Shown here piece after piece: positions 1 to 64,000 of a DNA stretch of 64,000 nucleotides. This stretch comes from Zopfochytrium polystomum (taxonomy: Eukaryota > Chytridiomycota > Chytridiomycetes > Chytridiales > Chytridiaceae): contig JAIVFJ010000042.1 in NCBI GenBank assembly GCA_025765615.1, positions 62,001 through 126,000 of the forward strand, given 5' to 3'. The position numbers were made by a program, and so were the translations under genes. The number at the start of each line of letters is the position of its first letter. Position 1 is the first letter of the stretch. The notes beneath the pieces are model-generated. The model was given only the letters and a program-made list of their open reading frames with translations. It was not told the origin of the DNA and ran no database searches.

Positions 1-1213
1 TTTCTTGTCACGGTCTCGATCGTTGCTGTCGTTTACTTAGTAACAGAGGTCTGTATTGCAGTCAGTCCCCCTTTTCCCTGCCCAGCGCCAAACACTCCGG
101 CGATGCACCTTGGTAACACGAATTTTGATTAGCATGCAGAGGAAATGAAGGAAAAGATGATTCTTCTTCTCGAATATATCGAAGAGAATAAGGCCGCCGG
201 GTCAATCATATATGTATTGACTTTCGGTGTCACAAGCTGCCTCTTAATTCCTAGTTGAGTGTACTTTCCGAACCTATTTCGGATAGAAGTGTTTCTAACT
301 GCAAACGGGACCATTTAGTTTCATTCATGACAATGGCTGCGGGAGTAATATTCCGGCCTGTCATTATTGCTATTGCTCTTGTGCTTGCCGGCACACAGGT
401 CGGAGTCATTATTCCCCGCTCTACCCTGACAAATCTTCCTCTTCACCATAGCTCGGGCTCTTCCTGTCTGTTCTTCTTGGCCGAACTGTATTGAGACCGT
501 GGGTCGAATCTCGCGTGAAAGATGACGTTACGCTTTCTGCAGTGGACCGAGCCATAAGCAAAGAAGGGGCGAAACTTGTCATTCTATTGCGCCTATCGCC
601 AATTGCGCCTTTCGGCATCGCCAACTACATTCTGTCGGCGACCAGCATTTCTTATCCTCTTTTAGCCGGCGCAACGCTTGTGGGCAACCTTCCAGGCGCT
701 GTGGCTGGGTGCGTTGTCGGATCCTTTCTCGGGAGCTTGTCTGGGGCGGGCGAATACAAACTCAGTCCTCGTGCTCAGTGCCTCGGCCTCCTCTTCGCCG
801 GGGCTTTTGCGGTCAATTCCGTCGTATACGTTGGCCTTGTCGCACGGAAGGCTTTGCGTGACGCCATGGCTGAAAGTCCGTTACACGATAGCGGAGACGG
901 AGAGATTTCCGAGGAGGCTGTCACCCTCCTCGGAGGCACGTCATCTGGCAACTCAATTGAGGAGGAGGTTTTGGTTTCTCGGAGACTTTTCGCGGAACCT
1001 TCAGGCGGCGTTGGAACCATCCTGGAGGATGAGGACTTAGAGACAGCAAGAGACCGCCGCGTTCGCAGGAACAGTCTCATGACAGCTATTGGCGGCAGCA
1101 CGGGTGTCGCAGCGGGGTTTTCTGCTGATGAGAAAAAAGCCTTGTTGTTGACAGTGTTGGCGACCGCAGCTGCTGTTGTTACGGCGCTTCCTGTCATTCT
1201 GATTTTTACTTGA
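1..1213 (+). CDS. TVP38/TMEM64-family VTT (SNARE-associated Golgi) membrane protein, 5' end outside window
   Basis: This is a polytopic membrane protein of the DedA/VTT family, whose members act in lipid scrambling and Golgi/ER membrane traffic. The best exon set is an N-terminal hydrophobic stretch (from base 1), about 140-253, 319-398 and 452-1213, with introns 254-318 and 399-451 (TAG acceptors, branch CCTGAC near 427). The second exon gives the LLEYIEENKAAG helix leading into CLLIP. The third gives SFMTMAAGVIF, the re-entrant-loop region. The last gives a PWVESR helix, LLRLSPIAPFGIANY and GNLPGA, the family signature. The C-terminal tail is acidic and Ser-rich and ends in a hydrophobic span (LLLTVLATAAAVVTALPVIL). 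The join between the first segment and the exon at 140 is uncertain: the in-phase donor at 113 would leave only 27 nt. The family call is firm; the exact substrate is not. Confidence 0.8.
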
Positions 1214-1736
1214 ATTCAGTTCTACGCATTTTGCACGACCTCATACTTTTTGCGAACTATGGGGAAGAGAATGAAGAGTTACATGCCATAGCCTTACGCG
1301 GTACAGATTGCCATGCACAGAAACGGTTGATGATACGTGGAGTTTTGGAGGCAGGCCATCCTACCATACATAGCAATTGATGTGTTAATTTCTTTGCTCG
1401 TATGCTAAGGGCAGCACCCGTAAAATCCTGTGAGACCCAAAAGATTATAGTGTCGTTTGAGTCCTGTTTCAGGTCTTTTTGAAGTTTATCCCTTTAAGGG
1501 TTGGTGCTGTGCCAAAATTGGCACAGTGGCCCTCGAAGTTGCGAAATACCCAAAGCCTGTACCAACACCAGTATCCAATGAGATAAGCACCACCGATGTA
1601 AGGAAGCACTGCAAAGTGCTTAAGAAAGCAGCAGAAAGGGATCATTCCTTTTCTGAGCGTGTTTCACATAGCTGGCAGTTTCAAGTGAAGCAGAAGCAGC
1701 ATGACCATGAAATTTACTTTCCATCAATCTTCTTTG
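1214..1736. other. intergenic, no supported gene
   Basis: This is the 3' flank of the VTT gene. A 94-codon open frame starts at 1457 but shows no domain, and its codons look random. I see no RNA gene or repeat that I can name. Confidence 0.4.
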
Positions 1737-2185
1737 TCTAACAGTTTCTATTGCGCCAGGGTTTTCCCAACATATTTTCTTTTGCAGTTACTAATGGCGA
1801 CTGGCTGACTACCTATGGATAGGGTGCCTGACAGGCTGTACCCACACCGACCTAATTTATTATTCATTTTGGGACTTGTGCACACACCCATTGCGGTTGG
1901 GGGACTTAGACTTGTCAATTTTCTCTCGTCTTTGGCCATTTAACTTTCCCTGTTTTTCTTTAATTTGATTTCTGTCCATTGGCACCAATACAGAGTCCCT
2001 TCAAATCTGTCTTGTCCTCCGTATTTGAGTTGCGGAAGGCAGTGCGGTGCACACCAAGGTGAGTACATGGTCTCTTTGGGGGCTCCTTTTAAGGGGCGGA
2101 AGGTGGGAATGCACTTGAATCCACAAGCGACTATGTGATACTGTTGGCTCTGTGTTTGAGTGAGGATTACAGTTATTCCATCAGG
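1737..2185 (+). repeat. truncated copy of the large LTR family A
   Basis: The stretch from ctaacagtttc to the run ending near gagtgaggatta matches, with scattered substitutions, the segment at about 33177-33640 of the 1.44-kb solo LTR. It shares the gccagg..tttcccaacatattttctt block, the taatttattatt block and the ggcaccaatacagagtccc block. It lacks both ends of the LTR, so no target duplication can be read. It is an old fragment. Confidence 0.75.
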
Positions 2186-4732
2186 ATTTTGGGAGAGAAC
2201 TAATTAAGCATCTTGTGGAAAGTTATCCCAGAAGATTGGAAATACTTTGTGCCTTTGGCAGATTTGTATTTGCAAGAAGCCAAAAAGACATGGATGCAGT
2301 GGAACAGATACTGATTATGACCAAGCACAACGCCAACCAACAATTATTAAACGAACGGATTAGAAAAACATCAAAAAGGAAGGGAAAAAAATCCTTATGT
2401 CAATACCCGGCACAGTGTGGCCTGGCCCGATGGTCTTGCTTGAACGACTTGAAGTTGTGATGTGGAGAGGTACATGGTAAATAGAGGGTGCAAGAAGGAG
2501 AGTCACTGTGCTTTCACCTTTGTCTTTTTTTTTGAAAAGGATCAACATCCAGTCGTGCCGATATTCATTTTCTCGCTCACAAAACGTGAGAAGTCCGTTT
2601 TGGTCGTTCCCAACGCGCTCTACATGCGTGCCTCACACAACTGGATCAACCCAAACTTACAACTCGACCTCTACGCGTCGCATCGCGTTTATGGAGGGTT
2701 GAATGACGCGTTCTACGCGAGTTTTACATGCTCAGGAAGTCTCAGAATTTTTCTCCCATCCTTGAAATGGTTTTTGCTTTCAAAGTTTTGCTTTCTAACC
2801 TCTTTAGCATTGTCAACCAAGTCACTCCTTTATGTACCAGGGCCTATAACTTAGTCCCATGTGTCATACTCAAAAGAAGTTCTTCTCGCACAATCTTCAA
2901 TGCATAAACAACACTGCCAACTATCACACGTTGTGGAAAAGATTGCCAACTATCACGTATCGTGGAAATCAATCTTGCATTGTTTCCTTTCATAAATCAG
3001 TGCAAATAAGGTTAGTCGTTGATTCTTACTTCTGTGTGACGGCAATGCACTCACAGTTTTCACCATACTCATTTGCGCATACTTGACAACAAGCTGGACT
3101 CTCTCACTAGCCCATCAACTGTTTGTTTGACTGCCTGGTCAACTGTGTCAATAATTCTGTGCCTTAAATCAGGGGCAGTTGTTCTCATCCTCCACGCTTC
3201 TCAACAAAACGCTCACCATTATCTCTCTTTCTCTTCTTGCGAGAAACTGAACCACAGTAACCCCCCTCACTCCTTGGACCACTTTCCACTCATGGCCTCT
3301 GTGTGTGTTGCTGGGTCTGGGCATTTGACACTGGTCAAATATGTATGCCCAGACCAAGTATGTTTTGGAGATGAGCTGTGTGTAGGGCAGCGTGATATGC
3401 ATACATTTGGGTGGTGGTTCTTGAGGTGGTGGGTCTCTAGTTGGTGTTTCAGCTATTATTTTGTCTTCAGAGGTAGGGTTTGGTGGTGTTAGTAGAGTAG
3501 CAAAGTTATTCATGAGCATAAAGATGAAGAAAAAGGAAATGGAGGAATCATTGGCAGGTGAGCCTTCCGCACGATGTGGCCTGCAACACCCTGTGCGAGA
3601 GAATCCTCTCTTCCTCTCTCCACACCCCACCTTCTGCACTTTACCCTGTGCATAACTTCAGGGGCCAAGGGACCAATCTCCCCTGGTGGTGCTCCGGTCC
3701 TCGCCACAGTATCTCCTGCAGGGTTGGTATGGACTGGGGACTTTGGTTGCTGTCACTCCCAGCTGAGAGAAAGCGTGCAGTTGCAGAGCTGGTTGCCACG
3801 CCCACTCACCTGATTGGCACAATGGGTTTCATTCTGTGTTACTGCAATTGACGCCATCTCCAGTGGGCCGTTCCTACAAGCACTAAAGCTGAGGGACCAC
3901 CACCCCCAACTAACCCTTATCCTACTAGATCACACATACTTCAAGTTGACAATCTCCCTTTCTTCAGACTGTGAATAGTTGTTGTGTGGCTGCCATTGCT
4001 GGTTGTGGGGATAGCTGGGCTCAAAGTCAACTTTGGTCGAAGTCATTGTCATCCAGGTCCGATCGTCTCTACTTCGATTTGAGATTGGCTGAGGGAAGTC
4101 TGTGTCCAAGTGTGCACTCTGATTTGAATTGGTTGAAGGAAGTCAGTGCCCTAGTGTGCACTCTCTTTTGCTGAAAAAGTCGAAGTCCATTGCTGATGAC
4201 CTATACTGTGAAGAAAATCTGGGTAAAAGGGTAAGATTCCTGCAACCTCTTCCGCTGTTCCAGTTCAAGGCATAAAATCAATCCAATCAATGCATCAAGT
4301 GAGGTATATGAAGAAAGCTTCCAAGTGGTGTTTGGTTTTATGCGTCCCTTGGCTTGTTGTGCTGTGAGTTGCAGTACTTCCTGAAGAGCGAAGCACACTA
4401 ATAGATGAAATCCCACCCAGGACTGGAGGGACTTGGTGTGTGTGGGGATGAAGAGAGAGAGAGAGAGCAGTGATGATGGAAAAGGGAGAGGAGTGAGACG
4501 ATGGAGAGAGGAAAGAGGAGTGAGTGGGCAGAGAGGGAAGAGAGAGCAAATGGAGGAAGAGAGATTGGCTTGTTTTGCACTGGATTCTGTCAAAGCAGCA
4601 AGGAGGGGGTTTGGATTCCTTTTTTGATCTCTGTCAGAGGTTGCTGCTTTTATACTCCTGCAGGTTGGAGCCATCAGAAAACAGAGGGAGCAGTGGGCTG
4701 CACAGAGCAGGCCACAGAAATGAGATAAAACA
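2186..4732. other. gene-poor stretch
   Basis: No open frame here looks like a protein gene. A module starting ggtgagccttccgcacga (3556) recurs at 6551 and 10317, and 3836-3870 is the inverted counterpart of a block near 10640-10680, so 3556-3870 is repeat-derived. A GA-rich patch (about 4443-4560) gives only low-complexity frames. Confidence 0.4.
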
Positions 4733-4897
4733 GGCTGAGCACCAACCCCCAGCCTGGGCTAAGTACCCATTCAGGGCTGAGTACCACCCAGGGCTGGGTA
4801 CCAACCAGGAATGAGTACCATCCTGGGCTGAGCACCACCCAGGGCTGAGTACCACCTTGGGCTTAGTACTTTATCTGGGCTGAGTACCACCAGGAAC
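4733..4897. repeat. minisatellite, unit about 17-22 bp
   Basis: Around eight degenerate copies of a unit resembling ggctgagtaccacccag lie head to tail. The spacing varies from about 17 to 22 bp. The open frames seen on both strands here are by-products of the repeat. Confidence 0.8.
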
Positions 4898-5142
4898 CAA
4901 TTTACAGCTTGTTTGAGAAACAGTTGCTTGTAAATTGGTTTGGTTGTTTCCAAATCAGGAAGCTTGTTTGGGAAACAAGCTGCTTTTTTCCTTGTTTTTT
5001 TGAAATCCAATGATTGGTGCAATCTCTGGTGAGCTCAGTTTTTATCTCACTTTTAGAAATGCAGTGATTGGTGCAATCCCTGATTCCTAAATGCCTGTTG
5101 CATTGCTCAGATCGCACAGCACAGCAGGAAAGCTGGAATTCC

Positions 5143-5206
5143 GATGTGGAGAGCGGAATTCCAGATCATGAAGCGGAATTCCGATGCAGAGAGCAGAATT
5201 CCGGAG
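5143..5206. repeat. short tandem repeat around GGAATTCC
   Basis: Four copies of (g/a)cggaattccgat-like units are separated by about 20-24 bp (near 5143, 5157, 5175 and 5197). Each holds the palindrome GGAATTCC or a one-base variant. Function is unknown. Confidence 0.6.
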
Positions 5207-5504
5207 CATGGGGCAGTGGTACACTGCTTCTGCATGCTTGCTGTGCTGTGTTACATGTGCAGAGAGCGTAGTTTGAGCATTTTTGTGCATGTTCTAATTG
5301 CATTGTTCCTACCGGTAGGATGAACAAAGCTAGAACAACAGCCGCCTTTGCCTATCTCTTTTTATTGAGAACAGATTAGCCCTTCTGAGTGCCCCATTCA
5401 AGTATTGAACCTACTGAGCCCTTCAAACACCCCATCCAATGTGATTGGATGGAGTTCTCAAAGGGATCATCAGTAACGGGCGTAGTGTACCCCGTGGGTC
5501 GAAT
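5207..5504. other. unassigned sequence
   Basis: This lies between the short tandem repeat and the start of the recognisable copia-like repeat. I see no gene. A stretch near 5494 (gtgggtcgaatctc) resembles a Pol III B box but has no matching stem. Confidence 0.35.
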
Positions 5505-8061
5505 CTCAACAGTGTTGCAAGGTAGTTGATGCCGTCATGGATTGCCTGGTACAGTCTCTGATTTCCAGTTGCTTTGTCCATCCTACGTGGCTGAAGATTG
5601 AGGGCAGTTACTGCAGTGCGGTTGTTGATAATGTTGGCGTGGCATTGAAGTAACTCCTTGATATAGGCTTTCTAGTGTAAGAAGATTCCGTTATGGTGAT
5701 GTTCCAGCTGCATAAAAAGTATGGTTTTTGATTGCTCCCATTTTGCAGAGTTTGTAACAAGATTAGGCAAGGCAATGGCAGAGGAAGTTTTGCCATAATC
5801 ACCAAAAAAAATATTGTAAACTTAGCTTGCAGTGTGGATGATGCGCCAGTCAATTGACAAAGAAGGATGCAGTGGTCTTCCAGAAGATTGTACTTTCCTG
5901 ACAACTGTTTGATTTGGGTGGCTGTTCGTCTCGTGCACTCAGGGTTGTGGTAATGAACTGTTCCATGCAGATTGGCACATAAAATATGCTGTTGAGGTAT
6001 GTGTTGCTGATATCAACTGTGTCAGTGTCCCAGTTGATTCAGGCAGCTATTTCAGTGAGTAAAAGACTATTTATTTGGAGAAAAGGTGAGTGAGTATTCT
6101 GAATATCAATGCAGTGACACTAAGTGGGGCCTTTAGCCATGAGCCATGCATAGAAGCACTCAATGCTGCTGTCTTCACAAAGTTTGACCTTGTAGACCCA
6201 TTTGTTCCAGATAATGTTGACATTGGTGGGTTGTTCAATAACTTCAAAGGCTGTCTGCTCATATACAAGGGTCTGGGCAAGGTGTGCTTGTCAAACACAG
6301 TTGGCCTGAATGTGTACCCTTTGCAGCGTTGTCAGATGGTGGCAACAGCTGATGTGGTTCTGATGGAATTTTGCCTGAAGGTAAGAAGTTTGTGGTGGAT
6401 TCCTAATTTTAAAGTGTTATGTTTGTTTTGTTGTTGTAGAGAAATAGAATCTACTTGTGATGGTTTTAACTTTAAGAAACTTAAGGGAAATTAGTTCAGA
6501 TTTTCTAAGATACCCTGCACACAAAAGAAAGCACAAGAGAAAACTCTGAACAGGTGAGCCTTCCGCACGAAGCTGGTCTGGGCTCCCCCCAGTACCCTAT
6601 GAGGAGAGGCGACCACTCCCCCATACACAGCTTGCCCTCAACGCTTTCCCCTGCGTCTCGCCTGGGCACATCAGGAGAATAACTGTCTCCTGGTTGGTAC
6701 TCCTTGCGGAATGGGCTCCCTGCTCAGGACTCCACCTCCTCTGACACAGGTCCAGGCCACACTAGCCTACAAGCTGGGACTTCGGTGTTCGTGGGCCTTC
6801 GGTTGATTTCACATTGCCGGTCTGCCACATCGGTCCGGCCTTCCACAGTCATGCCTATAGTGCTCCCAGTAAGGCCCACTGGGTGTGACGTTAATTGCAG
6901 TAGCACGGAATCCAACCCGTCGTGCCGTTACCTCCAACACCAGAGCTGTACACCGTTATCCGATTCACTTTTGCTGTGGATTACCATTTGGTTGATACTT
7001 TTTACCAATTCCAGTTTGACTTCTTCCAATTCTGATTGCTGAAGTTGAATGTTGACTGAATGGAGGAAGCAGTTGTTTTCTGCAGTGACTCTGGTGTGGG
7101 GAATGGTTGATGCTTTGTCTGACTTTGTTGAGACAGCAGAAAACTGAAAGCAATTCCAATTCAACTTGTTCAACTGGCAAAATTCAAGTTCAAAGATGGT
7201 TCAAGGTGACTGGTGACTGAATGGAGCAAAGTGGTGATGTTGGTGTTGTTTCTGAAGCTGATCTGCAGGAATGAATAGTTGAAGGTTTCCTGAATTTGGC
7301 TGAGATTGCTGAGGTTTGAATAGTTTGATGATATGGTAATTGTAACTGTGTGTGAGGTGGTTGATTTTTGTTTTTGTTGGTCAAGAGTGGAAATAAAGAT
7401 AGAGACAAAGTTAGTGGTAGAAAGCATTTGTGAGAGTTAGTATATCCAGATGTTTCCACAGAGTTTGATTGCTTGATGATGATTTGCCTTTAGTCTCCAA
7501 CTGATGTTGTGGAATTTATGCTGGTAGAAGAGTGTTAGTGCAAGCAAAGGGAACAAAGACTTAGCCTGATGTCTTCTACTCTGCCTCGTTAAAGAATCAG
7601 CAGAATGTTTTTGTCAAGTCTAACATCCAAGCCAAAACCACAAAGTTTCTGGTCAGATTACAAAAGTTGAGGGCAATCTCTGAAGCTTCTAGATCCTGGT
7701 TATGCTGCATGAATGAATGAGGCATTCAAAGAACATAGCTGTTCTGGAGTGACTCTATTAAGAGCAGTTTGAAATCTAGAGTCAGTTAGATTTGGTTTGG
7801 CTAAGGAAGAATCTTAGATGAGAATGGAACTTCAGTAATCTTGCAAGGTTGAGCTTGTTTATAGTTTGCTCTGAAAAAGTGTTAGTGTTGAGTGTCCAAT
7901 AAAGATAAACGTTGATACTCCTCGGAATGAGGCAAAAGTTATTTCAAGGAACATTGTGTTTTGTCACAGAAGTTGGTTAGGATAATTCATGAGGGTCAAG
8001 GTGAGGATTCAGGTATGGCTGTGGAATTTCCTGTGATGTGGGACTTGGTGTAGTGTGTTAG
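5505..8061 (-). mobile_element. outer copia-like element, left part (copy 1)
   Basis: This segment is about 90% or more similar by eye to 9090-11850 inside the inner element. The shared blocks are the gttgcaaggtagttgatg block, the ggtgagtattctgaatat block (6085/9903), the ggtgagccttccgcacga block (6551/10317) and the gatgatttgcctttagtctcc block (7478/11245). It is interrupted at 8061/14511 by the inner element, flanked by GTTAG on both sides, and resumes at 14511. It holds no intact protein gene, only an open frame at 6090-6494 that recurs in the second copy. The element reads on the minus strand because the gag-like and RNase H-like parts of its relatives do. Confidence 0.7.
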
Positions 8062-8290
8062 TGAAAGAATTTGCTATGTTGGCTGATTGATGGGTTGGGC
8101 TGCTGTGGTGTACACTACTGAAGGTGGTGGTGGTGGGAGGTTGATCTTGGCTTCTGTCAGTCTTGTGTTTGTCTTTATACAAAACTGTTACAAGGACCAT
8201 CACTTGCAAAATGCTGCAAGTCATCCTTGCAGAGCAGTATCAGGTCAAAGCTCCTGCACACTGCTTACACCAAAAGACCCAAAACTAACA
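8062..8290 (-). repeat. 3' LTR of the inner copia-like element
   Basis: The LTR is 229 bp, TG..CA on the minus strand, directly preceded in element sense by a purine tract and followed by the duplication GTTAG. It appears identical to 14277-14505. Confidence 0.88.
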
Positions 8291-8302
8291 CTCCCCCCTA
8301 AG
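8291..8302 (-). other. polypurine tract (plus-strand primer)
   Basis: On the minus strand the sequence is CTTAGGGGGGAG, immediately before the TGTTAG start of the LTR. That is the normal position and composition of an LTR-element polypurine tract. Confidence 0.8.
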
Positions 8303-8409
8303 CTGTGGGCAGGAGCAAAGGCCAGCACGGAGGAAAACCTTAAGCCATAGTCAACTTAAGGAAACCGTACACCGGAGAAAGAAGAATCACAAACACGTAT
8401 GACTGGCCA

Positions 8410-9085
8410 TCAGATGGCAGAACAGAAAGAACAGACCACACTAACAAAAATGGATGGGGGCACATATTGAACTTCAGAGGTAAAAGAATATGAGTCAAAG
8501 TAGTGAAAAAGAACAAAGAAGAAAACAGCTTCACAGATAAGAAAAGATGAATCAGAGGAAGAGAAGAAACAAAGACCAGTGCGACTCAGATGGTATTCAC
8601 TGAGAGCTGCTGAGAGAGATTTTGTCATATAGTCTGCAGGCTGTTCTCCCCCTGCAATCCACTCAAGCCGTACTACTTTTTGTTCCACGAGTTCTCGAAT
8701 ATAATGATACTTTACCATGATATGCTTTGACCGATTGGTGTAAAGACCATTTGAACTGAGGTTGATCACACTGCTGTTGTCAGTGTAGATGACAAGAGGA
8801 GTGGGAGACGGAAGTTGAAGTGCTGAATAGAGTTGGGACAGTGCCTTAAGTTCTCGTCCCAGTTCAGACACAGCTACATATTCAGCTTCCTGCGGTGACA
8901 GCATGACAGTGAAGAGATGTCCAACTAATAGCTGTTCCTCCAAATAGAACATAGTAGCCAGGCTGTGATTTCCCATTATTACCATTGAGATATTCGAGAA
9001 CCAGAATAAGGATCTTCATGTGTTGCTCGCTAGGATCCTTGCTGAAGGCACCAAGATATGAAACTGCTGGGGCAAGGCCTGGTCG
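8410..9085 (-). pseudogene. Ty1/copia reverse-transcriptase tail and RNase H remnant
   Basis: Reading leftward from 9085, one frame gives APAVSYLGAFSKDPSEQH and ILVLEYLNG, the end of a copia RT. A frame change near 8900 is followed by PQEAEYVAVSELGRELKAL, YTDNSSVINLSSN, RSKHIMVKYHYIRELVE and EWIAGGEQPADYMTKSL. These are the copia RNase H landmarks: E of AEY, D of the TDN motif and the C-terminal AD.MTK box. The Met at 8985 is only an open-frame boundary. Polymerase motifs with the YVDD box are absent, because upstream of 9085 the element switches to non-coding repeat. It is decayed and cannot work alone. Confidence 0.85.
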
Positions 9086-9530
9086 CCTGTGTGTTGCAAG
9101 GTAGTTGATGCTGTCATGTATTGCCTGGTACAGTCTCTGATCTGCAGTTGCTTTGTCGATCCTGCGTGGCTGAAGAGAGACGACTGGGAAGGCCAGTTAC
9201 TGCAGTGTGGTTGTTGATAGTGTTTGCATGGCACTGAATTAACTCCTTGCTACAGACTTTCTTGTGTAAGAAGATTCTGTCATGTTGATGTTCCAGCTGC
9301 ATATTGAGGATGGTTTTCATTGCTCCCATTTCGCAGAGTATGTAAAAAGATTAGGCAAGGCAATGGCAGAAGAAGTTTTTGCCAGAATCACCAAAAACAA
9401 ATATTGTTAACTTAGCTTGCGTTGTGGATGATGAGTTAATCTGACAAAGGAGGATGCAGAAATCCCAGAAGTTTGCACTTTCCTGTCAACTGTTTGATTT
9501 TGGTGGCTGTTCAACTCCAGCAGTCAGTGC

Positions 9531-9752
9531 TGTCAGGAACAGGGCAGGACAGGACAAGGCAGAGAAGGAACTTTTGAGAGTCTTCCTTGTCAAGACTCAA
9601 AGGAAGTTCCAGAAAGAGCAATTAGTAATACAATGATACCAATGATAACACGACAAGTCAGGAAAGCAAAGAAGGTTCCAGAAGGTTCCACAAGGTTCCA
9701 TGAAGGAATGTTCTAGAAGGTTCCGGAGGTTTCCAGAGGGTGATTCATAACA
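9531..9752 (-). repeat. solo LTR of the Ty3 chromovirus family, internally deleted
   Basis: The sequence from tgtcaggaacag to gattcataaca matches the reverse complement of the chromovirus LTR, but lacks about 75 bp including the segment around the self-primer. It is flanked by the exact 5-bp duplication AGTGC (9526-9530 and 9753-9757). It sits inside the non-coding part of the inner copia-like element. Confidence 0.88.
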
Positions 9753-12700
9753 AGTGCGGCGGTAATGAACTGCTCGATGCAGATTTGGCATATAAAATAT
9801 GCTGTTGAGGTATGTGTTGCTGATATCCTCTGTGCCAGTGTCCCAGTTGATTCAGGCAGCCATTTCAGGGAGTTAACAAAGACTATTGATTAGGACAAGA
9901 GGTGGGTGAGTATTCTGAATATAAATGCAATGACACTAAGTGGGGCCCTTAGCCATGAGCTGTGCATAGAAGCACTCAATGCTGCTGTCTTCACAAAGTT
10001 TGACCTTGTAGACCCATTTGTTCCAGGTTTTGTTGACATTCGTGGGTTGTTCAATAACTTCAAAAGCTGTCTGCACATATACATGGGTCTGGGCAAGGTG
10101 TGCTTGTCAAACACAGTTGGCCTGAATGTGTACCCTTTGCAGCGTTGTCAGATTGTGGCAACAGCTGATGTGGTTCTGATGGAATTTCGCCTGAAGGTAA
10201 GAAGTTTGTGGTGGATTCTTGTGATGGTTTTAACTTTAAGAAACTTTAGGGAAATTAGTTCAGATTTTCTAAGACACCCTGCACACAAAAGAAAGCACAA
10301 GAGAAAACTCTGAACAGGTGAGCCTTCCGCACGAAGCTGGTCTGGGCTCCCCCCAGTACCCTATGAGGAGAGGCGACCACTCCCCCATACACAGCTTGCC
10401 CTCAACGCTTTCCCCTGCGTCTCGCCTGGGCACATCAGGAGAATAACTGTCTCCTGGTTGGTACTCCTTGCGGAATGGGCTCCCTGCTCAGGACTCCACC
10501 TCCTCTGACACAGGTCTGGGCCACACTAGCCTACAAGCTGGGACTTCGGTGTTCGTGGGCCTTCGGTTGATTTTACATTGCCGGTCTGCCACATCAGTCC
10601 GGCCTTCCACAGTCATGCCTATAGTGCTCCCAGTAAGGCCCACTGGAGGTGATGTTAATTGCAGTAGCACGGAATCCAACCCGTCGTGCCGTCACCTCCA
10701 ACACCAGAGCTGTACACCGTTATCCGATTCACTTTCACTGTGGATTACCATGTGGTTGATACTTTTTACCAATTCCAGTTTAACTTCTTCCAATTCTGAT
10801 TGCTGAAGCTGAATGCTGACTGAATGGAGGAAGTTGTTGTTTTCTGGAGTGACTCTGCTGTGGGGAATGGTTGATGCTTTGTCTGACTTTGTTGAGACTG
10901 CAGAAAACTGAAAGCAACTCCAATTCAACTTGTTCAACTGGCAAAATTCAAGTTCAAAGATGGTTCAAGGTGACTGGTGACTGAATGGAGCAAAGTGGTG
11001 ATGTTGGTGTTGTTTCTGAAGCTGATCTGCAGGAATGAATAGTTGAAGGTTTCCTGAATTTGGCTGAGATTGCTGAGGTTTGAATATTTTGATGATATGG
11101 TAATTGTAACTGTGTGTGAGGTGGTTGATTATTGTTTTTGTTGGTCTAGAGTGGAGAATAAAGATAGAGACAAAGTTAGTGGTAGAAAGCATTAGTGAGA
11201 GTTAGTATATCCAGATGTTTCCACAGAGTTTGATTGCTTGCTGATGATTTGCCTTTAGTCTCCAAGTGATGTTGTGGAATTTATGCTGGTAGAAGGGTGT
11301 TAGTGCAAGCAAAGGGAACAAAGACTTAGCCTGATGTCTTCTACTCTGCCTCGTTAAAGAATCAGCAGAATGTTTTTGTCAAGTCTAACATCTAAGCCAA
11401 AACCACAAAGTTTCTGGTCAGATTACAAAAGTTGAGGGCAATCTCTGAAGCTTCCAGATCCTGGTTATGCTGCATGAATGCATGCTGGATGAATGCATGA
11501 GGCATTCAAAGAACATAGCTGTTCTGGAGTGACTCTATTAAGAGCAGTTTGAAATCTAGAGTCAGTTAGATTTGGTTCGGCTAAGGAAGAATCTCAGATG
11601 AGAATGGAACTTCAGCAATCTTGCAAGGTTGAGCCTGTTTATAGTTTGCTCTGAAAAAGTGTTAGTGTTGAGTGTCCAATAAAGATAAATGTTGATACTC
11701 CTCGGAATGAGGCAAAAGTTATTTCAAGGAACATTGTGTTTTGTCACAGAAGTTGGTTAGGATAATTCATCAGAGTGATGCAATTGAGGTGAGGACTCAG
11801 GTATGGCTGTCAAATTTCCTGTGATGTGGGACCTGGAGTAGTGTGTAAGTATGTCTGTGTATAAAAGCTGAAGCAGTCAATATGTGTGAGTTGAGGTCCC
11901 TAGCCAGGGTGAAGTAAGCCCAGCAATAATAGTGTATTCCATAGTTTGACTCCTGAGTCCAGTTTCATTTGGCTAAAATAGATAGAGTGTTTTCCTAGGC
12001 AGCAGCCTGGCACCAAGAAGACCAGCCAAGTTGGTGCCAATCCATGCTGAGACCACTTTGCAACTCTGCGCTGATGATCATCGTTCACTTATTCCAAGCA
12101 TTCTCCATCTAATTGGCAATACAGTGCCAGTGATCATCTTTCACTTCTCCCTAGAATCCTCCCCCCTAAGTGGAAGATGATGTTTGATGTTGTACTGGGC
12201 GCTGGCTTGTGCTGATGACAAATACTCTGAGTATTAAGTGGAACAGAAACCCAGTGTCAACAGTTTTTCTCCTCCTCTGCTCAAGCAGATAATATATATG
12301 AGAGGTTTTGACCCTGTGCCGGTCACGCTTGCCTAGCAACCACTCAGAATAGACTGTTTACAAAATGGTTAGAGGATTGTTAAACTACTCAACCAGTCCT
12401 TGTTCTATCAATGAATGGACTGCAAATTGTCTTTGGCTGAAGTGCTGAAGTTATGTGAGAAAAGATAAAGAGAGGCTTAGCTTGATGTAACAGAGTCCAA
12501 AGTTATGAGGAAATTGCACAAGGTTGCCATGGTTGTGAGAGTTGGCACTTGCACAACTATTGGTCATCCCAATCACTAATATGTTTGATGGTGAGAGTTT
12601 CAGTGTGGTTGAAAACACTCTGATCTCAAAAGTTGGCCATGTCAATGATAATTGTATCAGGGAATCCAGAAATTGAACTGCCAACTCCATGGGTTGATAG

Positions 12701-13001
12701 ACGAGGAAAACACCATATCATTAATTCCTAATTTGTTATGCCCTGTTGAAAATGAGTAAGTATTATTAAGAGGGCACAGGGACAGTTGTTAGAGGTGCAG
12801 GTCTCCGAAAACTAAAATGCCTGTGTTGATGTTCATGGAATGATGAATCATTACTGACAGGAGACTGCATGGCTGAATGCTGAGAGGATAAAGGCAGTTA
12901 CTTTGATGCATATCAAAAGCGAAGAGCAAAACACTTAGCAGATTGATTATTAGTTGATGGAGCTGGTTGGTTTTTGAGGACCTCTGCTGTTTGTTGTTCA
13001 A

Positions 13002-13677
13002 TCAATATGAAGGCAGATAACCAGGATAGTAATAGTTGGTGTGGTGATTTCTGGTGCAGCAGTAGCCGAGTGATTGTTGCTTGATCAGCCAGCTCGATGT
13101 GTTGCTTATCATAGTTGTTTTGTCAAACAGGTTTTTGAAGAGTGAGATTAGTTTGGCTAAGCTTGTTATCTGAGGAGCTGGGTTGCTGACAACAAGAAAA
13201 ACTTTTCCTTTTCCCATATCCAACAGGCTTTGGCCCAGTGAGCCAACAAAGATTCGAACAACTTGTTGGAAAGGGGGAATATGATGGAGAAGTTCTCCAG
13301 CTGCTGACTTTGCAAAGCTGTCGACTCGATGGTACGCTTCAGTGTATTGGGTAATGAAGGCATCTGAGGCTTCAGTTGGTTCCATTTTAATGCATTCAAA
13401 GTCGTCAATGATCTCCTTTGCAAGTTCGACCAGGTGTGATTTGGGTGAGGGCTCGATAGATGTGGCGAGGAATGATTAGACAGCAATGTGCATTCTGGTT
13501 CTGTGCACTAGGAAACCAAGTTACTTTCTCTGGTACACAAGACAGAGGCACCAGTTGGAATCTCTGTCCTTGGAATGGTCCATCTCTGATGAGACAGGTT
13601 CCAGAGTCGCAGAGGTCTAGTGGATCAACTGCATTGTTCTGCTCTGCGTTGATGTGATTGGTTGAGTCAGTAGTCAT
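13002..13677 (-). pseudogene. copia-like gag remnant
   Basis: From an ATG ending at 13677 the minus strand reads MTTDSTNHINAEQNNAVDPL, then GPFQGQRFQLVPL. A frame change near 13400 leads to MEPTEASDAFITQYTEAYHR, SFAKSAAGELLHHI and SLAKLISLFKNLF, ending at a stop near 13002. The same protein segments occur in the plus-strand copy at 49980-50640 and in 56780-56978. That recurrence, and the zinc knuckle after it in the plus-strand copy, identify it as a Gag capsid. In this copy the sequence departs from the plus-strand relative just after the helix containing SLAKLISL, and the zinc knuckle is lost. Confidence 0.65.
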
Positions 13678-14262
13678 GTTGTTTTCTCAGGACGATTATG
13701 TGTGCCAAGTTTGAAGGGATTTCGTTGGATTTTGGGTGTGTTGTGAAGGTGGTGTTGCAGCAGATGAAAAGTCGGTTTGTTAGCTTGGTGTCTGTCAGGT
13801 AGGGGGGTGGTCGTTGTCTCCAATTGGGGACAAAAAATCAAAAATTAATGGTGAGGGTTGGAGGTAATCTGGTGACCCTGAACGGAAAAAGTGGGCGCTT
13901 ATCACAAAGGAGAGTGATTTTGGGATGCCGCTGGTGACAGTCGTGTAGTCCAGAAGCAGGCCTTTCCAATGATAGCTTGGGATCGGCTGGGGGAGGTCTG
14001 GAAGGCGAGCAAATTGAGGTTGAAGTTGGAAAAGTGGGCGACGACTTTGGAGGCGGTGGATACGACGTAGGAGCGTCCGATCCGAGATCAGGTGGGTTCG
14101 TTGGAAAGAGGAGATCAAGAGCTTTCCGATGATAGTAACGAAATTGCTGTACGATGTCTGTAGCGCCCGTGATCGCTCCACGAAGTTGGCAGATCTGAAA
14201 AGCGTACAACCCCTTCTACTGATTGGATTTTGTTGAAACCAAGGGGGAAGTGATTGGGATGG

Positions 14263-14276
14263 GTAACAGTTTTGTA
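14263..14276 (-). other. primer-binding site complementary to the element's own LTR
   Basis: The 14 bases directly inside the 5' LTR read TACAAAACTGTTAC in element sense. Their exact reverse complement, GTAACAGTTTTGTA, lies within the LTR (14393-14406), about 100 nt from the LTR start in element sense. I could not match the site to a tRNA 3' end. The geometry is that of a self-primed element if transcription starts near that LTR position. Confidence 0.7.
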
Positions 14277-14505
14277 TGAAAGAATTTGCTATGTTGGCTG
14301 ATTGATGGGTTGGGCTGCTGTGGTGTACACTACTGAAGGTGGTGGTGGTGGGAGGTTGATCTTGGCTTCTGTCAGTCTTGTGTTTGTCTTTATACAAAAC
14401 TGTTACAAGGACCATCACTTGCAAAATGCTGCAAGTCATCCTTGCAGAGCAGTATCAGGTCAAAGCTCCTGCACACTGCTTACACCAAAAGACCCAAAAC
14501 TAACA
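14277..14505 (-). repeat. 5' LTR of the inner copia-like element
   Basis: The LTR is 229 bp and reads TGTTAGTTTTGGG..TTCTTTCA on the minus strand. It appears identical to the LTR at 8062-8290. A TATAAAG follows the 14-nt self-complement at 14388-14406 in element sense. Confidence 0.88.
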
Positions 14506-15732
14506 GTTAGTATGTCTGTGTATAAAAGCTGAAGCAGTCAATATGTGTGAGTTGAGGTCCCTAGCCCGGGTCAAGTAAGCCCAGCAATAATAGTGTATTC
14601 CATAGTTTAACTCCTGAGTCCAGTTTCATTTGGCTAAAATGGATAGAGCGTTTTCCCAAGCCAGCAGCCTGGCACCAAGAAGACCATGCCAAGTTGGTGC
14701 CAATCCATGCTGAGACCACTTTGCAACTCTGTGCTGATGATCATTGTTCACTTATTCCAAGCATCCTCCATCTAATTGGCAATACAGTGCCAGTGATCAT
14801 CTTTCACTTCTCCCTAGAATCCTCCCCCCTAAGTGGAAGATGATGTTTGATGTTGTACTAGGCGCTGGCTTGTGCTGATGACAAATACTCCAAGTATTAA
14901 GTGGAACAGAAACCCAGTGTCAACAGTTTTCCTCCTCCTCTGCTCAAGCAGATAATATATATGAGAGGTTTTTACCCTGTGCTGGTCACGCTTGCCTAGC
15001 AACCACTCAGAATAGACTGTTTACAAAATGGTTAGAGGATTGTTAAACTACTCAAAGTTATGAGGAACTTGCACAAGGTTGCCATGGTCGTGAGAGTTGG
15101 CACTTGCACAACTATTGGTCATCCCAATCACTAATATGTTTGATGGTGAGAGTTTCAGTGTGGTTGAAAACACTCTGATCTCAAAAGGTGGCCATGTCAA
15201 TGATAATTGTATCAGGGAATCCAGAAATTGAACCGCCGACTCCATGGGTTGATAGACAAGGAAAACACCATATCATTAATTCCTAATTTGTTATGCCCTG
15301 TTGAAAATGAGTAAGTATTATTAAAAGGGCACAGGGACAGTTGTTAGAGGTGCAGGTCTCCAAAAACTAAAATGCCTGTGTTGATGTTCATGGAATGATG
15401 AATCATTACTGACAGGAGACTGCATGGCTGAATGTTGAGAGGGTAAAGGCAGTTACTTTGATGCATATCAAAAGAGAAGAGCAAAACACTTAACAGATTG
15501 AGTATTAGTTGATGGAGCAAGTTGGGTTTTGAGGACCTCTGCTGTTTGTTCTTTAATTGATATGAAGAAGCAGATAACCAGGATAGTAACAGTTGGTGTG
15601 GTGATTTCTGGTGCAGTAGTAGCTGAGTGATTGTCGCTTTGATGGGCCAACTAGATGTGTTGCTTATCATAGTTGTTTTGTCAAACAGGTTTTTGAAGAG
15701 TGAGATTAGTTTGGCTAAACTTGTTATCTGAG
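14506..15732 (-). mobile_element. outer copia-like element, right part, ending in broken gag
   Basis: It starts with the second GTTAG and continues exactly where 8061 stopped, judged against the uninterrupted relatives near 11850-13150 and 55675-56820. It includes the gaggattgttaaactactc block (15035) and ends inside the gag-like frame, at the block attagtttggctaaacttg. There the chromovirus begins (15733). The expected rest of gag is not found on the far side of the chromovirus. Confidence 0.7.
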
Positions 15733-16085
15733 TGTTATGAATCACCCTCTGGAAACCTCTGGAACCTTCTAGAACATTCCTTCATGGAACCTTCTGGAAC
15801 CTTCTGGAACCTTCTAGAACATTCCTTCATGGAACCTTGTGGAACCTTCTGGAACCTTCTTTGCTTTCCTGACTTGTCTTGTTGTCATTGGTATCATTGG
15901 TATCATTGCATTACTAATTGCTCTTTCTGGAACTTTCTTGGAGTCTTGACAAGGAACACTCTCAAAAGGTATAAAAGGGGGATGGGGGACCTGTCCCATC
16001 CCTCAAGTGAATTATTGTTTCCAATACAATCATCACTCCTCTCAGTTCCTTGTCTGCCTTGTCCTGTCCTGCCCTGTTCCTGACA
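15733..16085 (+). repeat. 5' LTR of the chromovirus
   Basis: The LTR is 353 bp, TG..CA. Near its start it holds repeated ggaaccttctagaacattcc units, with one 55-bp block more than the 3' LTR. TATAAAA is at 15970-15976. Confidence 0.9.
15970..15976 (+). promoter_or_regulatory. TATA box of the chromovirus LTR
   Basis: TATAAAA lies 35 bases upstream of 16005, where the 11-nt sequence complementary to the primer site begins. A start of transcription at about 16000-16005 would put that sequence at the very 5' end of the RNA. Confidence 0.7.
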
Positions 16086-16087
16086 TC

Positions 16088-16098
16088 ATAATTCACTT
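16088..16098 (+). other. self-complementary primer-binding site of the chromovirus
   Basis: Two bases after the LTR, ATAATTCACTT is the exact reverse complement of AAGTGAATTAT at 16005-16015 in the LTR. In Tf1 and its relatives, 11 nt of the RNA 5' end anneal to such a site and prime reverse transcription without a tRNA. The length and position match that mechanism. Confidence 0.85.
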
Positions 16099-16125
16099 CA
16101 CCCTCTCCCACTACTCTCTGCCATC

Positions 16126-17049
16126 ATGTCTGACCCAAACAACACCTTCCCTGATGCAACTGCCTTCCAAGCCTTGATGGACCAATTACAAGCCCTCTCA
16201 AGACAGACACACCAACTTCAAGAACAAGTCCTTCACCAGCAGCACCAGCTTCAACAACAACTTCACCAACAAGAACATCAAGCTCTTCCCCTGCCTCAAG
16301 CCAACCAAGCAAGAGAGCCCAAGGTTCCCAGCCCTGACAAGTTCACTGGGCTGGCCAAAGACCTTAGGAACTTCATGGCCACTGTGGAGAATGTCATCCT
16401 TCTCCAACCTTCAAGATTTCCCAGTGAGCAAGTCAAGGTTCTTTTCACAAGCACCCTCCTGTCTGGTCAAGCTCAATCATGGTACAGATCTCTCCCAAGC
16501 ACACCCACCACCCTGCAAGAGCTCTGGGAGGGGCTGGAAGCTACCTTTGGTGACCCCTACGCATCTTGGACAGCAAGATCCAAGCTCAAGCATATCAAGC
16601 AAGGAAAGCAATCTTGTGTGGCCTACACCAACCAATTCAAGCAACTAGCCAGAGACTCTGGATACAATGATGCAGCTCTGATGGAGCTGTACCATGATGG
16701 TCTCCATGAGTCTATCCAAGACATGCTCTCCCAGTCTCTGCACATCCCTGAGACCTTGGAAGAGTACATTCTCCTTGCCATCAAGATTGACAACAGACTC
16801 TACTCCAAGAGGCTGAAGCAAAGACAAGTAGGAACTACATCAAGACCTACCCCAGTTCCTCAAGCTCTCACAGTTCCTGAACCCATGCAAGTGGATGCAG
16901 TTGAGACACTTCCTAAGGGTCCTCTGAGCCAAGAGGAGAAAGCAAGGAGGGCCCAGCAGGGACTGTGTTTTTACTGTGGCTCCAAGGAGCATGCTGTCAA
17001 GGACTGCCCAAGGAAGAAGCACCCAAACTCCCAGGTCCAGGCTCACTGA
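16126..17049 (+). CDS. gag: chromovirus Gag
   Basis: The 307-residue structural protein forms the particle and packages the RNA. The ATG at 16126 follows the primer site and a CT-rich leader. Residues about 15-60 are Gln/His-rich and probably coiled-coil. A retrotransposon Gag capsid domain follows at about 65-200, with the QSWYRSL and F..KYAS-like region (YASWTARSKLKHIKQG). A CCHC zinc knuckle C281-X2-C284-X4-H289-X4-C294 lies near the end. The stop is at 17047-17049. Ribosomes that slip by -1 at 17022-17028 bypass it to make Gag-Pol. The frame is intact. Confidence 0.93.
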   Translation: MSDPNNTFPDATAFQALMDQLQALSRQTHQLQEQVLHQQHQLQQQLHQQEHQALPLPQANQAREPKVPSPDKFTGLAKDLRNFMATVENVILLQPSRFPSEQVKVLFTSTLLSGQAQSWYRSLPSTPTTLQELWEGLEATFGDPYASWTARSKLKHIKQGKQSCVAYTNQFKQLARDSGYNDAALMELYHDGLHESIQDMLSQSLHIPETLEEYILLAIKIDNRLYSKRLKQRQVGTTSRPTPVPQALTVPEPMQVDAVETLPKGPLSQEEKARRAQQGLCFYCGSKEHAVKDCPRKKHPNSQVQAH

Positions 17050-17067
17050 GGGGCAATTCCCTGGACC
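17022..17067 (+). promoter_or_regulatory. -1 programmed ribosomal frameshift signal
   Basis: The heptamer C CCA AAC (17022-17028) fits X XXY YYZ in the gag frame. Five bases later, GGTCCAGG (17034-17041) can pair perfectly with CCTGGACC (17060-17067) across an 18-nt loop. The pol frame is exactly -1 to gag and has no in-frame ATG in the overlap that would serve as a start. Sushi elements and their domesticated descendant PEG10 use the same strategy. Confidence 0.85.
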
Positions 17068-20000
17068 CTCCTCCAAGCTGCCCCTGTTTCATCACCACCA
17101 CCAGCACCACAAACACCTCAGATTCCAAGCCCCACCAACTCACCATGGATGTCAAGATTCAACTCTCACCCAAGTCAACCATCACAGCCAAGGCCCTTAT
17201 AGACTCTGGATCATCCTGCAACATCATTGATGCCACCCTTGCCAAGTCTTGTGCCATTCCTACGATCAAGAAATCCACACCCCTCAAGGTCCACTTTGCC
17301 AATCATGCTCTGTTCAAGGAAATCAGCCATGAAACCAAGCTAAACCTCCACATCCAAGACTTTCCACCATCCATGGTCAATCTGGAAGTATTGGATCTTG
17401 GCTCACCCACATTCTCTGTCATCCTGGGATTACCATGGCTGCAAGCCCAGAACCCTGCCATTGATTGGGTCACTGGTCAAGTCCAACCTCCACCAATCGG
17501 AACAGTCACCCAAAACTCAAGTCAAGCCCCCAAGTCTCATGCTCTCAAGCCCTTGATTCAAGATTCACAGCCAGCCAAGACTCAAGTTCCACAGTTCACA
17601 GTTCACAGTCAAGATTCAAGTAGAGCTCATAGAGCTCACAGTCATGGCCATGACTCTTGTTCACAGAACCCACAGTCAAAGATTCAAGTACCACAGTTCA
17701 CAGTCCACATTCAAGATTCAAGTTCCACAGCTCACAGTCTTTGCCAAGAACAGAACTCTCAGTCAAAGATTCAAGAATCACAGTTCCCAGTCAAGAATTC
17801 AAGCCCCACTGCTGAGGAGCACGACAACCTGGACCCATCAGACCTTTTGCTGGCATCCAAGCTACCAAAGGAATATCTCCCTTATGCTGATGTGTTTTCC
17901 AAGACCAAGGCAGACCTGCTACCAGCTCAGAGGCCTTATGACTGTGAAATCCCACTCAAGGATGAAACTTGCAGCCCACCTTTCAAGCCACTGTACCACC
18001 TCTCTCCACCAGAAGCCAAGGCCCTCCAAGAATACATTGAAGAAATGCTGAACAAGGGATTCATGCAACCTTCCAAGTCACCAGCTGGAGCTCCCATCTT
18101 TTTTGTCAAGAAGAAGGATGGGGGACTGAGACCCTGTGTGGACTACAGAGATCTCAATGAGATGACAGTCAAGAACCGCTATCCACTGCCTCTCATCTCT
18201 GAATTACTGGACAAACTGAGCCATGCAAGGATATTTTCCAAGATTGACCTCAGAGGTGCCTACAATTTGGTCAGAATTAAGCCCCAGGATCAATGGAAGA
18301 CTGCCTTCAGATGCAAATACGGTCACTTTGAGTACTTGGTTATGCCCTTTGGACTTACCAATGCTCCAGCTATTTTCCAAGGCATGATGAATGACATCTT
18401 CAGGGATATTCTGGACCTTTTTGTCATTGTCTACCTGGATGATATCCTGGTATTTTCATCTGACACTGCAAGCCATATGGGACATGTCAAGACTGTCTTG
18501 GAGAGACTCAGACAGCATCACCACTATGCAAAGCTGGAGAAGTGTGAATTCCACAAGACCTCCATTGAGTTTTTGGGGTTCATTGTGTCTGACAAAGGGA
18601 TCTCCATGGCACCAGACAAGATCCAAACTATTCTTGAATGGAAGGCTCCAAATTCCATCAAGGATGTTCAAAGCTTCCTTGGGTTTTGCAACTTCTACAG
18701 AACCTTCATTGCCAACTATTCTGCCATAGCCAAGCCTCTCACTGATCTCACCAAGAAGACCACCAAGTTTGAATGGACCCCAGCAGCAGAGCAAGCCTGG
18801 CTAGCTCTTAAGACAGCAACCACAAGTGCACCACTCCTTAAGCATGTGGATCCCTTGCTTCCCTTCACCTTGGAAACTGATGCCTCAGACTATGCCCTTG
18901 GCGCTGTTCTGTCCCAGCCAAGCTCTCAGGACCCCTCTGCTCCTCTGCATCCAGTGGCATATTACTCCAGGAAGCTGAACAGTGCTGAGTGTAACTACAC
19001 AGTCCATGACAAGGAGTTGCTTGCAATTGTGGAAGCATTCAAATACTGGAGACACTACTTGGCTGGTTCTAAAGGCATATCTGTCTATTCTGATCACAAG
19101 AACCTCACCTTCTTCAGGGCAAGGAGGTTGCTCAAGCAGAGGCATGCCAGGTGGGCTGAACTGCTCCCTGAGTATGACTTTAAGCTGTGCTATTCTCCTG
19201 GCCACCTTAACACTGTGGCTGATGCCCTGTCAAGAAGAACAGACCTTGCACCTGAAGGGGGAGATGGTTTCACCCCACCATCCAAGACACACCTTTCATT
19301 GCTTCCTGACAGTGTGTGGGCCCATGCTATTTCCAAGGACCCCAAGCCTCACAAGATTCAAATCAGCCAAGAAGAGGAAAAACTTGAGATACTCAAGACA
19401 AGGCATGATACAGCAACAGCTGGACACCCAGGAGAGCACAAAACATATGAGCTTGTTTCCAGAGACTTCTACTGGCCAGGCATGAGGAAGTACATCAAGA
19501 ACTATGTCAGCAGCTGTGAAACCTGTCAAAGAAACAAATCCAGCAGACACAAGCCCTATGGACTTCTGGAGCCCCTCCCAATTGCCATCAGCCCTTGGTC
19601 ATCAATATCCATGGACTTCATTGTGAAACTGCCCCCATCCCATGGATTTGACTCTATCCTTGTTGTCATCTGCAGAAGGACAAAGTTGGCCCATTTCATC
19701 CCCTGCACTGAGAATATAGATGCACAAGGAACAGCAGACCTGTTTTTGCAGCACATATTCAGGCTCCATGGGCTGCCTCAGTCAATCATCAGTGACAGAG
19801 GACCACAGTTCAGATCTCAATTTTGGAAAGCACTCACAGCAGCCCTTGGAATCAAGTCTCAACTGTCAACTGCTTATCACCCTCAGACTGATGGACAAAC
19901 AGAAAGAACAAACCAGACTCTGGAGCAGTATTTGAGGTGCTATGTCAGCTATCAACAGGATGATTGGCCCACCCTCCTTCCACTGGCAGAATTTACTCTC

Positions 20001-20684
20001 AACAATTCTCTCCACTCAAGCACCCAGCTATCTCCTTTCTTTGCAACCTATGGCTTCAATCCAAGAGGAGATCTTCTGGGACAAGAGACCCTATCCAATT
20101 TCCAAGCTCCTGCTGCGGCTTCACACTTGCATAAGCTCAAGATCATCAGCACCTTCCTGGACTCCACCCTGAAGCGAGCCCAAGAAGATGCCTCAAGATT
20201 TGCCACCACTCACAGAATGGACCATGACCTTGCTGTGGGTCAGCAAGTTTGGCTTCTGAGGAAGAACTTGCAGACCAAAAGACCAAGTCCCAAGCTAGAC
20301 AACCTCAAGTTGGGACCTTTCAAGATCTTGGAGCAAATCAATCCAGTCACCTTCAAGCTGGATCTCCCTGCATCCATGAAGATCCACCCAGTTTTCCATG
20401 TCAGCCTTTTGGAGAAGTTTGTGGCCAATTCCATTCCAGGCAGAGTTGTTCCTCCTCCTCCTCCAGTTGAGGTAGAAAGTGAAGAGGAATTTGAGGTTGA
20501 ACAAATCTTGGATGCCAAGTGGTTTGGAAGGACACTCAAGTTCCTTGTTAAGTGGAAAGGTTACTCAGATGCTGACAACACCTGGGAACCTGAGTCAAAC
20601 CTCACTCACTGCCAAGACCTTCTGCTCAAGTTCAAGACCAGGTACCCCACCAAGTTGCAGAAGAGGCCTAAAAGGGGGAGATGA
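17028..20684 (+). CDS. pol: chromovirus Pol: protease, reverse transcriptase, RNase H, integrase, chromodomain
   Basis: Made as Gag-Pol by the -1 shift. Residue numbers count from the start of the open frame at 16965. Protease: D80-S-G (ALIDSGSS). RT: YRDLNEM and the polymerase box YLDD with D492/D493. RNase H: first acidic residue D639 in ETDASDYALG. Integrase: zinc site H821, H825, C851, C854 and catalytic D884, D944, E980 with the D-X35-E spacing, then a GPY/F-like module (LGPFKILEQINPVTFKLDLP). Chromodomain: about 1174-1226, with KFLVKWKGYSDADNTWEPE; the aromatic residues expected to bind methyl-lysine are present. The chromodomain is expected to steer insertion to marked chromatin. The frame is unbroken to TGA at 20682-20684. 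Confidence 0.95.
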   Translation, partial: LPGPGSLRGNSLDPPPSCPCFITTTSTTNTSDSKPHQLTMDVKIQLSPKSTITAKALIDSGSSCNIIDATLAKSCAIPTIKKSTPLKVHFANHALFKEISHETKLNLHIQDFPPSMVNLEVLDLGSPTFSVILGLPWLQAQNPAIDWVTGQVQPPPIGTVTQNSSQAPKSHALKPLIQDSQPAKTQVPQFTVHSQDSSRAHRAHSHGHDSCSQNPQSKIQVPQFTVHIQDSSSTAHSLCQEQNSQSKIQESQFPVKNSSPTAEEHDNLDPSDLLLASKLPKEYLPYADVFSKTKADLLPAQRPYDCEIPLKDETCSPPFKPLYHLSPPEAKALQEYIEEMLNKGFMQPSKSPAGAPIFFVKKKDGGLRPCVDYRDLNEMTVKNRYPLPLISELLDKLSHARIFSKIDLRGAYNLVRIKPQDQWKTAFRCKYGHFEYLVMPFGLTNAPAIFQGMMNDIFRDILDLFVIVYLDDILVFSSDTASHMGHVKTVLERLRQHHHYAKLEKCEFHKTSIEFLGFIVSDKGISMAPDKIQTILEWKAPNSIKDVQSFLGFCNFYRTFIANYSAIAKPLTDLTKKTTKFEWTPAAEQAWLALKTATTSAPLLKHVDPLLPFTLETDASDYALGAVLSQPSSQDPSAPLHPVAYYSRKLNSAECNYTVHDKELLAIVEAFKYWRHYLAGSKGISVYSDHKNLTFFRARRLLKQRHARWAELLPEYDFKLCYSPGHLNTVADALSRRTDLAPEGGDGFTPPSKTHLSLLPDSVWAHAISKDPKPHKIQISQEEEKLEILKTRHDTATAGHPGEHKTYELVSRDFYWPGMRKYIKNYVSSCETCQRNKSSRHKPYGLLEPLPIAISPWSSISMDFIVKLPPSHGFDSILVVICRRTKLAHFIPCTENIDAQGTADLFLQHIFRLHGLPQSIISDRGPQFRSQFWKALTAALGIKSQLSTAYHPQTDGQTERTNQTLEQYLRCYVSYQQDDWPTLLPLAEFTLNNSLHSSTQLSPFFATYGFNPRGDLLGQETLSNFQAPAAASHLHKLKIISTFLDSTLKRAQEDASRFATTHRMDHDLAVGQQVWLLRKNLQTKRPSPKLDNLKLGPFKILEQINPVTFKLDLPASMKIHPVFHVSLLEKFVANSIPGRVVPPPPPVEVESEEEFEVEQILDAKWFGRTLKFLVKWKGYSDADNTWEPESNLTHCQDLLLKFKTRYPTKLQKRPKRGR
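20670..20684 (+). other. polypurine tract of the chromovirus
   Basis: AAAAGGGGGAGATGA abuts the 3' LTR and overlaps the last codons and stop of pol. It is the expected plus-strand primer. Confidence 0.85.
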
Positions 20685-20982
20685 TGTTATGAATCACCCT
20701 CTGGAAATCTCTGGAACCTTCTAGAACATTCCTTCATGGAACCTTCTGGAACCTTCTTTGCTTTCCTGACTTGTCTTGTTGTCATTGGTATCATTGGTAT
20801 CATTGTATTACTAATTGCTCTTTCTGGAACTTTCTTTGAGTCTTGACAAGGAAGACTCTCAAAAGGTATAAAAGGGGGTTGGGGGACCTGTCTCATCCCT
20901 CAAGTGAATTATTGTTTCCAATACAATCATCACTCCTCTCAGTACCTTGTCTGCCTTGTCCTGTCCTGCCCTGTTCCTGACA
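20685..20982 (+). repeat. 3' LTR of the chromovirus
   Basis: The LTR is 298 bp and closely matches the 5' LTR, apart from the missing 55-bp block and a few substitutions. The base after its CA end does not repeat the left flank. Confidence 0.9.
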
Positions 20983-21562
20983 TAGCCTGTTGACTCAGCC
21001 TTTGACATGTGCTTGCTTGACACCACCACAGTTGCCGTATTGCCAGCAAGGAAGCTGGTGTTGCTGATGTTGATCGGCTGAGCTGCAGGTGACGATGCAG
21101 CAGCATAGAGTTGGACAGGGGTTGCGCTCTCAGGCTGCTGCCTTGCTTGCTGCAGTTGCTGGTGTTGGTGTTGTATTTGGAGCAGCTGCTTGCCCTGGTA
21201 TGCTGCTTGAAGTTGTTGCTGTAGCTCCTCGTGCCCCAGTTGTTGTTGTGAGACCGAATATGTTTTCTCTGCAGCAGCCTTGTGCGCCTGCTGTGTTCTT
21301 GCAAATTGCTCACTCCATCCCATTTCTACTCCGACAAGGCCTCTTATTGCTTGCGAGGACAATGATGATGGCAAAACCGCTTGTGTAGCTTCAGATTCTA
21401 CATACATCCCCGCCTGCTGCTGTACGGCAAATTACTTGTAAATTGTAATTAATTCTTGTGATTCAGTGGACTGGGGCGGCTGTGGTGACGATGAGGCAGG
21501 CTGTTGCGGTGGTGCGGCAGGCGGAAGGATGGGAATTTCCGGTTCTTTCCCCTTGCATGACA
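20983..21562 (-). pseudogene. Q-rich protein frame cut off by the chromovirus LTR
   Basis: From an ATG at 21562 the minus strand reads MSCKGKEPEIPILPPAAPPQ and a Pro/Ser/Gln-rich stretch. It then meets a TAA at 21434-21432, yet stays open in the same frame beyond it: QQQAGMYVESEATQAVL, a GWSEQFARTQQAHKAAAEKT helix, and a Gln/His-rich run of about 60 residues. It runs into the LTR end at 20983. Short-intron explanations for the TAA break the frame, so a premature stop is more likely. No domain is recognised; the composition resembles a transcriptional co-regulator. The rest of the gene is not on the other side of the chromovirus. Confidence 0.5.
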
Positions 21563-23124
21563 TTAACTCTGTGATAAGGGAGATATGCCTTCAAAACAAG
21601 AAAATTTAAAACTCGCGGCAATGGAGACGAGAATTAGAGAGAGGGAGAGAGAGAGAGAGAGCAGAAGCCGACAGACAGACCCACAAATACCCGCAGCCTC
21701 GCGGCGACGACGTCGTCGACGCCCACTGCCAGGAAGAGGAAGGGAAAATTTCAATCTTTCGCGGTTGCGATCACGCGGGCCTCACCCTCGCGAAAAATTC
21801 GAAATCCCGACGGGCCAAAGTGGCTCTCCGCGGAGCTCCTCGTCCCGCCGGCGCCGGCGCTGGCGGGTGGTGGGGCAGCACCGTCGTCGTCAAAACTCCT
21901 CGCGCTGCCGGATCGGCCGGCATCAGCCTGATCACATTCCTCGTCCTCACCACCGACTTCTTGGCACCGCAGCAGCCACATCGTCCGCGTCGTCGGCGGC
22001 GTCCGATGCTCCGTGCACCGTCTTTTCGCTGGGCAGTAGCGGCGATTCCGGTTCGAGCAGAAGGGGATAGAAGGGTGGGGCGGGGATGGGGACATCTGCG
22101 TGCGCGCGAGTGCGTGCATCACTCACCTATTCGCCAAGAAAGAGTTTCTCGATGAAAGGAACTGCCTCTAACAGGCCACTGATCAACAACACACTTTGCA
22201 GTTTGACTGGTCGTTCTCCCTCCTCACTCACAGTAAATATTACCAATCGAGAGAATTGGTGGGATTCGCATTAGGCGCTCGAAGCTTCGTTGGTTTGATG
22301 GAAGGAAAATTGAGCAACGGAGCTTGAGGTTGGTTTACTGGGTCGAAATGGGCTGGCTACCAAACATAAATGTTAACCCTTAAATGTCCCTTCGTAACTT
22401 CTTCATCTGCGGCGGTGCCTTCGATACATCGCGAAGCGATTGCGCTCCATGAGTATGATCCAATTTCTCGTCTGACTCGTTTCAATATTACACTGCTTTT
22501 TCAAGAGGTTTTACAGTCTTCGAATTCATCGGATGTCTGAGTTTAACCTGCGAGCAGTTTATTATTTGCATGGTTGAGCTTTTCATCTTGACTCACCTTC
22601 CTAAACAAAAACTTTGAACTTTACCGACCTCGGATATTTTTAAGCGCGCGGTGGTTTTCGAATGAAAAAAAAAAAAATTAAAAAAAAAAAATTGGGGTGG
22701 GTGCCAAAAAATGTCGAGAAACTTCCAAAGCAGGAGGCGTTGATCCATCCAATTTTTCGTCGCAGTTGTCCGGCATCGCTGACCGTTCGGCAAAAACAGA
22801 GAAAGAAGCGGCTCTGGCGTCACATGACTTTTCCCAACGGAACCCTCAAAATTCCGCAAATTTTTTTTATTCGCTTTTTCCTTTCTTTTGTTTATTTGTA
22901 GAAAAGGTTGGTTTGTTGTTTGTTGCGACCAGCCGAGAGAGGGACGAGACGATTCCTCATTCATCTCTTCGCTCAGTTCCGCCACAGCAGGAGGGACCAG
23001 TTGCCGCCTCCTCCACCACCGCCTTCGTCATTCCCATCATCCCACAAGTGACTGCAGCTGCTGAAGACCCCACCCACCCCGACAGCAACACAACTGTTCA
23101 TCGTCGTTCGTACGCCGTACGCAA
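21563..23124. other. non-coding or unassigned, GC-rich then AT-rich
   Basis: It holds a GA microsatellite (21634-21661), a GC-rich block (about 21680-22130) with overlapping open frames on both strands and no recognisable domain, and poly-A/T runs near 22660-22692. The last 200 bp are the probable promoter and 5' UTR of the Zn2Cys6 gene, with CAC/CGTC-rich sequence. Confidence 0.4.
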
Positions 23125-26100
23125 ATGCCCTCGTCACCATCGTCATCGCCATCATCGTCCCTGCTGCAACCACTTTCGTCGGATCCGGCTGATTTTGCGG
23201 CGGCGAGAGACGTCCTGCCTCCATCGCCGCCCGACGCTGCAGCGACTTCGAATCTCCTTCCTGCCGGTTGGCTGGACACCCAACCAGATCGGCAAGGCCG
23301 ACTGGACCAAAACGATCACACTCTTCTTTCCACTGAGAGAGTTCGGATCGATTCTTCGCCGGACGACCTGCCCAATTCCTCAACCAAACCGAAGGTCGTC
23401 CCTTGGAGATGGTGAATATTCCGCGCGTCGCATGCCGTTTGGCCTGTCTAACCAATGTAATCAGGTCCTGCGAAGCTTGCCGGCATCGCAAAATAAAGTG
23501 TGACGGCGTCCGTCCGGCATGTGGGTTCTGCCTGAAGCGAAACATAACGCCTTGCGTTTTCCTTGGGAATAAGTCTCGCGTTGACGAATGCCTTGCCTCC
23601 AAGCACAAGGCCCAGATTGACAAACGGGCCCAACGAAAAGCCGCGCTCGAGGCTCACGCTCAGGCGAAACGAGCGAATGCAATTGCTCGTAAGGCATCCG
23701 CCAGGCTGGGAACGAACAATGTGAAAGTAGTGGCGGTTGCGAAACCTACCGATGTGACTGGGCCGCCCACTTCGGTGGCGGTAGCCTCCACTTCGAGTTG
23801 GAAACGCTTGGAAGACGGCTTGGACGATGACGAACGGGCGGGCCTGAAAATGGGTCATCGAAACCATTCCACAGGTGGTGGGGCTGCCACCGTCGAGAGC
23901 AACCGCTCACGCGACGATAATGAATCCTCGCCGGAACTCATGGTGGAACTGGGCTCGTCCCCAGCGGCCGCTCCTGTGTCATCCTCGCGATCGTCATCAT
24001 TCCTACTGAGTGAATCCGATTCGCACAATTGTCAGTCACTTTTGCCGGTTTCAAGCATCAAGGACCTTGAAATTCTGCTTCGCTCTTTCACTTTGAATCC
24101 CGCCTTCAATTCACATGATGAGGCCAAGCGTCCTCCAACTCGCACCAAATTAGTTCGGCCGGGCTCAATGGACGGCGAGGAACGGATGCTTGCAGAATCT
24201 TTCTTCGAGCTTCCCCTTCCCGTCACATTTGTCCACAGAAAGACGTTTTTGGACAATTTGGAGACGTCAAGTCTAGTGCTAAGGTCAGGCCGATTAATTC
24301 TCGTTGACTCCTCTCCTCATAACATCTCTACGTGTGATTAGAGCTGCGATTTGTGCCGTGTCGGCTGGCTTGCAGTGGAAACCAATCATGAGTCCAGCAG
24401 ACGCCAATTGGTACAGCGAAACTGCGCGACAACTGGCAAAGGAGTCATTTGACGAACCCGCTATCGAAACTGTTCAAGCCCTTCTCATTATGGGTTACGT
24501 TACTTTACGGTTTGCTTCGGAGGCCGGAGGATGGCAGCTGCTCGGAATTGCGTGTCGAATGGTATTGGCTCACCACTTTAGTATGTAACTAATAATTGCT
24601 GCAGGCTCAGTTCTTGGAACTGAACGTGAATCCTGACACTTTAAGTTCGCTATCGTGGGTGGAAAAAGAGACACGAAGACGCTGTTGGGCTGCTTGTTAT
24701 CTTTTTGACAGAAGTAAGTGGTCTCTTCCCATTGGCACATCCTTAGTTTCTTCCAGTTTGCGCCACACTGCGCGGACGACTGCCCATAGTGAAGAGAGAC
24801 TTAGGGTCGCTAACGCCCCTTTGTCGTGAAGACCTTTGGCTTAACCGTGAAGATACCTCATCTCTACCCTCTGAGTATTTCAATGCTCGGTCTGCAATGG
24901 AAAATGTTTCAAACTACGTTATTCGACACTCCGAGCTCCTTATCACATGCACGGAACTGGCCTACCCCGCGTGCTTAGCGGCCGACACACCGGTTCTCAC
25001 AGTTATTGAAGAAGGTGTTTACCGCCAGATTGTCTCTTTCGAAGGCGAGCTGCCATTCAAATACAGTTACTTTGTAACTGGAGAATGGCCAAAGGACCAT
25101 ATGGAGTACGGACCATTGTGGTGGGAAGAAACGCTGAATCTATTTTGCGCCCACCAAGGAATGATATGCGTTCTTCACCATCGCCGTTCGCGCCTATACC
25201 TCGAGTATCTCACTGAATGTGTGAGAGTAAGAACAAATCATTTGCCGCTGATTGCACGGTCTTCTGCCGAAGAATTTCATTCGCCGACAGAGTACAAAGA
25301 ATGCCTACGCCGCTCTTTAAGAGCCGCCGAGTTGGTCGCAAAAATGTTTGCAAGGTTGGCCCAGGCGAAAATGCGCCTCACTCGGATATCGCCAGTCCTA
25401 CTCTATTTTGCTCTTGAAGTTTTCTCGTCTCTGATAATCGCAGATGCTGCTGCTGCTGCCTTGGAAGCGCTGAAGCCGCTACAAACTTCCCGGCCACGCT
25501 TTGAGGACCAATTTGGATCATCAGCTCAATTTACTTTCCCAGATCTCCCTTCTCGCCTCGAGTTAACTTCGATTATTACGTCTTACCTCACTTTTCTGCA
25601 GTTATTGGCTTGTCCGTCAAAAATCATATCCGCCTTTCTTCTGCTTACCACACGCATCCGTGCAAACGACCCCACTGTCCTCGACGACCCGAAGCAAATT
25701 GAAGACATTTTGGAAAGTGAGATGCGAGATCTGGGCGGATCCGACGGTTTCCGTGACTCTAGCGAAAATGTTCGCTTACTTGTTGGTGCAGTGCGGGCAT
25801 GGTGCCAACGGCGGCAGCCCTTGCTGCAACCGATAAAGAGGGCATTGGCATTGACATCGGAGGTCCTTACTGTGCGAGCATCAGAAGCCCAACGTTCTGA
25901 GAATGAACCAACCCTTCCCGAAAGTAGCCCATCGGCGTCATCGACACTATGGACACCTTCGTGTCCGAAGCCCGTGCCCGACGGGGAACCATCAATTCCT
26001 TTCGGCTTTTGGATCGACAGCCATAGCAAAGAAAGAAACTTGCCAGGTCGTTCTGGTGTTGCCGAGGATTTAGTGGATATCGAAAAAATATCCGAAATTC

Positions 26101-26270
26101 TAGTTGACGATTACCGTCTCGCTCAGGCGGAGTGGATGGTCGCAGGGATCAGCGACAAGGAGTCGGCCGTCGAAGAGACTGAGGTGGAGAAGTTCCTCCG
26201 AGATACAGTGTCCGGTGATTGGAGCGTTGAGGCGGACAAGCTGCAGGCACTGCTGCAGGAATCCGTATAG
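23125..26270 (+). CDS. Zn2Cys6 binuclear-cluster transcription factor
   Basis: This is a nuclear sequence-specific regulator of the fungal Gal4-like class, about 982 residues from five exons: 23125-23411, 23465-24283, 24342-24561, 24605-24713 and 24757-26270. All joins are in phase. The cluster straddles the first intron: the exon 1 tail (VVPWRW) is followed by SCEACRHRKIKCDGVRPACG and FCLKRNITPC, giving C-X2-C-X6-C-X6-C-X2-C-X7-C near residues 97-127. A basic Ala-rich helix follows, then Ser-rich linkers. The fungal regulatory domain spans roughly residues 330-600: ETVQALLIMGYVTL, GGWQLLGIACRMAQFLELN, ETRRRCWAACYLFDR and LRGRLPIV. The first 95 residues are Ser/Pro-rich. Target genes cannot be told from the window; the neighbours do not form a metabolic cluster. 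Confidence 0.9.
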
Positions 26271-27672
26271 CTGTGTAATATAAATTCTTGAAGGACTGGG
26301 CTGGTGTCCTTCATCAGCAGATTCAATGAGCACTTTGACCCGTTGACAACAACTTCTCAATATTTTGTTCTACACTATTTGCGCGGGAAATGGAAACCGA
26401 CAATGTAATCGAAGTGATAGTTTACCGAGCGCGGATTGTTCCGAAATGATCGTTAACCCTCAACTGAAGTGAAAACTTAAAGTATCTCACCGGTCTCCTT
26501 CTTTACTATGGCACAATATATTTGACATTGCAAAATCATTTTCACACCTGCATACGCACATGACTGAGGAAACTCTTTTTTCACTCAAATAATTTGATAG
26601 GGAACTGCAAATTCCCAGCCTGCCGGTTCGTGAGACGGTATTCACTCTTTTGACCTCGGATCCAGGAGGGAAAGATAAAAATAGGCTAAAACCAGCGCCG
26701 AGGGGGAAGGGTAACAGAGGTTTTACCTCACAAACTAGCTAATCTCAAACACAACGAGAGTGGTTTGTCGCACAGTGGCTATTTAGCACTTGAACTCCAC
26801 TATTTCCCAAGAGTTTTTTTTTTCAAAAAAAAAAAAAGGGGGGAGCGTCAAGAATTTATGAAAACCGTGAGGTGACATGATTTTTGAAGAGTTTTGAGCT
26901 CATTGAGAAAAAACATATTACTGTCAATTTCATATACCTTGAGATTTTGAGGCAGCAAAAAAAAAGTTTGGTGGAGGGCAAAACTTTTCACTATTGGAGA
27001 CTGACCACCCCCCCAATCGAAAACTTTTTTTTGGTCCCTCCGAAACATTTTTTTTTCAGCCCCAAAATCTCAAGGAATATGAAATTCACTGTAAGGTGAG
27101 CTTCTCTGCACAAACAAGGGTAAGCGAAATGCAAGGTGAGAAATGCAGTTTATCACTGAATAATAGGATCTTCTTCGCCCACTTCATCACCCTTCCTCGT
27201 GCCCAAAAGAGCACCAGCGGGACCAGAAAGAACAGTATCGGATCAACTCCGCTTGGTGCGAGGTGGCGCATGGCACAGTAGAACGTTGCAGCCCTGCTTA
27301 ATGGATCCCTCTATTGGTCGTCCGAAAACGGGTGCCTGCGAGTATTGAAGTTGCAAGTGAAGAACTCAGCACCGCTGACAAGCTTCAGACTTCCGTACCA
27401 TCACGTTCATGACATGAACTGGAACAAAGCAGCAATGTTATTATGCAGCAGGCGCGTTATATCCAGAACTTTTCAAAAGTGAACTCAGATCTGGTTCAAG
27501 GAACGACGTTACGTCTTTCCGGTTGCAGTGAAAACCAGACGAAACTATTGGAACCAACAAGCCAACAGCGAAGTTGAAAAGTGGAAGTCATCCCCCAAAC
27601 TGTCTTGCATGGCGATTAGCTCTCCGATGGTGTGTATTTCGTGGCGGTTGGCACCAATGAGCCACTTCCTTG
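26271..27672. other. intergenic with foldback repeat
   Basis: This is the 3' flank of the Zn2Cys6 gene. It holds poly-T/poly-A at 26815-26837 and an imperfect foldback (26921-27090, listed separately). The minus strand at 27086-27271 is open and ends in a hydrophobic stretch (PILFFLVPLVLFWARG). It could be a further exon of the minus-strand gene that starts at 28182, but I could not join it convincingly. Confidence 0.4.
26921..27090. repeat. imperfect foldback (MITE-like)
   Basis: The outer arm aatttcatataccttgag.. (26921-26952) pairs with ..ctcaaggaatatgaaatt (27059-27090) with few mismatches. A second inner pair, from the aaaaagtttggtggaggg region to the ccctccgaaac region, extends the hairpin. 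It could be a small non-autonomous DNA element or a decayed inverted duplication. No clear target duplication was seen. Confidence 0.55.
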
Positions 27673-28182
27673 CTAACACTGCTCATAGTTATCTTGCAAA
27701 ATACTTCGCTTGAGCAAGTAAGGTTCACCCACTGGGTGGTCGAACTCATCCAGGTGCTGTACGACAACGTCTGTTTCCGATATCACAAACATCGTGTCGC
27801 TGAAGAAGATGCTGTCACCAATTGCAAAGCGAGGAACTTGCTCTGGTCCCCCAAAGTGAGCGTCGGGGACAGCTTGCGAAGGACTTGGTGTGGGAACATA
27901 AACTCGGACTTTAGAAGTCTTGGTGATGGGGAGAAAGTGGTTGAACACGTGCTCGACACCTTGCACGGAATGCCTCTGCGGTGGCGGTTGCGGATCCAAA
28001 GGAGTGTATCTCAATTGGAATGATGCCTCCGGCTGCGGCCACACGTCGCTTTCCGATCGGTAGCAGAGCACGTACCCCGCCGGGACGTGCACAGGTCCTT
28101 CGAGAGTCAGCAAAGAAGGAATTGGTTGAAGGAGAGGCTTTGTCGCGAGCAGGGGCAGCGGGCGCTTTCTGTAAAGTGCCAT
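27673..28182 (-). CDS. unidentified protein, possibly incomplete at its C-terminus
   Basis: From ATG at 28182 the frame runs 169 residues: MALYRKRPLPLLATKPLLQP, EGPVHVPAGYVLCYRSES, QGVEHVFNHFLPITKTSKVR and RFAIGDSIFFSDTMFVISE, ending DNYEQC. Codon use looks coding. More coding-like sequence lies beyond the stop in another frame (HEIHTIGELIAMQDSLGDDF near 27560-27650), so an intron near 27680-27710 and further exons are likely. I do not recognise the family. The gene diverges from the C2H2 gene at 28709, and the roughly 500 bp between them, rich in purine/pyrimidine tracts, would serve as a shared promoter region. Confidence 0.55.
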   Translation of the reverse strand: MALYRKRPLPLLATKPLLQPIPSLLTLEGPVHVPAGYVLCYRSESDVWPQPEASFQLRYTPLDPQPPPQRHSVQGVEHVFNHFLPITKTSKVRVYVPTPSPSQAVPDAHFGGPEQVPRFAIGDSIFFSDTMFVISETDVVVQHLDEFDHPVGEPYLLKRSILQDNYEQC

Positions 28183-28708
28183 TCTTTTACTGCTGCTGCT
28201 GTCCTGTCGAGTCCTGTCCTGAGAGGGAGGGGCGGAGGGGAGGGAGGGGACGGAGAGGGAGGGAGAGGAGGGAGGGCGAACAGCAGCGGATCGGTGGACA
28301 GCTGGCTGACGAATTCGACTGTGGTGTGGGGGTGGTGGTGACACTCTGTCCCTGTCCCAGTCAGTCCGCTGAAACTGCACTCACTGCAGCCCCGCACCCC
28401 CCCATGTGTGTCTGCCTGTCTGTCTGCCTGTCTGTTGCGTGAACTCTACCCTCTTGAGTCGCCCCTCATCCATCTTTCTCGACATCCACCGTCCACCCGC
28501 CACCCACTCAGCCCCTTCCTACACCCCTTTCCCCCTCCCCTTCCCCCCCGCACAGCAGTGCCGACAGGGACCGCAATCGAGAGGGAATTCGGCCTTGATC
28601 GGCGTTTCATCCCTGAAGTTCGTCGCTAACAGCTTGCCGACAACGAGGGGCAACTCAGATCTGCGATAGCTGTGTCGCTGCGGCGCTCCAGCCAGTTTGT
28701 CCTGTTCG
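28183..28708. promoter_or_regulatory. divergent intergenic region
   Basis: This lies between two genes pointing away from each other. It holds a G/A-rich run (28222-28276), a (tgtctgcc)n run at 28408-28436 and a CT-rich run (28480-28550). No TATA box stands out. The function is inferred from position only. Confidence 0.4.
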
Positions 28709-30510
28709 ATGTTGTCATTTCGTCCCCAGGTTGACTCACGGGAGCGCTTTGATGCCTCCGAGGTCTCCACCCCAAGCTTCAGCCCTCCGTTCGCAACAGC
28801 TCCTCCGACTTCCTCTCATTCTTCCGTTCCTCCGCGAGTGCCGGGTGCCTCACGGAACCATCTGCGAGGATCGCCACAACGCTTGACCTCTTCATCGACG
28901 GGCTCGACTGATCCAACAACGTCCCTGCACCGATCCTATGTATGCTCTTTGTGTGGTCGAGGTAATTCGCCTGTTCATCGCGCTGATGTCGCTTTTTAAC
29001 GTCATGTTTAGCGTTCTTTCGTCAAGAACACTTGATACGGCACGGTCGAATTCATACCGGAGAAAAGCCGCACGAGTGTAGATTCTGCCACAAGCGGTTT
29101 GGGCGCAACGATGAATTACTACGGCACCACAGGATGCATGAAAAGTTCATGTTACTGCAACCTTCAGGCGATCCCGACGGAAATTCAGATGCTAGTGCTC
29201 CCCAAGGATGGAGTGAAGATCGAACGACAATCCTTGGCCGGCGATCGGAAGAGGATTCTCAACGTTTGGAGAAGAGCGATCATTCCATTCGGCTTCAATC
29301 AACAAGCTCATTGCATGGTGTGAATGGCGCGCTTCACCAAGATGAACCGCACAATCGGCAAAAGGAAGAGTACAGAGCGCCCAGCCCGACGGATGAGCAA
29401 TCCGAACTAGATTCATGCATTCCTGAGTTGCGTTACGCAGCCGGAGAAACAGAAGAGATGCCTGATAGTAATCGGAGCAATTCGTCCGCCGGTGCGCCGA
29501 ATCTGGATCGTGATCGATTCAGTCGCACCGATCCGGCATCTCAGGTTTGTCTCAGCTTCTTGAAGTTGCAGCTCTAACGACTGCACCAGCGTCCACCTTT
29601 CGGGAAACCCACTCACTGGTCCGTTTCCGAGAGCGCTCGACTCAATTCAGAAGAGAAAAGCGAGACTGCTTCGCATCCAGCGCCCTTAAGAGATAAGCGC
29701 TTTTCATGCAACTTTGCAGGATGCGGAAAGCGGTTCACAAGGACTGCCCACTTGGCTCGTCACGCAAAGACCGCTCACTTGGAACCGATGGCGTATATGT
29801 GCACTGTAGCGAATTGTGGGAAGAGGTTCAATCGGTGAGTATCGCCGGTTCAATGTTTGATTCTTTTTTTGTTTCCCTCTAAAACGCTCGATAGGCAGGA
29901 CGGGTTGGTGAAACATACTCGAAATCATCACGGAAGCGGACTTACTCGATCGATCTCACGCTCATCAGTCAGCCGTACTTGTGGCATTTCGATCGGCCCC
30001 GCTTCAAATGATGTAGAGTCTCAGTCGGCTATTCGCATCGGCGAAACACGCACGACCAACTCTTCCGACTTAAGTAAAAGCGGCACGGCAACGTCTCAAA
30101 CGCAGCACGGCAGCTCTCAAGGATCAAAACGTCTTATCTCACTTCCCGGCGAAGCGGAAACATTTAGTCCTCCGGATACTTTTGTCAACCCCGATGACAC
30201 CGGTAACCCTATTCAGCACCCTGGCCTGCAGCGAGTCCAGCGGCAATCCATTTCAGTTCATCCCGTTCACTCAAAGCCCTCCGACCTACTTACGCCACGT
30301 CCGTCACCACTGCCGAGGGGGAAACCGTCAGTTTTCGCAGCTCTTCGCAGTGTGCTGTTCGATGAACCCAGTGGAATCGCAGCCGAAGCGTCCATCCCTG
30401 CAGTCCCTGCAGCGACGACGCCATTGCATCAAAAGAATGCCGGTGTCTTGCAACCTGCACACGCGAATCTGGCGACACCCCCCCCAACCACGTTCTACAC
30501 CGTCTTCTGA
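28709..30510 (+). CDS. four-finger C2H2 zinc-finger protein, probable transcription factor; reading frame may continue to 31135
   Basis: Exons 28709-28961, 29012-29544, 29590-29834 and 29895-30510 join in phase (548 residues). Finger 1 straddles intron 1: YVCSLCGR then [15 protein letters not shown]. Finger 2 follows after the TGEKP linker: [21 protein letters not shown] Ser-rich spacer leads to fingers 3 and 4 of the C-X4-C type: [19 protein letters not shown] and [19 protein letters not shown], the last split by intron 3. Paired C-X2-C and C-X4-C fingers suit a nuclear DNA-binding regulator. The long Ser/Pro-rich C-terminus stops at 30510, but a coding-like frame offset by one base continues to 31135. 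An 8-C run at 30478-30485 is the likeliest place for a one-base indel. Confidence 0.8.
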
Positions 30511-31135
30511 TCCCAATTTGGAGAGAGCACCGAAGCAGGCACACGCTCGTGTAGCGGCGCATTCAACAGACGCCCGCTCACAGTCGTTGCTGCAATACCG
30601 TCAGACATTGGCATCTGTTCCATCAGCTGCGGTTCCTCCCAGGACAGGAGGTTATCCGATTCCAAGGGAAGGACACCACGTGAACCCGTTTCAACTTGGA
30701 CGAGACCGCCAAAGCGAAACCCGAGCTGGCTTCTCGGCTGCGCAGCCGGTTGAGTACGGATTTGACCGGCCTTCTCATTCCCGTGCTGTGCTGGTGGGCT
30801 CGTCTATGCCTCCTGCCGGAGCTACTGGAGGATATTACGCCACCGGGTCGTCCTGGGAAGATCCAGCAGGCGATCGACTCCTGGAACCGCACATGCCGAT
30901 AACAAGCAGCATCCACCAACTGAAGGTGTCGCGGCTGCAACAAGAGAAACAAATCGAACTGCTCAACCACCACCGGCCGTTTACTGATTCGGACGCGGAC
31001 TGGCGCGCTTTGGAGCGACCAGCGCCGCTGCGCGTCGAGAGCGGACCGTTTCACACTTCCCTTCCCCCTCAACACGGAGCAGTTTCGAACCCGCATCGTT
31101 TTCGGGCTGTAGAATCCCGCTTTCATTCTCAATAG
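30511..31135 (+). CDS. possible continuation of the C2H2 gene in a shifted frame
   Basis: The frame continuing after the C run reads [20 protein letters not shown], then GATGGYYATGSSWEDPAGD and HQLKVSRLQQEKQIELLNHH, a short probable coiled coil, and stops at TAG 31133-31135. Composition resembles the upstream exon. It could belong to the same protein by an assembly or genomic one-base indel, or by an intron of only about 22 nt (donor near 30502). No independent start is attractive. Confidence 0.5.
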
Positions 31136-31554
31136 TGTTTTATGATTTGTATTAGTTTTTTTGTTTTGGTCCTTTTCTTCGGCTTACTTTTTTTTTTTCT
31201 TCTGTTCTGCTACTCATAATTGAAGCGTAGTGGGGGGAGTGAAAAAAGAATCTCGAGGCAGGTCGGTTGCTTTCCAAGCACGTGCAGAGCACAGCGCACA
31301 CTGGTTTTACTCTTGCTTATGGCCGGCCATCTTGTGATCCACAGTCCCGGCCATCATCCGTACATACTCTTGTCCAACCCCCCGTTAAGGCCTCGCGCAA
31401 TACTGTGGGCATTCCCCGGCCAGTAGACTACACTGACGCCAGCTACAGTGAAGATCCGCGCTGAAAGTCGCGTTCCGGCCATGTGTTTTTATTCGACAGA
31501 GTGGCTATCACTTGGTATAGCAAGAAACAGAAGGGTCTTGATGTCGATCGCGTG
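31136..31554. other. intergenic
   Basis: This is the 3' flank of the C2H2 gene with T-rich sequence (31160-31205). Short open frames at 31220-31464 have no recognisable features. Confidence 0.35.
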
Positions 31555-31787
31555 CTAACGGTAGCGGCCGTTAAGATAGCCCGAGGAAGTCGGTGTTACA
31601 TAAGCCTTTGTCACATAAGCCTTTGTCATTAGGTATGCAGTGTCTGTGGAAGGATCGACGACAGGAGTGCTCGTGACACCGACCGTGCCCTCGACGTCGA
31701 TGTCGACGAGGTGCGGGGCGAGCGAGGCGAGGAGCGGATTCCCAGCGGCGCTAGATGATCGCTGGACGTCGACGATCAGCGGCGACT
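31555..31787 (-). pseudogene. fragment of a beta-propeller-like protein cut by an LTR
   Basis: The minus strand reads LLASLAPHLVDIDVEG, GVTSTPVVDPSTDTAYLMTK and a duplicated TKAYVTKAYV, ending at a TAG after GYLNGRYR. Beyond the stop the frame continues HAIDIKT. The pattern (ST)PVVDPSTDTAY..TK..HA.DI resembles repeat units of secreted PQQ-like beta-propeller proteins; that is from memory, not a search. Its upstream part is cut at 31788 by an LTR of family Y. Confidence 0.4.
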
Positions 31788-32159
31788 TGCAGAAACAGTC
31801 TACTCTGAGTGAAGAAGTGGACATGTGTGTAGGAGAGAAAAGAGAAAAACTCTGTTATGAATTATTGATACATGATGATGATATACACGCTGTAATAGTT
31901 GCTAGGCAAGCGTGACCAGCACATGGTAAAAACCTCTCCTATATTATCTGCTTGAGCAGAGGAGGAGGAAAACTGTTGACAACGGGTTTCTGTTCCACTT
32001 AATACTCAGAGTATTAGTCATCAGTGCAAGCCAGCGCCCAGGTCTGCATTGGCGGTGGTTCGCTCTCCCATGGGCATTGTGAGAACAATAACTGACAGTC
32101 ACAATAGGTTCGGGTCCGTCTTGTGCCTCTTGCTGCTAACCAGTCAGTTCCGCCCAACA
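31788..32159 (-). repeat. solo LTR of family Y
   Basis: The sequence from tgcagaaacagtctactctg to cagttccgcccaaca is the reverse complement of 55151-55562, shortened by about 40 bp. The ends are TG..CA. Flanking bases (cgact and ccagt) do not match. Confidence 0.7.
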
Positions 32160-32984
32160 CCAGTTCCTGTCAATACATTGCTTCAAATCCAGGTCCCTCA
32201 AGGTGATGTGAATGAGTCGGCTGGTCAGATATTATGTGGTGGTATGATCTCTCTGGTATTCCTCCCTATCCCTGGTGATGTGTTTTTTTTTTTTTTTTTT
32301 TTTTTGTTCCAGCACCAGAGGGCCAGGTGGGCAGAGAAAGTGCCATTGGTGGTGAACCATAGTTAACTTAGTCAAGGTATCACCTCAGCAAACCCACCCC
32401 ATGCACTTCAGACTTACAGGGTTGTCAGGTATCTCCACCGCATATAAAAGATAGAAACAAAGAAGAGGGAATGGGAAGGATTGGTGGTTGAAGAGAGGTT
32501 GTAGTTGTAAATGGAAATGTTGGGGGCAAAGTTCTCAAAGAGAACTTTTGAAGAGATCAAGAAAGAGTAATAGTCAGAGGGGCAAGAGCCAGTGGAGAAA
32601 TCAAGGACAAGAGCCCAAATGGAAGTTCAAAGGAAAGGTAAACAAATATATGTTATGATAGTAGTCAGAGTAGGCAAAGCCTAAGTCAGAGTTCCCTAGT
32701 CAGAGGGGCAAAAGCCAGGTAATTGAATAAGTTGTAGTGAGTGAGGTTTCAAGGGATACGGGCTGTGAGAGCGGCGGCCCCGAGGGGCAAAGTTGCCAGG
32801 CTATAATAGTTGTAGAGAAGGTGAGGGGAAGCAGTCAGTAATCGATGGGATGGGTGATAATTGCGATCTGGTTGGTGCAGTGACAGAGGGTGAGAGGTTG
32901 AGAGCAAAGGTTGTGATTGCACTTCAGCACAACAATTGCTATAGAAAACAGCGGTCAGCAAGACAAACTAGTTGAAATGGTGAG
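32160..32984. other. unassigned repeat-rich sequence
   Basis: It contains a 24-base poly-T (about 32283-32306) and two copies of a tcagaggggcaa(g/a)agcca block (32577 and 32700). Another stretch, gataattgcgatctgg.. (32855-32930), recurs at 35785-35850. No gene was seen. Confidence 0.45.
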
Positions 32985-34424
32985 TGTGGGACTACACTGA
33001 GGTCTCAGTGATAAAGTCTAGGGATTTTATTCGCAAAAACAAGCGTACCTGTCATAAAACCGCAAGGATCGGGACCCCTATTATTGCTCCCAGTTCTTTA
33101 GTTTCCAAGGCGTTATCAAAGTGTATTTGCGGCTAACCCGTCTTTATTATTGGGCCTGCTTTTACTACTTTCGTCTTAACAGTTTCCGTTGTGCCAGGTT
33201 TTTCCCAACATATTTTCTTTTTTGGTGACTAATGGAGACTGCCTGACTGCCAAGGGATGGGGTGCCTGACAGGCCGTACCCCAAGCCCGCCTAATTTATT
33301 ATTTATTTTCGGCACTTGTACATACATGCATAGGGTTGGGGACTTAGAGCATTTGTGGTGGATGCTCCAAGTCAGGGACGTTGACTTGTCAATTTTCTCT
33401 CTCTCTGTTTTTGGGCCATTTCTCTTTTTCCAATTTTCGTCAATCTGATTTCTGTCCTTTGGCACCAATACAGAGTCCCTTCAAATCCATCCAGCTCAGG
33501 AAGGTGAGGGTAGTGAGAGATGGTACACACCCGGGTGTGTACATGGTCCCTTCGTGGGGCTCCTCTTAAGGGGCCGTGGGTGGGGAATGCAGCTGGCCCC
33601 ACCAGCGACTGTGTGACATTGCCAGCTCTGTGTTGGAGTGAGGATCATTGGCGCTTGCCCACTGCGACGACGGTGGTGGTGGCGGCGACGACGAAGGCGT
33701 TGTTGTCCCCAACCTTCCCGTCCCCGCGAGGGTGTTGGTGGCTGCGCCCAGACACCTGAGAGTTCGATCTACAAGCGCCTGCCTCGGTCCTATTGCTGTG
33801 AGGGTGAGATGTGTGAGTATGAGTGTGATGTGATAAAGCCCGTTGGTCGAGTGATCGTGTCGATGCAGCCCGGCGGGGTGCGTGTACGATTGCAGGTGAT
33901 TCCGCGTGCGAGTTCCCTGCTGGCGACCTTCCAACCCCTACATAGTCAACTCCCTTCTCTCTCTCCCCCCCGTCGCTGGCGACGACGAGGGCTCCTGCAG
34001 CTCCGTCTGCGACGAGGGGCGCTAGGTCGCGCCCTGTCCGTCCCGTCACTATTAACCGCTCCTGTTGTATTTGAGAATAGGTTCCTGAGATAAAAACCCC
34101 TGTTTCCCTCTTCTCTCTCTTTATTCTGCGGTTGTGTTGCGCCGTTGGGAGTGCCTTTCCGTTTCCCCTCGCATCGGCCTGCAGCCACGTGAGTAATCGG
34201 TGCTCCAGCACCAATCCTTCAGAGGATTGTCCCTCTGAATGTTCATTCTTTGTGTTTGAGACCCCTGTTAGACAGATCAGTAGGGATACTTCGTGGACTA
34301 GGCAACTAGTAGGGTTGAAACACCCCCTGGACAACAGCCCAATAAAGTTTGTTTAGCCTATTATTTGCTTTCCCTCACTCTAAGGCCCAGATCCCAGGGT
34401 TAAAGGAGTGAGTATAGTCACACA
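32985..34424 (+). repeat. solo LTR of family A, 1.44 kb, TSD TGAG
   Basis: It begins TGTGGGACTACACTGAGG and ends AGTATAGTCACACA, with the 4-bp duplication TGAG at 32981-32984 and 34425-34428. Near the 3' end in this orientation are GATAAAAACC (about 34090) and AATAAA (34342), fitting a U3 of about 1.1 kb and a poly(A) signal in R. Open frames within it are not conserved as proteins. No internal region is attached. Two further complete copies exist (47632-48958, 56979-58432). Confidence 0.85.
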
Positions 34425-35194
34425 TGAGGGTGACAATCGCGATTCTGCGCAGCAATCGCAATTGGGCAGCAGCAGCAAGCGGTCTGGAGGTCAGTTGACT
34501 CTGGTTGTGATTGCAATCTTTTTTGAGGATGTCAATTGTTGAGATTTGAGCCTAGGAAGCTAGCTTCCTATGTCAACAGCGGCCTTGTTGCTGCCACCGA
34601 TGCGACTTACACTAAGTTGGGTAAGCCGAAAGGCCTAATCTGAATCCAACGAAAAGAGTTAGGTGAAGACTGTGTGATTCTAGCTTTGCTTTCCTAGGCT
34701 TTGCCAGCGAGGACAATGTGATTAGAATCACACTCAATGGGTTCAGAGAAATGTGGAACCAGGGCAGCTCACAGCAGCTCCAGGTCACCTGACTTTGTCT
34801 GAACCAATGTTGAACCAGGGACTGGTTGATTTGTGTTTAGGTTTTAAGTTGACCAAGAGGGTAGACGATCGTAGCTTCGAGGCGTGAGGATGAGGTAGGA
34901 GTGAGGCAACCGAGTTTCTTAATTTAGAACTTAATTATTCTTATTATTCTCTTTATTCTCTAATCACATTTCTAGCCTGACGCATCCTTTCAGTCCAGAA
35001 CGAGAATCCGAGGGTATCTCTTCTTCTAGGCTAGTGATTGCTTTAATTGCTCTTTCTAAGCGATTATTACTATGCGTGGTTGATTTCCCCCTTAACCGCG
35101 CCCATCCTTCAAAGGACCCAATGGCGCTGGATACTGTTTCGTATCGAATTCTGGGGCTCCAGGTTACACGCTGAGTAGATCGCGGAGGGTACGT
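34425..35194. other. unassigned; includes an 18-bp perfect palindrome
   Basis: The palindrome TAGGAAGCTAGCTTCCTA is at 34553-34570. A 78-codon minus-strand frame (34964-35200) shows no domain. The sequence is otherwise repeat-like (gattgcaatc motifs). Confidence 0.4.
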
Positions 35195-35751
35195 TGACAA
35201 TTTGAAATGCCCCTGATGACTTCAAATCATCTTTCCTCTGTGGGAAGACTGGTCACTGGACACAGACCTCTGGACAGACCTTGGTTGATTTGAAATGCTC
35301 CTGAATATTTCAAATCATTTTCCCTCTCTGTGGGGAGACCAGTTGCTTGCACACTGGGCTCCACACAGAGCTTGGTTGATTTGACATGCTCTGAATATTT
35401 CAAATCACTCTCCCTCTGTGGGAAGGGATTTACAACACCTCCCAAGAGCAAAGACCTGTCTGAAGCAGTTTGCAACTTGTTCAGATAGGCAAAACAGGAA
35501 AACTGGTCAACCTCCCTGCCTGCAGGAGTATAAATTGGGCAGAGTTTTCTTATTGAAAAGAAAGGGCACTCTCACTCCAATTTTCCAGTCCCTGTCTAAA
35601 ACAAGCCCTCTTTACCCACTTGCCCTTGGTCGCTTGCTATGCTCCCTCCCTTGTACAAGTTCTCAATTCAAGCCTCAGTTCCTCAACCCTTCAACCTTCT
35701 TGCAACACCACCTCCACTCACGACATCGCCTTCTACACTGCAACTTCAACA
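35195..35751 (+). repeat. LTR of family Z
   Basis: The sequence from tgacaatttgaaatgc to ctgcaacttcaaca is about 557 bp, with TATAAAT at about 35530. Its 5' third holds three imperfect direct copies of a unit starting at gatttgaaatgc / ctgaatatttcaaatca. The right part recurs inverted at 63550-64000. Flanking bases show no duplication. Confidence 0.65.
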
Positions 35752-36039
35752 TCAATCGAGATTTACACAACACTTTCAATCTAGGGGCGATGATTGCGAT
35801 CTGGCAGGCACAGCAGCAGAGGGCGAAAGGTTGAGAGCAAAGATTGGGATCTAGCAGATGAGGTGGCAGAGAGCAGTCAGCGTCTGGGGATCGCGATCAG
35901 TGATCATGATCAAAGATTGCGATCTGGCCGGGGCGATGGAAGTGGTGATGCAGGAGGATGGCCAGGGCGGCGGCCACAGCGGCGGCAAGACGCTGCGACG
36001 GGAGTGTTGGACTTGCTCGGTCTGATTGAGTGGTGATTG
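35752..36039. other. unassigned sequence after LTR Z
   Basis: It may be the leader of a lost element. It carries repeated gattgcgatctgg and gatcgcgatcagtgatcatgatc blocks. No primer site complementary to LTR Z was found. Confidence 0.35.
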
Positions 36040-36420
36040 TCAATATGTTGGAGGGGGCAGATTGCTCGAGGATGGCAGCTGGAGGGTGGAAAATGAAGAG
36101 GGAGCAAAGAAGGAGGACGACAACGATGATGGCGGCGTTTGCGGCAGACTTGGCATGGCTGGCGAGGGAGTGGTGCGGAGGTCAGAAAGAGAAGTTAAGA
36201 AATCAGAATTAAGAGATTGAATCTTAGCATTACTCTGGACAAGGCCAGGAAAGTCATGCTCATGCAAGTTATAGTGGCGTGTCTGAAGAATGGTCTGTGC
36301 AGCCAAGTCGTAGCTGAGGGCAATAGACCTGCTGTCTGTGTCAAAACCCAAGAAGAGTCCAAGTGAGGCCCAAGGAGAGAACTTGGTCTTTTGTGAGTTT
36401 GCAGGTTCTGTGTACAAGTC
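36040..36420 (-). pseudogene. Ty1/copia integrase-to-RT linker fragment
   Basis: The minus strand reads KFSPWASLGLFLGFDTDSR, then ALSYDLAAQTILQTRHYNL and HEHDFPG. This is the copia pattern in which a (K)F.P.a....FLG(Y/F) segment is followed by ..r.V.F.E/D. A Ser/Pro-rich linker follows. It is cut by a family A LTR fragment on its upstream side (from about 36426). Confidence 0.65.
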
Positions 36421-36425
36421 CCCCC

Positions 36426-36757
36426 AACCCTATGCGTGTTGTACAAGTGCCAAAAATAAATAATAAATTAGGTGGGCTTGGGGTACAGCCTGTCAGGCAC
36501 CCCATCCCTAGGCAGTCAGGCAGACTCTGTCAGTCACCAAAAAAGAAAATATGTTGAGAAAACCCTGGCGCAATGAAAACTGTTAGATGAAAGTAGTAAA
36601 AGCAGGCCCAATAATAAAGAAGGGATAGCTGCAAATACAGTTTGATAACACCTTGGAAACTAAAGAACTGGGAATAATAATAGGAGTCCTGATCCTTGCG
36701 GTTTTATGACAGGTACACTTGTTTTTGCAAATAAAATCCCTAGACTTTATCACTGAT
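36426..36757 (-). repeat. truncated family A LTR
   Basis: It matches the reverse complement of roughly 33005-33335 of the solo LTR, including the taataaattag block and the ttatgacaggtacacttgtt block. It stops before the LTR terminus and is joined to a family Y fragment. Confidence 0.8.
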
Positions 36758-36905
36758 GTTAGGCAGAACTGACTGGTTAGCAGCAAGAGGCAGAAGACAG
36801 ACCCAAACCTATTGTGACTGTCAGTTATTGTTCTCACAATGTCCATGGGAGAGCTAGCCACTGCCAATGCAGACCTGGGCGCTGGCTTGCGCTGATGACA
36901 AATAG
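36758..36905 (+). repeat. fragment of LTR family Y
   Basis: The sequence from gttaggcagaactgactgg to gcgctgatgacaaatag matches 55152-55300. It is truncated on its right side. Confidence 0.75.
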
Positions 36906-36989
36906 GGTTACATTGGTTCAAAAGGTTGATTTGTTCATTCTCTCTATTACTGCTCACAAACATCTCAGTTGCTTGACTTGTATGGGTCA

Positions 36990-39900
36990 GAAGTTCTGCC
37001 AAAATTCGTGCTCAGGAAGCTCAAGACTTAGCGCTGCTTGCTGTGAAGGCAATCTCTTCAGGGTATCTTGAATGAATCGATTCCAGTACCACTTTGTGTG
37101 TTCGCAAAAGAAGATGTATACACTCAAAAATCTGTGTGGACAAGCTTCAGCAAAACTTTTTTCTGAAGTTATTTGGTCAAAGTTCATCTATTTGTATTGT
37201 ATTCAAGCTCTCGCGAGAGGAGGAAGTCGATTGACGCACTCCAAGGTTCTGGATTTGATGAGAATGCTCTGGGCAGCAATGATGTTGACCTTCCTCAGTT
37301 CCATCCATCTTGTTTCAATGGGAACCTTATGATCCCTTCTCCCAGGTCCATCTGTGAAAGGATTATTCAAAAGGAGCGCACTGCAAAGCCTGGATTCAGT
37401 TTGGAGAGAGCTGCTTCGACATATTCTGCTACAGCTGACCTCATTGGCACTGTTCCTGTTGATGTAACGCTTGTTGCAGCACTGGATGATATGTCGATTG
37501 GTGCACCTGTTCCTGTGACATTCAGCCTGTCTAAGGGGAGATTTCTTGGTGCAGCAGAGATCTCAAGTGAAAAAAATACCTGGCGAAGAAACAAACAAAC
37601 AAAGGACTGTGAAAAGGTAATTTCTCACTTGTCCTCTTTTAGTTCCAAGTAAAACGTAGTTCTTGCGAAAATTGATATGGCAAAGCATGGAATGTATGAC
37701 ATATCTTCAAGCTCCAGATGATGGTTTTCAGCTCTTTGGTTGGAGGGAAATTCTATTGCATGTTACAGAAATCTCCAGACTTGCTCTACGAGCGGTGAAG
37801 CGAGTTCACAATGAAGATTTGGAAGCATTCCAGAAGACCCAGCAAAGCATCAACAAGTCAGTTTTGAAACGCCAGAAATCTGAGTCAGCTGCGGTTGCAA
37901 CAGCTGCTCAATCGAAGACATTGAATGTTAGAAGCCATAGATTGAAGCGGTTGAAGTCTCTGTTGAAGATTAGGCATCCAGCAATCTTAGAATTGTCTGC
38001 ACCTGTGTGGTTGAGAGATGAATGCAGAAATGTTGAAGTAAAGCATGGCATAATAACAGCAGATAGTTTCAGACATGATCATTTGAGATTTGATTCAGCA
38101 GACATTTTCACTCTGGACCAGAGAGTGTGGCTGCGATCACTCATTTCAGTGTTGACCAAGGGCATTGTTGAAATTGAGGCTGCTCTGACAGATGAAGCAC
38201 ATCATCTCACTGCAGTGACTCTGACAGACACTCTTAATACAAGGTCATCAATTTGCAGTACTCACCTGACAAGCACCTCTTTGGTTGATATGTGTCAACA
38301 ACGATTGATCCAAGTTTCAGAATTCATGGGTATTCCTGTAACGTCTTGGACAACTGATGGTGCAACTGCACAGCTTGCTCATTTTCCATATGGGAAACAT
38401 ACACCAACATCATTTCTTGCGGTTTTGAGGATGGTCCATGCTGCATATGACAACCAACTGAAGCTACTGAAGAGTTTACCACAAGGTTGCTGAATGAAAT
38501 CAATTGCCAGCATGATTCTTCAGAGTGCCCCTTCATTTCTCCAAGCCACTGAAGAACGACCACCACCAGTGTACAACTCTATTCTTCTTTTCTCGAAAGA
38601 GACCTTCTTCTGCAAACAAATGGGCTTAAAGGAGTCAGTCATGAAGCAGATATGTTGGAAAGTTGTGGAACTCAGCACAGAACAACCAATTTAACTGTTC
38701 AAATGATGGTTGACAACGATTGTGAAAATTCAAGTAATGCAAGTTATGGAACTGAAAGCTCTACAGCGCAGAGGCCGTTAGAAACAATGTTGTACCCTTT
38801 GAATCCTAGCCCTCCGTCAGTCAAGTACTATTCATCCTCAAATTGGAAACTTGGCACCATACTGCCAACTGATCTTCAGATGCGAGAAATCTGGAAGCGT
38901 ACAACATTTTCACCAACTTGGCAGTACTTTGCATCTTCTTGTGGTTACTCTGTGGGTGATGATTTGATTTTGGATGAAACCATAGTGAGCCCTCTACCAC
39001 TTCAGATTCGCAGCTGGCAAAATTCAAAGCGCCGCTCTCCGTTCCTCCAGCTCCAGGAGGAGGTGAATTAGCTGCTTAACAGCCCTCTTGTGGAGTTTTT
39101 CTACGCAGTGCAAACTTTGAAACACGCAAAAATGGCCAGAATACAGTGTCAAAACGCGGCTGCAGCAGCAGTTTTTGGGCAGAAGACAGCTTCCCAAAAG
39201 GCTCTGAAGTCTGCTCTGCGAAGTGAAAAGCAGAGTGAGAATTCATTCAGTGTAATTTGTGGTCAAGCCGCAGAATACCTGGAGTCCCCAATTTGGACTC
39301 TACATTGCCTAAACTTGCAAGCAGACTGGATGGTGAAAAAGGGGGCTGTAGGGCAGCATGTGAAGGCCTTTGCACAGAGAAGAGACTACGAGTCACAACA
39401 AGCCTCCTTTGCTAAGTCTATCCCAGCATCAGTGCCTGCAGAAATAAGCCAGAGAGCAAACTCCAGCATCGTTTAAGAAGGCGGATATCTCATCTTACAA
39501 ATTATTCAATGCTGATTCATTTTATGAACATTCCACAAATTTTGGGACAGCTTGTCAAAATGCCTGAAGTGTGGAAAGACTTGAGAAATGATTTCCTGGT
39601 TGCAAAAGCTACTGAGATTGAAGTTGAGAAATTTCCACAGCAAGATATCTGAGAAGCGATACACATTCCTTTGAAAACCCGTTTTGATTTAACAGGCCGT
39701 GACTTACTCATGTCAGGAACATGGCAGGACAGGGCAAGGCAGACAAGGAACTGAGTGGAGTGATGATTGTATTGGAAACAATAATTCACTTGAGGGATGA
39801 GACAGGTCGTCTTCCTAGTCAAGACTCAAAGAAAGTTCCAGAAAGAGCAATTAGTAATACAATGATACGAATGATACCAATGACAACAAGACAAGTCAGG

Positions 39901-40680
39901 AAAGCAACGAAGGTTCCAGAAGGTTCCACAAGGTTCCATGAAGGAATGTTCTAGAAGGTTCCAGAGGTTCCAGAAGGTGATTCAGAACAACTCTTATTTT
40001 TTGAAGACATGTCTCATCTTGCATGCAAAAGGCTTGTGAGGAACTTTCTGAAGCTGGAGTGCAAATTTGTTGGATTGGATCCATCTGCATGGCAGAGAGT
40101 GACAGATTCTGCTCATGGTGAGACTCTGTTGCCAAAAGCCTGGTGGAAACGTGACGCCATGGACGTTGAGCAAGGCAGACTTGCTTTTTCAGAAAAGGTG
40201 GAGAACAAACTTCGACAACTTGGTTTTGTAAAGGAGGCAGAGTTTGCTAGTGTGATCAGAGACTTCTACAATGCTTTTGATACTCGTGGACTTTCAGATG
40301 ACGACCGTATGGCCAAATGCCAGTTGATTATTGACTAGTTCATGAGCAAGTTAGGCTCAGAGCTATCTCAAGTTCATACTGCTGCAAAGTCTCACTTTTC
40401 AGTGCTTAACAGCGAAGTTGTTTGAGGTATCTTATGAATGCAACTGCATTGATAGCACTATTCCGAAATCTGCAGCAGATTCCAATCAACAGCAATGTAA
40501 CATTGAAAGCTATTACAAGAAAAACTGTAGCTCATCTGATCTTGAACACACAGAGCTCGGGCACAAACCCAGTTGAGCAGTGTTTTAGCAGGATTTGGGA
40601 AAAGGATAGATCAAGTGGAAGAGTAAGGAACAATAAATCCAATGCAGAGCAAGTCAATGCCACGTTAAGTCAGAGCCTTG
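36990..40680 (+). pseudogene. decayed large transposase-like gene of unknown superfamily, interrupted by a solo LTR
   Basis: A chain of coding-like frames broken by stops and frame changes: 37173-37652 (SSRERRKSIDALQGSGFDEN, LVAALDDMSIGAPV), 37663-38493 (an Ala/Lys-rich helix, LLKIRHPAILELSAPVWLRD, VTSWTTDGATAQLAHF), 38652-39071, 39090-39476 and about 39480-39710. After the solo LTR it resumes at 39990-40338 (KRLVRNFLKLECKFVGLDPS) and 40422-40680 (NPVEQCFSRIWEKDRSSGR). Acidic residues in the DD, TTDG and NPVE.CF segments suggest a DDE/D-type nuclease, and the last resembles the C-terminal motif of P-element/THAP9-like transposases. That is a guess. It could instead be an abandoned cellular gene. 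Confidence 0.45.
39711..39989 (-). repeat. solo LTR of the chromovirus family inside the transposase-like gene
   Basis: It reads tgtcaggaacatggc..gattcagaaca, the reverse complement of the chromovirus LTR. It keeps the self-primer region (caataattcacttgagg). Flanks are ACTCA (39706-39710) and ACTCT (39990-39994), a duplication with one mismatch. Removing it and one repeat restores a continuous frame (GRDLL joined to LFFEDMSHL). Confidence 0.88.
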
Positions 40681-40819
40681 CAAGCGGTGCAAAAGGCTTC
40701 CTCCGGGCCTGTTCTGTTGCCCAAATTTTCGTTTTTTCTACTGTTTTTCTTCCAATGGAGGTGGGGTGTTTTCCTCAGATTTTTTTTTGGTCCTGTTTCT
40801 CTGGTCGTTCTTCAGAGAA

Positions 40820-43138
40820 ATGCCAGAGCAGCCGCCTCGTTCGACAACAACGTCAGGACCGCCCAGACCGGGATATGCCGACGATACAGCTCGTCTGGGC
40901 GGGACATGGCGTGACTCGTCGAAGCGGACGCGCCCATCCAAGGACTGGCTGCACCTGTCGGACGTGCAGTCTGGCAGAATTAGTCGGCCGGCGACCAATT
41001 GGAAGCCGGCGTTCGCGGGCTCGCATTGGATTGCATCACGCCTGCAGGTGCTCCGCGAGTCTCTTCCCGCCGACCCCGACGCCGAAGATGCATCTGGAGA
41101 TGAGGATCTTGAGCGATCCTCTTTCGCAAAGCGTGCCTTGTCCGATGGACGGGAACGTAGTGATCAAACGACCTCGCCACCCTCAAAGCGCCAGAGACCC
41201 CGCAAGAAGACACTCAGGGGTCACACTGGATGTGTGAACACGCTTGCCTGGAATGAAAGCGGGACGCGTCTCGTGTCTGGTTCCGGTGGGCTATTGCAAG
41301 GTTAAAAGGTTCCATATCGAAAGCTCTGAGCATTTGCGGCGTTCGCCATAGATGACTGCACAATCAAGATATGGGACCCGTCTCTCATTCACGCAGATAC
41401 TCCGGTGAAGCCACTGGTGGCATCGTACCACTCTGGTCACGTCCAAAACATCTTTAGCGCGAAGTTTATGACATCCAGCAATGATCGGAAGATCGTCAGC
41501 TGTGCCGCCAGTGGGGTACGAACTACTTGCGAATGCACTTTGCGCCTCATCTGAATGCCTGTCCTCAGCACGTTCGATACTTGGAGCTGGGTGAAGTCTC
41601 GGCAACCGTGAGCTACATTTGCATAATCGACTCCTTATTTATCTCCCTTCTTGCAGATTGCTGTGAATGGATTGTTCAACTGCCACTCGGCAATGACCTA
41701 TGAAGTTCTTCCGGATGGAGACAACCCAAACCTTTTTTTTAGCTGTTCTGACGATGGGACGGTGAACCAGGTGGGCGCTCGCTGCACATCTCTTCTTCCA
41801 ATGAATAATGCGAAACGAAAGTACGATCTTCGACAGAGAACCTCTTGCGAATGCGACGGTTGCGGGAATCATACCCTCATTGACGTCAATCTCTCCAAGA
41901 CCGCAGATCTCTCATGTACATTAGATTACTCCAAGACACGCACTTTATTTCCACTGGTTGACTCTTCAGGCGGCGGAAGCACACCTGACCCCGCAACGTC
42001 AGCCCGCACCAGGTCTTCTCGTCTTTCGCGACAGTTGTTAAGCATGGTCGGACGGTCTTCAGAGAGCGTAGCTGTATCTGCCATGTCGCTTCATCCTTTG
42101 CACCCAGCGTACCTCGCATTAGGCTGCTCGGATGATACAGTCCGCGTGTTTGATAGAAGGATGGTCCGAACTCCAGGTAGAAATTGGTCATCGGACCCAC
42201 CGTCCAGCTCGAACGGCGAGGTGTATGCCTTTCGACCAAGTGACTATGGACACGGGCGGCGAGCGAGTACCAGTTCAGACTCCGATTCAGACGGAAGTGG
42301 TCACTTGGAGAATGACGATGATGATAGCCATTGGGAGACGGATGAGGACGTCGAGGAGTCGACTCATTCAAGAGCCACCAGCATTCTGCATAGAGGTCGT
42401 GGACACTCTCATTCGCAACGCCGAGCGCGTAATCCTTCCTTCCGACGCATAACTGCGATGAAGTTTGACCCAGTTGACGGAAGGCATATCATTATCAGTT
42501 ATTCTGGCGACTCAATCTACTTGATCGCTCCAAATGCCGGTGAAGGAGTGATAGGATGGGCAACCAAGCCTCCAATCGTTCGAAGACTTGAGCCTAATGT
42601 GTCAATGCCTAAATTTCTTCCACCCGATGATCGGGACGAAGACGTAGTTCGAATTTTCAAGGGTCACCGAAACGTGAAGACAATGGTACAGGACCACGCT
42701 ATCTTTTATACTCTAACCTCTCGAAAGATTAAGGAGGCATTCTTTTATGGCCCCAACTCTGAATACATCATGTCTGGCTCTGATGATGGAACATTGTGGG
42801 TGTGGGACAAAAAAACAGGTGATGTTGTCAATAGACTCAAAGGCGATAAGGTTTGTAAACACAACCTCATACGCGTGCGACTGACCTGCTTTCTCAAAGC
42901 ACGTAGTCAATTGCATCGCCCCAAACCCGTTTGATTTGTCTGTCGCCGTGTCCGGAATCGACAACGATATTAAATTGATTGTCCCAACCGCGGAGCGGCC
43001 ATGGACTGGAATTCGTGAGTCAAATATCATTAATCGTGAATACTTAATGCTGCTCATTAATCCATTGCAGAGGCAACCGGAATAGATCGCGAGACAACCA
43101 CTTCTGGCAGTGATATTTTTTCTGAATCACCAGAGGAC

Positions 43139-43179
<41 letters not shown>

Positions 43180-43240
43180 GCCATCAGGGATCCGACTGAG
43201 TCATGCTCAGGCTTTGATGCTGTTCCTCGGTTTGTGCTAG
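40820..43240 (+). CDS. DCAF6-type WD40 protein, putative CUL4-DDB1 substrate receptor
   Basis: Exons: 40820-41285, 41352-41515, 41569-41607, 41657-41770, 41822-42685, 42728-42850, 42900-43014 and 43071-43240, all in phase, about 684 residues. WD repeats: LRGHTGCVNTLAWNESGTRL ending SDDCTIKIWDPS; HSGHVQNIFSAKF; FFSCSDDGTVNQ then YDLRQRTSC; HPAYLALGCSDDTVRVFDRR; later SGSDDGTLWVWDKKTGD and VVNCIAPNPFDLSVAVSGID. The DGTV..(F/Y)D.R..TSC block and the NPFD..AVSGID block are typical of DCAF6 (IQWD1) and its fungal relatives, which present substrates to CUL4-DDB1 ligases. A low-complexity insert lies between repeats (SDSDSDGSGHLENDDDD), and a run of about 14 Asp precedes the C-terminus. Introns 41771-41821 and 42686-42727 are multiples of three without stops; the family match requires removing them. 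Confidence 0.85.
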
Positions 43241-43608
43241 TCAATCCTCTGGAGCCATCTCCTTGTTAACTCCAAGTTTATCCTCGTATATGCGCAGCTC
43301 GTCATGGAATCACTCTTGTTTGACGATCGCTCGGTCGTTGCTGTTTCTCCCTTTGAAACTTTGATACCTTGCATTTGAAGTTTTCCTTTAGTGAATTTTT
43401 TCTGTTGGGTCACTGGCAAATTTCAATATCACCTTGTCACAAAAATCACACGCCACCCGCAGCTCCGCTTCGAACGACCGAGGAGCATTGCCATGGATGG
43501 TCTCCCACTGCGGACATGGGTATGCCCACACTCCAGTCAGAGAGATCTTTTGTTGGTGCCGTTTGCATTCGCGACTCATCGTTACGGTCCCCGTGATCGC
43601 ACAACTCA
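43241..43608. promoter_or_regulatory. intergenic promoter region of the DEAH helicase gene
   Basis: It is 368 bp between the DCAF6-type stop and the helicase ATG, both genes on the plus strand. No TATA box is obvious. Short open frames here have no domain. Confidence 0.4.
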
Positions 43609-47237
<3,629 letters not shown>

Positions 47238-47502
47238 GTTCGTGGAGGAATTAATTGAATCATAATGACAGCGTTCGCATGCTTTTGTTTGCTGCATTGT
47301 TCATTCACATAGTCCTCGGCACCAATTTACACTCCAAATTTCTTTCTCGTGGAAAGAAAGATAGTTCAACATTGACTTCACAGTGTATTGCATATACAAG
47401 TACCTTGCACTCAACAAGACTTTTGTTAAGAATTTTTATTTTGACTTCGCAATTTTTCAGTGATTGAATGGAAACTCCATCCAAGGCAATATTTGACATG
47501 TC
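47238..47502. other. 3' flank of the helicase gene
   Basis: AT-rich sequence up to the start of an LTR. I see no gene. Confidence 0.4.
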
Positions 47503-49072
47503 TGTTAGTTTTGGGTCTTTTGGTGTAAGCAGTGTGCAGGAGCCCTGACCTGATACTGCTCTGCAAGGATGACTTGCAGCATTTTGCAAGTGATGGTTCT
47601 TGTAACAATTTTGTATAAAGACAAACACAAGTGCGAGACTGCACTGAGGTCTCAGTGATAAAGTCTGGCGTTATCAAAGTGTATTTGCGGCTAACCTGTC
47701 TTTATTACTGGGCCTGCTTTTACTACTTTTGTCTTAACACTTTCCGTTGCACCAGGGTTTTCTCAACATATTTTCTTTTTGGTGACTAATTGAGACTGCC
47801 TGACTGCCTAGGGATGGGGTGTGTGACAGGCCATACCCCAAGCCCACCTAATTTATTATTTATTTTCGGCGCTTGTACATACACATATAGGGTTGGGGGG
47901 ACTTAGAGCGTTTGTGGTGGATGCTCCAAGTCAGGGGGGTTGACTTGTCAATTTTCTCTCTCTCTGTTTTTGGGCCATTTCTCTTTTTCCTTTTTTCTTC
48001 AATCTGATTTCTGTCCATTGGCACCAATGCAGAGTCCCTTCAAATCCATCTGGCTCACAACAGCGAGGGTAGCAAGAGGTGGTATGCACCCAGGTGAGTA
48101 CATGGTCCCTTCGGGGGCTCCTCTTAAGGGGCTGCAGGTGAGAAATGCAGCTGGCCCCACCACCAACTGTGTGACTCTGCTGGCTCTGTGTTGGAGTGAG
48201 GACCACAGGTGCTTGCCTGCTGCAGAGGCGACAGCAGTGGCATCGTCGACCCTGCAAGGGTGTTGGTGGCTGCGCCATGCGCAGTCCCTGACACCTGAGA
48301 GTTTGATTTATGAGTGCCTGCCTCGGTCCTACTGCTGAGAGTGAGATGTGCGAGTACGAGTTCGATGCAATAAAGCCCATTGGTCGAGTGATTGTGCCAA
48401 CGCAGCCCAGCAGGGTGCGTGTACAATCGCAGGTGTTTCCGTGTGCGAGTTCCCTGCTGGTGACCTTCCAACCCCAACATAGTTGACTCCATTCTCTCTC
48501 TTCCCCCCATTGCTGGCAACGACAAGGGCTCCCACAGCACTGTCCGCGACGAGGGGTGCTAGGTTGCACCTGGTCCGTCCTGTTGCTATTAACTGCTCCT
48601 GTTGTATTTGAGATTAGGTTCCTGAGATAAAAACCCCTGTTTCCCTTCTCTCTCTTTATTCTGCGGTTGTGTTGCACCCTTGGGAGTGCTCTTCCGTTTC
48701 CCCTCACATCAGCCCGCAGCCACGTGAGTAAATGGTGCTCCAGCACCAATCCCTCAGAGGATTGTCCCTCTGAATGTTCATTCTTTGTGTTTGAACCCCT
48801 GTTAGACAGATCAGTAGGGATACTTCGTGGACTAGGCAACTAGTAGGGTTGAAACACCCCCTAGACAACAGCCCAATAAAATTAGTTTAGCCTAATATTT
48901 GCTTCCCCTCCCTCTAGAGCCCAGATCCCGGGGTCAAAGGAGTGAGTAAAGTCTCACACAAGACTGAGAGAAGCCAAGATCAACCTCCCACCACCACCAC
49001 CTTCAGTAGTGTACTACCTCCATCTCCACAGTAGCACAACCCATAGACAATCCAGCCCAATGAATTCTTTCA
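47503..49072 (+). repeat. 5' LTR of a plus-strand copia-like element, split by a family A LTR
   Basis: It begins TGTTAGTTTTGGGTC and ends AATTCTTTCA, as in the 229-bp LTR at 14277-14505, but is interrupted at 47632-48958 by a family A LTR. The 14-nt self-complement is at about 47602-47615 with one difference (gtaacaattttgta). The primer site TACAAAACTGTTAC follows at 49073-49086. Confidence 0.85.
47632..48958 (+). repeat. solo LTR of family A, TSD CAAG
   Basis: The ends are TGCGAGACTGCACTGAGG and AGTAAAGTCTCACA, flanked by CAAG (47628-47631 and 48959-48962). It sits inside a copia-like LTR whose uninterrupted form is known from 14277-14505, so the empty site is directly visible. It lacks about 110 bp relative to the other copies. 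Confidence 0.9.
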
Positions 49073-52000
49073 TACAAAACTGTTACCCATCCCAATCACT
49101 TCCCCCTTGATTTCAACAAGATCCAATCAGTTGAAGGGGTTGTACACTTTTCAGATCTGCCAACTTCGTGGACCAATCACAGGCTCTTCGGACATTGTAC
49201 AGCAATTTTGTTACCACCATTGGAAAGCTCTGGATCTACTCTTTCCAAAAAACGCTCCTACGTTGTATACACAAGCCCTGAAGTTGGCACTCACTGTTCC
49301 AACTTCAACCTCAATTTGCTCGCCTTCCAGACCTCCCTTAGCCGATCCCAAGCTATCATTGGAAAAGCCTGCTTCTGGACTACACGACTGTCACCAGCGG
49401 CATCCCAAAATCACTCTCCTTTGTGATAAGTGATGCCGTTTTCCATTCAGGGTCACCAGATTACCTCCAACCCTCACACCATTAATTTTGATTTTCTGCC
49501 CCCAATGGAGACAACGACTACCCCCCTACCTGACAAATAATCGTCCTGAGAAAACAACATGGCTACAGACTTGTTATGAATCACCCTCTGGAAACCTCTG
49601 GAACCTTCTAGAACATTCCTTCATGGAACCTTCTCAAACCTTCGTTGCTTTCCTGACTTGTCTTGTTGTCATTGGTATCATTGGTATCATTGTATTACTA
49701 ATTGCTCTTTCTGGAACTTTCTTTGAGTCTTGACAAGGAAGACTCTCAAACGGTATAAAAGGGGGTTGGGGGACCTGTCCCATCCCTCAAGTGAATTATT
49801 GTTTCCAATACAATCATCACTCCTCTCAGTTCCTTGTCTGCCTTGTCCTGTCCTGTCCTGTCCTGCCCTGTTCCTGACATCACTCCACCAAGTATGTTGC
49901 CAAGTCCTTCAGCGTCTTGGAGGGACCAGAGAATTTTGGTGACTGATTGGAGGATCTTACAGTAGAACTCTCCAACAAAAATGTCAACTTATGCCACTGC
50001 ATTGACACAAGTCAAATCAATGCAGAGCAGAACAATGCAGTTGATCCACTAGACCTCCACGACACTGTAACCTGTCTCATCAGAGATGGACCATTCCAAG
50101 GATAGAGATTCCAATTGGTGCCTCCACCTCATGGACAAGAGAAAGTAACTTGGTTTCCTGGTACACTGAACCAGAATGCACATTGCTGTCTAATCATTTG
50201 TCGCCACATCTCTCAAGCCCTTCTTACCCAAATCACACCTGGTCGAAACTTTGCTTACAAATTGGTTGGCGAATTGGGAATAATTTGCTGCCCAGCAGAC
50301 CAGGGATTTGCAAAGGAGACCATTGACGACTTTGAACGCATCAAAATGGAACCAACTGAAGCCTCAGATGCCTTCATTACCTGATTCACCAAAGCATACC
50401 ATCGAGTCGACAGCTTTGCAAAATCAGCAGCTGGAGAACTTCTCTATCGTATTCGCCCTTTCCAAAAAGTTGATTGAATCTTTGTTGGCTCACTGAACCA
50501 AATCCTATTGGACATGGGGATAGGAAACGTTTTTCTTGTTGTTGGTAACCCAGCTCCTGAGATAACAAGTTTAGCCAAACTAATCTCACTCGTCAAGCAA
50601 ACTGTTTGTCAAAACAACTATCATAAGCGACGCATAGAGCTGGCAAATCACAGAGAACTCTCTCAAGGAAGTTGGCAACCCCAGCAGATGGAATGGTGAC
50701 CGCAGCAAAGTGGATGGCAACCACAGCAACCATTCTGTCCACACCAGAGCCAGGCATCCGCAAATGTCACCTGCAACAATTGCAGTGGAATTGCAGTGGC
50801 TGTGGACATTATGCAAGGGAATGTCCTTCAGCTTCAAACGTGCAGGAGCAGATGCCTCAGCAATCCCAACAGGCACTCCTTACATACAACACACCAGTTG
50901 ACAGTGATTGGGATGAACAACAGAGTCAGTAGTTATGGGAAGAGACTTACAACTCACAGTTTGGAGGCCAAAGTGACGACAACCACCAACAGGATTTCTG
51001 GATGGCCCGGGAGTGATCTGTGGGCATTTGCAGTCAACATTCCACCTCCTGTTACTTCTTTTCCTCTCCTTATTGATAACAGTTGCAATGTTACTACTCT
51101 TCGTGATTTCTCCTTCTTTATCCCATCAACCTTCAACAACCAAAAATCCAGCATGCACATCACGAAGGAAGGCCCAGTTCTCAACTGCAAGGGCTCAGAC
51201 GTTGCACAAATTCCTCTTGCAAACAACATCGCTCTCATTATTGAAGGCGCGCAGTTTGCTCCAAAATGCCCAGTCAACCATATTGCTGACAGGAACCTCC
51301 AGCTATGCGGTTACTATCACTTGGCATGAGACCTCCAACCAGGTGTTATTCACTGCAGCAGTCATGAAGAAGGTGACCCAGCAGTTCTTGAAATGATCCT
51401 TCAGCACAGCCTCCAGTGGTTCCCAACTGCAGCAAACCCAACCTTCAATTACTGCACTCAATTTCTCGCCCATTGCGCCAGCAGATATTACAACTTTTTC
51501 ACGTCAGCAGAGCCTGCAGACACACACAGCATTTGTGCAGCATTTCTCAACAGCAAAAAACCAGACACTCGCCAAAGGACACATTCCCTATGCTCGACTT
51601 CGCTCCATGAAGGAACAATGAACCTGTGCTGACTTTCCCGACATAGAATTAGAACTGCTTGAGGACGAGTGTAAGGCCTGTATTATTGCAAAGCAGACAC
51701 ATGCCTCTATTCCCCACACAGATCCTCCAGACAAGCTACCTGGGGAACACTTGGCGTTTGACCTTGTGGAGGTCAAACCCAAGTTCAGGGGGCAGTACAG
51801 CTTTGCTCTCATTGCCATTGACTATGTCAGCAATTATATCTGGTCAAGCAACCTACGATAGAAGTCTGATGCTTTACCAGAATCCATCAAAATCATTCAG
51901 CAACTCCAGACTGTGCGAGACGTTCAGGTTAAGTCAGTTAGGTTTGATGGAGGTGATCTTAAGTTGACTGCCTTTGAACGCTTCTGTGCCTCTCGTGGAA

Positions 52001-52680
52001 TATGGGTTGAAGTCAGTCCACCACACACACCAGAGCTCAACGGCAAAGCAGAACGTGCAGTTAGGACAGTCATGGATGTAACTTGTTCACTCCTTCAGCA
52101 TGTTGGCTCACCTTGGTCTTGGTAGGGTTATACTATTCGACATGCTGTGGACATCATCAACACACTGCCAGTTCTCAGTTGTGGTCTGCTTTCACTGGTT
52201 GAAATGCAACTTGGCTTTCTTCCCTGCATCTTCCACTTTAGGGTTTTTGGCGCTGGTTGCCTCTACCATGTGACAGCCAAGGAACGCAGCAGCACACATC
52301 AGTAAAAGAAACTGGCAGAACGAGCACGACCAGCAACATACATTGGCAATAAAGGCTGATCCATTGCCTGGCTCATTGACATCAACACTGGCTGTGTTAT
52401 CACACATCGCCTCAACGACCCCACTATCACCGAAGACAGCTTTCCTAGACTCAACAAATCAGATGCTGACGATGACGCTTCAGAACTACAGCATCACCAC
52501 ACGCCCTTACTCTCAGCTGATGAACTTCAGGAAACCAACACCAACATCAAGGCCCTCCTTCGCGAAGCAAATGTACACATTGAACAGCTGCCTCAGCCAG
52601 AACCCTCCAAAATTTGCTGCGCCTTTAAGAATGGGGAATGCACGGGAAGCATACTTGATTTGATCACACTTGCTCATGCT
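49073..52680 (+). pseudogene. plus-strand Ty1/copia-like element: decayed gag, protease and integrase
   Basis: After the primer site (49073-49086) and leader, gag-like sequence runs 49980-50640 (EPTEASDAFIT, SLAKLISL). A CCHC knuckle follows at about 50790-50840 (C-X2-C-X3-H-X4-C in NCSGCGHYARECPS). A protease-like LLIDNSCNVTTL lies near 51070. The integrase follows: FDLVEVKPKFRGQYSF with the first Asp (about 51755), VRFDGGDLK with the second (about 51945), and HTPELNGKAERAVRTV with the Glu (about 52045). Several stops and frame changes make it dead. RT and RNase H are not found after 52680. Confidence 0.8.
49572..49879 (+). repeat. solo LTR of the chromovirus family
   Basis: It is 308 bp, TGTTATGAATCACC..CTGTTCCTGACA, with TATAAAA at about 49754 and the caagtgaattattg self-primer region. 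It is inserted in the leader of the plus-strand copia-like element. Flanks AGACT and TCACT share only the last three bases. Confidence 0.88.
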
Positions 52681-53506
52681 TGGGAGGAAAATGTGTGAGA
52701 GCTTTGCAGGAGAATAGAAATTTGGAAGGCAGTGACTGATTTGGTGGTGGATTCTGAGACTTCTTGAGCAGGTAATATGAGTGTGGAACTCTTCAATAAG
52801 CCCTAAACAAATTCAGTACGATGCTTTGAGGTCGAGATATTGGTGTGAATAGGTGTAGCAGGTGTGTGTAACGAGTTGGTGTTGAGGAAAATGGACTTGT
52901 CATGATAAGAAATGAGTTGTGAACGAGAAATGAGTGGTGGCACTACTAAATAGCGCGAAATGTAGCTACACAGCAAAATTGAATATCCTACGACATAGAG
53001 GATCAATTTGGAGGATCACTGAGTTGCCTCAAGTAGATCCGAAGCTGTAGAATGCAGGAAATTGTTTTGAAGTGAATTGGTAAAGTTTTGGCTGAGTTGT
53101 GTTGGTGGGAAGCTCCAAGTAACGAATTTTTGACGAATTTGGTGCTAATGGGCAGTAAAAACGCGGACAGCTGTTATTCTGCGATTCCCAACGCAATTGA
53201 AGGAAGTTGGCAGACTTGGAAGCCGGGTTTCAGTCGATTTTTGCACTCTCCAATGTGCCTGATGCTGTGAATGACTGGTACTACTTGTCAAATGACGCTT
53301 CTGCTACGAAAATCGACTGTCAAAACGTCTTCTCCACACTTAAATATGGTGTAGGCAACGGTGGAATGGTGGGTGATAAAAACTGAGTGTATTGGAAGTG
53401 GTGGTGGCACAGCACGTTTGTTTAGTTGCTGAAACTCGTACTATGCGCTCCCTGTGCGTTGCTGCTCATTTCTACACATTGTTTATACTCCAGGTGATTG
53501 GGATGG
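52681..53506. other. unassigned, probably the remnant of a minus-strand element
   Basis: No gene is seen. It lies directly inside the 5' LTR at 53521-53758, so part of it should be the internal region of that minus-strand element, but nothing matches Gag or Pol. Confidence 0.4.
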
Positions 53507-53520
53507 GTCACAATTTTGTA
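53507..53520 (-). other. self-complementary primer site of the second copia-like LTR family
   Basis: In element sense it reads TACAAAATTGTGAC. The exact reverse complement is inside its LTR (53638-53651 on the opposite reading). It differs at two positions from the site of the first family, and both are matched by changes inside the LTR. Confidence 0.7.
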
Positions 53521-53758
53521 TGAAGGAAATGACAGCTGCTGATTGTTGATGGTGGTGAGCTACTCTGGTGGACTTCTCTCTTGTGATGGTGAAGCTGAGG
53601 TGGGAGACTGTTGAACAATGTGAGCTGTTTGGCTTTATACAAAATTGTGACAAAGACCAGGTAACAAACAAATCCTCCTCACAGTTGGTGCTCTCATGTA
53701 CCACAGTGTGAGGTGTTGCTCCTGCACACTGCTTACTGCAAAAACCCAAAATCTAACA
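53521..53758 (-). repeat. LTR of a diverged copia-like family (5' LTR, minus sense)
   Basis: It is 238 bp; on the minus strand it starts TGTTAGATTTTGGG and ends CATTTCCTTCA. It is a clear relative of the 229-bp LTR, with the same order of blocks (tgcaggagc, the 14-nt motif, ctttatac), but most of the sequence has changed. Confidence 0.75.
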
Positions 53759-55150
53759 GCACGATGCTGGTCTGGGCTCCCCCCAGTACCCTATGAGGCG
53801 AGGCGACCACTACCCCATACAGAGCTTGCCCTCAACACTTTCCCTGCATCTCACCTGGGCACATCATGAGAATAACTGTCTTCTGGTTGGCGCTCCTCAC
53901 AGAATGGGCTCCCTGCTCAGGACTCCACCTCCTCTGACACAGGTCCGGGCCACACTAGCCTACGAGCTGGGACTTCTGTGTTCGTGGGCCTTCGGTTGAT
54001 TTACATCAGCTGGTCTGCCACCCTGGCCCACCCTTCCTCAGTCCTGCCTATAGTGCTCCCAGTAAGGCCCACTGGAGGTGACGTTAATTGCAGTAGCACA
54101 GAATCCAACCCATTGTGCTGTCACCTCCAACACCAGAGCCGTTATCCAATTCACTTTTGCTGTGGATTACCATGTGGTTGATACTTTTTACCAAATTCCA
54201 GTTTAACTTCTTCCAATTCTGATTGCTGAAGTTGAATGCTGACTGAATCGAGGAAGTTGTTGTTTTCTGGAGTGACTCTGCTGTGGGGAATGGTTGATGC
54301 TTTGTCTGACTTTGTTGAGACTGCAGAAAACTGAAAGAAATTCCAATTAAACTTGTTCAACTGGAAAAATTCAGGTTCAAAGATGGTTCAAGGTGACTGG
54401 TGACTGAATGGAGCAAAGTGGTGGTGATGTTGGTGTTGTTTCTGAAGCTGATCTGCAGTTATGAATGGTTGAAGGTTTTCCTGAATTTTGCTGAGACTGC
54501 TGCAGATTGAATAGTTTGATGATGTGGTGATTGCAACGACTGTGTGTGAGGTGGTTGATTTTTGTTTTTGTTGGTCAAGAGTGGAGAATAAAGATAGAGA
54601 CAAAGTCAGCGGTAGTAAGCATTAGTGAGAGTTAGTATATCCAGATGTTTTCACAGAGCTTGATTGTTTGATGATGATTTGCCTTTAGTCTCCAATTGAT
54701 GTTGTGGCATTAATGCTGGTAGAAGCGTGTTAGTGCAAGCAAAGGGAACAAAGACTTAGCCTGATGTCTTCTACTCTGCCTTGTTAAAGAATCAGCAGAA
54801 TGTTCTTGTCAAGTCTAACATCCAAGCCAAAACCACAAAGTTTCTGGTCAGATTACAAAAGTTGAGGGCAATCTCTGAAGCTTCTAGATCCTGGTTATGC
54901 TGCATGAATGAATGAGGCATTCAAAGAACATAGCTGTTCTGGAGTGACTCTATTAAGAGGAGTTTGAAATCTGAGAGTCAGTTAGATTTGGTTTGGCTAA
55001 GGAAGAATCTTAGATGAGAATGGAACTTCAGTAATCTTGCAAGGTTGAGCTTGTTTATAGTTTGCTCTGAAAAAGTGTTAGTGTTGAGTGTCCAATAAAG
55101 ATAAATGTTGATACTCCTCATATGAGCCAAAAGTTATTTCAAGGAATATT

Positions 55151-55562
55151 TGTTAGGTGGAACTGACTGGTTAGCCGCAAGAGGCACAAAACAGACTCAA
55201 ACCTATTGTGACTGTCAGTTATTGTTCTCACGATGCCCATGGGAGAGCGAGCCACCGCCAATGCAGACCTGGGCGCTCGCTTGCACTTATGCCAAATACT
55301 CCGAGTATTAAGTGGAACAGAAACCCAGTGTCAACAGTTTTCCTCCTCCTCTGCTCAAGCAGATAATATAGGAGAGGTTTTTACCCTGTGCCAGTCATGC
55401 TTGCCTAGCAACGATTCCAGTGTGTATATCATCATCATGTATCAATAATTCATAACAGAGTTTTTCTCTTTCTCTCCAAGTTGGGGAGAAGGACCACCCA
55501 CAAACACACATCTCCACTTCATTCACTCTTTCCACTCACTCACTCAGAGTAGACTGTTTACA
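55151..55562 (+). repeat. solo LTR of family Y, TSD ACATT
   Basis: The sequence runs from TGTTAGGTGGAACTGACTGG to AGAGTAGACTGTTTACA. Flanks are ATATT (55146-55150) and ACATT (55563-55567). The two sister copies have the uninterrupted caaggaacattgtg at 7949 and 11729, which gives the empty site. Confidence 0.82.
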
Positions 55563-56978
55563 ACATTGTGTTTTGTCACAGAAGTTGGTTAGGATAATTC
55601 TTCAGAGTGATGCAATTGAGGTCAGGACTCGTATGGCTGTGGAATTTCCTGTGATGTGGGACCTGGTGTAGTGTGTTAGTATGTGTGTATAAAAGCTGAG
55701 GCAGTCAGCATGTGTGAGTTGAGGTCCCTAGTCAGGGTCAAGTAAGCCCAGCAATAATAGGGTATTCCATAGTTTGAATACTGATGAGTCCAGATTCATT
55801 TGGCTAAAGTGGATAGAGTGTTTTCCCAAGTCAGCAGCCTGGCACCAAGAAGACCATGCCAAGTTGGTGCCAATCCATGCTGAGACCACTTTGCAACTCT
55901 GTGCTGATGATCATCGTTCACTTATTCCAAGCATCCTCCATCTAATTGGTGATACAGTGCTGATGATCATCTTTCACTTATCCCAAGCATCCTCCCCCCT
56001 GAGTGGAAGATGATGTTTGATGTTGTACTGGCAAAATGGTTAGAGGATTGTTAAACTACTCAACCAGTCCTTCTTCTATCAATGAATGGACAGCAAATTG
56101 GCTGAAGTTATGTGAGGAAAGATAAAGAGAGGCTTACCCTGATGTAACAGAGTTCAAAGTCATGAGGAAATTGCACAAGGTTGCCATGGTTGTGAGAGGT
56201 GGCACTTGCAAAACTATTGGTCATCCCAATCACTAATATGTTTGATAGTGAGAGTTTCAGTGTGGTTGAAAACACTCTGATCTCAAAAGGTGGCCATGTC
56301 AATGAAAATTGTATCAGGGAATCCAGAAATTGAACCGCCAACTCCATGGGTCGATGGGCGAGGAAAACACCATATCATTAGATCCTAATTTGTTATGCCC
56401 TGTTGAAAATGAGAAAGTATTATTAAAAGGGCACAGGAGCGGTTGTTAGTGGTGCAGGTCTCCAAAAACTGAAATGCCTGTGTTGATGTTCATGGAATGA
56501 TGAATCATTACTGACAGTAGACTGCATGGCTGTATGTTGAGGGGATAAAGGCAGTTACTTTGATGCATATGAAAAGAGAAGAGCAAAACACTTAGCAGAT
56601 TGATTATAAGTTGATGGAGCAAGTTGGGTTTTGAGGACCTCTGCTGTTTGTTCTTCAATTGATAAGAAGAAGCAGATAACCAGGATAATAACAGTTGTGA
56701 TGATTTCTGGTGCAGTAGTCGTTGAGCCTTTGTCACTTTGATTGGCCAGCTCGATGTGTTGCTTACCATAGTTGTTTTGTCACACTGGTTTTTGAAGAGT
56801 GAGATTAGTTTGGCTAAACTTGTTATCTAAGGAGCTTGGTGCTGACAACAAGAAAAATTTTTCCTTTCCCCATATCCAACAGGCTTTGGCCCAGTGAGCC
56901 AACAAATATTCAAACAACTTGTTGGAAAGGGCGAATATGATGGAGAAGTTCTCCAGCTGCTGACTTTGCAAAGCTGTC

Positions 56979-58432
56979 TGTGAGACTATACTCACTCCTT
57001 TGACCCTGGGATCTGGGCCCTAGAGTGAGGGAAAGCAAATAATAGGCTAAAACTAACTTTATTGGGCTGTTGTCTAGGGGGTGTTTCAACCCTACTACTT
57101 GCCTAGTCCACGAAGTATCCCTACTGATCTGTCTAACAGGGGTCTCAAACACAAAGAATGAACATTCAGAGGGACAATCCTCTGAAGGATCGGTGCTGGA
57201 GCACCGATTACTCGCGTGGCCGCGGGCCGATGCGAGGGGAAACGGAAGGGCACTCCCGAGGGCGCAACACAACCGCAGAATAAAGAGAGAGAAGAGGGAA
57301 ACAGGGGTTTTTATCTCAGGAACCTAATCTCAAATACAACAGGAGCGGTTAATAGCGACGGGACGGACAGGGCGCGACCTAGCGCCCCTCGTCGCGGACA
57401 GTGCTGCGGGAGCCCTCGTCGTCGCCAGCGACGGGGGGGAGAGAGAGAAGGGAGTCGACTATGTAGGGGTCGGAAGGTCGCCAGCAGGGAACTCGCACGC
57501 GGAAACACCTGCAATCGTACACGCACCCCGCCGGGCTGCGTCGGCACGATCACTCGACCAACGGGCTTTATCGCATCGCACTCGTACTCACACATCTCGC
57601 CCTCACAGCAATAGGACCGAGGCAGGCGCTTGTAGATCGAACTCTCAGGCGTCGGGGGCTGCACCGGGCGCAGCCACCAACACCCTCGCGGGGACGGGAA
57701 GGTGGGGGACAACGACGCCGTCGTCGCCACCACCACCACCACCGTCGTCGCGGCGGGCAAGCGCCAGGGATCCTCACTCCAACACAGAGCCGGCAATGTC
57801 ACACAGTCGCTGGTGGGGCCAGCTGCATTCCCCACCCACGGCCCCTTAAGAGGAGCCCCACGAAGGGACCATGTACACACCCGGGTGTGTACCATCTCTC
57901 ACTACCCTCACCTTGGCGAGCCAGATGGATTTGAAGGGACTCTGTATTGGTGCCAATGGACAGAAATCAGATTGAAGAAAAAAGGAAAAAGAGAAATGGC
58001 CCAAAAACAGAGAGAGAGAAAATTGACAAGTCAACCCCCCTGACTTGGAGCATCCACCACAAATGCTCTAAGTCCCCCCCAACCCTATGCATGTATGTAC
58101 AAGTGCCAAAAATAAATAATAAATTAGGCGGGCTTGGGGTACAGCCTGTCAGGCACCCCATCCCTAGGCAGTCGGGCAGTCTCCGTTAGTCACCGAAAAA
58201 GAAAATATGTTGAGAAAACCCTGGTGCAACAGAAACTGTTAAGACGAAAGTAGTAAAAGCAGACCCAATAATAAAGACGGGTTAGCCGCAAATACACTTT
58301 GATAACGCCTTGGAAACTAAAGAACCGGGAGCAATAATAGGGGTCCCGATCCTTGCGGTTTTATGACAGGTACGCTTGTTTTTGCGAATAAAATCCTAGA
58401 CTTTATCACTGAGACCTCGGTGTAGTCTCACA
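56979..58432 (-). repeat. solo LTR of family A, TSD TGTC
   Basis: It reads TGTGAGACTATACTCACTCC..GTGTAGTCTCACA on the plus strand, 1454 bp, with TGTC at 56975-56978 and 58433-58436. The interrupted gag sequence (gcaaagctgtc / gatggtacgct) is uninterrupted at about 13310-13335, so this is a clean nested insertion. The open frames at 57070-57895 belong to the LTR and are not a gene. Confidence 0.9.
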
Positions 58433-59225
58433 TGTCAACTTGATGGTACGCTTTGGTGATCAGGTAATGAAGGCATCTGAGGTTTCTTTTCTCTTGTCCA
58501 TGAGGCGGAGGCACCAATTGGAATCTCTGTCGTTGGAATGGTCCATCTCTGATGAGAGAGGTTGCAGTGTCGCGGAGGTCTAGTGGATCAACTGCATCGT
58601 TCTGCTTTGGTTGAGTCAGTAGTCATGTTGTTTTCTCAGGACGATTATGTGTGCCAAGTTTGAAAGGATTTCATTGGATTTTGGGTGTATTGTGAAGGTG
58701 GTGTTGCAGCAAATGAAAAGTTGGTTTGTTAGCTTGGTGTGTGTCAGGTAGTGGGGTGGTCGTTGTCTCCAATTGGGGACAAAAAATCAAAAATTAATGG
58801 TGAGGGTTGGAGGTAATCTGGTGACCCTCAATGGAAAAAGGCGTCGCTTATCACAAAGGATAGTGATTTTGGGATGCCGCTGGTGACAGTCGTGTAGTCC
58901 AGAAGCAGGCCTTTCCAATGATAGCTTGGGATTGGCTGGGGAAGTCTGGAAGGCGAGCAAATTGAGGTTGAAGTTGGAAAAGTGGGCGACGACTTTGGAG
59001 GTGGTGGATACAACATAGGAGCATCAGATACGAGATCAGGAGGGTTTGTTGGAAAGAGGAGATCAAGAGCTTTCCAATGGTAGTAACGAAATTGCTGTCC
59101 AATGTCTGTAGCGCCCGTGATCGGTCCGTAAAGTTGGCAGATCTGAAAAGCGTACAACTCCTTCTACTGATTGGATCTGGCTGGAACCAAGGGGGATGTG
59201 ATTGTGGATGGATAACAGTTTTGTA

Positions 59226-59454
59226 TGAAAGAATTCGCTATGTTGGCTGAATGATGGTTTGGGCTGCTGTGGTGTACACTACTGAAGATGGTGGTGGTCG
59301 GAGGTTGATCTTGGCTTCTGTCAGTGTTATGTTTGTCTTTATGCAAAACTGTTACAAGGACCATCACTTGCAAAATGCTGCAAGTCATCCTTGCAGAGCA
59401 GTATCAGGTCAAAGCTCCTGCACACTGCTTACACCAAAAGACCCAAAACTAACA
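59226..59454 (-). repeat. 5' LTR of the third copia-like copy
   Basis: It is 229 bp and nearly identical to 14277-14505. Two bases of the 14-nt self-complementary pair have decayed (tgcaaaactgttac in the LTR, ataacagttttgta at 59212-59225). Confidence 0.85.
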
Positions 59455-60206
59455 GGGTGAGGAGATTTAGAGAGCACAATCCCACACTGTGGCCTGGCCT
59501 GCGCTGAGCTGAGGCCTCCCATTGGGCCTACTCTGTGTCATGGACCAGAGAACCCTGCACATTCTTTGCTAGTGTGCCACCTTTTTATAGTTGACTTTGG
59601 TTTGAATCTGAGAGTCTTCTCTGTGTGTAGTGAGAGGGAGCTTCTTTTGTGTTTCTTGGGCTTCTTAAGACTCAAAATACACTGTCCTGTCTAGTGACCC
59701 CTAGACATCTTCTTTTGCCTTTTCAGGATTGGTATTTAGGTCATTGCTCTATTGCCACCCATAGCCCAGGGTGAGGATTTAGAGAGCGCAGTCTCACACC
59801 ATGCATAGGGACACTTCCAGTTGGATAAAACTTCTCAATACTCAATATACCGTTAAGAAAGAATGTAGATATGTGGCAGGATCGCTCATTAATGCTAATA
59901 CGGGCATTAATAGAGTCAAAGCGCAGCCCAACCTTCACAACACTTTACTGGATATATAAAGCATTCAATAAGGCCACGTAGAGCGGACAGCCAATGGCAG
60001 TCGCAGTCCAAATCTGCATGCAATCCTGAGCGGACCAACCTGCGGAGCCGTGTGGGGCCGCAATGTCGTGGCTGCTGCGAGGCCACCCCAGAGGGGAAAC
60101 AATAACGAAGAAAATTCGGAAATAAAGTGAAAAAAAAAAAAAAAAGAAATCAAAACAAATAAACCGAAAAAGAAACAGAAAAGAAAGGAAGGCCAGACCA
60201 AACTAA
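59455..60206. other. intergenic; contains a short direct repeat and the promoter of the PB1 gene
   Basis: A block gggtgagga..tttagagagc(a/g)ca occurs at 59455 and 59769. An A-rich stretch (60127-60185) lies just upstream of the ATG at 60207. TATATAA at 59953-59959 could be a promoter element. No gene was seen. Confidence 0.45.
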
Positions 60207-62565
60207 ATGTCATCATCCCCATCGGCTCCTGGTGGCCTCGCGCCACCTGCCACCTCGGTCGTGACTGTGAAGGCCTCGTTCGTCCGCCCCTCTCCAGCGG
60301 CGCCTCCTCGGCCGTCCTCATCGTCAAGGCCTGCAGCACTGGTTCCCGTTACTCGCCGGTTCTCGGTCTCGTCGTCATCGGAGGGCTTCAACGAGCTCTC
60401 CTCTGCCGTCCGCAGCCTCTTTGCACCGCAGCTTGCGTCCATTTCCAAATCTCACGATGTTAACTCCGCCTCCCTCTCAATCGCATACCTTGATGACGAA
60501 GGTGAGCTCTGCAGCTTGAAACAGCCTCCTAACAACGCCAATGCACCTCGTTAGGGGATTGGATTGCAATGTCATCCGAAAGTGAATTCTCGGAGGCAGT
60601 GCGGTGCAGTGCTGGCGGAGTGCTGAAAGTCCTCCTTTCAGGTGGGTGATGCACTTGCAGTAAGCGCTCGAGACCGTAATGCCACCGAAATAGTTTCTTC
60701 CGTCACAAAGGAGCAAACCGCGCCACCAGCCGATAATGTAGACAACCCCGCCAGCAGCGTGCAAATTCCCCCCAACGCTGGAGTTTCGCATACCTTTGCG
60801 AGCAATGAAAGCGATCTCGAAAAACTATCATTCCTAGTGCCCGTGGTGGAAGAGGTCATCGTAGAGACCAAGATTTTCGAGACTGCAGTGCAAGAGAGGA
60901 GAGTTGTGGGTTCTGAAATTTCGACGGAGTTGCGTGATGGAGGCGATTCGAAAGATGAGGCGGACGGCCCACGCATGCTTTTTGCTTGCGCTGAAGGCGA
61001 ACTCTGCCGCGAACGCTCTCTTTGTAGTGAAGAACCGGAAGGTTCTCAGTTGGACCCAAATGTCAACGATTCATTCGACTTCGACTACCGTGCGTTCCTG
61101 CAGTTCATTTGAATTCTTCAGAACTTAAGTCATGCTAATGTATTTTTGATCACTAGACCGAGTCATTATTCAAACCGCTATAGGGGAAGGAATCCGCTCG
61201 CTGCTCGACGTCCCCCGTGGTCATTCCACATGGGAGTATGCTGTGAACGAAATTCTCTTTGGGAAGGCGATAATCGTGTCTGCCGTCGAAGAGGCTTTAC
61301 GCAACGGATCTTCAAGAACCGGCCCTGAACCTTCCCACACGGAGACCTCCAGTGAGGCCCAGCAAAGTTGGGAAACTCGTCATCGGGATGCGTTAAACTC
61401 CCTCAAAGAAAGCATTCAATCAATTGCGTCGAGGGCTCGTACGATCGCCAGCTCAATTTTGGCGTCTGGAATCGCTAAATCGATTCAGGACTTCGCCCGA
61501 GACATCCAAGAGGCTTGGTCCCAGGACAGTACCGTTCGGTCAACTGCTTTGAGCGAATCGGCAATTGGCGAGCCGAGCGAGCCTTCTTCAGCCTATTCTT
61601 CTCGCCCCGATAGGCCTTCAACCCTTCCCTCCTCTCCCGAAATTGTGGAAGGATCGTTCAGCTCTGATCTGCGGCGATCATTGAATGTTGTATTTACGGT
61701 TGTCGGCGTTGCAGTTCTGGCTGTTGGCACAGTTTTGTCAGAAGTTGGAAGCATAATGACGGAGGGAGACCCTTTGTCTAAGCAGCTCTTTGACCTTGAC
61801 GGGCAGCCGCAAACGGTTTCAGAAGCCAACGAGCCTGAGGACGATGGGGACATTTTTTCAGACGCAAATGAGATAACTACTGGTAACCAATTCACAACGG
61901 AATTATCTTCTGTGTATTCATCCAGCAACTTCACGGAAGCCCCAATTGGGCACTCCAACGAGTGTCTCTCGTACCCTCATAGTCATAACATTACTGAACC
62001 TGCCAGACAAGCCCAACTCAAAGTTCTCACTTCGTCGACACCTGCACTTCTCTTGGAACGAAGTTCCCCGTCACCAGCCTCTGTTGAAAGTTCGGAAATG
62101 GGACCTCCGTCTATTTCTTCATCCTCTTCCTCTGTGATGATTCTGGACATGGAATCTGTTACCGGATCCCTCTCTCCACGAATTCCAGAGGCGCTTCCGA
62201 CGCCCGCAGCTCAAGAGAATCTTCCGGTTGCAACCGCTTTGGGAGACGTGTTGGATCCTATCCGCGTGGTAACGGACTCAGAAAGCGAGTCGGATATGAT
62301 GTCGCATGAGGGGCTATTTTCCCCGATTCCAACAGCGACCACTGCAAGCGAAGAGAATTATGAATTTGGGAATCGCGAGCGTGTTGCTGGGAAAAAAGCC
62401 GTTGACGAAGAGGCGTTTGACGACGGCGAGAGCGAGGATGCATTTGTTCTTGTGAAGGAAGAAGCTGAGGAACTTAATGGATCTCAGTCCTGCGTCTCTG
62501 CGTCGGGGGGGGAAGACGAAGATCTAGCTCTAAGAAGTTCGACTTTGATTTTCCCATTGATGTAA
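60207..62565 (+). CDS. PB1-domain protein with one predicted membrane span and a C-terminal LIR-like motif
   Basis: Exons 60207-60501, 60555-60641, 60694-61089 and 61157-62565 join in phase: 728 residues. Residues about 18-130 form a PB1 domain. TRRFSV is the basic patch, and AYLDDEG joins DWIAMSSESEFSEAVR across intron 1 as the acidic OPCA-like segment, followed by VLKVLL. PB1 domains mediate hetero- or self-assembly, as in p62/NBR1. A middle region (GEGIRSLLDVPRG, HSTWEYAVNEILFGKAIIV, an amphipathic helix) precedes a hydrophobic span at about 434-453 (SLNVVFTVVGVAVLAVGTVL). The acidic Ser-rich tail ends with GESEDAFVLVKEE, matching the LC3/Atg8-interacting pattern with F689 and V692. No ZZ finger or UBA domain is seen. 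I infer, without proof, a membrane-anchored autophagy adaptor. Confidence 0.75.
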
Positions 62566-63547
62566 AAGGCACTTCATCTAGTTTTGTTCTACGCAAGCAC
62601 ATTCTTATTTCTCTGATGGCAATATAGTGCATGACACCTCCCAAATTTGTTTCACGGTGGCTGTCCCTCTGGTGTGCACGGGAACAAAAAATAAAAAAAT
62701 AAAAAAAAACCCCCCCTTCTTTTTTTTTTTTTAGCTGGCGGCACTGTGCACATCCACATTCTCACGCGTTATTCGCACCGGAAAAAATCGAAGGAATTTT
62801 TCAACCATCTGTGGGGACTGGGAATTATATTCTCGCTCTGTGCACCCGAAAAAACCGGGAATTTGGGGCACGCCACTGGAATTTTGGGATTTTTGTTTGG
62901 TTTTCAAATAGAAGCAACGGCAAGATGTTGGCTGGTGGACGAGGCGCCGCTGCCAACGGCTTTGGCGGCGCCAAAAACACCTTCAGTGGCTAGGAGCAAG
63001 GGGGCAACAACAATGCACAGCAGGTGGGTGGTGGAAAGGGACTCAAAAATACACACTTACCTCCGAGATGTCCAAGAGCGCTTGTAGGCCAACGTAAGAC
63101 CATATTTGCCATGTTTGCACAGAATTTTGCAGTGCGTTATGTCGGGTACGCTTTCAACAAGTACAGTGCAGCCAGGATGTGACAAGGACCAACAGTTGGG
63201 TGTTGGCCATCCAGCCTTATGCGGTACCAGAGGTCTTGGCAAACACCCGGGCTAACACCAAAGAAGGCTCGAAAATCCCCATCCTCTCTTCCTTGTCTCG
63301 ACGATCGAGCGCTGTGTGGAGCTGTCTTCGTCTTCGTTTTTTGAGAAGTTATGGCGGAAACAGGCTTTGTTTTTCATTTTTACTTATAACAAAAGTTCAA
63401 AAATTTTTGTTGGGGGTCTCCTTTTTTCCCTGTTTTTCTTTGGAACCACAACTCAAGGAAGGGCATCTCACAATGCATGGTGACGTGACTGCTCGTTCAT
63501 TCCCAAACAAGCTAGATTCCGAAAAACCATCACTGCCAAGGTAGCGC
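62566..63547. other. intergenic with weak coding hints
   Basis: It holds A- and T-runs at 62688-62732. From ATG 62925 the frame MLAGGRGAAANGFGGAKNTF stops at 62991. A separate short frame near 63090-63180 (FAMFAQNFAVRYVGYAFNKY) looks protein-like, but I could not join it to a start. If real, it would be a small gene with very short exons. A frame at 63179-63544 has no domain. Confidence 0.3.
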
Positions 63548-64000
63548 ATGTTGAAGTTGCAGTGTAGAAGGCGATGTCGTGAGTGGAGGTGGTGTTGCAA
63601 GAAGGTTGAAGGGTTGAGGAACCGTGGCTTGAATCGAGAACTTGTACAAGGGAGGGAGCATAGCAAGCGACCAAGGGCAAGTGGGTAAAGAGGGCTTGTT
63701 TTAGACAGGGACTGGAAAATTGGAGTGAGAGTGCCCTTTCTTTTCAATAAGAAAACTCTGTCCAATTTATACTCCTGCAGGCAGGAGGTTGACCAGTTTT
63801 CCTGTTTTGCCTATCTGAACAAGTTGCAAACTGCTTCAGACAGGTCTTTGCTCTTGGGAGGTGTTGTAAATCCCTTCCCACAGAGGGAGAGTGATTTGAA
63901 ATATTCAGAGCATGTCAAATCAACCAAGCTCTGTGTGGAGCCCAGTGTGCAAGCAACTGGTCTCCCCACAGAGAGGGAAAATGATTTGAAATCTTCAGGA
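63548..64000 (-). repeat. LTR of family Z, running off the window
   Basis: It is the inverted counterpart of 35295-35751 with high similarity: the gttgaagttgcagtgtagaag block, the tccaatttatactcctgcag block, and the gcatgtcaaatcaaccaagc block near 63911. Its U3 end lies outside the window. Confidence 0.75.

Follow-up and report, generated by a model that had tools for sequence, protein, structure and literature searches.

The stretch of Zopfochytrium polystomum DNA that was analysed (64,000 nucleotides, referred to as the window) contains an LTR retrotransposon on the minus strand, which runs from 14505 to 8062 and is bounded by two mutually identical LTRs of 229 bp. Both LTRs begin with TG and end with CA, and a 5-bp target duplication, CTAAC, is found at each outer end. 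Related copies lie elsewhere in the window, one of them belonging to a sister subfamily designated E. The features are as follows (PBS, primer-binding site):

14277 to 14505, minus strand: 5' LTR, 229 bp, identical to 8062-8290, with the target duplication CTAAC at 14506-14510
8062 to 8290, minus strand: 3' LTR, 229 bp, with CTAAC at 8057-8061 and the purine run AGGGGGGAG immediately ahead of it
14263 to 14276, minus strand: putative PBS TACAAAACTGTTAC, adjoining the 5' LTR on the inside at offset 0
14393 to 14406, minus strand: LTR site GTAACAGTTTTGTA (LTR positions 100-113), the predicted self-primer, exact complement of the PBS
8413 to 9015, minus strand: ORF containing a stretch similar to copia RNase H, which shares 97% identity over 117 aa with the RT-RNase H ORF of a related copy, L090
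49073 to 49086, plus strand: PBS of the third copy, exact
47602 to 47615, plus strand: LTR site belonging to the third copy, with a single mismatch
59212 to 59225, minus strand: decayed PBS of the fourth copy, 12/14 match to its own LTR site
59342 to 59355, minus strand: decayed LTR site of the fourth copy, 12/14 match to its own PBS
53521 to 53758, minus strand: LTR of the subfamily E copy, sharing 89% identity with the E LTR of locus L099 over 246 columns
53507 to 53520, minus strand: PBS of the E copy, TACAAAATTGTGAC, 14/14 with its own LTR site
53638 to 53651, minus strand: LTR site of the E copy, GTCACAATTTTGTA, 14/14 complementary to its own PBS

The initial annotation had pointed to an exact 14-nt reverse complement of the PBS inside the 5' LTR, and this was borne out (14/14) within a genuine LTR that has an identical mate and target duplications. 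The pairing reaches one base beyond the PBS, since the final A of the LTR also pairs (pair 15-146), and the chance expectation of a 14-nt match in a 229-nt LTR is about 8e-7 if equal base frequencies are assumed. The reported recurrences were likewise found, with an intact PBS in the third copy, whose mismatch lies in the LTR site and whose LTR is interrupted by other DNA (pieces 47503-47631 and 48947-49072), and with 12 of 14 positions matching in the fourth. The pair in the E copy had been missed by that annotation and is fully complementary with a different sequence.

The element is inserted in a repeat (5949-8061 and 14506-15732), which it splits at 8061/14506. This repeat recurs within the interior of the element (9761-13174) and at 53759-56978, and the end of the sister-subfamily LTR at 53758 meets the start of the third repeat copy at 53759 exactly. 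The window also holds a DHX16-like helicase ORF (44972-45979), which over 76% of its length shares 91% identity with a protein of Rhizoclosmatium globosum.

On its own the window ORF at 8413-9015 matched no Pfam family, and no RVT_2 match was listed in the window copy. The related copy L090, located on contig C8 between LTR and PBS sites of the window family, has a 577-aa ORF with an RVT_2 match at 1.9e-53, and the highest-ranking named matches to its RT come from Chytriomyces confervae (46%), a result that, like the helicase match, points to a chytrid as the likely host. No Pfam match was obtained with a second inner piece (L089). The predicted assignment of the window family to Ty1/copia thus rests on the 97% identity over 117 aa between the window ORF and the RNase H part of the RVT_2-bearing L090, and the copia-like label given earlier is upheld through this relative and not through any Pfam match of the window ORF itself.

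Exact matches to the 14-mer were counted in the 80 Mb genome and amounted to 587 (281 + 306), as compared with one match for the reversed control. The first 100 listed of these matches (contigs C1-C24) were all LTR or PBS sites of the window family, comprising 57 LTR and 25 PBS sites identified by their flanks, three sites in loci read earlier and 15 sites that were fetched (13 LTR and two PBS). On the same contigs, 23/25 rows with the exact W-type PBS had an intact LTR row 100-160 nt away. At two loci three LTRs follow each other with a spacing of 6173-6174 bp (C82:95358-107932 and C4:131574-144149), forming tandem arrays of the element, and at two others LTRs abut an inverted or direct partial LTR (C13:148598-148919 and C156:25401-25794). 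A scan of viral contigs found no relative.

The sister subfamily E of the same genome has GTCACAATTTTGTA as its LTR site and TACAAAATTGTGAC as its PBS, so that 2/14 pairs are changed on both sides. E is taken to be copia too because five cases have an RVT_2 match on the same strand 3-5 kb further downstream (C20, C32, C34, C46 and C53). The E loci were found by searching for LTR-PBS junctions in which any 14 letters were allowed at the PBS, which gave 245 places, and among the 100 junctions listed 32 read TACAAAATTGTGAC or differed from it by one change. Twenty of these 32 loci, chosen by the PBS alone, were fetched with their upstream DNA; 17/20 retain the LTR site and the other three are interrupted by other DNA. 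The LTR site predicted from the E PBS was found exactly in 16/17 loci and with one base off in the remaining one, the pairs were fully complementary in 14/17, and the motif of the other subfamily was found in none. The LTRs of W/F and E are identical in 172/264 columns, and the spacing between LTR site and PBS varies from 121 to 143 nt, yet the pair is kept.

Covariation was examined in an alignment of 39 distinct leaders, identical ones having been dropped and most loci having been fetched because a site matched, in which 98.3% of cells pair, as compared with 30-46% in controls slid by 1-3 columns. The covariation score was 0.143 against a shuffled mean of 0.064 and none of 500 shuffles scored as high, to be read with the warning of the tool that kinship alone can beat shuffles and with two of the five covariation measures not being above the shuffles. 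Pairs with a change on both sides numbered two, a value reached by 494/500 shuffles, and further pair types numbered six, reached by 500/500, so that neither was in excess of the shuffles. The both-sided change at two pairs, present in 15 sequences, represents a single split (15 E versus 24 W/F) and not repeated events. Complementarity was full in 29/39 leaders and incomplete in 10/39. Among 15 loci picked for a deviating site seven keep both sites, with compensation in 0/7, and such copies are read as having decayed after insertion. That single copies decay while the subfamilies stay matched is what would be expected if the match were renewed at each retrotransposition. We consider that the change on both sides between the two subfamilies favours a functional pairing.

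Nearly all LTR elements use a borrowed host tRNA as primer. The PBS of the window element starts with TAC and therefore cannot pair with the CCA at the 3' end of a tRNA, and the element probably primes reverse transcription instead with the LTR stretch, the predicted 5' end of its own RNA. The first base of the LTR stretch would be the start of the RNA, whose 5' stretch would fold back onto the PBS, and a cut after base 14 would free the primer, comparable to the cut after base 11 in Tf1 RNA (PMC7175516). Copying of the primer into plus-strand DNA would rewrite the PBS in every new copy and would account for the perfect match of young copies. The initial annotation had called for folding of the leader RNA, and both leaders gave folds in which the site is closed (z -5.24 and -3.02). 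Copies beginning at the motif, as expected if they were derived from the RNA, were not found; the five places at which the preceding base is not T consist of four point changes and one insertion junction. At one locus (L143) the end of a chromovirus LTR abuts the first base of the copia motif exactly, which is an insertion inside the LTR.

A comparable arrangement is known from the Tf1/sushi-type Ty3 elements (Tf1 of S. pombe and Tj1 of S. japonicus), in which an LTR stretch located at the 5' end of the RNA complements a site just inside the LTR and primes (PMC7175516, PMC4600332). The window element is similar in having a site directly inside the 5' LTR that complements the LTR, 14/14 at offset 0. 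It differs in being copia with 14 nt, whereas Tf1 has a Ty3 RT and an 11-nt primer, and in being known from sequence, while in Tf1 and Tj1 the RNA end and priming were shown or tested. A chromovirus within the window (15733-20982), with a Ty3-type RT and a chromodomain, has a 353-nt LTR in which AAGTGAATTAT lies 35 nt past TATAAAAG and provides an 11-nt complement to a site 2 nt inside the LTR; this element is predicted to be self-primed in the Tf1-type arrangement.

Four other copia families of the genome were represented by one element each. Family A (L092, LTR 249) shows a PBS-like GGGTTACGAGCCC for which the LTR holds no match of at least 7 nt; its site presumably resembles an anticodon arm, and the longest run in 40 tRNA loci was 6 nt. 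Family D (L098, LTR 196) has 8 nt at offset 0 at the spacing of the window family, 129 nt (chance about 0.3%), and its leader folded no better than chance (z -1.14, 26/200 shuffles), so that this complement is only suggestive of a self-priming site. In family B (L094, LTR 791) 8 nt at offset 0 lie 153 nt upstream of TATAAAAG (chance about 1.2%), and the match is probably fortuitous and was rejected as a self-priming site. The LTR end of family C was not found.

A host RNA, for instance an internal tRNA fragment, could act as the primer, with the LTR stretch similar by chance or descent. Half-tRNA priming has been reported for plant copia elements (PMC6317226), the PBS of the fungal element FunCo1 matches an internal region of tRNA-Lys (PMC5445492), and family A provides a case in the same genome of a PBS-like site that lacks an LTR match. 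For the two subfamilies, two host RNAs would be required, each matching both PBS and LTR, and no tRNA context was seen among the first 100 listed of the 587 exact matches. The PBS lacks the TGG start, and the longest run that it shares with tRNA was 6 nt in the 40 tRNA loci fetched from among the 63 scored, an incomplete set in that 63/3977 candidates were scored and that the parsed part (22 names, 18 sequences) covers Met, Trp, Arg, Lys and Ser, with most isoacceptors and perhaps the initiator outside it. The search for a matching tRNA 3' end proposed in the initial annotation was thus carried out in part. Taken together, we regard a host primer as very unlikely. It is also quite unlikely that the sites match by descent or by copying at the DNA level and play no role in priming. 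W/F and E are sisters, so that a single match in their ancestor, followed by a few changes, could account for the match in both; individual copies also lose the match after insertion (0/7 compensated). Such an origin is difficult to reconcile with two positions having changed on both sides while the LTRs fell to 172/264 identical columns, and with the persistence of the pair at variable spacing.

The position of the RNA start bears on a further alternative, in which the pairing is genuine and TATAAAG sets an RNA start about 30 nt further in. The stretch would then belong to U3, so that the RNA would contain it only towards the 3' end, and the pairing would be long-range, with the RNA circularised or the stretch acting as a fragment cut out of U3. 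Both subfamilies conserve TATAAAG, which begins 12 nt into the motif and overlaps the last two bases of the site, and in the chromovirus the matching site lies 35 nt past the TATA box. The doubt raised earlier over this motif stands, as the motif overlaps the site and no TATA-like box (TATA[AT]A with at most one mismatch) was found in the 45 nt upstream of the LTR site in either subfamily. However, TAAAG is also able to pair with CTTTCA at the end of the LTR, which lengthens the helix beyond a bulged C, so that conservation of TATAAAG need not mean a TATA box; RNAalifold likewise paired columns 16-19 with 141-144, four pairs that never covary. In addition, a primer cut from U3 would take away the 3' R that is needed for strand transfer. 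TATAAA is also a variant polyadenylation hexamer. In the two subfamilies the complementarity stops at one and the same base, with T preceding the motif and C following the PBS, as would be expected if the RNA began there. We therefore lean towards another role for TATAAAG than setting a start about 30 nt downstream, and consider a start further in rather unlikely.

The pairing is thus most likely to reflect self-priming with the element's own RNA. For the self-priming suggested in the initial annotation, complementarity in two sister subfamilies with two changes on both sides argues in favour, at the level of sequence, with the tRNA comparison partial and the TATAAAG doubt standing.

Self-priming in copia is not new as an idea, since it has been predicted for the plant Ty1/copia TAR lineage (Houba, Osr-1) from at least 10 complementary bp starting 0-5 bp inside the LTR (PMC6317226). 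By that measure the window element has 14 bp starting at 0, and it is fungal, unlike the TAR lineage of plants. Like the window element, the fungal copia element GalEa has no tRNA-type PBS; it carries a palindromic hairpin site for which the available text reports no LTR complement (PMC5445492), and TACAAAACTGTTAC differs from this hairpin type (CTGATCAGT/CTAATTAGT). Unusual priming was also proposed for the dictyostelid Ty3 element Skipper, which shares the lack of a TGG-type PBS but, as far as the available text goes, has no complementary region in its LTR (PMC5006619), whereas the window element does. In the available text of the literature consulted, the self-primed fungal elements named are of the Tf1 kind and none is copia (PMC5445492, PMC6317226, PMC7175516, PMC3601003, PMC4600332, PMC5006619, PMC2206039, PMC4659654, PMC6934838). 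No predicted self-priming in a fungal copia element was found in the open-licence literature searched, in which plant copia and Ty3 cases were found.

On balance, we favour the view that this chytrid copia lineage has abandoned tRNA priming in favour of its own first 14 nt, and that primer and site have co-evolved into two matched spellings. The presence of both spellings within one genome allows a direct test by site swapping. If true, fungal elements would have switched to self-priming in a second superfamily, and self-priming would have arisen in copia outside plants, beside Ty3 chromoviruses of the same genome that are predicted to be self-primed.
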